This document shows, one piece after another, positions 1-39,403 of a stretch of DNA of 39,403 nt. Numbering within the stretch: the stretch's first letter is position 1; each line of letters starts with the position of its first letter. The stretch spans positions 1 to 39,403 of the forward strand of contig JAJZVZ010000024.1 of the NCBI GenBank assembly GCA_021846945.1, in the 5' to 3' direction. A program made the position numbers and the translations under genes. The notes beneath the pieces were generated by a model that was not told the DNA's origin, ran no database searches, and saw only the letters and a list, made by a program, of their open reading frames with translations. The stretch comes from Acidobacteriota bacterium (GTDB lineage Bacteria > Acidobacteriota > Terriglobia > Terriglobales > Acidobacteriaceae).

Positions 1-2350
1 GAAAGCTCGCCACCAGCCGCCCGCTACCCGCGGCCAGCAGCAGGCCCACACCAAGCCCTGTGCCCACCAGGATGGAACCCTGGCGCAGGACCATGCGCGC
101 AACGCTCTCGCGGGATGCGCCCAGCGCCATGCGCACGCCGATCTCGCGGCGCCGGTAGCCGACCAGTTGCGACAGCACGCCGACGAGGCCGGCAAAGACC
201 ATTAACACCGCAAGGCCCGCGAAAGAACTCACGAGGTACAACCCCAGCCTCTGGTTGAAGGTGTTCTTCTCGACGGCTTTCTGCATGGTTTGAAAATTGT
301 CCAGCGCGAAGCCGGGAGCATTCTGGCTGAAGACAGAACGCATCTCCGCCGCAACCGGGATGTTGCCGCGCGTCTTCACCACAAAGCTCACCACGGTCTT
401 CAAAAGCGCCTGATAAAAGAGTGAAGTGGCGGGAACCTGCTGCATGGGCAGAATCAAACAGGGCAGCACGTCGCCGCCCACGCTCCTCTGCACCTGATCG
501 CCATATACGCCCACGAGGGTGTAGGGCTTGACCATGCCGGTATCGGCCCCACCGAGGTTGATCTGCCTGCCCAGCGGATCCTGGCCGGGGAAATACTTTT
601 TGACGAAGGCCTGGTTGACGACTGCAACAAACGGAGTCGAGGCTGCATCGCTGTCGGCGATCATGCGCCCGCGGAGAACAGGCGTCCCCATAACAGCCAT
701 GTATCCGGCACTGGCTGCGGTTACCAGTGTTTCCATCGATTTGCTCTGATCTTTGGCCTGGCCCACGATTTCGAAGCTGCTTTGCACGCCCATATCGGAG
801 AGCGGCGGAGTGGTGACCAGGGCCGCGTCTTCCACGCCGGGCTCATGGCGCATTTGCTCCAGAACCGGCTGATAGACCAGCGTGGCCACGGAAGCCGGCG
901 CGTGCTCTGTATCCCCCGAAACCGCCATCTCCGAGAAGCCTGCGGCATCGGCCGGCATGGCGATGAAGGTGGTTACGCGCTCCGCGTCAAACCCGAGCCG
1001 TGAACGTTCCAGATTCCACAGCGTATGAAAGAGCAGTCCGGTTCCCACCAGCAGAAGCGTGGATAACGCAACCTCGCCCGCAACCAGGACGCCGCTCAAT
1101 CTTCCGCCCACCGAACGAGCCGACAGCCCGCGCGAAGCCGCCTGCAATGCCGCCTGCGGATGCGAACGAGCCGCCATCAGCGCCGGCAGCAGAGACGACA
1201 ATGTGGTGGTGATGATGGCAATCGCCGCGAGGACAAAGACGACCGTCCAGTGAATAGCAATCGAGTCGGCGCGCGGGATCGTGCCCTGTGGAAGCTTGCC
1301 CACCGCGGTCATGGCTGCCTGCGCAAGCGCCACACCGCCGAGGCAGCCCAGCAGGCTCAGCACCAATCCTTCAGTCAACAACTGCCGCACCAGGCGCATC
1401 CGCCCCGCGCCCAGCGCAGCGCGCACGGCAAACTCCTGGCGGCGGCCCAGGCAGCGCGCAATGAGCAGGTTCGAAACATTGGCGCAGGCAATCAACAGCA
1501 CCAGAGCCAGCGCCGCAAACAGCGCATAGAGCACCGGGCGCACCGGTCCCGTAACCACCTCCTGGTAAGGCGTTGCGCGGAATGCAACTTTTTGGTTGTA
1601 GATAGCGCTTTTGCGAATGCGCGCCGCGATCGCGTCCAATTCAGCTTGAAGCTGCGGCTGCGTGACCCCGGGGCGAAGCTTTCCCAACACGTTAAAGAAG
1701 TCGTAGCCTCTGTCCTTGAACATCTCGCCGGTCGGCTGCAGTGGCAGCCAGATGCCCTTTTGAACGTCCGGCCCCATGTCTTCCGGGAAATGAAATCCAT
1801 CCGGCATAACACCAACTATGGTGTGCGGCCTGCCGCTCACCCGCACCACCTGCCCGACGATCTTCGGATCGGCGTGGAAGTTCTGGCGCCAAATGCCCTC
1901 GGACAGGAGTACGACCGGCGCACCGTTCGACTCTCCTTCCGCTGCGGTAAAAGTCCGGCCCAGCATCGGCCGAGTGCCGAGCATGGAAAACAGGTTCGTG
2001 GTGACGCGCGGCGCGGCGACACTTTGCGAACCGTTCGGCCCCTCGATCACGGCGACGTCTTCCGAATAGCCCGCAACATCCTCAAGCAGCTTCGATTGCG
2101 CGTGAATATCCCGGTAGTTGAGCCAGGAGGTCGCGCCAGAGGTTGGCTTGTCGCTCGGGCCGCCGATGAACATCAGGCGCCCGGCATCCGCGTAGGGCAG
2201 CGGGCGGAGCAGAACATTCTCGATCACCGTGAAGATGGCCGTGTTGGCGCCGATGCCCAGCGCCAGGGTGAGAACGGCAAGCAAGGCCATCCCTGGAGTC
2301 TTGCGCAATTGGCGCAGCGCATAGCGTAGGTCGTAGAGAAGGGTCCGCAT
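1..2350 (-). CDS. ADOP-type ABC transporter permease (MacB/FtsX family), C-terminus cut by window edge
   Basis: The frame is open from an ATG at 2350 to the window edge, giving 783 visible codons. The N-terminus [20 protein letters not shown] followed by a hydrophobic stretch containing [17 protein letters not shown] is the hallmark opening of acidobacterial duplicated orphan permeases. The order is a TM helix, a MacB periplasmic core domain (about residues 50-250, with GRTFTAAEG and VVGVMPDGF-like motifs), an FtsX domain with three TM helices (containing [10 protein letters not shown]), a second periplasmic domain, and the start of the second FtsX domain ([15 protein letters not shown]). Compared with the usual family end, roughly 60 residues are missing past the edge. 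A GGAG Shine-Dalgarno lies just upstream of the ATG. Such permeases are thought to act in export or in signalling across the inner membrane with a separately encoded ATPase. No partner ATPase is adjacent, which is typical of the orphan class. The substrate is unknown. Confidence 0.93.
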
Positions 2351-2626
2351 AGAAAAGCTCCGGGCGCGCGATGGCGTGCCCTTCATCCCGCACGTTGACC
2401 GCCAAACCCACCGCAGGGCAAGTTTCCTGTTCTCAGTCAATTATCCCCGCCGGTTTCGGCGGCCGCGTCAGCGCACTGTCCAAAATCGGAAACCGCCGTC
2501 CGCAAATGAACACTGCCGGGGGCAGATTTGCCCTGGCTCGGGATGCCGAGGCGCGCGGCCCCTTCAAGCCCCTGCGGCGATCAGGGGCTGGCAATCTGGT
2601 AGCATCCTGATTGGAGAATTCTGCAC

Positions 2627-2875
2627 ATGGATGCACTCAGCACCGCGGGCCTTGGCGCCCGTCGCAATGAAGATATCGCTCTTGATTTGATGAAGTTTGT
2701 GGCCGGAACCGCAGGTGTGGGCCGGCCTGCCGCTCCCTCCACCGGATTCACCGGCACGGCTGCGCCGAAGCCCGAAGAGCACGTCAACCAGTTGCTGGAG
2801 CTTTACGGCCGCTGCCTGAAGGCGGTTAGCGGCCAGGGTTCCAGCAAGGCGCCGGAGAAAGAGGCCGCAAAATAG
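2627..2875 (+). CDS. Small conserved-looking hypothetical protein (82 aa)
   Basis: I do not recognise this gene. It encodes 82 residues with no signal peptide or TM segment. The N-terminal third is helical and mixed in charge, the middle is rich in Ala/Gly/Pro/Thr, and the C-terminal part (EEHVNQLLELYGRCLKAV) looks like an amphipathic helix with a charged tail. A GGAG lies 10 bases before the ATG. A perfect 8-bp hairpin (arms 2567-2574 and 2582-2589) sits in the leader, about 37 bases before the start codon. Its TAG stop (2873-2875) overlaps the presumed start of the oxidoreductase gene in the -1 frame, so the two are probably cotranscribed and translationally coupled. It could instead be the N-terminal part of a frameshifted fusion. 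Confidence 0.6.
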   Translation: MDALSTAGLGARRNEDIALDLMKFVAGTAGVGRPAAPSTGFTGTAAPKPEEHVNQLLELYGRCLKAVSGQGSSKAPEKEAAK

Positions 2876-3957
2876 CCGGCAGAGATCATCTGCGCCTGGC
2901 CGTAGCGGGAGCCGGCGTCTTCGGCCGCAACCACCTGCGTGTGGCGCGCGAGATTGAAGCGGCCGGACTGGGCGTGACTCTTGCCGCCGCCGTCGAGCCG
3001 GACGCGGCGCGCGCCGCCGAGGCCGCGGCGAAATATGGCATTCCCGTCTTCGCCACAGTCTCCGAGATGCTGGCGGCCGACCTCAATTTGCACGCTGCCA
3101 GCGTGGCCGTGCCCACGGTGCACCATCATGCCGTGGCTGCGGAGTTGCTCGATGCGGGGCTGGACCTGCTGGTCGAAAAGCCCCTGGCCGCGAACCTCAA
3201 AGAGGCCGACGATCTGATTGCGCGCGCCGAACGCGGCAGACGCGTGCTGCAGGTTGGCCATCTGGAGCGATTCAACCCCGCGGTGCTGGCCGTCGAGCCG
3301 CGGCTGAATCGGCCCATGTTTTTTGAGGCGCACCGGCTGAGCGTCTTTACGCCGCGCGCGCTCGACGTGGATGTAGTGCTGGACCTGATGATCCACGATC
3401 TGGACATTGTTTTGACCTTTGCCGCCTCGCCGGTGCGCGAGGTGCGCGCGGTGGGCCTGCCGATTCTCTCGCCCCGGGTGGACATTGCCAACGTGCGCGT
3501 GGAGTTCGAGTCGGGCTGCGTGGCCAACTTTACGGCCTCGCGCGTCTCCACCGAGCGGGTGCGCAAGCTGCGCTACTTTGAGCCGCGCCAGTATGTCTCG
3601 ATCGACTACGCTCGGCAGGATGTGCTGGTGATCCGCGTCGACGGAAGCGTTTCGCCGGAGATTGCAGCGGCGATAGCGGCGGGCAGGATCGATGCGGCGG
3701 CCCTGGCAAAACTGGCGGCCGGCGGAGCGGGCAGACCGGCGCCGGGACTGTCGTTCGCAAAGCCGGAGGTAACGCCGGGCGAACCGCTGCGGCTCGAGGT
3801 CGCCTCGTTTCTGGAGTCGGTACGGACACGCTGCGAGCCGCGGGTAACGGCCCGGCAGGGACGCGCCGCGCTGGCGCTGGCGCTGGAGATTCAGGCAACC
3901 ATGGCCACTCATGCGCAGCGGGCCGGATTGCAGGACTTCTTCGCCCCCGGCGCCTAG
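2872..3957 (+). CDS. Gfo/Idh/MocA family NAD(P)-dependent oxidoreductase, non-canonical start
   Basis: This is a two-domain sugar or sugar-nucleotide dehydrogenase. The Rossmann glycine motif AGAGVFGRNH is encoded at about 2905-2934, the family EKP motif follows as LLVEKPLA, and the C-terminal substrate domain contains VGHLERFNPA and VVLDLMIHDLDIV. The last two resemble UDP-GlcNAc 3-dehydrogenases of the GnnA type, which act in lipid A precursor synthesis; that assignment is inference, mildly supported by lpxC 5 kb away. The frame is open from 2830, but there is no ATG, GTG or TTG before the Rossmann motif. The first conventional start is a GTG at 2941, which would delete the nucleotide-binding glycines. 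I placed the start at ATA 2872 because AGAGG lies 7 bases upstream and the ATA overlaps the TAG of the preceding gene. CTG at 2890 or 2896, or a -1 frameshift at the A-run 2869-2872, are alternatives. The stop codon shares CTAG with the convergent methyltransferase gene. Confidence 0.85.
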   Translation: MAGRDHLRLAVAGAGVFGRNHLRVAREIEAAGLGVTLAAAVEPDAARAAEAAAKYGIPVFATVSEMLAADLNLHAASVAVPTVHHHAVAAELLDAGLDLLVEKPLAANLKEADDLIARAERGRRVLQVGHLERFNPAVLAVEPRLNRPMFFEAHRLSVFTPRALDVDVVLDLMIHDLDIVLTFAASPVREVRAVGLPILSPRVDIANVRVEFESGCVANFTASRVSTERVRKLRYFEPRQYVSIDYARQDVLVIRVDGSVSPEIAAAIAAGRIDAAALAKLAAGGAGRPAPGLSFAKPEVTPGEPLRLEVASFLESVRTRCEPRVTARQGRAALALALEIQATMATHAQRAGLQDFFAPGA

Positions 3958-4442
3958 CCGAATCCTCCCGTGCCCGGCAGCCATCGCCTCACACGGCTGC
4001 AATATGCGTCGTACTCCGCGCCGAAACTGCGCCGCAGCGTGGGTTCCTCATAGAACACGACGACAAGATGCGCGATGAGCAGGAAAAGCGCGCCGTAGAG
4101 CAGCAGAGATAGCGATCCAAAGAACAGCGCCGCTCCGGCCAGAGCCAGTCCTGCGCCGATATACATCGGATTGCGAACGAAGCGGTAAGGTCCGCGGATC
4201 ACCAGCTTGCGCGGCGGATCAAACGGCGCCGGCGTGCCTTTTCCAATCCAGATGAAGGAACCGACGCACCACAAAGCAATCGCGGCTCCGGCGCTTGCAA
4301 TGACCATGCCGGCGCTTTGCGGCCAGGCGATCGCCTCCGGGCGCGCAATGCCGGCCCACGACAGAATGCGCGCGGGCAGATAGATCAGCAGGAAACCTAC
4401 AAACAACGTGCCGTAGGTAATGGCGCGGAAGAAGACTGGCAT
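3954..4442 (-). CDS. ICMT/PEMT-like integral membrane methyltransferase
   Basis: A 162-residue membrane protein with about four hydrophobic segments (roughly residues 5-25, 45-65, 100-118 and 118-135). The signature RGPYRFVRNPMYIG lies near residues 84-97, and a C-terminal EEPTLRRSFGAEYDAYC motif follows. Both are typical of the isoprenylcysteine carboxyl methyltransferase / phospholipid methyltransferase superfamily, in which the C-terminal region binds S-adenosylmethionine. The bacterial members have poorly defined substrates (membrane lipids or small thiols), so no specific reaction is assigned. The ATG is preceded by GGGAGG at 5-base spacing, a strong ribosome site. The gene is convergent with the oxidoreductase, and the two TAG stops share the palindrome CTAG at 3954-3957. 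Confidence 0.85.
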   Translation of the reverse strand: MPVFFRAITYGTLFVGFLLIYLPARILSWAGIARPEAIAWPQSAGMVIASAGAAIALWCVGSFIWIGKGTPAPFDPPRKLVIRGPYRFVRNPMYIGAGLALAGAALFFGSLSLLLYGALFLLIAHLVVVFYEEPTLRRSFGAEYDAYCSRVRRWLPGTGGFG

Positions 4443-4799
4443 GTTCGCCTCCCTGATTGAGGGTAGAGAGAACCCTGGCGGAGCTCGTGCAGATGATCGG
4501 AAAGATCACTCAGTTCAGTCCCATCCGCGCTTCCCTTCCCTGTTTTCCTTTACACAGCCGGAACAGGAAAGGTTACATCCGGCCAGGCGAACCGAAAAGT
4601 GGTAGAGCCACGAGGCACGCCCGGGGGGCTGCAAAAGGCGGCGTCTTGAGTAGAAATTCCCTTGTATAAAGCGATTTTCTATGGATTTTCCTCTTGACAG
4701 AGTCTTCTGGTGATCTTTAGAGTGAACCGCTGGGGACAGGCTGGGATTTTGGCGGCTCCTGCCGCTATGAAACGAACCGGCTTGCCCGCGAGGAATGCG
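4443..4799. other. Divergent intergenic region with a possible promoter for the GH3 gene
   Basis: This 357-bp spacer separates the methyltransferase start from the GH3 start. A perfect TTGACA (4694-4699) followed 16 bases later by TTTAGA (4716-4721) could be a sigma-70-like promoter reading towards the GH3 gene. The -10 match is weak, so this is tentative. No RNA gene, repeat or additional coding region is apparent. Confidence 0.4.
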
Positions 4800-7064
4800 A
4801 TGAATAGCTTTGGGTTGCGAGTACTAGCGGCAGGTTGTGTCTGCTGGTGGGCAGTGTGTGCAGCCGGCGCACAGGACGCGCAAAAACCGGCATATTTGAA
4901 TCCCAATCTGCCGGCGGAAGAGCGGGCGGCAGACCTGGTGCACAGGATGACGCTCCCGGAGAAAGCCAGCCAGTTGGTCAACCAGGCGCGCGCTATTCCG
5001 CGGCTTGGCGTACCGGCCTACGACTGGTGGAGCGAGGCGCTGCACGGTGTGGCCGTGGATGGATCCACGGAGTTTCCCGAGCCCATTGGCCTGGGAGCCA
5101 CCTTCGATCCGGCGGCCATTCACCAGATGGCCGTTGACATCAGCATCGAGGCGCGGGTCATTCACGTGCAGGCGGTACGTGCCGGCACGAACCCGTTTCA
5201 CCACGGGCTGGACTTCTGGGCTCCGAACATCAACATCTTCCGCGATCCCCGCTGGGGGCGTGGTCAGGAAACCTATGGCGAAGACCCATTCCTGACGGGC
5301 CGCATGGGTGTGTCCTTTGTGACGGGCATGCAGGGCAATGATCCGCACTATTACCGCACTATCGCCACGCCCAAGCACTTTGCCGTGCACAGCGGGCCGG
5401 AGCCCACGCGCCACAAGGCCGATGTGATCGTGAGCAAACACGATGAGTTGGATACTTATCTGCCCGCCTTCCGTGCCGCCGTAGTCGAGGGCAAGGCCGA
5501 TTCCGTGATGTGCGCTTACAACAGCATCAATGGCCAGCCGGCCTGCGCCAACCAGTTCCTGCTGGAGAACCAACTGCGCGGCAAGTGGAATTTTCAGGGC
5601 TACGTGGTGTCGGATTGCGGCGCTGTGCGCGACATTTACAGCGGCCACCATTACGAGCCGACCCAGGCGCAGGCCTCGGCGATAAGCCTGCAGCGGGGCA
5701 TGGACAACGAGTGCATCGACGGCCGGAAGATCGTTACCAACGATGATGACTACAAGCCCTATCTCGACGCGGTAAAGGAAGGTTACCTGAAAGAGAGCGA
5801 GATCGACCGCGCCCTCATTCGCCTGTTCACGGCCCGCATGAAGCTGGGGTTGTTCGACCCGCCATCGATGGTGCCCTATTCCAATATTGACGAGAGCGAG
5901 CTGAACAGCCCGGCCCACCGGGCTCTGGCAAGGAAGCTGGCCGATGAGTCGATGGTGCTGCTGAAGAACGACGGCACGCTTCCGCTGAAGACCCGGGGGA
6001 TCAAGATTGCTGTAGTCGGTCCGCTGGCCGATCAGACCCACGTCCTGCTGGGCAACTATAACGGAATTCCCACGCATACGGTGTCGATCCTGGAAGGGAT
6101 GCGCAAGGAATTCGCCGGCGACACCATCAACTATGTGCCGGGCACGGATTTCCTTATGACCGAGCATCCCAAGCCGCGGCCCAACGGCTGGACACAGGCC
6201 GATCTGACGCCAGATCCGGCGGCGATTGAAGCGGCCAAGAACGCCGACGTAGTGGTGGCCGTGGTAGGCATCACCAGCAGGCTTGAAGGCGAGGAGATGA
6301 GGAACGAGGTGGAGCCGGGCTTCAAGGGCGGCGACCGGACCAGCCTCGACCTGCCCGAGCCCGAGGAGAATCTCATCAAGGCATTGGCCGCCACGCACAA
6401 GCGGCTGGTGATCGTGCTGACCAACGGCAGCGCCCTGGCCGTGAACTGGGCCAGCAAACACGCCAACGCGATCCTTGAAGCATGGTATCCCGGCGAGGAA
6501 GGTGGAACGGGCGTGGCCGATACGCTCTCCGGCCGCAACAATCCCGGCGGGAGGCTGCCGGTAACCTTCTACACCGGCGTGAACCAGTTGCCGCCGTTTA
6601 CGGACTACTCGATGTCAGGCCGAACCTACCGCTACTTCCAGGGCAAGCCGCTTTACCCCTTCGGCTATGGGCTGAGTTACACCACCTTCCGCTTCAGCGG
6701 CCTGACCATCCCCACGGGCACCGTGAAGGCTGGCAGCCCATTCGTCGCGGAAGTGACCGTGACCAACACCGGTAAGCGCGCAGGCGACGAGGTGGCGCAG
6801 CTCTATCTCAGCTTCCCGCCGGCCGGAGGCGCGCCGCTGCGGGCACTGCGGGGATTCCAGCGTGTTCACCTGGCGCCGGGCGCTTCGCAAAAGGTGAAGT
6901 TCGATCTGAGTCCGCGCGACATGAGCATGGTCTCGGCTGCTGGCGATCCGATCGTTGCCGAGGGCGAGTACACCATCTCGGTTGGCGGAGGGCAGCCAGG
7001 CACCGGCGTGCAAGTGCTGACCGGGCACTTCAACGTCGCGGGACAACTGACGCTGCCGGAGTAA
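4800..7064 (+). CDS. Secreted glycoside hydrolase family 3 (beta-xylosidase/beta-glucosidase-like)
   Basis: The predicted protein has 754 residues. A Sec signal peptide (MNSFGLRVLAAGCVCWWAVC, then a likely cleavage after AGA) precedes the GH3 N-terminal TIM barrel. The barrel has NINIFRDPRWGRGQETYGED, the KHFAVHSGPE region and GYVVSDCGAV, whose Asp (about residue 272) is the expected nucleophile. The GH3 C-terminal domain (GGDRTSLDLPEPEENLIKAL, AWYPGEEGG) and a fibronectin-III-like domain (VTNTGKRAGDEVAQLYL) follow. The DCG form of the nucleophile motif is common in beta-xylosidase/arabinofuranosidase-type members, so hemicellulose oligosaccharides are the likely substrate (inference). The start was placed at ATG 4800 because AGGA lies 5 bases upstream and the signal peptide then begins normally. 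The frame is open further upstream, with ATG 4767 and GTG 4710 as weaker alternatives. Confidence 0.95.
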   Translation: MNSFGLRVLAAGCVCWWAVCAAGAQDAQKPAYLNPNLPAEERAADLVHRMTLPEKASQLVNQARAIPRLGVPAYDWWSEALHGVAVDGSTEFPEPIGLGATFDPAAIHQMAVDISIEARVIHVQAVRAGTNPFHHGLDFWAPNINIFRDPRWGRGQETYGEDPFLTGRMGVSFVTGMQGNDPHYYRTIATPKHFAVHSGPEPTRHKADVIVSKHDELDTYLPAFRAAVVEGKADSVMCAYNSINGQPACANQFLLENQLRGKWNFQGYVVSDCGAVRDIYSGHHYEPTQAQASAISLQRGMDNECIDGRKIVTNDDDYKPYLDAVKEGYLKESEIDRALIRLFTARMKLGLFDPPSMVPYSNIDESELNSPAHRALARKLADESMVLLKNDGTLPLKTRGIKIAVVGPLADQTHVLLGNYNGIPTHTVSILEGMRKEFAGDTINYVPGTDFLMTEHPKPRPNGWTQADLTPDPAAIEAAKNADVVVAVVGITSRLEGEEMRNEVEPGFKGGDRTSLDLPEPEENLIKALAATHKRLVIVLTNGSALAVNWASKHANAILEAWYPGEEGGTGVADTLSGRNNPGGRLPVTFYTGVNQLPPFTDYSMSGRTYRYFQGKPLYPFGYGLSYTTFRFSGLTIPTGTVKAGSPFVAEVTVTNTGKRAGDEVAQLYLSFPPAGGAPLRALRGFQRVHLAPGASQKVKFDLSPRDMSMVSAAGDPIVAEGEYTISVGGGQPGTGVQVLTGHFNVAGQLTLPE

Positions 7065-7080
7065 GAAGACGCTGCGCTCA

Positions 7081-7129
7081 AAATCCCGCCCTCGCTGCAC
7101 ATGCGCACTTTGCAGCAGAGGCGGGATTT
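7081..7129. terminator. Bidirectional rho-independent terminator
   Basis: Perfect 10-base arms AAATCCCGCC (7081-7090) and GGCGGGATTT (7120-7129) enclose a further imperfect stem formed by CGCTGC and GCAGCAG. The A-run and T-run at the arms let it act on both strands. It lies exactly between the convergent GH3 and trehalase genes. Confidence 0.85.
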
Positions 7130-7148
7130 CCATTTTCTGCCTGACAGC

Positions 7149-8849
7149 TTATTGAACAGCCGACCGCATCGCGGAGGCAGGCGCATATTCGCGAATGATC
7201 TGCTTCATCTTGAGATAGACTCCGTTCGTCCAGCCGAAGCCGATTTCGTTGGTCGTGTAACCGGTACTCACCTTTACATGGGCGTTGCCCGCGACCACGT
7301 TGTATTTCTCGCGGATCGTGCCGTCGGCGGCATAGCCCACATCGACGGTAGCGTCAAATTTGCGGGCGATGCGGACGGCGTCTTCGCGATAGCCGGAATC
7401 CACCAGTCCTGCGACGGCGATCCAGTTGGTGGGCGCCCAGCCGTAAGGCTCATCCCACTGCAGGCCGCTGTCGTAGTTGCTGGTTGAGAGGCCCCCGGCG
7501 CGCTCGAAGATGTCGAGCTTCGCCACGATCTGCCTTGCCTCGCTGCGAGTTGTTACCCCGGCCCACAAAGGATAGAGAGAGGTAATAAACGCGTAGCTCG
7601 ATGGCCGCTGGTGAACAAAGTCGTAGTCAGCAAAGACGCCGTCTTTGGCGCGCCAGAGGTAGCGTTGGATCCTGGCATCACGCGCGGTGGCGCGGTGATC
7701 CCAGCGCATCGCATCCTGAGGCTTGCCCAGCAAAAGCGCAAAGTGCTCCATGTCGCGCTCATAGCGGAAAAGCAGGCAGTTGAGCCCGATCGGAGCGTAA
7801 TGTTGCGTAGCGCCGGAGAATGGCCCGAAGCGAAAGCTCGGATCGAAGCCGGACTCGCGCATGGCGCGGTCGCCAAGATAAAAGTCACGGCTGAGGCGGT
7901 AGCCCGCATACCACGCGCGCGCGCAGACCACGCTGGCATCGACATCACAGCTTGTCTGCTGGAGGCGCATGGCTTCGGCCGCATCGGGATGCTCGGGGCC
8001 TTTCACCAGAAAGCCTGCATTGGCGGGGCCGGGATGCTCGACCAGCCAGCGGATCACGTCGCGGTAGTAGGTGTCATCGTCGGCCATCTCCGGCACGGGA
8101 CCACTTCCGTAATCAAAGTAGCGGGCCAGGCCGGTAATGCCCGCCCTGTGTTCCGGCCGCAACCATGTCGAGTAGTCTTTCTCCGCTAGCGTGTAGGCGC
8201 GCTCCAGCCAGTTCCTGGCTGCGGTACGGCCCTCAAAAGTGGCGGGAAAGCTGGCCGGATCCTCATAGACGGCGCGAATCATCGACGTGAGAAACGGCGG
8301 CTGTGAACGGGTGAGGTAGTAGGTGCGATTGGCGTTGAGCACTCCGCCGTAGTGCTCTATCTCGAAGAGGAAGTTATCCACGATGCCCTTGGCCAGCGCT
8401 TCGTGGTGGTCGGCCTCCAGTCCCAGGATGATGAAGTAGCTGTCCCAGCCGTACATTTCGTTAAAGCGCCCGCCGGGAACGACGTAGGGATCGGGCAGAT
8501 AGAGCAGGCCCTGTGCGGGCAGGGCCTGGGGCTGCAGATCGCCGATCTTCTCGATGCGGCGAGGAAGCGAAAGCACTCTCACATTGCATTTCTGTTCGAG
8601 TGCGAGCACGGCTGAAGGAGCGGGCACATCGGCGGGCATGTAGAGCACCGGCCGGGCGGTAACCTTGACGTCGGCCAGCGAACGGCAATCAGTCGCGGAG
8701 CGGATCAGAGTATCCCAGGCGCCGTGGATATAGCGCTGCGTGGCGGCGGAATTCGCTGCGACGCCCGGCGCTGAGGCGGTCTGCGTGGCTGCGGGTGAAA
8801 AAATCTGGGTTGCGCTTAAGAATAAAAGTAGTGCTAAGCACAGCTTCAT
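7149..8849 (-). CDS. Periplasmic trehalase, glycoside hydrolase family 37
   Basis: This enzyme hydrolyses trehalose to two glucose molecules outside the cytoplasm. The 566-residue product starts with a Sec signal peptide (MKLCLALLLFLSATQIFS). It carries both GH37 signatures: PGGRFNEMYGWDSYF in the N-terminal half and LQWDEPYGWAPTNW near the C-terminus, followed by the EKY and GFGWTNG motifs of the (alpha/alpha)6 barrel. The start is ATG 8849, with GGAG 7 bases upstream. An in-frame extension to 8966 would put 39 residues ahead of the signal peptide and is rejected. A MITE-like insertion lies about 90 bp upstream of the start and may have altered the promoter. The gene shares a terminator with GH3, and together with the GH31 gene it suggests scavenging of alpha- and beta-linked sugars. 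Confidence 0.95.
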   Translation of the reverse strand: MKLCLALLLFLSATQIFSPAATQTASAPGVAANSAATQRYIHGAWDTLIRSATDCRSLADVKVTARPVLYMPADVPAPSAVLALEQKCNVRVLSLPRRIEKIGDLQPQALPAQGLLYLPDPYVVPGGRFNEMYGWDSYFIILGLEADHHEALAKGIVDNFLFEIEHYGGVLNANRTYYLTRSQPPFLTSMIRAVYEDPASFPATFEGRTAARNWLERAYTLAEKDYSTWLRPEHRAGITGLARYFDYGSGPVPEMADDDTYYRDVIRWLVEHPGPANAGFLVKGPEHPDAAEAMRLQQTSCDVDASVVCARAWYAGYRLSRDFYLGDRAMRESGFDPSFRFGPFSGATQHYAPIGLNCLLFRYERDMEHFALLLGKPQDAMRWDHRATARDARIQRYLWRAKDGVFADYDFVHQRPSSYAFITSLYPLWAGVTTRSEARQIVAKLDIFERAGGLSTSNYDSGLQWDEPYGWAPTNWIAVAGLVDSGYREDAVRIARKFDATVDVGYAADGTIREKYNVVAGNAHVKVSTGYTTNEIGFGWTNGVYLKMKQIIREYAPASAMRSAVQ

Positions 8850-8923
8850 GGGAGCTCCACCACAGGCAAAGAACGCAAGCTTCGTGGAAAGTATCGCATT
8901 GCCGGCGCAGTTTTGGCTGCGCT

Positions 8924-8935
8924 CGGAGCATCGCG
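8924..8935 (+). repeat. Left copy of 12-bp direct repeat (target-site duplication)
   Basis: CGGAGCATCGCG occurs here and again, identically, at 9201-9212. The two copies directly flank the 265-bp element at 8936-9200, as expected from duplication of the target on insertion. Confidence 0.75.
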
Positions 8936-9200
8936 GCAGGACAAACGCATGAAAGTCGTAAACCATGTGAAGCGGCGGCTTTGAAAGGGCACGGCTTCAC
9001 CCGTACCGCCTTTCGTGGCCAATGTTACCCCGGTTTTTGCCTCGGAGGGATGTTCTGGGGGACGCAAAGCCTTGCCTCAGGGGCTCAAGCCCTGAGATTT
9101 CTATGCCTGCTTGACTGGCAAGACTGAAGTTCCGCACGCGGCAGACAGGCGCGCCCTTTCAAAACAACATTTGCCGTAATCCTTCATTCATGCGATTGCC
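8936..9200. mobile_element. MITE-like non-coding element with terminal inverted repeats, copy 1
   Basis: A 265-bp non-coding block lies between the trehalase and lpxC genes. The left end contains GGACAAACGCATGAA and the right end TTCATGCGATTGCC, which are imperfect inverted repeats. Inside them are subterminal inverted copies of TTTGAAAGGGC (about 8980-8990 and, inverted, about 9151-9164). It is collinear, in opposite orientation, with the larger block at 19656-20079; for example GAGGGATG.TCTGGGG.ACGCAA and CGCGCCCTTTCAAAA are shared. Exact 12-bp direct repeats flank it. No transposase is encoded, so it would have to be moved in trans. Confidence 0.75.
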
Positions 9201-9212
9201 CGGAGCATCGCG
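9201..9212 (+). repeat. Right copy of 12-bp direct repeat (target-site duplication)
   Basis: Identical to 8924-8935 (CGGAGCATCGCG) and immediately adjacent to the right end of the MITE-like element. Confidence 0.75.
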
Positions 9213-9261
9213 ACGGGAGTATCTATCGCAACCTCGATGTGCGGCAGGAATCGGCGCCTAT

Positions 9262-10200
9262 CTAAATGCCAGCCAGCACCGGAGTGACTGCTGTGGCCGC
9301 GCTCTTGGAAAGAACGGCCTCGCGGGCCGGAGCCGTCTCCACCGGCACGTGAGCCAGTTCCCAGGCCTTGCGGTCCTTGAGCAGGCGGGAGACAAGAGCG
9401 GTATGCATGGCATGGCCCGCGCGTTCAGCCACGACGTGACCCTCGATGCGCCGGCCAGCCAGGGCTAGATCGCCAATCAGGTCCAGAATCTTGTGGCGCA
9501 CGTACTCATCGTCAAAACGCAGCGGGCCGTTTTCCGGGCCCCGCTCGCCGAGGATAATGGCGTTCTCAGCACAAGCGCCGCGGATGAGGCCCATATCGCG
9601 GAGGCGCTGCTCATCGGCCTTGTAGCCGAAGGTACGCGCTGGCGCAATGATGGTTCCGTACATTTCGGCGGCCAGATCCACGCAGGTTTTCTGATTTCCG
9701 ATGGGCGCGGGAAAATCAATAGCGTAGGAGATCTTGTAGCCGGAGCCGGGATAGACGCCGATGAACTTGTCGCCTTCGCGCACCTCCACGGGGTGCAGCA
9801 CGCGGATCGTCTCGCGGCGGCGGCGCTGGGTGCGGATGCCGACGCGCAGAAAGGCCTCGACGTAGGGCATCGAGCTGCCATCGAGGATCGGCAGCTCCAG
9901 GTTGTCCAGCTCGATGATCGCGTTGTCTACGCCCATGCCGATGAGCGCGGAGAGCAGATGTTCGGTGGTGGAAATGAGCACGCCCTGGCGCATAAGGCTG
10001 GTGGCGTAACTGACCTTGGCCACATTCCGGCTGATGGCGGGAATCTCAAAGTTGTCCAGATCGGTGCGGCGGAAGACAATGCCTGACCCAGCTGGAGCCG
10101 GCATGATCCGCATCGTAACCGGTGCCCCGGAATGCAAACCAATACCCTCAAATTCGATGGGCGCGGCGATGGTCTGTTCCAGATGCGCGAGATGAGCCAA
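9262..10200 (-). CDS. lpxC: UDP-3-O-acyl-N-acetylglucosamine deacetylase
   Basis: LpxC is the zinc enzyme that catalyses the first committed step of lipid A synthesis in the cytoplasm. The sequence shows the N-terminal GIGLHSG motif, STTEHLLSAL (zinc His about residue 81), HKILDLIGD (zinc His about 236 and Asp about 240) and the C-terminal ERAGHAMH motif with the catalytic His (about 263). The length (312 residues) is normal for the family. No ATG is available. I chose TTG at 10200 because GGGAGA lies 7 bases upstream and the N-terminus then matches the family; TTG at 10215 is the alternative and adds five residues. The presence of LpxC implies an LPS-bearing outer membrane. The nearest upstream gene is divergent, so lpxC has its own promoter in 10201-10407. 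Confidence 0.96.
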   Translation of the reverse strand: MAHLAHLEQTIAAPIEFEGIGLHSGAPVTMRIMPAPAGSGIVFRRTDLDNFEIPAISRNVAKVSYATSLMRQGVLISTTEHLLSALIGMGVDNAIIELDNLELPILDGSSMPYVEAFLRVGIRTQRRRRETIRVLHPVEVREGDKFIGVYPGSGYKISYAIDFPAPIGNQKTCVDLAAEMYGTIIAPARTFGYKADEQRLRDMGLIRGACAENAIILGERGPENGPLRFDDEYVRHKILDLIGDLALAGRRIEGHVVAERAGHAMHTALVSRLLKDRKAWELAHVPVETAPAREAVLSKSAATAVTPVLAGI

Positions 10201-10407
10201 AATTGATTCTCCCAATGAGGAAACCGTATTCCACCCATTAGATTAGACGGGAACCCCGAAATCCGATGTGTGGCAATTTTGCCACACTCTGCACCTGCCG
10301 GACCACTGATTGAATCGACGCATCACCTTCCCGTCCGCCCCTAACAATCGTAGAATCAGTGGATCGCAGTATTTGCCGCCGAAGGTCCTCCGCTGAAAGG
10401 GCATTGC

Positions 10408-11607
10408 ATGAGCCTCCAACCCAAAGATACGATCCCTATGCGCGCCCTGCTGGCCGGAGCACGGCGCAAGGAGCGCGCTCTGATGGACCTGATCCGGCAA
10501 CTGGTCCATGCCGAGTCACCCTCAGACAACAAAGCCGCGGTGGACGCCTGCATCGAGCTGGCCGCGTCTCGTGCCCGCGATCTGCGAGGGCGGATCAAGC
10601 TGCACCGCATGAGCGGATTTGGCAGTGTGCTGGAAGCGCGTTTCAGCGCGCAAAACCTGCCAGCCAACTCGGCGGCGGGCGCTGCGAAGAGGCAGATCCT
10701 CTTGCTGGGCCATCTGGATACGGTCTGGCCGCTGGGCACGCTGAAGTCCATGCCCTGCCGCCTGAGCGAAGGCCGGCTGTGGGGACCGGGAACGCTGGAC
10801 ATGAAATCCGGCGTGGCTATGGCGCTTACCGCGATCGAAATGCTGCATGAGGCGGAGCTGCTCCGCCGTTCGGCTGATCCGGAGATTGTGCTGCTGCTGA
10901 CCGGCGATGAGGAGGTGGGCAGTCCGGTCTCGCGGCCCATTATCGAGCGATTGGCGCGCGAGTGTACAGCCGTCTATGTGCTGGAACCCGCGCAGGGGCT
11001 GGCCTACAAAACGGCGCGCAAGGGCACCGGCAACTGGCGAATCGACGTGAAGGGTGTGGCGGCCCACGCAGGCGTGGACTTCGAGAAAGGAACAAACGCC
11101 ATTCGTGAGCTGGCGCGCGTGGTGGAGAAGGTCAGCGCCTGGACCGACCTGCGGCGCGGCCTGACCGTGAACGTTGGAGTGGTGGGCGGCGGCAGCAAGA
11201 GCAACGTGATTCCCGCCGAGGCATGGGCGGAGGTTGATGTTAGGATTGCGCGGAGGGCCGACGGGCCGCGGATCGAGCGCAGGTTTGCCTCACTCAAGCC
11301 GCATGACAGGAACTGTACGCTGAGCTTGACGGGAGGCATCAACCGCCCGCCGATGGAGCGCAAGCGCGGCACGCTCCGGCTCTACCAGCAGGCCCGGGCG
11401 CTGGCAGCAGAGCTGGGATTCGTGCTGGACGAGGCCGCGACCGGTGGCGCCTCCGACGGCAACCTCACTGCTGCCCTCGGTGTTCCCACGCTCGACGGTA
11501 TGGGCGCCGTGGGCGAAGGCGCGCACGCAAAGCATGAGTCGATTCTGGTGGAGCACCTGGCGCCGCGGACGGCACTGCTGGCGGGCATGCTGGCCAGATA
11601 CGACTAA
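10408..11607 (+). CDS. M20 family metallopeptidase (glutamate carboxypeptidase/CPG2-like)
   Basis: A 399-residue di-zinc exopeptidase. Metal and catalytic residues are in place: GHLDTVWPLG (His about 102, Asp about 104), GPGTLDMKSG (bridging Asp about 131) and LLTGDEEVGS (catalytic Glu about 168, metal Glu about 169). The C-terminal His lies in GAHAKHES. The dimerisation domain is inserted in the middle (VKGVAAHAGVDFEKG and following). The pattern is closest to the carboxypeptidase G2 / ArgE-DapE branch, which removes C-terminal glutamate or deacylates amino acids; the exact substrate is not predictable. There is no signal peptide, so it is cytoplasmic. AAAGGG lies 7 bases before the chosen ATG, and an internal ATG at 10438 is possible. 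The stop overlaps the convergent ABC gene stop by three bases. Confidence 0.9.
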   Translation: MSLQPKDTIPMRALLAGARRKERALMDLIRQLVHAESPSDNKAAVDACIELAASRARDLRGRIKLHRMSGFGSVLEARFSAQNLPANSAAGAAKRQILLLGHLDTVWPLGTLKSMPCRLSEGRLWGPGTLDMKSGVAMALTAIEMLHEAELLRRSADPEIVLLLTGDEEVGSPVSRPIIERLARECTAVYVLEPAQGLAYKTARKGTGNWRIDVKGVAAHAGVDFEKGTNAIRELARVVEKVSAWTDLRRGLTVNVGVVGGGSKSNVIPAEAWAEVDVRIARRADGPRIERRFASLKPHDRNCTLSLTGGINRPPMERKRGTLRLYQQARALAAELGFVLDEAATGGASDGNLTAALGVPTLDGMGAVGEGAHAKHESILVEHLAPRTALLAGMLARYD

Positions 11608-12443
11608 ACGGCTACGCCAGGCCCGCCCGCCGCGCTGGGCAGCTCCGGTGTAGCGGCGAGCAATTGGCGCGTATACGGCTGCGCGGGATGTGCGCAGAGG
11701 GCTTCGGCCTCGCCGGTTTCCACCAGCCTGCCGCGTTCCATGACGGCAATGCGCGTACTCAGGTAGCGGACCAGCGGCATGGAATGAGAGATGAACAGAT
11801 AGGTGAGGCCATGCTCGCGCTGCAGGCGGCGCAGCAGGTTCACGATCTGGGCACCCACGCTCACATCCAGCGCGGAGACAGGCTCATCGAGAATAAGCAA
11901 CCGCGGCTGGAGCGCGAGGGCGCGGGCAATGTTGATGCGCTGCCGCTGCCCGCCGGAGAACTCGTGGGGATAGCGCGGCAGGGCGGATGCGTCGAGGCCG
12001 ACAGAGCCGAGCAGTTCGACGGCGCGGCCGCGGAGCGCGGCGCGGCGCTTGCCGAGGCCAGTTCCAGCGTTCAGTCCGGCCGCGCTGCGATGAATGAGCA
12101 GCGGCTCCGTGACAATCTGGAGAACATTCATGCGTGGGTTGAGCGCGGCATACGGGTCCTGGAAGACCGGCTGCATCTGCCGGCGCAGGCGGCGCAGATC
12201 GGCCGACGAGGCGCGGGCTACGTCGATGCCGTCCACAACGATGCTGCCGCGGCTTGGCTCGGTGAGCCCCAGAATCATGCGCGCCAGAGTGGTCTTGCCC
12301 GAACCGGACTCGCCCACCAGGCCCATCGTTTCGCCGGCTTCGATTGAGAGCGAGACGTCTGCGACGACGGCGTGCATCTCAGTATGCAGGCCTGCGCGGC
12401 GCGGATAGCTCTTCCAAACCGACTTGACCTCAACCATAGCCAT
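11604..12443 (-). CDS. Oligo/dipeptide-type ABC transporter ATP-binding protein, orphan
   Basis: The 279-residue ATPase has Walker A GESGSGKT (residues 44-51), the signature SGGQRQRINIARAL and Walker B LLILDEPVSALD, followed by the H-loop FISHSM. The sequence around the signature is typical of the OppF/DppF branch of peptide importers. It ends shortly after the core (about 20 residues beyond ATPELPSAAG), so the C-terminal cysteine-containing oligopeptide/dipeptide domain found in many OppD/OppF proteins is absent. No permease or substrate-binding protein gene is adjacent. It may serve components encoded elsewhere. ATG 12443 and ATG 12437 are both possible starts, and neither has a strong ribosome site. 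Confidence 0.9.
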   Translation of the reverse strand: MAMVEVKSVWKSYPRRAGLHTEMHAVVADVSLSIEAGETMGLVGESGSGKTTLARMILGLTEPSRGSIVVDGIDVARASSADLRRLRRQMQPVFQDPYAALNPRMNVLQIVTEPLLIHRSAAGLNAGTGLGKRRAALRGRAVELLGSVGLDASALPRYPHEFSGGQRQRINIARALALQPRLLILDEPVSALDVSVGAQIVNLLRRLQREHGLTYLFISHSMPLVRYLSTRIAVMERGRLVETGEAEALCAHPAQPYTRQLLAATPELPSAAGGPGVAV

Positions 12444-12585
12444 GAACGGATGCTATCGCATTGGAGCCGTGCTGCCGAACTCGGACCTGAAGCATATCTG
12501 GGGATTTGCTGATCGATCACTCGTCCTGTGGTACAAAGCAGACAAGATTTCGTCTGCATGGGGACGCAGCAAAGAAGGAGGGGCA

Positions 12586-13749
12586 ATGGCAAAGTTCAGG
12601 ATTCTGTCTCTGGACGGAGGCGGCACCTGGGCGCTGATTCAGGTGATGGCCCTGATGGATATCTACGGCGCCGACGCGACCGGGCACGAGGTGCTGCGCC
12701 ACTTCGACCTCGTGGCCGCTAACTCCGGCGGCAGCATCGTTCTCGGCTGCCTGGTGGAGAACATGCCACTCAGCCAAACGCTCGCTTTCTTTCTGAGCCT
12801 TGAAAAGCGCAAGAGCATCTTCGTCGAAAAATTTCATTTGCCCTATACGCCCAAATACAAGACCGTGGTGAAGTTCAAGGGCCTGCAGGCATCGCTGCCG
12901 CAGCGCGGGGAATGGCTCTTGCCCCAGGCTGCGGCTGACATTCCCAGCGCAAACACCAACCGGCCCGTGCATCTGCTCATCATCGGCTTCGACTACGATC
13001 GCAATTGCGCGCGCTTCTTCCGCTCCGCGCCGGCCACGGGCGCGGCCTGGGGAAACGGCGATGCGGCCCAGGTGCGGCTGGTTGAAGCGATTCATGCGTC
13101 AACCACCGCGCCGGTGCTCTACTTCGACAAGCCGGCCAAGTTTCCCAGCGAGCCAGCCAGGCGCTACTGGGATGGAGCCGTCACCGGATGCAACAATCCG
13201 GTACTGGCCGCCGTGACCGAAGCCATCGTGCTGGGACACGCACCGGATGCGGTCGCCGCGCTTGCCATCGGCACGGGAACTGTCTCCTGTCCACCCGCTC
13301 CGGCTGGCGCTCCGCCGGAAGTCTTTTACGCAACGCGGGAGGAGCCCGGCATTCTGCCTGACGCACTCAAGCTGGCGAGCGCGATCGTCGATGATCCACC
13401 TGATGTCGCGAGCTTCCTGGTCCACGTGCTCACCGGCGGACAGGATGGAGTGCCCGCTCCCGCTGACAGCCGCGTGGTGCGCATGAGTCCGATGATCTCG
13501 CCGGTGCGAAACGCCGCTGGTGACTGGACCTTGCCGCAAGGGATGAACGTTGACCAATTCAGCGTGCTCGCCAACCTGGCCATGGACGCGGTGAAACAAG
13601 AGCAGGTACTGGCCATCCAGATGCTGGCCCAATTGTGGCTCGACGATCACGTGCGCAATCAGCCCATCCGGATGAATGGAAACCTCAAACTTGAGTTGGG
13701 ACAGGACTGGTATTCACAGGCCAAAGCGGCCTGGAAGACGATCCAGTAA
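12586..13749 (+). CDS. Patatin-like phospholipase family protein
   Basis: A 387-residue cytoplasmic protein of the patatin acyl-hydrolase fold. The oxyanion-hole glycine loop is LSLDGGGTW (residues 7-15). The nucleophile region is VAANSGGS with Ser at about 47. The catalytic-dyad Asp is in DGAVTGCNNP (about 196). The classical GxSxG is AxSxG here, with an alanine in the first glycine position. Such proteins release fatty acids from lipids or act as effectors. No cyclase or other signalling partner is nearby, so a defence role is not supported. ATG 12586 is chosen because GAAGGAGG lies just upstream and the protein then begins with the normal first beta strand; the in-frame extension to 12424 would overlap the divergent ABC gene. 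Confidence 0.88.
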   Translation: MAKFRILSLDGGGTWALIQVMALMDIYGADATGHEVLRHFDLVAANSGGSIVLGCLVENMPLSQTLAFFLSLEKRKSIFVEKFHLPYTPKYKTVVKFKGLQASLPQRGEWLLPQAAADIPSANTNRPVHLLIIGFDYDRNCARFFRSAPATGAAWGNGDAAQVRLVEAIHASTTAPVLYFDKPAKFPSEPARRYWDGAVTGCNNPVLAAVTEAIVLGHAPDAVAALAIGTGTVSCPPAPAGAPPEVFYATREEPGILPDALKLASAIVDDPPDVASFLVHVLTGGQDGVPAPADSRVVRMSPMISPVRNAAGDWTLPQGMNVDQFSVLANLAMDAVKQEQVLAIQMLAQLWLDDHVRNQPIRMNGNLKLELGQDWYSQAKAAWKTIQ

Positions 13750-13798
13750 TGCGCGCGGCCAACTGACGACGTCCGACGGCCGCGATCCATCCGCCCAA

Positions 13799-15679
13799 TC
13801 AATCCAGCTTGGGGTGCAGCTTGTTGAACCCTGTGGCGCGCTGATATGCGGCGGCAAAGGCGGCCAGTTTCGCGTCCTGGTAGTGGCCGGCCAGGAAGGT
13901 GAGTGAAACGGGCGTGCCCGGTCCGCCGATGTCGTCGTGATTGCCGTCGTCAATGGCGGGCGGCGGGGGCGCTTCCGCTCCGCGCAAGCCGTTGGGCAGA
14001 ATGAGCGCGGGATGGCCGCTGAGATTGGTGGCGATCAGTTGCGTGTCAGTGCTCGGAGTGACGATGATGTCCACCTGCTCAAAGAGCGCCAACATCTGCC
14101 TCAGGGCAAGGGTGCGCGCGCGGTTGGCCTGGATGTACTCAACTGCCGGATAGAAGCGGGCGATGCGGAAGAAATTGGGCCAGTCCTCGGGGCCTTGCTC
14201 GGTGAGCAGACGGTCGCGGCCAGTCATTGTCAACTCATCGAAGGCGGCGGCGGCTTCAGCGGTGAGCAGCGGCTGCATTGCGTCCCAGGGCAGCTTGGGC
14301 AGCTCAACCGGAATCAGGTGCACACCCATCGCGCGCAGCTTGTCGAGCGCGGCCATCGCATAGCGGCGGTCATAGACGCGGCGGGTGCGCTCGTCTTTCG
14401 CCGCGGCATTTGCTTCTTCGCGCTTCTGTCCTTCTTCCGCCGTTTCATTGGATTTTGGCTCCTGCAGCTTGAGCGGAGGCGGCGGATCGAATTCGCTTTT
14501 CAGGTAGCCGATGCGCAGCGTGCGCCAGTCGAAGCCGGGATTCCAGTTGAATTCGGCTGCGACGGCGGAGAGATCGTGGCCGTCAGGACCGTGAATGACG
14601 TTGAGCACCAGAGCACAGTCGTCCACAGAGCGCGCGATGGGGCCGAGCTTGTCCATTGTCCAGCTCAACGCCATGGCTCCGGTGCGCGGCACAAGACCGA
14701 AGGTTGGGCGCAGTCCGGTCACGCCACAGCGCGTGCACGGCGAACTGATGGAGCCGAGGGTCTCCGATCCGATGGCGAAACCGACGCATCCCGCGGCCAC
14801 GGCAGAGGCCGAACCCGCCGAGGAGCCGCTCGATCCCTGCGCCGGATTCCACGGATTGCGCGTGCGTCCACCGAACCACTTGTCGCCCATCGCCAGCGCG
14901 CCCAGCGTGAGCTTGGCCACCAGCACGGCTCCGGCGGCGTCGAGACGGCGAACGACGGTCGCGTCTTCGTTGAACGACTGATGCTCGAAGCCGCCCGCGC
15001 CCCAGGTGGTCGGATAGCCTTCGACAGCAAGCAGGTCTTTCGCGCCCCAGGGAATGCCGTGCAGCGGGCCGCGATATTTGCCGGCGGCGATCTCGGCGTC
15101 GGCGGCCCTGGCCTGCGCGAGGGCGCGCTCCTCGGTCAGCGTGATGACGAAGTGCAGCTTGGAGTCGTAGCGCTTGAGGCGGGCGATGTACATCCGGGTG
15201 AGCGCCAGCGAAGTGACATTGCGGGCCCGGAGCTGCGCGGCAAGTTCCGTGACAGTGGCGAAGGCCAGGTCTTCAATGCGGGCAGGCTCTGCAGTTGCGG
15301 AGCCGTTGAAGCGCACACTCTGTGCTGTGGCAGCCTCATTGCAACTAGCCCCGGCCTTCGCCGCAGGCAGCGGATGAAAGACAAAGGCTGGCGGAACGGC
15401 ATTGGGCAGATGCAGCGCGCGAATGGGCGCATAGGCGGCGCGCTGATCGTTCAGGCCGTCGAGCATCATCTTCATCTGCTCTGCTGTGAACGAACCGACG
15501 CCGGCGAGCACGGCAGCCTGCTCGATCATCTCCTGCGTAATTTTTGGCAACTCCTCGCCTTTGGCTGCGGCGGATTCCTGCGCCTGCGCGGCCAGCGTGT
15601 ACAGGATTCCAGGCAGCAACGGAGATGCCAGACTCAAGCCGGCGCAGGCGTCCACAAACGCACGACGATCCAGTTTCAT
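13799..15679 (-). CDS. Tat-exported amidase (amidase-signature family)
   Basis: The 626-residue protein has a twin-arginine-type leader (MKLDRRAFVDACAGLSLA), so it is probably exported folded. The amidase-signature Ser-cisSer-Lys triad is visible: Lys in IPWGAKDLL (about 214), the serine-rich stretch QGSSGSSAGSAS (about 281-292), and the nucleophile in GSETLGSIS (about 310). The family hydrolyses linear amides, including aryl amides and peptide amides. About 135 residues before the core are unusual for cytoplasmic amidases, and a charged insertion (KSNETAEEGQKREEANA) splits the C-terminal half. The substrate is unknown. ATG 15679 is preceded by AAGGAA at good spacing; a TTG two codons earlier is rejected. 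Confidence 0.92.
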   Translation of the reverse strand: MKLDRRAFVDACAGLSLASPLLPGILYTLAAQAQESAAAKGEELPKITQEMIEQAAVLAGVGSFTAEQMKMMLDGLNDQRAAYAPIRALHLPNAVPPAFVFHPLPAAKAGASCNEAATAQSVRFNGSATAEPARIEDLAFATVTELAAQLRARNVTSLALTRMYIARLKRYDSKLHFVITLTEERALAQARAADAEIAAGKYRGPLHGIPWGAKDLLAVEGYPTTWGAGGFEHQSFNEDATVVRRLDAAGAVLVAKLTLGALAMGDKWFGGRTRNPWNPAQGSSGSSAGSASAVAAGCVGFAIGSETLGSISSPCTRCGVTGLRPTFGLVPRTGAMALSWTMDKLGPIARSVDDCALVLNVIHGPDGHDLSAVAAEFNWNPGFDWRTLRIGYLKSEFDPPPPLKLQEPKSNETAEEGQKREEANAAAKDERTRRVYDRRYAMAALDKLRAMGVHLIPVELPKLPWDAMQPLLTAEAAAAFDELTMTGRDRLLTEQGPEDWPNFFRIARFYPAVEYIQANRARTLALRQMLALFEQVDIIVTPSTDTQLIATNLSGHPALILPNGLRGAEAPPPPAIDDGNHDDIGGPGTPVSLTFLAGHYQDAKLAAFAAAYQRATGFNKLHPKLD

Positions 15680-15783
15680 GCGCAAGTTCCTTTCGAAGTG
15701 TCCTCGCGCAAAACTATATCCGATGCGACGGACGCCGGCACCGCTCTTTTTTCCACCTAAGCGGCCGCAAAGACCGGCAGCGC

Positions 15784-16380
15784 TCAGAAACGGAATACCG
15801 GACCAGTAACAAAGCGCCCGTTGGAGTTCACAATCGAACGGACGTTCGCGTTTGTCGATTGGTAATTGGTATTGAAATAGTCGGCTTGAATGCGCCAGGC
15901 CAGGGCGTGCGAAATGCCGATATCAAATCCGCCTCCGACATCCACCGCAAATGTGTTGTCAGACTTCAGATTGGGCAGAGCGGAACTGTTGAGATGCGAA
16001 CTGCCCACGAGGCCGTGCAGGAAGATGGTCGAGAGTCCAAGATGAGCCGAAACCTGCGGGCCCAGGAGGAAGAAATAAGCGTGAGGATTGAAGTTGGGGC
16101 TGTCATTGCGATAGCTGCCTGTGACATCTCCCTTGATTCCCAGCCACGAGCCAAAGATCGGCACCGGAACCTTTAGCGCTGCGTCCCATCCGTTCATTCC
16201 GCCGCTGAAGGTATTGAGCTGAGTGTGATCGTAGGGGCGAAACATGTAGGAGTAGCCGCCAAAGAGCTCGGCATTCGGTGGCGCGGAGCGCTGATCCGGA
16301 GCCGCTTGCGCAAGAAGGTTCGCCGGAATGGCCAGAATCGCAATGAGCAGGAAGAGAAGAAATGAGAGCTTCTGCAACAT
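15784..16380 (-). CDS. Small outer-membrane beta-barrel protein
   Basis: The 198-residue protein begins with a Sec signal peptide (MLQKLSFLLFLLIAILAIPANLLAQ). It continues with alternating aromatic/hydrophobic beta strands (ELFGGYSYMF, AHLGLSTIFLHGLVG, AWRIQADYFNTNY) and ends in FVTGPVFRF, a C-terminal aromatic outer-membrane insertion signal. This is the OmpA-like/OmpW-like 8-strand barrel type, abundant in Acidobacteria. Its function is unknown. GAGGTG lies 5 bases upstream of ATG 16380. It lies between the amidase and GH31 genes on the same strand, but the 263-bp upstream spacer suggests separate transcription from GH31. Confidence 0.82.
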   Translation of the reverse strand: MLQKLSFLLFLLIAILAIPANLLAQAAPDQRSAPPNAELFGGYSYMFRPYDHTQLNTFSGGMNGWDAALKVPVPIFGSWLGIKGDVTGSYRNDSPNFNPHAYFFLLGPQVSAHLGLSTIFLHGLVGSSHLNSSALPNLKSDNTFAVDVGGGFDIGISHALAWRIQADYFNTNYQSTNANVRSIVNSNGRFVTGPVFRF

Positions 16381-16590
16381 CAAAACACCTCACATGCCGG
16401 AAATTGACCCAAGGCAGGAGGCGAACAGATGCACAGGACCGCAAGAATCGCCCTGACAGACAGAGCGGTGACTGCAATACGCATTGGACGTTGCAGCGCT
16501 GAAGAGGGTTGCATGAAAGACGGCGGCCGACCGCAGGCAACTGCGCAGAGACAATCAAGAGCGCCCCCAAAAAGGAAGGAGCTGGTGGCC

Positions 16591-16626
16591 GCCAGCCGCC
16601 GTTTGTAATAGACCGCCGCGGCTGGC
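16591..16626 (-). terminator. Probable terminator downstream of the GH31 gene
   Basis: Perfect 9-base arms GCCAGCCGC (16591-16599) and GCGGCTGGC (16618-16626) lie 18 bases beyond the GH31 stop. Only a weak T-run (CCTTTTTGGG) follows on the minus strand, so its strength is uncertain. Confidence 0.5.
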
Positions 16627-16643
16627 ATTGTCACCGGAAAGCC

Positions 16644-19472
16644 TTACTTGCCCGCCTCCTGCGCCATCGCGACGGCGCGGGTGAGCAAATCAAGACGCTG
16701 CTTTTTCTCGGCATCCACCTGCTGAGGACTCATCCCCACCCTGGCAGCCCGCTTGGCGAACACGTTGAGCTGCTGAGCAAAGGCCGGCGCGAGGTCCGAC
16801 ATGGCAGCCTGGGCCTCAGGAAGCATGAACTTATGAAAGTTGGCGATCTCCGGCTCGGCGTTCTCGGGATGGTAACTGAGCCGGTCTCCAGTCTGCATGG
16901 CAAGAACAAGAGGATCGGGCGGCGCGCTGACCGGATAAGTCTGCTGCATATCGTTGTAGGCCTCGCGCAGTCGGGTCATGGCCCCGGCGAAGCCGTCCAG
17001 CTTGGCGCGGTTGTCGATCAGGCCCGGCGCGCGGCGGACTTCAACGACCACCTGGTTCGCCACGCTGGTGCTCGGTACAGAAATGATCGTGGTGAGCGTG
17101 TTGCCCTCGTAACTCCATCCATGCTTGCCCACCGCTCCTTGCGGCAGAGGCTGGCCATCAATCGTAACCGCGGCGGGCGGCCAGTCAGCGGGCAAACGAA
17201 GCTCATAGGATCGATTCTGAAGCATGCCGGAATAACTGCCCTGAACGGGGCCGATCTCGATGCGGAGCGTGTCGCCGTTCTGGGTGGCCTTAATCGGAGT
17301 GCGCGCAAATTCGCCTCTCTTGTATTCAACCGACACGCCTGAATCCTCATAGACTGAATAGCTGGAGCTGGTGCCGGGCTTAAGAGGCCATACGTTCAGA
17401 ATGAGCGGATCGACGGGCTTCTGCCCGGTGTAAAGCATCTGCGGCTCCATGGGCACAATAGCCCCGGCGCGCGCGTAGACAGGGATCTGGTCAATGGAAA
17501 AGCTGCGCTCCAGCGTGAGCGGGCCGGTGAAGTGCCTGCCGGTGGGCCATTCATACCATTCGCCCGGGGGAATCCAGACGGTTTCGGCGGCCAGGCCGTA
17601 AAGCTTGTCGGCTGGTGCGGTGATCGGCGCAGCCACCATTTCGTTGCCGAAGCTATATTCGTTTTTGCGCTCGTAGGCGGAATTGGCTTTGGGCCAGTCG
17701 TAATAGAGAGGCCGGAAGAAGGCGACGCCGGTATCAAAGGTGCGGCGGGCCTCGGTGTAGACGTAGGGCACCAGCGCCTGGCGAAGCTGGAAGGTGGATC
17801 GCAGGATGGACGCATACGGCTCGGGATAGGCCCAGATGCGCCGTTCGGCGTCAGGATTCTTGGTCGTGTGGGTGCGCAGGATCGGGCTGAAGGCGCCGAA
17901 TTGTACCCACCGCGTATAAAGCTCGGGATCGACTACGCCCGGCATGTGGCCGCCGATATCGTGGCTCCAGTAGGCGTAACCCACATTGGCCGCGGTGGCG
18001 GTGAACCATGGCTGAAAAGCGAGTGAAGCCCACACCGAAACGGTATCACCCGAAAAGCCTATTTCATAACGGTGATTGCCCAGACCGCCCCAGCGATGAA
18101 AGAGCAGCGGGCGCTTGCCCTCGCGCTGCTGATCGGTGAAGTGCAGGTAGTTCAGCCACCAGGTATTGTTCACGCCGGCCATCTTGGTGTTCGGCTGCTG
18201 TTGCCAGTCGAGCCACCAGAAGTCGATGCCCTGCTTTTCAAGCGGATGAAGGACCAGATTGAAATAGTTCGTTGCCCAGCGCTTGTTGGTCGGGTCGAAC
18301 GGCACATACTTCTTGGTCGCCGGATTGATGCCCATCGCGCGCGCCATCGCCGGATAAGCCGCTTCCCAAGGCTCGATGCCCGACGCCGGGTGCAGATTCA
18401 AGGTCACCTTCAGGCCCTCTTCATGCAGCTTCTTGAGGAACTGATTGGGATCGGGAAAGAGCAGCTTGTTCCAGGTGTAGCCGGTCCAGCCCAGATTTTG
18501 GCCGGCTTGATCGACATCCCCCGCGGCCTGTAACTGCTCTTTGCTTATGTGCCAGCCCATGTCGATGACCAGAACATCCAGCGGCGTTGAGTTCTGGTGA
18601 AATCCGTTCACCAGCTGATCGAGTTCCTGGTCGCTATAGTCCCAGTAGCGCGACCACCAGACACCGAAGGCGAAACGCGGCGGCAGAGGGATGCGGCCGG
18701 CTACGCGCACAAAGTCACCCAGCGCCTTGCGGTAGTCGTGGCCATAGCCAAAGAAGTACCAGTCGAAGTAAGCACCTGGGCGTTCACTGGCGGGCCGTTC
18801 CATCACCCACGGCCAGGGGCTCTTTTCTCCGCGCAGGAAGCGGAAGTCGGCAGAGTCAAAAAGCGGGCGGGTGGAGTCGTCTACCAGCACCCATCCGGCG
18901 CGGGACGCGAGTCCCTGCCCGATCGGCTCCATCGTGTCGTCGCCGCGCGCCCTGTCGAGCGTGCGCGTAGTGCCCAGAAGATTCTGAGGATCGGTAAGCC
19001 CGGGGTGCCAAACGACCGGCTTGCCGTCCACAACGAGTTCGATCGAGAGGTTGTCTGCCGAAAAGCGCCCATCGCCTGTGGGCGTATAAGTCAGCGTGAG
19101 CGCGTCGGTCTTGATCACGAGTTGCTGGGCGTTCTCCGTGGCCGTTTTGGTGAACTTCGGCACGGGCAGATGACGATTGAGAAAGACGAAGGATGCGTGA
19201 TCTTCAAACTTGCGGGTTGCGGACCACTCCATGCGGATTAACTGCGGCGTTAGCACCGTAAAGCGCGCATGGCCAAAGAGCACCTCGGCATTTCGATCGG
19301 CGACCGGATTATCAGCGGGCTCAATTGGCTTTGGCGGCGGTGGCGGCGGCGGAGCGGACACGGCCACATGGGGTGCCTTGGCGGCGCGCTGCAGCGCGCC
19401 CGCCGGTGTGAGCGCCAGCATAAATAAGATGGCCAGGCCAGTTACGGCAAGTTTTCCAGAGCAACGACGCAC
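16644..19472 (-). CDS. Secreted glycoside hydrolase family 31 (alpha-glucosidase/alpha-xylosidase-like)
   Basis: A 942-residue exported enzyme. A Sec signal peptide (MRRCSGKLAVTGLAILFMLA) is followed by a proline-rich linker, the N-terminal galactose-mutarotase-like beta domain, and the GH31 barrel. The barrel has FAFGVWWSRYWDYSDQEL, DFWWLDWQQQ (nucleophile Asp about 422) and FSGDTVSVW (acid/base Asp about 476), then SHDIGGHMPG. The C-terminal beta domains include a DUF5110-like region (PLKPGTSSSYSVYEDSG), and a helical tail of about 100 residues ends the protein. It would cleave terminal alpha-linked glucose or xylose; the choice cannot be made from sequence alone. The start is GTG 19472, with GGAGGAGG just upstream. 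Together with GH3 and GH37 it points to extracellular polysaccharide or oligosaccharide use. Confidence 0.93.
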   Translation of the reverse strand: MRRCSGKLAVTGLAILFMLALTPAGALQRAAKAPHVAVSAPPPPPPPKPIEPADNPVADRNAEVLFGHARFTVLTPQLIRMEWSATRKFEDHASFVFLNRHLPVPKFTKTATENAQQLVIKTDALTLTYTPTGDGRFSADNLSIELVVDGKPVVWHPGLTDPQNLLGTTRTLDRARGDDTMEPIGQGLASRAGWVLVDDSTRPLFDSADFRFLRGEKSPWPWVMERPASERPGAYFDWYFFGYGHDYRKALGDFVRVAGRIPLPPRFAFGVWWSRYWDYSDQELDQLVNGFHQNSTPLDVLVIDMGWHISKEQLQAAGDVDQAGQNLGWTGYTWNKLLFPDPNQFLKKLHEEGLKVTLNLHPASGIEPWEAAYPAMARAMGINPATKKYVPFDPTNKRWATNYFNLVLHPLEKQGIDFWWLDWQQQPNTKMAGVNNTWWLNYLHFTDQQREGKRPLLFHRWGGLGNHRYEIGFSGDTVSVWASLAFQPWFTATAANVGYAYWSHDIGGHMPGVVDPELYTRWVQFGAFSPILRTHTTKNPDAERRIWAYPEPYASILRSTFQLRQALVPYVYTEARRTFDTGVAFFRPLYYDWPKANSAYERKNEYSFGNEMVAAPITAPADKLYGLAAETVWIPPGEWYEWPTGRHFTGPLTLERSFSIDQIPVYARAGAIVPMEPQMLYTGQKPVDPLILNVWPLKPGTSSSYSVYEDSGVSVEYKRGEFARTPIKATQNGDTLRIEIGPVQGSYSGMLQNRSYELRLPADWPPAAVTIDGQPLPQGAVGKHGWSYEGNTLTTIISVPSTSVANQVVVEVRRAPGLIDNRAKLDGFAGAMTRLREAYNDMQQTYPVSAPPDPLVLAMQTGDRLSYHPENAEPEIANFHKFMLPEAQAAMSDLAPAFAQQLNVFAKRAARVGMSPQQVDAEKKQRLDLLTRAVAMAQEAGK

Positions 19473-19655
19473 TCTTCCTCCTCCACTTTTGCCCCCATTC
19501 CGAAGGTTACCATCGCTGACTGTCTTCGATGCAGTAACGGCGCCTCCTGCACATTGGTGGTTCCAGTGAATGACAGACTCACGATATTTTTTCAGTCAAT
19601 TGAATTTCAGTGTAAATAATCTCGGCAGCATGAAGCGCTCTTCAAGTTCTGGCAG
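19473..19655. other. Upstream region of the GH31 gene
   Basis: This 183-bp AT-richer stretch (for example around 19580-19620) precedes the GH31 gene and probably holds its promoter. I see no convincing -35/-10 pair and no coding sequence. Confidence 0.4.
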
Positions 19656-20079
19656 CAGGGCAATCGCATCAACGAGCAAGTTAAGGCGAATGTTATTTTG
19701 AAAGGGCGCGCCTGTCCGCCGTGTGCGGGACTTGAGATGTCGCGGAAAAAACACGCTGAGACAGGTGCTTTGTGTCAGGGCACGACTTCAGTCGTGCCGC
19801 AAGTGTCGCAGAATGAGCAAGGGCTTGAGCCTCTGCCAAATTTCTCCCGCCGAATTCGCCTGCCATTTGCACTTTTGCCCAGCCTGTTGAGTCGTGCCAA
19901 TCATGCCGGCACGGTAATCCCGAGGATTTAGCCTCCGAGGGAAAATCTTGCGTCCCCAGAGCATCCCTCGGCGGCTAAAGCCGCGACAAAATGGGCCGCG
20001 AAAGACGGCATGGCTGAAGCCATGCCCTGACACAAAATCATTGCTTCTCATGGCTCCCAACTTTCATGCGATTGCCCTG
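19656..20079. mobile_element. MITE-like non-coding element with terminal inverted repeats, copy 2 (longer, inverted)
   Basis: The left end GGGCAATCGCATCAA (from 19658) and right end TTCATGCGATTGCCC (20063-20077) are inverted repeats matching the ends of the element at 8936-9200. The interior shares long collinear stretches with copy 1 in reverse orientation, including TTTTGAAAGGGCGCGCCTGTC. It has several perfect small hairpins absent or degraded in copy 1: GGCACGACTTCAGTCGTGCC (19778-19797), CGGCTAAAGCCG (19971-19982) and GGCATGGCTGAAGCCATGCC (20007-20026). There is no coding capacity. A target duplication was not found for this copy. Confidence 0.7.
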
Positions 20080-20544
20080 AAGATGACAACCGGCCTGCCG
20101 TGCCTGAATGGAATCCCTTCGCATCACCGCCGGGGCGTGGCGTGGAGGGCGGGTTGCGGCGTGCCGGCGAATGAGTATGGCGGCTATTTTACCGATCTGG
20201 CGCGGAAATGAAATCGTTCTCAGAATCTCCACGGAAAGAGAAGCCAGAGTTGCGCCACAGCGTATATATTTGTTAGCAAACCGCCGTGGAATCCGGCTGG
20301 CCATATTTTCCGGCGAAGCAAGGAGTCTCCGCATGGCGGCGCAAACTTCCCCTGTTTGGCAGGCCACAAGACAACATGCCTGAATCTCGGGCCTGAGACG
20401 AGGCCGGGAATTTCCCGGTTACGCCTCGTCTGTCACGGAGAGCAGATTCCCGCCGGGTTCCGGAACGGGCTTCACGGATTGCGGCACTTTTGCAAAGAGC
20501 GGTTCGCGGCGACGTTTTCGCCGGATAACTGGAGGGTTGACTCA
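20080..20544 (+). promoter_or_regulatory. Long untranslated region upstream of the PhoD-like gene with a strong hairpin
   Basis: This 465-bp stretch has no convincing gene. A stable hairpin lies at 20396-20431: arms AGACGAGGC and GCCTCGTCT enclose an inner palindrome CCGGGAATTTCCCGG. The AT-rich run around 20262-20280 could hold the promoter. The hairpin could be an attenuator or protein-binding leader structure; I do not recognise a known riboswitch. Confidence 0.4.
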
Positions 20545-23214
20545 ATGAAGAACAAGCTGGATCGCAGGTCGTTTCTGAAGAGGGCAGGCAGCACGGCGCT
20601 GGGCGCGACCGCGATGACCTGGGTGGGGCCTGCCTTGGGCGCCGAGACCGGGACGAGTGCGTCGTTTCGGAGCGCGTGGCCGAACGAGGTGGCCCGCCCA
20701 TGGCCGGGACCTGAGTACTGGTCCAATCCGCTGCAGGACTGGCGCGTGCGCGACGGACGCCTGGAATGCTTTTCGCCGGGCGGCGACCGCAACGTCGTAT
20801 TGCTGACGCGGGAAGTGTCCGGGCGCAGCGGCGATCTACACCTGAGCGTACGCCTGGGCAGGCTCGACGCGGCTCCGCTGGAGAGCGGATTTGCCGGCTT
20901 TCGCGCCGGCATCAGGAATCCTCATGGCGACTACCGGGCGGTTGCCATTTACGGACAGGGCATGAACGCAGGGATCAGCGCGGACGGACGCCTGTTTATT
21001 GGCACGCTTGAAGCTACGGCTCCCAAGGTGGATCTGGCAGACGAAATTCATCTGACGCTTTCCGCACAGCCGTCTGCGGGCGGCTATAAGACGACGCTGC
21101 GCGCGCAGAGCGCTCATGGAGATCAGCATGCGGAAATTTCGCGCGATGTGCCGGGCGATTGGCTCACGGGAATGGTTGCGCTGGTGTGCAGTTCGGGAGA
21201 TGTGAAGCCCACTCCCGCTCCGCCGCGCGACGTCTCCGGCCCTAAACACGATTTCGTCTTCTATCCGCCCGATCAGCGGCGCGGCGGAACGATGCGTTTC
21301 TGGTTTGCGGACTGGACGGTTGGAGGCAGCAAGGTAGACGAGCACGACGATCATACCTTTGGGCCGATCCTGTTCACGCTTTATACGGTCAGCCGCGGCA
21401 CAATGAAGCTCTCCGCGCAATTTCCGCCGCTGGGCAATGCGCCCGCCACCGCGACCCTCCAGATCAAAGATGACACCGGCGCCTGGAAAGATGCGGCCAC
21501 TGCGCAATTGGACACCGATGCGTGGAACGCGACCTTTCGCGTGACGCCGTGGGATGCGACACGCGACCGCGCATTTCGCGTGCTCTATTCGATGAACGAT
21601 GACAATGGCGCCCTGAAGCAATACACCTATGACGGAACCGTCCGCAAAGATCCGGTCGACCGGCAGCAACTGACCGTAGGACTGCTCACCTGCATCTGGG
21701 ATTTCGGATTTCCGCATGATGACTTCACAAGCCATCTTGCATTCCATAAGCCGGACCTTCTCTTCTGGACGGGCGACCAGATCTACGAGCCGGTTGGCGG
21801 CTTCGGCGTTCTGGAAACCCGCGCGCCCAACATGATCGAGCCTGCGATGCACGACTTCCTGCGCAAGTGGTTTATCTTCGGCTGGGCGGTTGGCGGCCTT
21901 ACGCGGGAGATTCCGTCGGTGTGCATGACGGACGATCACGATATGTACCACGGCAATATCTGGGGATGCGGTGGGCGTCCGACCAATCCCGCGGCGGGAA
22001 TGAACGGGTATGCAGGCCAGGACTCGGGCGGCTACAAGATGGCTCCGCGCTGGGTAAACATGGTGCAGCGCGCCCAGACCGCGCATCTGCCTGACCCCTA
22101 CGACCCAACTCCGGTTCAACAGGGAATCACCGTCTACTTCACGGATCTGCAATGGGGCGGCGTGAGTTTTGCCGTCCTGGAAGACCGTAAATGGAAATCA
22201 GCGCCGAAGGAGCAGTTGCCGGGCGCGAACATTCAGAACGGCTTCGCGCTGAATCACGCCTGGGACGCCGCCACGCAGAGCAATGTGCCGAATGCCGAGC
22301 TTCTGGGCGAGCGCCAGTTGGATTTTCTTGAAGCATGGGCCGGAAACTGGAGCGGCGGAACGTGGATGAAGTTCGCGGTTACGCAGACGCTCTTCGGCTG
22401 CCTGCACACGGAGCCTGAGGGCGTAGATGCGGATGCGAAAGATCCGAATGAACCGGTTCCACCGGTGGGAGTGTATCTGGAGGGCGATCACATGGTCGCA
22501 GATCACGACTCCGGCGGCTGGCCGCAGCGTGGCAGGGATGCGGCGATTCTGAAGTGGCGCAAGGCCTTCGCGCCGCACCTGAACGGGGATCAACATCTGG
22601 GCTCAACTTCACACTATGGCGTGAACGAATTTCGTGACGGCGTCTATACCGTATGTACACCGGCGATTTCGAACCTGTGGCCGCGACGCTGGTTTCCGCC
22701 CCATCCGGCGCCGAACGCCCTGCCTGGGAAGCGGAATACCGGCGATTACCGTGACGCCTTCGGCAATCGCATGACCGTGCTTGCCACCGCAAACCCTGCG
22801 CAGTATCCCGGACCCGGGCTGGAAGGATTGCGCTTCCGCGTCACCGGCTACACGATCATTCACTGCGATCGCGCCACGCGCAAGATCGCGATCGCCGAAT
22901 GGCCCCGATGGGTTGATCCATCGCAGCCGGGAGCGAAGCCTTACGACGGCTGGCCGATTGTCATCGACCAGATCGACAACGGGCTGTGGGGAGCAAACTG
23001 GACACTTGATTCCATCGAGACGCCCGGCTTCCGCGATCCGGTGGTGCAGGTCGAGGAGGCTGCAAGCGGCGATCTGGTGTATGCGATCCGCATCAACGGC
23101 GAGTCGTTCACCCCGCTGGTGCGCCAACCGGGAACCTACAACGTGGTCGCCTACGATCCCGACGGCAGCTACCGCAAAGAATGGAAAGGCGTGCAGGCGC
23201 GCAAGCGCAGCTGA
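20545..23214 (+). CDS. Tat-exported PhoD-like metallophosphoesterase with lectin-like N-terminal region
   Basis: The 889-residue protein starts with a twin-arginine leader (KLDRRSFLKRAGSTALGATA). Residues about 45-250 look like a concanavalin-type beta-sandwich (WRVRDGRLECFSPGGDRNV). Residues about 270-365 resemble the Fn3-like domain of PhoD proteins. From about 375 a calcineurin-like phosphoesterase core follows: DLLFWTGDQIYE, SVCMTDDHDMYHGN, FAVLEDRKWK, and the metal-ligand His-type motif NGDQHLGS near residue 680. PhoD enzymes are secreted Ca/Fe phosphodiesterases or phosphomonoesterases used in phosphate scavenging; that role is inferred here. The start ATG 20545 has GGAGG 9 bases upstream, while the frame extends upstream to 20356 without a leader-like sequence. 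No pho box was identified. Confidence 0.85.
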   Translation: MKNKLDRRSFLKRAGSTALGATAMTWVGPALGAETGTSASFRSAWPNEVARPWPGPEYWSNPLQDWRVRDGRLECFSPGGDRNVVLLTREVSGRSGDLHLSVRLGRLDAAPLESGFAGFRAGIRNPHGDYRAVAIYGQGMNAGISADGRLFIGTLEATAPKVDLADEIHLTLSAQPSAGGYKTTLRAQSAHGDQHAEISRDVPGDWLTGMVALVCSSGDVKPTPAPPRDVSGPKHDFVFYPPDQRRGGTMRFWFADWTVGGSKVDEHDDHTFGPILFTLYTVSRGTMKLSAQFPPLGNAPATATLQIKDDTGAWKDAATAQLDTDAWNATFRVTPWDATRDRAFRVLYSMNDDNGALKQYTYDGTVRKDPVDRQQLTVGLLTCIWDFGFPHDDFTSHLAFHKPDLLFWTGDQIYEPVGGFGVLETRAPNMIEPAMHDFLRKWFIFGWAVGGLTREIPSVCMTDDHDMYHGNIWGCGGRPTNPAAGMNGYAGQDSGGYKMAPRWVNMVQRAQTAHLPDPYDPTPVQQGITVYFTDLQWGGVSFAVLEDRKWKSAPKEQLPGANIQNGFALNHAWDAATQSNVPNAELLGERQLDFLEAWAGNWSGGTWMKFAVTQTLFGCLHTEPEGVDADAKDPNEPVPPVGVYLEGDHMVADHDSGGWPQRGRDAAILKWRKAFAPHLNGDQHLGSTSHYGVNEFRDGVYTVCTPAISNLWPRRWFPPHPAPNALPGKRNTGDYRDAFGNRMTVLATANPAQYPGPGLEGLRFRVTGYTIIHCDRATRKIAIAEWPRWVDPSQPGAKPYDGWPIVIDQIDNGLWGANWTLDSIETPGFRDPVVQVEEAASGDLVYAIRINGESFTPLVRQPGTYNVVAYDPDGSYRKEWKGVQARKRS

Positions 23215-23287
23215 TGCGCTCAACGATTGGATGATTGGCGCAGAGGAAGGGACGTGCTTCGCGATAGCTTTCTATTTGTGAGAGGAG

Positions 23288-24376
23288 CTATTCGTTCGCC
23301 GGATCTTCCTCTTCGGCTTGTTTGTCGGCCAGCTTCTCAAGCTGGTTGCGCCAGTCGAGGGACTCGACAAAGGCTCGTGATTCGCGCCAGCCCGGCTCCA
23401 CAATGATGTGCAGTTCCAGATAGACGCGCGTTCCGAGCAGTGATTCAATCTTCATGCGGGCGCCAGCGCCGATAGCCTTGAGCTTGGAACCGCCCTTGCC
23501 GATCAGGATCGCCTTCTGGCCGTCGCGTTCACAGTAGATGGCCGCGGAGATGCGAGTGAGCGGCTTCTTGCCGCTTTTGGGCGGCTCCGGCTCCGGCTCT
23601 TCAAAGCTCTCGATGACCACGGCGGAGGCGTAAGGTACTTCCTCGCCGGTCTCAATCAAGATGCTTTCCCGAATCAGCTCAGCCACCATGAAACGCATGG
23701 GCTGATCAGTGTACTGGTCCTTTGGATAGTAGCGTTCCCCGGTGGGCAAGACTTCGACGATCTTGCGAAGGAGCAGATCGAGGCCGTCGCGTTTGCGCGC
23801 GCTCACGGGAATCACCTGGGTAAAGTTGTACTGCTTTGTCAGCATTTCAATGAGCGGAAGAAGCTGATCTTTCTGGACCAGGTCGATCTTGGTGAGAACG
23901 AGGAAGACCGGGCAGTCGAGCTTGCGGATGAGGCCGAAGAGAAATTCGTCTTCGCTGGCCCAACTGGGAGAAGCGGGTGCCCCAGGTTCCGTCCGCCGCG
24001 GCGGAGTGACCTGGGAAGAATCGGAGCCAAGCTGCACCCTGCGCGTTGCGTCGATCAGCACCAGCACAAGATCGCGGGCCTCCAGTGCCTCGTAGACCTC
24101 CTGCAACATGCGGCGGTCCAGATGCGAGCCCGGCTTGTGCACGCCGGGCGTATCCACAAAGACGATCTGCGCCGCCGGGTGAACTCCCTTGCGCGCAGGC
24201 ACCTCAACCACACCGGCGATGCGGTTGCGGGTGGTCTGCGGCTTGGCGGTGACAATGGCTACTTTTTCGCCAGTGAGGGCGTTGAGCAGCGTACTTTTGC
24301 CCACGTTGGGGCGGCCGAGAATGGCAACGAATCCGGATTTCAAGTGGAATGATTCTCCTGACTGAGTGTACGGCAT
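23288..24376 (-). CDS. era: GTPase Era, with an in-frame repeat-derived insertion
   Basis: Era binds the 3' end of 16S rRNA and acts in 30S subunit assembly. G1 is GRPNVGKST, G2 the TTRNRI region, G3 VDTPGVHKPG, G4 appears as TKID (not the usual NKxD), and G5 is VSARKRDG. The KH domain has the IGKGGSKLKAIG motif. At 362 residues it is longer than the usual 300. The excess is mainly about 24 residues between G3 and G4 (about 118-141, containing VTPPRRTEPGAPASPS), encoded by a hairpin repeat at 23981-24015, plus a short EPEPEPP linker before the KH domain. ATG 24376 was used, but TTG 24343 (giving MKSGFVAILG) fits the family N-terminus well and has AGGAG upstream. It lies downstream of the corC-like gene in the same direction. 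Confidence 0.95.
   Translation of the reverse strand: MPYTQSGESFHLKSGFVAILGRPNVGKSTLLNALTGEKVAIVTAKPQTTRNRIAGVVEVPARKGVHPAAQIVFVDTPGVHKPGSHLDRRMLQEVYEALEARDLVLVLIDATRRVQLGSDSSQVTPPRRTEPGAPASPSWASEDEFLFGLIRKLDCPVFLVLTKIDLVQKDQLLPLIEMLTKQYNFTQVIPVSARKRDGLDLLLRKIVEVLPTGERYYPKDQYTDQPMRFMVAELIRESILIETGEEVPYASAVVIESFEEPEPEPPKSGKKPLTRISAAIYCERDGQKAILIGKGGSKLKAIGAGARMKIESLLGTRVYLELHIIVEPGWRESRAFVESLDWRNQLEKLADKQAEEEDPANE
23981..24015 (-). repeat. Palindromic repeat inside the era coding sequence
   Basis: A 35-base hairpin: outer arms CCCAGGT and ACCTGGG, inner perfect 14-base palindrome TCCGCCGCGGCGGA. Read on the gene strand it is followed by GGGGCACCCG, and the 14-mer ACCTGGGGCACCCG is identical to one at 30353-30366. 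It lies in frame and encodes the proline-rich insertion of Era. Confidence 0.65.
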
Positions 24377-24411
24377 TCTCGGCACGCGGAATGCAAACCG
24401 ATCTCCACGTC

Positions 24412-24430
24412 ACTTCTTTCAGAAAGAAGT
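24412..24430. repeat. Perfect 9-bp palindrome between the corC-like gene and era
   Basis: ACTTCTTTC and GAAAGAAGT flank a single central base. It sits in the 97-bp spacer between the two minus-strand genes and has no T-run after it, so it is more like an operator or mRNA processing hairpin than a terminator. Its function is unknown. Confidence 0.45.
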
Positions 24431-24473
24431 CGAAAGATGAGAATGTATTCGCCGGGGATCCGCGGATGGCCGC

Positions 24474-25778
24474 TCATTTCGCTTGCGCGGAGGCCGCGCT
24501 GGGAGCTGGCGGAAAGATGCGCACGCGCTCTACGCGGCGGCCCGTAGCGGAAACAACTTCTATGCGCAGGCCGGCTGGCTCAAGTGATACCACTTCGCCG
24601 GCCAGCGGAATACGTCCTTCGATCTCGCTGACCAGGCCGCCAAGCGTAGCGGCTTCATAAAAGTCGCCCAGTTCGAGCGGCTCACCGAAGAGGTCTCCGA
24701 GCTGATCGACAGGAAAGCCGCCGGGGACGAGCCAGACACCTTCGGGCTCACGCTGCGGTTCCTCGACGGGCGTGTTTTCCTCGTGCTCGTCGCGAATGTT
24801 TCCGACGATCTGCTCGAGCAGATCCTCAATCGTGACCACCCCAGCGACGCCGCCATACTCATCGATCACGATGCGCATGTGCTGCTGTTCCCGCTGCATC
24901 TCGCGCAGCAGTTCGTAACCGCGCTTGGTCTCGGGAACGAAGACGGCGGCGCGTTGGATGCTGGCGACGGTGCGAGTGCGCGCTTCCTCGTCGGCAATTT
25001 GCAGCAAATCATGCGCAAAGGCGATGCCGGTGATGTTGTCGAGCGTTCCCGCGTATACAGGCACGCGGGAGAAGTTGTGCTCACGCAGCATCTCAAGGAA
25101 GCGCTCCAGCGTGATGGACTCGGGAACCGCGAAGACCTCGGGGCGCGGAGTCATCACCTCGCGGACAAGCTTGTCGCCAAATTCAACAGCGGAGCGAACC
25201 AGGTCGCTGTCGCTCTGCTCCAGAATGCCCTCTTCTTCTCCGGCCTCAATCAGCGCTTCGACATCGATGGCGGACTCTTCCTTGGGACCGGATGGCTCTT
25301 CTGCCAGCGTCGCCACGGAAAAGAAGAAGCGGACAAAGACGGTGATCGGTGTAACGATCCAGAGCAGCAGCCGGATGACCCAGATAATGTGGCGGGCCCA
25401 ACGGCCGCGCGTGCGATTGATGAGCAGCGCGGGCAGAAGTTGATTGCAGAAGACGACCACGAGGCCCACGGCAAGAAAGGCCTGGGCAATCTCAAGCAGC
25501 GTGGGGCGGCCGGCGTGAGGAGCGCGCGCAAAAAGCACGGCGCCGAAGCCAAGCGCCATCACGCCCAGGACAAGCTGCTCAAGCACAGCGGCCGAGATGG
25601 CAGCCTGCTCGCGCGTCAAGCCGAGTTGCGGCTCGATTCCTTCTTCCCACGCTTCAAGGTTCTCCTGCGCCTCGCGGGGAAGAATTTTGCCAAACTCGGA
25701 GTAGATGCGGCTGATGTAGGAGGCCAGCGTTTCCACTGCCGCCAGGACCAGCAGGATCAGGATGGCAATGGCGGTCAT
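24474..25778 (-). CDS. Hemolysin-family/CorC-like CNNM protein with CBS pair
   Basis: A 434-residue inner-membrane protein. The N-terminal third has four hydrophobic segments (about residues 3-20, 65-85, 95-120 and 130-155) in the position of the CNNM/DUF21 domain. A tandem CBS domain follows ([25 protein letters not shown], then [26 protein letters not shown]). It ends in the CorC/HlyC transporter-associated domain ([15 protein letters not shown] to RVRIFPP). The family is linked to Mg2+/Co2+ homeostasis; hemolysin is a historical name. The ATG overlaps the ybeY stop as ATGA (25775-25778), which indicates translational coupling. Placement after phoH-ybeY and before era is the widespread bacterial order. 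Confidence 0.92.
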
Positions 25779-26416
25779 GGACGGCCACCTTTGTTCAAGT
25801 GGCCACTCCGTGATGGCGCTCCGCGACCGGATTTCCTCGCCACGCTCCCTGTCCGTCTCTTGCGGCTTTCCGCCTTCTCCGCGGAGGTTGCATTCCCCCG
25901 CTCAATGAGGCCTTGCGACAGACCGAGCCGCGCACGCAAACGACGCTCGCGGCGCGCCATTTGCCCTTCGTCGGTTTCATGATCGTAACCGGCCAGATGG
26001 AGCAGGCCATGAAGAATGAGTACCTTAATTTCCGTGGAGAGCGGGTGTCCCTGCTCAACCGCCTGGCGCCGGGCGGTGGCCACACTGATCGCCAGGTCGC
26101 CGGCAATTTGCTCCGGGCCTTCCGGCAATGCGCCGGCGGGAAACGAGAGCACGTCGGTCGGCTTGTCGATGCGGCGGTACTGGCGATTGAGCCGGCGGAT
26201 CTCAGCATCAGTGGTAAGCAGTACGCTCACCTGGCCTCGCAGACGGACCGCCGCCTGCGCCTCAGTTAAGAAGCGGGATAAGGTGCGTGCGGCAGGGAGA
26301 CGAAGATGGCGCGGCGTTGCAGCCGGGGCTGGCACAGAACCGCCCACGGCGCTTCGCTTCGCCGAAGCCCTACTTCGCGCGGGGTCTGAGTCCAGGCCTG
26401 AGTCGAGGAGAATCAT
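25775..26416 (-). CDS. ybeY: Endoribonuclease YbeY (16S rRNA maturation)
   Basis: YbeY is a single-strand metal-dependent endoribonuclease needed for 16S 3' maturation and ribosome quality control. The zinc motif [11 protein letters not shown] (His 136, 140, 146) and the preceding KPTDVLSFP motif are intact. At 213 residues it is longer than the usual 150-170. It has a low-complexity N-terminal stretch (residues about 8-35) and a basic, probably disordered C-terminal tail of about 45 residues rich in Arg, Lys, Ser and Gly, which may contact rRNA (inference). It is the second gene of the phoH-ybeY-corC-era block. The ATG starts MILLDSG, like other acidobacterial members. Confidence 0.95.
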
Positions 26417-26481
26417 CGCACACGGGGTTCTCCGCCGGGGCAGAACCCTGTTTCAACTTCAATTTTACGCGAACCGCAAAA

Positions 26482-27540
<1,059 letters not shown>

Positions 27541-27827
27541 CTACCTCCTGAAGGTAAGTTTCAGTTAAAGTTACCCGGCGCACGCACGCAGCGTGCCGGA
27601 AGACATGGGAGAAAGCGCTTGATTTTAAAGGAAGATGAAGCGCAACAGGCACGTTCCAGCTGAAGCTTTGAACTGGCTTGCTGAACCGCGGATTGGTGAT
27701 GGCAACCAAATCGGGTATCTGCGGAGAGAGTAGCGCCAAAGGAACGGCGGCGTCAATCCGCGCCCTATAAAATATTTGATGCGCTCGGTGCCTCGGCGGA
27801 TACCCCCGGGGTGGCGTCGCGGGAGCG

Positions 27828-29237
27828 TCAGGTCTCGTCCGGGGGGATATCGAAGCTGACCAGTTCAGAGCGGAAGCCGCGCGTGCGCACCGCGCCGTAG
27901 GTGACGCCAGCAGCCAGCCAGATGGTTCCCACCACGAAGGCGGGACGGCTGAGGTTGATCCAGAGGAAGCCGCAGATCACGAAGCCAAGTACCGGCGCGG
28001 CCAGATTGAAAGGATTCCTGGTTCGCTCCCGGCGCCATGAGTACATGAACGACGCGGCATTCACGCCCATAAACGCCATCAATGCGCCGAAGTTGAGGGC
28101 CTGCGCGCCAATCTCGTAAGCCCCGCCTCCCAACCTGGACGAAAAGAACTCAAGGATTCCGGCCCCGGCCAGCGCCAACGCTCCCACCAGCACAATGTTG
28201 TTGCGGGGAATGTGGCGCCGAGGTTCAATGGCCGCAAAGAAGGACTTGGGCAGGGCGTTGCCGCGCCCCATGCCATAGAGCAGGCGGCCAGCGGCGAGCT
28301 GCGCCCCCATGCCGGAGCCGAGGTTTGCCACCATCAGCGCGATGTTGATGGTCTCAAAGAGAAACACGCCGCCGACCCGGCGCGATACCAGCGCAAAGGC
28401 CGTCTCCACCTGGCCTTCCGGAAAGGGCTTGGATCCCCAAATGAGCTGCGCCGCGTAGACTTCGAGCGCGGAGAGAAGCCCGGCAAGAACGCAGAGCAGG
28501 ACCGTCGCCAGCAGGATGTTGCGGCGGGGATTCTCAGCTTCTTCAGAGAGCGTGGAGACGGCGTCAAAACCGATGTAAGTGAGTACGGCTACCGAGGTTC
28601 CGGCAAAGATGCTGGACGAATGAAACGTGGCCGGATCATAAAACGGATGAGTAAAGAAACCGGGATCGTGGTGGACGCCCCAGACGGCACGGGCTACGCT
28701 GGCGAGAAAGAGGACGACGACCAGGGCCATGCCGGCGCAGAGCACCTCATTCAGCCGCGCTGAAGTTTTGATGCCGCGCAGGTTGGCCCAGGTAAAGAAG
28801 CCGGCAAAGATGAGGATCCAGACGTAGAAGCTGAGGCCGGGAACCATCACCATCGCGGTCTTGGCGCAAAAGGCCGCGCAGATGAGGGGGTTGAGCAGGT
28901 AATCCATCACCATGCTCCAGCCAACCACGTAGCCGAGAGCGGGGTGAATCTCCTGACCTACGTAGGTATAAGCCGAACCGGCGCTGGGATAGACGCGCGC
29001 CATGCGGCCATAGCCGATGGCCGTGAAGAGCATCGCCACCATGGCGAGAAGGATGGTGGTGACCACATGGCCGTGCGCCTTGTTGCTGATGACGCCGTAG
29101 ATGCCCATAGGCGCCGTCGGCTGCACGATCACCATGCCGATGATAATCAGGTTCCACAGGCCCAGGGCACGCCTGAGGCGGACCGCTTCTCCGGCCGATG
29201 AAGCGGATGCGGCGCTCGCTTGTCCTGGTGGCGTCAT
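27828..29237 (-). CDS. APC superfamily amino acid permease
   Basis: A 469-residue integral membrane protein with about 12 hydrophobic helices. The first helix contains IIIGMVIVQPTAPMGIYG, followed by ARVYPSAGSAYTYVGQEIHP, the APC glycine/aromatic signature region. Helix 6 contains FDAVSTLSEEAENPRR, the conserved E-A-x-N-P-R motif of amino acid transporters. A proton-coupled uptake or exchange of amino acids or amines is expected; the substrate is unknown. It starts at ATG 29237 without a strong ribosome site. It is divergent from the DinB-like gene, with 126 bp between starts, so their promoters probably overlap. Confidence 0.9.
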   Translation of the reverse strand: MTPPGQASAASASSAGEAVRLRRALGLWNLIIIGMVIVQPTAPMGIYGVISNKAHGHVVTTILLAMVAMLFTAIGYGRMARVYPSAGSAYTYVGQEIHPALGYVVGWSMVMDYLLNPLICAAFCAKTAMVMVPGLSFYVWILIFAGFFTWANLRGIKTSARLNEVLCAGMALVVVLFLASVARAVWGVHHDPGFFTHPFYDPATFHSSSIFAGTSVAVLTYIGFDAVSTLSEEAENPRRNILLATVLLCVLAGLLSALEVYAAQLIWGSKPFPEGQVETAFALVSRRVGGVFLFETINIALMVANLGSGMGAQLAAGRLLYGMGRGNALPKSFFAAIEPRRHIPRNNIVLVGALALAGAGILEFFSSRLGGGAYEIGAQALNFGALMAFMGVNAASFMYSWRRERTRNPFNLAAPVLGFVICGFLWINLSRPAFVVGTIWLAAGVTYGAVRTRGFRSELVSFDIPPDET

Positions 29238-29363
29238 GGCGGGCTCGTGGGAAGATTATCATCCGGCGCCGAATATTTTCCGATGGCGCGGGTGTTGTGC
29301 CGATTTGCTTTCAGGCATACGCTTGGGTCGCCGGCGGGTTCATCCGGCGAAAGGGGAAGGCTC

Positions 29364-29888
29364 ATGAACTGGACGCTGCTACTCACCAACCAAATCGAGA
29401 GCGCCTATTCAACCACGGCGAAGTTGCTGGAGAAGGTCGAGCCGGACAGCTTCGGCTGGAAGCCCGGCAGCGGAACGAACTGGATGACCATGGGCCAACT
29501 GCTGCGGCACATTACGGACGCATGCGGCACCGGCTGCAAGGCTTTCGTGACCGGTGAATGGGGGCTTCCAGCGGGCAAAACCTGGAAGGATCTGCCCCCG
29601 GAGGAAGTCATGCCGCCTGCGGAAAAAATGCCCACGACCGAGAGCATGAAACAGGTGAGGGATCTGCTGGCGCAAGACAAGGCGCTCGCCCTGCAAATGG
29701 TCGAGCAGGCCGGCGAAGAAGCCCTGGCCGAGGAGAAGGTCGCAGCCCCGTGGGCACCGGAAGCGCCCGCTGTCCTCGGCCTCCAGATGCTGAGAATGGT
29801 CCTGCACCTTGAACGGCACAAGAGCCAGCTTTTCTACTATCTGAAGCTTCAAGGCAAGCCGGTCGACACGATTGACCTGTGGGGGTAG
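29364..29888 (+). CDS. DinB-like four-helix-bundle protein
   Basis: A 174-residue cytoplasmic protein. The N-terminal helix NQIESAYSTTAKLLEKV, the motif MGQLLRHITDACG (metal His near residue 52) and the C-terminal VLHLERHKSQLFYYLKL (His pair with three residues between) match the DinB/YfiT-type putative metal-dependent bundle. Members include thiol-dependent transferases such as bacillithiol transferases and many proteins of unknown role. The purine-rich AAGGGGAAGG lies just upstream of ATG 29364. It is convergent with the unknown gene at 29912-30574. Confidence 0.8.
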   Translation: MNWTLLLTNQIESAYSTTAKLLEKVEPDSFGWKPGSGTNWMTMGQLLRHITDACGTGCKAFVTGEWGLPAGKTWKDLPPEEVMPPAEKMPTTESMKQVRDLLAQDKALALQMVEQAGEEALAEEKVAAPWAPEAPAVLGLQMLRMVLHLERHKSQLFYYLKLQGKPVDTIDLWG

Positions 29889-29911
29889 GGCTTAAGGAAA
29901 GGGTTGAAGGA

Positions 29912-30574
29912 TCAATATCGAGCCGAGACTCCTGCGGATGGAAATCGCAGTCCGGTGCGCATTTCCAGCGCAAAGGGCGTTTCCTTATCCGTCCGCAACT
30001 CCCAGCCCAGACCGTGAAGAATACCCGCTTCGATGCCTGTAATCGTTACGCCTTCGTCGGAGAGAATTTCGGACTCCCAGGCCTGTCCGCCGCGTCCCCA
30101 GGCCAGGATCGAGCGATTGCCGACAAACAGCAGCACGCCCTCCGCGACTGCGGGGCGTACTTCCAGCACCGGGCGGTAGGCGATCATGGTGAAGCGCTCC
30201 GGCGCCGTGGTGTCGATGATGTAGGCGTAGCCGCCTGAGACCACGCAGGTTTCTTCCGGCCTGGGCGCGGACCAGATGCCGGTGGGCACAACTGGATCGC
30301 GAAAACCGAGGGCGCAGGTAGCGAGAAAGCGATCCCATGTCTCAGAAGCGAGACCTGGGGCACCCGGCGTCGGCGCAGTTTCCGAGGTCCCTCCACAACG
30401 TCGCACGGTATCTGGAGCACCCGGGCGGATCATCACCTCCAGTGCGCCGCGCTCGACCTCCTCGGCTTGCCGCGGATAGACAAAGTGACGGGCAGGCAGA
30501 ATTGCGGGCCGCGCCGCAAGCACCTCGGCCTGCCAGCGATGAGGAAAGCTGTAATCGATCGTTGGCGCGGTCAT
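29912..30574 (-). CDS. Conserved-looking hypothetical protein with in-frame repeat-derived insertion
   Basis: A 220-residue cytoplasmic protein I cannot assign. The clearest segments are LATCALGFRDPVVPTGIWS, GGYAYIIDTTAPERFTMI and LLFVGNRSILAWG, which look like a beta-rich fold. Residues about 52-81 (including VRRCGGTSETAPTPGAPGL) are low in predicted structure and match the translated antisense of the palindromic repeat at 30334-30367, so they look like an insertion. ATG 30574 overlaps the stop of the phosphatase gene as ATGA, so the two are translationally coupled and may work together. An earlier in-frame start at 30601 is not needed. Confidence 0.75.
   Translation of the reverse strand: MTAPTIDYSFPHRWQAEVLAARPAILPARHFVYPRQAEEVERGALEVMIRPGAPDTVRRCGGTSETAPTPGAPGLASETWDRFLATCALGFRDPVVPTGIWSAPRPEETCVVSGGYAYIIDTTAPERFTMIAYRPVLEVRPAVAEGVLLFVGNRSILAWGRGGQAWESEILSDEGVTITGIEAGILHGLGWELRTDKETPFALEMRTGLRFPSAGVSARY
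30334..30367 (+). repeat. Palindromic repeat inside the 29912-30574 coding sequence
   Basis: Arms CCCA-GTCTC (30334-30343) and GAGAC-TGGG (30350-30359) around the loop AGAAGC are followed by GGCACCCGG. It shares the 14-mer ACCTGGGGCACCCG and the CCCA.GTC left arm with the repeat inside era, but is inserted in the opposite orientation relative to its host gene. Confidence 0.65.
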
Positions 30575-31059
30575 GGCTCGGCCTCGTAGCGCAGAATCCA
30601 TCGCAGTTGTTCGTCGGTATTCGGAACGGGGCAGCCGCGGGCTGCTTCAATCGCGTTGAGCGCGGCTTGCGGCTTCCAGCCCAAATGGATGAGCGCGCAT
30701 GCCGCGGTTATGGTGGACCGGCCGATGCTGCCGCGGCAGTGTACGCCGATCTTTTCGCCGGCGCGCAGCCGCCCTGCCAGACCCGTCACAAAGTTGCGAA
30801 AGGCATCCGTATCGGCTGGAACGCTGACGTCGTGAATGGGAAACGAAAGGAACCGCAGGCCAGCCTGCGTGGAAAAATGCGCTTCTTCGGCCAAGCCAAG
30901 CCAGCGGGCCTCGTCCTCTTCGAGCAGCGAGACGACGGTTTCGACGCCTCCCTGCCGAAGCCGGAGCATGTCGCGCTGGAGTTGCTCCTGCCAGGCCGGG
31001 CACAACACAATAGCCAGCGGGGGAGGCGGATTCCCTCCAATCCAGAAAATACCGGTCAT
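30571..31059 (-). CDS. Dual-specificity/tyrosine protein phosphatase-like protein
   Basis: A 162-residue cysteine phosphatase. The P-loop VHCRGSIGRST gives Cys 108 and Arg 114 of the CX5R motif, and an upstream IHDVSVPAD holds the probable general acid Asp (77 or 83). The size fits a minimal dual-specificity phosphatase domain. Targets could be phosphotyrosine, phosphoserine or phosphorylated small molecules. ATG 31059 has AGGAG 9 bases upstream; ATG 31077 is also in frame. Its stop overlaps the next gene's start (ATGA), and thiL lies 187 bp upstream on the same strand. Confidence 0.88.
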   Translation of the reverse strand: MTGIFWIGGNPPPPLAIVLCPAWQEQLQRDMLRLRQGGVETVVSLLEEDEARWLGLAEEAHFSTQAGLRFLSFPIHDVSVPADTDAFRNFVTGLAGRLRAGEKIGVHCRGSIGRSTITAACALIHLGWKPQAALNAIEAARGCPVPNTDEQLRWILRYEAEP

Positions 31060-31245
31060 CAGCTCAGACTCCTGCAATACCCGACGCTCTCGGGCACGCT
31101 GCGAACACCCAGCCTCCGTTCCGCGGAGCCATTGATGAGCGCCGGAAGGTACTGGTCACAGTTCCGATGATAGATCGCGGTCGGACACCGCAGTGGCGAC
31201 CTTCTGGCGGTGAAGGATCCTCGTCGTACACGCCCAACTGCAAAA

Positions 31246-32286
31246 TCACCCGAAGTGCTCCCAACCTTGAGCTTCAAGAGCCTCCACGCCCTGCGCGGTG
31301 ACGAGGGAGATCCGCGGCTTGCCAGCGCGGGGCCGGACGATCCTGCCGATGCGGGTGATGGAAACGCCGGCGATGGCATGGGGGATGCGGGCCGACGGCG
31401 CAGCAGTAAACAGAAGCTCGTAATCTTCACCGCCGTGGAGGGCGTGGGCCAGCGTCGCGGCGGGGTGAATCGGCAGTGCCGCGGCATCGACCACCGCTGC
31501 GACGGAGGACTCCTCGCATAAATGACTCAGGTCGGTGGAGAGGCCATCGCTCAGATCCAGCGCGGCGGTAGCCATCCCTTTTTGCCGCAACCACGTTGCT
31601 TGGCGAATCCGGGGCTGCGGATAGAGATGCGCGGAAAGCAAAGGCTCGGCTTTCTTTGGGATACGCGGAAGTTGCCGGCCGGAGCCGGCAGCCGCTAGCT
31701 CTCCGAGGCGGGCCAGTCCCGCGGCTGCGCCACCAATGCTGCCGGTGACGTAAAGCAGGTCGCCCGGCCGCGCGCCGGAGCGGAGCAACGCTTCGCCGCG
31801 CGGCACCGCGCCAACCAGGACAATATCGGCAACGGCCACCGAAGACTCAGCCAAATCGCCACCCGCAAGCGGCGTCCCGTAGCTCTCGGCCAATGCCAGC
31901 AGGCCGTCGAAAAAGCGATGAATCCACGGGCTCCGCCCATTCGCTCTCTGGACCAGCTCTTTCGGCAATCCTACGGAAACAAACGCGGCTACGGGTCTGG
32001 CTCCCATTGCCGCCAGATCGCTCAAGCCACGCGCCAGGGTACGATGGCCGACGACCTCAGGCGGATGCCAGTCGAGGCGGAAGTGGCGGCCGGCGATGGA
32101 CAGGTCCGTGGTGACGGCCAGCTCCTCGTTCGCCCGCAGGCGGAGCAGGGCGCAGTCATCGCCAATGCCCAAGCGCAGCCCCTCGCTGGAGGTTCGGCTG
32201 GCCCGGGCGCGAATCTCACCGAGCAAGGCAATCTCGCCGCGCCGGCCGCTGCTTCTGCTCGTAGAGTTATTCCCTCTGGTTCGCAT
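31246..32286 (-). CDS. thiL: Thiamine-monophosphate kinase
   Basis: ThiL phosphorylates thiamine monophosphate to the active cofactor thiamine diphosphate. The 346-residue protein has the N-terminal LGIGDDCALL motif (Mg/ATP-binding Asp pair), VTTDLSIAGRHFRLDWHPPE with VGHRTLARGLSDLAAMGA, the central VAGGDLAES-type motif, and ALDLSDGLSTDL near the C-terminus, all typical of the AIR-synthase-like ThiL fold. ATG 32286 is chosen because the family N-terminus (GEIALLGEIRAR) follows soon after. AGGA directly abuts the ATG, and upstream in-frame codons encode a low-complexity stretch. No TPP riboswitch is recognisable upstream. Confidence 0.94.
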   Translation of the reverse strand: MRTRGNNSTSRSSGRRGEIALLGEIRARASRTSSEGLRLGIGDDCALLRLRANEELAVTTDLSIAGRHFRLDWHPPEVVGHRTLARGLSDLAAMGARPVAAFVSVGLPKELVQRANGRSPWIHRFFDGLLALAESYGTPLAGGDLAESSVAVADIVLVGAVPRGEALLRSGARPGDLLYVTGSIGGAAAGLARLGELAAAGSGRQLPRIPKKAEPLLSAHLYPQPRIRQATWLRQKGMATAALDLSDGLSTDLSHLCEESSVAAVVDAAALPIHPAATLAHALHGGEDYELLFTAAPSARIPHAIAGVSITRIGRIVRPRAGKPRISLVTAQGVEALEAQGWEHFG

Positions 32287-32700
32287 TCCTTGAGGATAGG
32301 GTAAACCGGTGCCGGGACGCCCGATGAGGCTACCGGGGTGGAAGCAGGAAAATATGGGCCGCCGTCCCATTTGAGCTTCCACGGTGAACCGCGGCGCAGA
32401 TCGCACCTTTATTTTTCATGCATCTATAGCGAAAGCAGGATCCGCGCAAACCATTATGTTTCAGCCACTTGACCGGTGATTGGGCAGCATTCTAAATTTG
32501 GCTCTGCATCGAATCGCGCGCCGGATTTCCGTTGACCCCTCCGGGATGGTTTGTTAACCTTGACGAAATGTTCAATGATCGACGCTCCTGAACGTTCCTG
32601 CGTTTTATCCATGGGCCCGGAAGGTTCTTTTTGCCTTGATCCCTGATAAGCTCGGCAGCGCGGACAGCCGTTCCGTGCGTTTCGGAGATGAGAATCAACA
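32287..32700. other. Divergent intergenic region between thiL and the M23 peptidase gene
   Basis: 414 bp with no convincing gene. A TTGACC at 32532-32537 followed by TGTTAACCT (extended -10-like, 32552-32560) could be a promoter reading towards the peptidase, but the match is modest. Nothing else structured is evident. Confidence 0.35.
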
Positions 32701-33678
32701 ATGATGTTGCGCAAGCGTTATTACATTCTTTTTGTGGCCAGGGATGAGGACGGGCGGGTCCGCAAGATTCCTCTCCCTCTACAATACGCTTACGGATTTG
32801 TAGCAGCAGCGCTGATAGGCGCGTTCACGATCGTCGGTCTGGCGGGTTCTTATACCCGGATGCTGCTCAAGACCGAAAGTTACAACCAGGTGCGCGAAGA
32901 GCGCGAGACGCTGCGCAAGGATTACAAGCAGATGGCGCAGATCGCGCACGACCGCGATGTGCAGGTGGCATCGCTGGGTGCATTGGCCAGCGAAGTCACG
33001 GCGCTTTACGGATTGAGGCGGAACAGCCTGTCCTCTGGAAGACCCGCGGCCGCGGCGGCTGCGGCGCCTACGCCGACTTCTCTGGCTGTGAGCAATAACG
33101 TCAACCAGCAGCAGGTCAAGCTCTCGCTCGATCAGCTCTCTGCCCTCCGCTCGGAAGCGCTTTCCGGCCAGGTTTCACGCGCGCTGGAGGGCGGCCTCTC
33201 ACCAACCTTCATGGGCGACTGGACGTCGCTGGCTGACGCGCCCACGCTATGGCCTGTGGAAGGACGCGTAGGGTCGAGCTTCGGTGAGCGCGAAGATCCA
33301 TTCAGCGGAGAAGGCGCCTTCCACGCCGGCATTGATATTGACGCGCCCTACGGTACGCCAGTGCGCGCAACCGCTGACGGCACAGTGATCCAGGTGGGCT
33401 GGGTCCACGGATACGGGCGTGAAATCACGCTCGATCACGGCCACGGTTTGCATACGGCTTATGGCCACCTTTCTTCTGTCGCGATCATTCCCGGCCAGCA
33501 TGTGAGTCTGGGCCAGGTCATCGGCTATGTGGGCGATTCAGGGCGCTCCACCGGCCCGCATTTGCACTATGAGGTGCGCGTCCACAATGTGCCCGTGAAC
33601 CCGCACAAGTATCTCCGCACCACATACCAGCAGATCGCGCATCTCGATCACGGGGCGGATACCGCCGCAGGCCAATAG
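32701..33678 (+). CDS. M23 family (LytM-type) metallopeptidase, membrane anchored
   Basis: A 325-residue envelope protein. A cytoplasmic basic N-terminus is followed by one TM helix (about residues 30-50), a coiled-coil stretch (about 55-105, KTESYNQVREERETLRKDYK) and an Ala/Pro linker. The C-terminal LytM domain carries FHAGIDIDAPYGTPV (zinc His about 211 and Asp about 215), HGLHTAYGHL and GPHLHYEVR (catalytic and zinc His). Such proteins cut peptidoglycan cross-links or, when a ligand is lost, activate amidases; here the ligands look complete. ATG 32701 is followed directly by a second ATG. Its transcript ends at the hairpin at 33699. Confidence 0.93.
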   Translation: MMLRKRYYILFVARDEDGRVRKIPLPLQYAYGFVAAALIGAFTIVGLAGSYTRMLLKTESYNQVREERETLRKDYKQMAQIAHDRDVQVASLGALASEVTALYGLRRNSLSSGRPAAAAAAAPTPTSLAVSNNVNQQQVKLSLDQLSALRSEALSGQVSRALEGGLSPTFMGDWTSLADAPTLWPVEGRVGSSFGEREDPFSGEGAFHAGIDIDAPYGTPVRATADGTVIQVGWVHGYGREITLDHGHGLHTAYGHLSSVAIIPGQHVSLGQVIGYVGDSGRSTGPHLHYEVRVHNVPVNPHKYLRTTYQQIAHLDHGADTAAGQ

Positions 33679-33698
33679 ACAATTTCTCAAGCACGTCA

Positions 33699-33750
33699 AA
33701 AAGCGGTTTCCGCCGAGGGAGCCGCTTTTGATTTTGAGGGCTGTTTTTTT
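33699..33750 (+). terminator. Rho-independent terminator of the M23 peptidase gene
   Basis: Perfect arms AAAAGCGG (33699-33706) and CCGCTTTT (33722-33729) lie 20 bases after the stop codon. A T-run (TTTTTTT, 33744-33750) follows slightly downstream. Confidence 0.75.
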
Positions 33751-33763
33751 GAGCGCGATCAGA

Positions 33764-33886
33764 CACTACAGCGTTTTCGATTCTGCTATTTACGGAATGC
33801 AGGATGCCAAGTGGCTTTTTCCTTAAGGAAGTGCCACCTTGCACGATGCCAGAGATGTCAACAAGTGAATCGAAAGCGCTCTAGTG
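33764..33886. mobile_element. Short element with about 20-bp terminal inverted repeats
   Basis: A 123-bp non-coding block. The left end CACTACAGCGTTTTCGATTC (33764-33783) and the reverse complement of the right end GAATCGAAAGCGCTCTAGTG (33867-33886) match at 18 of 20 positions. The interior holds an imperfect hairpin (AAGTGGC around 33809, GTGCCACCTT around 33831). The stop codon of the minus-strand gene 33881-34777 lies inside the right repeat. It is unrelated in sequence to the elements at 8936 and 19656. No target duplication was established. Confidence 0.6.
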
Positions 33887-34777
33887 ATCCGGTGGATTGA
33901 CGGTACAGCCATCGAGCATGAAGTTGAAGGCGCCGGCTCTGGAGATCTCCATGCTCAGGTGTCCGGGGATGAAAAAACCGCCTACGGTCTGGTACTCGAT
34001 CCTCACGTGCATCTCCTGCACCCCGCCCGGTGAGGCCCCGGTTGGCACGATGCGAGCTACGAAGCGATTCACCAGCAAGCCCTTCTCCGTGGATTGATAG
34101 GCAGGCATGAATTCGATCGAGGCGCCGTTCACCTTCACATTGAATTGTTGCAGAATCTCTCCGTTGTTAAAGATTTCGGTCACTTCCGTGCCGCTTTGGA
34201 CGCCATAAATTGTGTGTCCCGCCGCGCTGTGCGTGATCTGCAACCCTGCGGACCTGATTGGAACGATGGAACCGTTCACAAAAGGCGTCCAGAACTGCAT
34301 AAATCCTTCGAGCGTACTTTCAGTCGCCGCGCGCATTTGCCCAAGCATGCGCACGGAATCCGGATCGAGGGGCCTATCCTGACTCTGCGCTGGCGTCCAA
34401 TCCAACGTGGAACCGCCCTTCATGCGGCCATGGAGCGTGATCTTTACGGTGTTGAGCAGGGATACCCGCGGGTCGGCGGCGGCAGCGGAGTCCTTTTGCG
34501 CGCTGGCGAAGAGCGAGTTCCAGTCAGGATGGACAACGCATTCAAATGCATTCAGCCCCGACTTCGCGCTCGAGTAGTAAAGGCTGGCGACCCCGGCCAG
34601 CCACTGGTCATCGAGGGCGCTTGTGGGTGCGGGTTGTGCTGACGGCGCAGCCTGCGACGGCGCAGCAGCGGTGCTGGAACCGGCAGGCGGGTTCGGTTGC
34701 TGGCCAACGGCCGTCAGGCAAAAAGCAACAAGGACCGCTCCGGCATGTGCCGGAAACCGGAATGGGAGAATATGCAT
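33881..34777 (-). CDS. Exported hypothetical protein
   Basis: The 298-residue product is not recognised. It starts with a Sec signal peptide (MHILPFRFPAHAGAVLVAFC), then a Pro/Ala/Ser-rich linker to about residue 52. The globular beta-rich remainder includes GVASLYYSSAKSGLNAFECVVHPDW, HTIYGVQSGTEVTEIF and RIEYQTVGGFFIPGHLSMEI. Its position in a high-GC envelope context suggests a periplasmic or lipoprotein-like role, though no lipobox Cys is apparent. The TAG stop is inside the terminal repeat of the 33764-33886 element, so the original C-terminus may have been changed by that insertion. Confidence 0.75.
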   Translation of the reverse strand: MHILPFRFPAHAGAVLVAFCLTAVGQQPNPPAGSSTAAAPSQAAPSAQPAPTSALDDQWLAGVASLYYSSAKSGLNAFECVVHPDWNSLFASAQKDSAAAADPRVSLLNTVKITLHGRMKGGSTLDWTPAQSQDRPLDPDSVRMLGQMRAATESTLEGFMQFWTPFVNGSIVPIRSAGLQITHSAAGHTIYGVQSGTEVTEIFNNGEILQQFNVKVNGASIEFMPAYQSTEKGLLVNRFVARIVPTGASPGGVQEMHVRIEYQTVGGFFIPGHLSMEISRAGAFNFMLDGCTVNPPDH

Positions 34778-35009
34778 GGAACGCGCCTGCCTTCACGGGT
34801 GTTTGCGCGTATTTTCTCGCTTTGAGGCCAGGGCGCGCAAGCCGAAGCTAAAGAGCCGCTGAAGATTGCGGTGAACGGATCGGCGGATGGATTCAATATT
34901 TGGTTTTGAATTGGATATAAACAACAATCCGGGCGCATGACAAAACCTTGCCAGCAACCCGGAAAAACAAACTTCAGTTGGTTGACTACGGGGCCCGTTA
35001 CCAACCCAC

Positions 35010-35028
35010 GGCCTGCCCCGAGCAGGCC
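35010..35028 (-). terminator. Possible hairpin downstream of the 35065-36087 gene
   Basis: Perfect arms GGCCTGC and GCAGGCC enclose a five-base loop, 37 bases past the stop codon of the minus-strand gene. No T-run follows, so a terminator role is tentative. Confidence 0.3.
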
Positions 35029-35064
35029 GGGCAAGTAATGGCAGCAAGGGGAGCGCGCTATGTT

Positions 35065-36087
35065 TTAGTTCGATGCACCTTTATCCGATCCGGCTGCCTG
35101 AGCCGGCGAAGAATTTTCACTGCGCGCCAAACCAACCAGGAAAGAGGGCGGCAATTCGGCTGTAACTACAACCCGGTCACGGCGTTGCGTCACTTCGGCG
35201 GTACGCAGCAGCTCCTTCAGCCCGTTGTTGGCCAAGCCCGGCCCGAGCTGGACCGTGAACCCGCGCGCCAACGTCACCAGGGTGGCCAGAGCGGCAGCCT
35301 GGCTGGCGGCAGCCTGTTCGCTGGGGGCGATGTTCTCCACCTTCAGCCGCAGCGCGCCGGCCATGGGCAGCGAGGGCGCCAGGCTGGCAATGATCGTCGA
35401 GTTGTCCTGTAAAGGCAGCGCAAAACCGAAGATTTCGATGGCCCCTTTCTCAGAGAATGGCAGGCCGATCTGCCCGACTCCCCAGGCCAGCGAGAGCAAT
35501 GGCACGTCGTGGTAGTGCCGTGCCAGCAGCGTGGAGCCGGCAAACGGCAGCGCTGCCGCGCGGTGCCGGTCGATGATGGAATGAATCTGCTCCGGCGTTG
35601 GGGTATTGGAGACCGCGATCATGTCATAGCCAATCTGCGTCACCCGCACAGTCCGGCCCTGCGACGGGATGTTGTAGATCGTATGCCCGGCGTAGTCCTC
35701 GCGCGCGGTAGAGTGGCTTTCGATCCAGGCGTTCAGCCGCTTGCCGGTCAGCTTCCCCACCAGCACCATCGAATAGGCCACTGGGCCATTCGGTCCATTG
35801 GGGTCGGGCATGCGATGCAGGGCAATCGCCGCCTGATCAATGTCGCGCTCCCAGTCGATGCCCGTGGCGTTGATGAACTCCTGGTACTCGGGACTATGCT
35901 CGGGCGGCTTCAACTGCTTGTGAAAGAAGGTGCGGAAGGGCTTGAAGTTGATGTAGATGATGCCTTCCGACTCGGGAAGCAGCCGCGCGGCTTCCGGCGG
36001 CGCCTTTGAGCGCAGGAAGATGGCCACGGCAAGCAAGACCAGGACCGCGGCCACAATCAAAAGCGTTCTGCGCGTGCGTCGGTGCAT
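35065..36087 (-). CDS. Membrane-anchored hypothetical protein
   Basis: The 340-residue product is not recognised. After a basic start (MHRRTRRT) comes one strong TM helix (LLIVAAVLVLLAVAIFL), so most of the protein is extracytoplasmic. The body contains LLPESEGIIYINFKPFRTFF, AVSNTPTPEQIHSIIDRH and a C-terminal Ala-rich helical part. This arrangement resembles DUF3352-type acidobacterial envelope proteins, but that is a guess. ATG 36087 follows GAGGGA very closely. An in-frame TTG at 36165 would place 26 hydrophilic residues ahead of the TM helix and is less likely. Confidence 0.72.
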   Translation of the reverse strand: MHRRTRRTLLIVAAVLVLLAVAIFLRSKAPPEAARLLPESEGIIYINFKPFRTFFHKQLKPPEHSPEYQEFINATGIDWERDIDQAAIALHRMPDPNGPNGPVAYSMVLVGKLTGKRLNAWIESHSTAREDYAGHTIYNIPSQGRTVRVTQIGYDMIAVSNTPTPEQIHSIIDRHRAAALPFAGSTLLARHYHDVPLLSLAWGVGQIGLPFSEKGAIEIFGFALPLQDNSTIIASLAPSLPMAGALRLKVENIAPSEQAAASQAAALATLVTLARGFTVQLGPGLANNGLKELLRTAEVTQRRDRVVVTAELPPSFLVGLARSENSSPAQAAGSDKGASN

Positions 36088-36168
36088 TCCCTCGGATGAA
36101 CCAGGTACCGTCAGGATTGAGCGTATCACCCGGGGCGGCTCAGATGTCGCGCTTGCCCCGCGCAAGGA

Positions 36169-36420
36169 CTATTGGGAGTCCACGCCGAAGTCGTAAATCA
36201 CCACGGTAGGCGGAATATCGGGCGTCAAACCCGGAATGGCGGCGATGAATGCGCATTCTCCGGGCTTCAGGTCAGCGGACGACGTGATCTTGTACATGCG
36301 GGGGCGGATTCGCCCGGAATTGAACGCCACAGTGACTTTCTGGTCGGGGTCGATTCTTCCGCCTCCCGTTTGGATCATGCCGCGTACTCGGGAGATTCGG
36401 GGCGGTTGCTCGATTTTCAT
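36169..36420 (-). CDS. Small hypothetical protein (83 aa)
   Basis: I do not recognise the product. It is soluble, with alternating beta-type segments (KVTVAFNSGR, MYKITSSADLKPGECAFIAAI, TVVIYDFGVD) suggesting a small beta fold. It lies 81 bp upstream of the membrane-anchored gene on the same strand, so the two may be cotranscribed. Its ATG overlaps the stop of a possible tiny upstream gene (ATGA at 36417-36420). Confidence 0.6.
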   Translation of the reverse strand: MKIEQPPRISRVRGMIQTGGGRIDPDQKVTVAFNSGRIRPRMYKITSSADLKPGECAFIAAIPGLTPDIPPTVVIYDFGVDSQ

Positions 36421-36575
36421 TGCGCGCTCTGGGCCGGCTCCAGAGTGGCATCCAGGTGGATATTGCCCCCGGCCACGGTCAGCTTCCGGCGCCTGTCTGC
36501 AAAGTACTTTTTGCGGAGTTTTGAGGCGAATTTCGGATGAATCGCGCCGGTGTTTTTCCTCCGTTTGCTCCGCAC
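36417..36575 (-). CDS. Possible tiny basic protein (52 aa)
   Basis: A GTG at 36575 opens a 52-codon frame with a strongly basic N-terminal half (RSKRRKNT, SKLRKKYFADRRRKL) and a neutral C-terminus. Its stop overlaps the start of the next gene as ATGA, the same coupling seen elsewhere in this window. No good Shine-Dalgarno precedes the GTG. The longer frame reading through the antisense of the tRNA genes is an artefact; only this 3' part is considered. Low confidence. Confidence 0.3.
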   Translation of the reverse strand: MRSKRRKNTGAIHPKFASKLRKKYFADRRRKLTVAGGNIHLDATLEPAQSAQ

Positions 36576-36676
36576 ACCGCGGTATGCTAACCTTAATTTC
36601 TGTGCCGATGTATGCGCGGAGCGGCAGTGTGTCCGCGCAGTTTCTCGGGCTCCGCGCGGGTTTCCGGGTGGGATGG

Positions 36677-36752
36677 GCTGGCGTAGCTCAGCTGGTAGAG
36701 CATCTGATTTGTAATCAGAGGGTCGGGGGTTCAAATCCCTTCGCCAGCTCCA
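36677..36752 (+). tRNA. tRNA-Thr (anticodon UGU)
   Basis: A 76-base cloverleaf with acceptor GCTGGCG/CGCCAGC, D-arm GCTCAGCTGGTAGAGC, anticodon stem TCTGA/TCAGA with loop TTTGTAA giving UGU, T-arm GGGGGTTCAAATCCC-type, and an encoded CCA end. It reads ACA codons. It is the first tRNA of the tuf-linked cluster. Confidence 0.96.
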
Positions 36753-36963
36753 CGTTGCGGAGGCTTTTTTGGGGGGGCGAGGACGGCAAGAGTTTTGACC
36801 GGCGTGTTCTGTTGAGCGCCAGGCCTGTCCTCCGCGGTAATTCCACTGAGGTGCATGCTCCGAAACACCGGAGGTTCTCCGGAAGAGGTGTGATGCGCGG
36901 AAGGAATTGCGGAGGGGGCAAGTTAGGCAGCCTTGCGGCACGATTTCGTCGCCGGGCGATTGG

Positions 36964-37052
36964 GCACAGGTGGCCGAGTGGTTAATGGCAGCAGACTGTA
37001 AATCTGCCGCTCCTTGCGAGCTACGGAGGTTCGAATCCTCCCCTGTGCACCA
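36964..37052 (+). tRNA. tRNA-Tyr (anticodon GUA)
   Basis: A class II tRNA of 89 bases with acceptor GCACAGG/CCTGTGC, anticodon stem GCAGA/TCTGC with loop CTGTAAA giving GUA, a long variable arm (CGCTCCTTGCGAGCTACG region), T-loop GTTCGAATCC and encoded CCA. It lies 211 bp after tRNA-Thr(UGU). Confidence 0.96.
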
Positions 37053-37069
37053 CGGTTTGAGGTGCTTCA

Positions 37070-37375
37070 ATGCGCAGATGGTGGCAGAGCGGCGAACGTG
37101 CCGGCCAGAAGCGCAGAGGTGAGGATCTTTACAGTACCGGTTCCGATTTGGACCGGAAGTACTGGACGGCGCTGGCCCTGTACGCGATATTGGCAGGGCT
37201 GGTCTGGTTCACGATGGATGCGGGCACGGTTCTTGTGATGGGCAGGCCCGTGCAAATGCGGTTGATTCCGCTGGTGGTCATCGGCGGGCTGGCTTTGCGC
37301 ACGGTGCTGGCCCGGCACGCGGATAAAATTCGCCACAGCGGGGAGGATGGCGGCAGTTCGGCATCCCGAAGTTAG
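37070..37375 (+). CDS. Small membrane protein encoded between tRNA genes (101 aa)
   Basis: The product has a basic N-terminus, then two TM helices (about residues 33-50, ALALYAILAGLVWFTM, and about 64-80, LIPLVVIGGLALRTVLA), and a hydrophilic Ser-rich tail. GAGGTG lies 5 bases before ATG 37070, and the gene begins only 17 bases after the CCA of tRNA-Tyr and ends 9 bases before the next tRNA, so it must share the tRNA transcript. Its function is unknown, and its location suggests cotranscription with tRNAs and tuf. Confidence 0.75.
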   Translation: MRRWWQSGERAGQKRRGEDLYSTGSDLDRKYWTALALYAILAGLVWFTMDAGTVLVMGRPVQMRLIPLVVIGGLALRTVLARHADKIRHSGEDGGSSASRS

Positions 37376-37384
37376 GTTTAGAGG

Positions 37385-37460
<76 letters not shown>

Positions 37461-37583
37461 GAAATGCAGCAGGCAGCTTACAGTTGTCAGTTTTCCAGCA
37501 GCGCAAGGGATGGACAGGGGTCGATGCCTTATCGGCAAGGAAGAAACTGTTAGCTGCGAACTGATAGCTGATAGCTGTTTCGG

Positions 37584-37658
37584 GCGGGAGTAACTCAGTG
37601 GTAGAGTCACAGCCTTCCAAGCTGTTGGTCGCGGGTTCGAGTCCCGTCTCCCGCTCCA
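37584..37658 (+). tRNA. tRNA-Gly (anticodon UCC)
   Basis: A 75-base cloverleaf with acceptor GCGGGAG/CTCCCGC, anticodon stem ACAGC/GCTGT with loop CTTCCAA giving UCC, T-arm CGGGTTCGAGTCCCG and encoded CCA. The 123-bp spacer before it contains inverted and tandem AACTGATAGCTGATAGCTG-like motifs. Confidence 0.96.
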
Positions 37659-37710
37659 GGCTTTAGGAATCGTGGAAGAGTCAAGAAGGTCGCGCCAACG
37701 AGGACAGGGA

Positions 37711-38022
37711 ATGAAGTTTGAGCAGACAGCGATTGCGGTGCAGGACGAGCAGGGATACGCGCAGCTTCATGCGCAGATCGACGCCGCCTTTAACACCAGC
37801 AACGTGGAAGTCCTTTTGAATCGCGCAACCAGAAGCAGGCTGCGGATTCGCGATTTTGAGTCGGTGTTGCAGCGCGGCTTGTTGGGGAAAGAGGCTATAG
37901 CGCTCTACAAGGCCTTGCCGGTGTCCGACCAGGCGCTTACACGTGAGCGGTACCTGCGCGTGGTGGAAAAGGTGCCGGTGGAGCTGCGGCAAAGGTATTT
38001 CAGGGCGTACGCGTATTACTGA
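37711..38022 (+). CDS. Small hypothetical protein between tRNA-Gly and tuf (103 aa)
   Basis: The product is soluble and probably helical, not recognised by family. Charged amphipathic segments (LHAQIDAAFNTSNVEVLL, SRLRIRDFESVLQRGLLG) end in VPVELRQRYFRAYAYY. ATG 37711 has GAGG 7 bases upstream; an in-frame start at 37672 is too close to the tRNA end. Lying 52 bp after tRNA-Gly and about 190 bp before tuf on the same strand, it is probably part of the tRNA-tuf transcript. A role in translation is possible but unsupported by sequence. Confidence 0.72.
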   Translation: MKFEQTAIAVQDEQGYAQLHAQIDAAFNTSNVEVLLNRATRSRLRIRDFESVLQRGLLGKEAIALYKALPVSDQALTRERYLRVVEKVPVELRQRYFRAYAYY

Positions 38023-38211
38023 GAAAGGCGGAGCACTCAGCCGGTAGCATTCAGCCTGCGCATGGGCAGAAGAAGCGGATGCGGTGGGCGAAGGCGGGAT
38101 GAAGCTGAGGGCGAATCGCCGAGAGCTGATTTTGTGGGGCTGGAGCCCGCATTGGCGGGCGCCCCTGGATTCAACGGGCAGTACGAGCTACGAAAGGGAT
38201 TTGAGACTTTT

Positions 38212-39399
<1,188 letters not shown>

Positions 39400-39403
39400 G
39401 GGA

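Follow-up and report, generated by a model that had tools for sequence, protein, structure and literature searches.

In the REPtron layout, as outlined in the section of PMC2817692 cited here, two inverted REP copies flank a RAYT gene. According to the parts of PMC6006769 used here, REP classes 2.6 and 3 have other feet, REP-like structures with a different foot occur in Solibacter, and the subclass 2.4 tnpA-REP genes contain a REP in frame between their catalytic motifs, in a peripheral variable region. The corresponding sections of PMC3733652 describe related tyrosine transposases (TIRYT) lying between inverted repeats in Koribacter, Terriglobus, Acidobacterium and Granulicella, with one Koribacter set of these TIR repeats constituting a dispersed family. 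The same sections deal with RPEs, palindromic repeats situated in frame in genes that are likely still functional, with the intragenic REPs that Di Nocera and colleagues (2013) found in ORFs of various species, including those of DNA repair and RNA-binding proteins, and with REPs occupying about the same recB site in two Xanthomonas species. In-frame REPs and RPEs in genes are already known, in other phyla, from these portions of the two sources (PMC3733652, PMC6006769). In the passages considered, era appears in PMC5771137 only as an entry of a pangenome list and the palindromic repeats treated there are CRISPRs, and PMC3174227 reports many short repeats in Solibacter, with nothing found on in-gene palindromes. 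The open-licence literature, covered through titles and abstract openings and in part through Era by name, yielded nothing on Era-internal repeats or on the acidobacterial family described below.

A palindromic repeat in frame within era

We analyzed a stretch of 39,403 nucleotides (hereafter the window), a single contig from a genome of 5.3 Mb in 339 contigs. The relevant features are the following:

23288-24385, minus strand: era, ribosome-assembly GTPase; 365 codons, GTG start, open throughout, with MMR_HSR1 and KH_2 domains
23954-24025, minus strand: the Era insert, codons 121-144 (coordinates from the gene start); low-confidence in the structure model, probably disordered
23974-24015, minus strand, sense to era: REP-like repeat, long double-stem form, 42 nt; codons 124-138
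29912-30601, minus strand: gene holding the second copy, no Pfam match; the copy lies in frame between ERGALEVMIRP and FLATCALGF
30334-30366, plus strand, antisense to its gene: REP-like repeat, short form, 33 nt; read PGAPGLASETW

The window also contains a cluster of four tRNA genes at 36677-37655 (Rfam RF00005).

Era is an essential protein. The window protein is identified as such by NCBIfam NF000908 (341.5 bits versus a cut-off of 237), possesses both the G domain and the KH domain, and is related to solved Era over its length; it is the sole strong Era match of its own genome, where the next one listed stands at E 5.7e-15. An AlphaFold model obtained with 41 sequences (the window and its loci) displays the Era fold with a mean pLDDT of 82.6, and its best solved match is 3iev (TM 0.89 on the target's length). 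When the protein is aligned with Staphylococcus aureus Era (9jkp), the segments stop at query residue 120 and restart at 145, joining at target residue 103; from this break we deduce that about 24 extra residues (121-144) are present, in agreement with the preliminary description, which had placed them between the G3 and G4 motifs, where we too take the loop to lie. In the model, residues 121-140 sit between the strand 106-112 and the helix 145-153, and their mean pLDDT (48 for residues 121-130 and 54 for 131-140) is compatible with a disordered loop.

On the era strand, positions 24015-23974 read CCCAGGTCACTCCGCCGCGGCGGACGGAACCTGGGGCACCCG, a 35-base double-stem hairpin that, together with the following GCACCCG, amounts to 42 bases; the in-frame hairpin previously noticed in Era is indeed present. 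It supplies 13 whole codons and parts of two others (124-138), read SQVTPPRRTEPGAP. Folded as single-stranded DNA, a 51-nt stretch with this copy reaches -13.6 kcal/mol (z -2.79), and only 3 of 200 shuffles are as good. The same unit had been proposed to recur at 30334: the copy found there belongs to the same family and lies within a gene, but it is of the short, 33-base form, lacks the inner TCCGCCGCGGCGGA and runs antisense to its gene, whereas the Era copy is sense. Alone, the 30334-30366 copy folds no better than shuffled sequences (z -0.84).

In a model search of the homologues of the 29912-30601 gene, the repeat at this site was found in the window's own locus only and in none of the 15 other loci; one other model match among the 16 loci lies elsewhere in L126. 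In several homologues, ERGALEV and FLATCALGF are separated by just a few residues. Like the Era genes considered below, these homologues (L115-L130) are strongly variable at one place, and at this place L121 (genome G016) has a long insert of another kind. The stretch 30392-30423 (E 0.57), next to the 30334 copy in the same gene, may be a third, degenerate copy or a chance match.

The repeat family and its RAYT genes

The repeat exists in a short 33-base form and a double-stem form of 42 or 43 bases, both of which end in GGGGCACCC. The foot of the hairpin, CCCAGG, has GGGTGC before it, and the canonical 5' foot tetranucleotide GT[AG]G is absent. The pattern CTGGGGCACCCG occurs at 7 places in the window's own genome, compared to 0 for the reversed pattern, and all 7 are preceded by a hairpin-like stretch starting with CCCA; the usual form among them is CCCAGGTCTC-loop-GAGACCTGGG, the copies in Era, C121 and C272 being variants. 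Elsewhere in this genome, the copies listed include 7 of the double-stem form, five with 43 bases, one with 42 and one with 39. In the window, GGGGCACCCG is found twice (0.22 occurrences expected; 0 of 100 shuffles had two). A search with GGGGCACCCG alone was discarded as too weak, giving 19 matches versus 12 for the reversed pattern; therefore, a covariance model (R1) was built from 8 copies outside Era, including the window copy at 30334-30366.

R1 recovers both window copies (E 3e-9 and 2e-4). Over the whole genome it detects 53 places at E<=1, and 25 of these pass E<1e-3; both counts include the building copies. Sixty genomes were searched. Matches are present in all 36 genomes of the window's genus-level group, and in 1 of the 24 other genomes of the class, with one weak match (E 0.0025). 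The group consists of Terracidiphilus/Occallatibacter relatives and comprises Terracidiphilus gabretensis S55 (L169 = G005) and Occallatibacter savannae AB23 (L175 = G009), as judged by matching Era sequences. The number of copies ranges from at least 4 to at least 111 per group genome, these counts being lower bounds with up to 118 candidates scored in each genome.

How often the repeat resides in genes was assessed with a strict coding score on 123 distinct scorable copies. These comprise 43 from the own genome, 54 from relatives (56 less 2 at contig edges) and 33 from a further 34 (1 at an edge), minus 7 already scored and removed by coordinate matching. Five of the 123 (~4%) lie in genes other than era. 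This is a low estimate, given that the score missed the in-gene copy at 30334, which it rates only as 'maybe'; furthermore, the relatives' copies lean young because they were sampled as the best-scoring R1 matches plus their neighbors in the same loci. The further genomic copies anticipated in the preliminary description thus exist, and most of those sampled are intergenic, as befits the short, many-copy palindromes called REPs.

Of the 7 Y1_Tnp matches in the own genome, two are bracketed by repeat copies in inverted orientation:

C277, repeat 9646-9678 (minus), gene, repeat 10249-10281 (plus): REPtron, from R1 and Y1_Tnp matches
C92 (L229, C92:1299-1946), repeat 1299-1331 (minus), gene, repeat 1914-1946 (plus): REPtron, from R1 and Y1_Tnp matches

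The intact C277 gene (L228:1354-1986) belongs to the REP_Tyr_transpos equivalog (NF047646; 99.4 bits versus a cut-off of 80), and the HuH and Y motifs of the RAYT can be read by eye (EHVH, WQ, YLHRNP). The C92 gene, at 42 bits, is under the NF047646 cut-off of 80; it seems to be split over two frames and perhaps represents a decaying REPtron. Of the 36 group genomes, 28 have RAYT homologues at E<=0.001, in part weak ones, as have 6 of the 24 others. The inverted pair, its left copy on the minus strand and its right copy on the plus strand, recurs in 10 of 30 RAYT loci, 26 of the 30 being from the group. Since inverted copies around a RAYT gene are the REPtron layout, we regard the repeat as a REP, albeit one whose tag is non-canonical. 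The likeness to Rickettsia palindromic elements suggested earlier holds insofar as an intergenic-type repeat stands in frame in Era; the tie to RAYT genes, however, makes the family REP rather than RPE. Copy number and RAYT number were not correlated (Spearman 0.25, p 0.14), no RAYT match was obtained in 8 genomes of the group that have 10 to 102 copies, and copy number was not higher in Era carriers than in non-carriers (p 0.66).

The Era loop across the group

The position of the repeat within Era recurs in related species. In 30 Era loci (115.8 kb), R1 gives 14 matches at E<=0.0041, every one inside the loop, and these are spread over 13 loci; the loop is readable in 29 of the 30, L053 being truncated by the end of its contig. 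The 80 Era loci of named records gave 16 matches at E<=0.01, of which 5 lie outside the loop and 11 within it, 5 of the 11 being genes already counted in the 30-locus set. The flanks of the Era loci, together with the sampled in-gene rate given above, served as controls. When the strict coding score is applied to 13 Era copies, 12 come out as in-gene and one as 'maybe'. The Era loop is the most frequent in-gene place of the REP found so far in the group. One carrier, G002 (L048), is a single-contig genome of 6.0 Mb, which argues against an assembly error.

The two overlapping sets (110 loci) were reduced to 54 distinct Era genes of the group by leaving out duplicates, the more distant L182, L183, L184, L192 and L193 (three of which serve as outgroup), and the loci in which the anchors failed (L053, L209, L165 and L188-L222, except L190, L194, L197 and the distant ones). 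Among the 54, 19 carry the REP in the loop (model matches, E<0.005): 12 in sense orientation, 5 in antisense orientation read RVPQV..PG or a close variant, and 2 in antisense orientation in another frame, hence both orientations and three combinations of orientation and frame. Three further genes (L151, L160, L162) contain nested relics, 4 have a different repeat family and 28 are empty; 5 of the empty loops (L158, L150, L152, L186, L049) are ambiguous and were counted once as empty and once dropped. The state labels are partly by eye: the 19 rest on the R1 threshold, the 3 nested and 4 second-family rows on reading, with weak partial matches in L151 and L162 and a weaker one in L160. Double filling is seen in L166, by two families, and in L056, by two REP copies. 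Loop length varies from 19 to 86 residues and the content is mostly unalignable; the insert is not a conserved acidobacterial feature. Consistently with its expected absence elsewhere, in 15 of the 17 other-family genomes listed with two Era segments per contig the segments overlap or are at most 12 bases apart, the exceptions being G037 and G045.

Some of these loops have peculiar contents. In L151, L160 and L162, a short motif, CTTCGACAAGCTCAGG or CTTCGACGAGCTCAGG (FDKLRAG or FDELRTG), is nested in the REP hairpin, which looks like one repeat inserted in another. In L178 and L180, further hairpins end in TGGGGCAC with other stems (CCCACCCTTGTG..CACAAGGA and CCCATCCGC..GCGGATGGGA), so that the REP family may hold more subfamilies than were modelled.

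The REP is not the only repeat in this loop, which has taken up at least two further families in related species. The GGGGCTAAAGCCC family (pattern TCAGGGGCTAAAGCCC) has 84, 19 and 32 copies in G031, G010 and G011 and 3 in the own genome, with 0 copies in two outside genomes and 0 for the reversed pattern. The second, TCATCCTGAGCGNAGCG, belongs to the TCATCCTGAGCG family, with 17, 16 and 4 copies in G031, G010 and G011; the own genome and G036 have none, and G054, from outside the group, has 3.

On a tree computed from the era DNA on either side of the loop, with 54 rows, 3 outgroup rows and good support for 24 of 54 inner branches, presence or absence of the repeat takes at least 13 changes, orientation and frame among the carriers at least 5, and the five states together 17 to 19; these parsimony counts do not tell gain from loss. 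Supported sisters often differ in the content of the loop: L048 has a reverse REP and L157 is empty, L166 has a reverse REP plus a second repeat and L190 is empty, and L167 has a sense REP where L168 has the GGGGCTAAAGCCC family.

Taken together, these data make it quite probable that one permissive loop of an essential GTPase has recurrently taken up REPs, which are probably RAYT-mobilized, as well as other repeats. The Era insert would be a copy of the REP typical of the group (hairpin plus GGGTGC/GCACCC tag). A RAYT of the IS200/IS605 kind would most likely mobilize it through single-stranded hairpin DNA, with the copies settling mostly between genes. A copy landing in the Era loop, from the G3-side strand to the next helix, could survive if the frame is kept, since the loop appears to tolerate disordered stretches of some 20 to 80 residues. 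Copies would have landed, decayed and been replaced repeatedly among these species, REPs in either orientation as well as members of other repeat families; the loop would thereby act as a safe harbor in which repeat DNA becomes new protein sequence. We infer that the RAYT moves these copies, and the pattern presumably arose by insertion and not by gene conversion or by transfer of era alleles. The insert is probably translated and neutral, leaving Era to work normally. A further step, namely that the loop is a lineage-wide landing pad which repeats enter far more often than other coding DNA, either because the site is favored or because Era is modulated, is conceivable but rather doubtful.

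That the common ancestor of the group acquired the insert once, long ago, and that divergence, REP gene conversion and loss did the rest, with few or no new landings, seems unlikely to us. Such a history would account for the double-stem form shared by the Era genes of the window and of L145, for the weak in-loop match of L184 (E 0.016), which is outside the 54, and for the decayed look-alikes that can be seen by eye in L150 and L152. The scored sense copies also share one reading frame, which fits common descent of some of them and, equally, selection. On the other hand, the same loop holds reverse copies in two frames as well as other families, the separation of reverse copies from everything else takes at least 6 changes on the flank tree, and close, supported neighbors differ in family (L161 with GGGGCTAAAGCCC versus L149/L194 with a reverse REP). 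Neither a clean empty site or target duplication nor the element boundaries can be read from the sister loops, for the empty site and duplication because the loop is hypervariable.

Still less probable is that the hairpin functions in the era mRNA or DNA, for instance in translation control or RNA stability, and is kept by selection. The window copy does fold well (z -2.79) and several Era copies keep their paired arms although the letters have changed, but such pairing is expected of a recent REP copy too; moreover, the 28 of 54 Era genes without a recognized repeat (five of them ambiguous), with loops down to 19 residues, and the acceptance of other families and of both orientations speak against such a role. 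Finally, a compositionally biased linker resembling the repeat by chance can be practically dismissed: the proline- and alanine-rich loops are GC-rich, but a model free of Era copies gives E values down to 2.7e-9, the 14 best matches of the 30 Era loci are confined to the loop and the reverse matches are full-length, so that chance is excluded for the strong carriers and could hold for loops without a match.

Repeated entry of REPs and other repeats into the Era loop thus remains our preferred reading. The preliminary description, according to which a palindromic repeat has been taken into the Era coding sequence, is supported; the tie to RAYT genes and the many fillings of the same loop in relatives, by more than one repeat family, go beyond it. 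DNA of a parasitic, mobile type is now part of a vital protein, Era, in a group of soil Acidobacteria. The 54 related Era genes form a natural series in which one loop is empty, filled once, twice, or by different repeats, and this series makes testable the passage of mobile DNA into protein sequence, the tolerance of an essential GTPase to insertion and the action of RAYTs inside genes. If the loop were truly a landing pad, mobile DNA would keep supplying possibly useful disordered sequence to a ribosome-assembly factor.

Comparison with described elements

The RPEs resemble the present repeat in their in-frame place in otherwise normal protein-coding genes (here Era and the 29912-30601 gene). 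They differ in belonging to another phylum and in length, RPE-1 being called longer in the cited part of PMC3733652, a distinction drawn by description; furthermore, the present repeat is tied to RAYT genes, and only ~4% of its sampled copies are in genes. The acidobacterial TIR repeats were likewise compared by description: their shared motif GGGGWSAS, as given in that source, does not fit GGGGCACC by eye, and no mention of in-gene copies was found in the sections of PMC3733652 covered.

The REP/RAYT REPtrons are the closest match. They share with the family described here the short hairpin, the one-sided conserved tag, the many, mostly intergenic copies, the confinement to a related group, and the inverted copies flanking a REP_Tyr_transpos gene. 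Unlike in canonical REPs, the tag is GGGTGC/GCACCC and not GTAG or CGTC, and the RAYT motifs, read by eye, match exactly no row of Table 1 of PMC6006769. As for location within genes, the host gene in subclass 2.4 is the transposase itself, whereas here it is a housekeeping GTPase; the intragenic-REP section of PMC3733652 does not name Era and reports no recurrence at one site across many species, in both orientations and with several families. As far as we have seen, this REP family, with its tag and its RAYT, is new. More importantly, it also appears to be new that one loop of an essential protein has been occupied again and again, by several repeat families and in a whole group of species.
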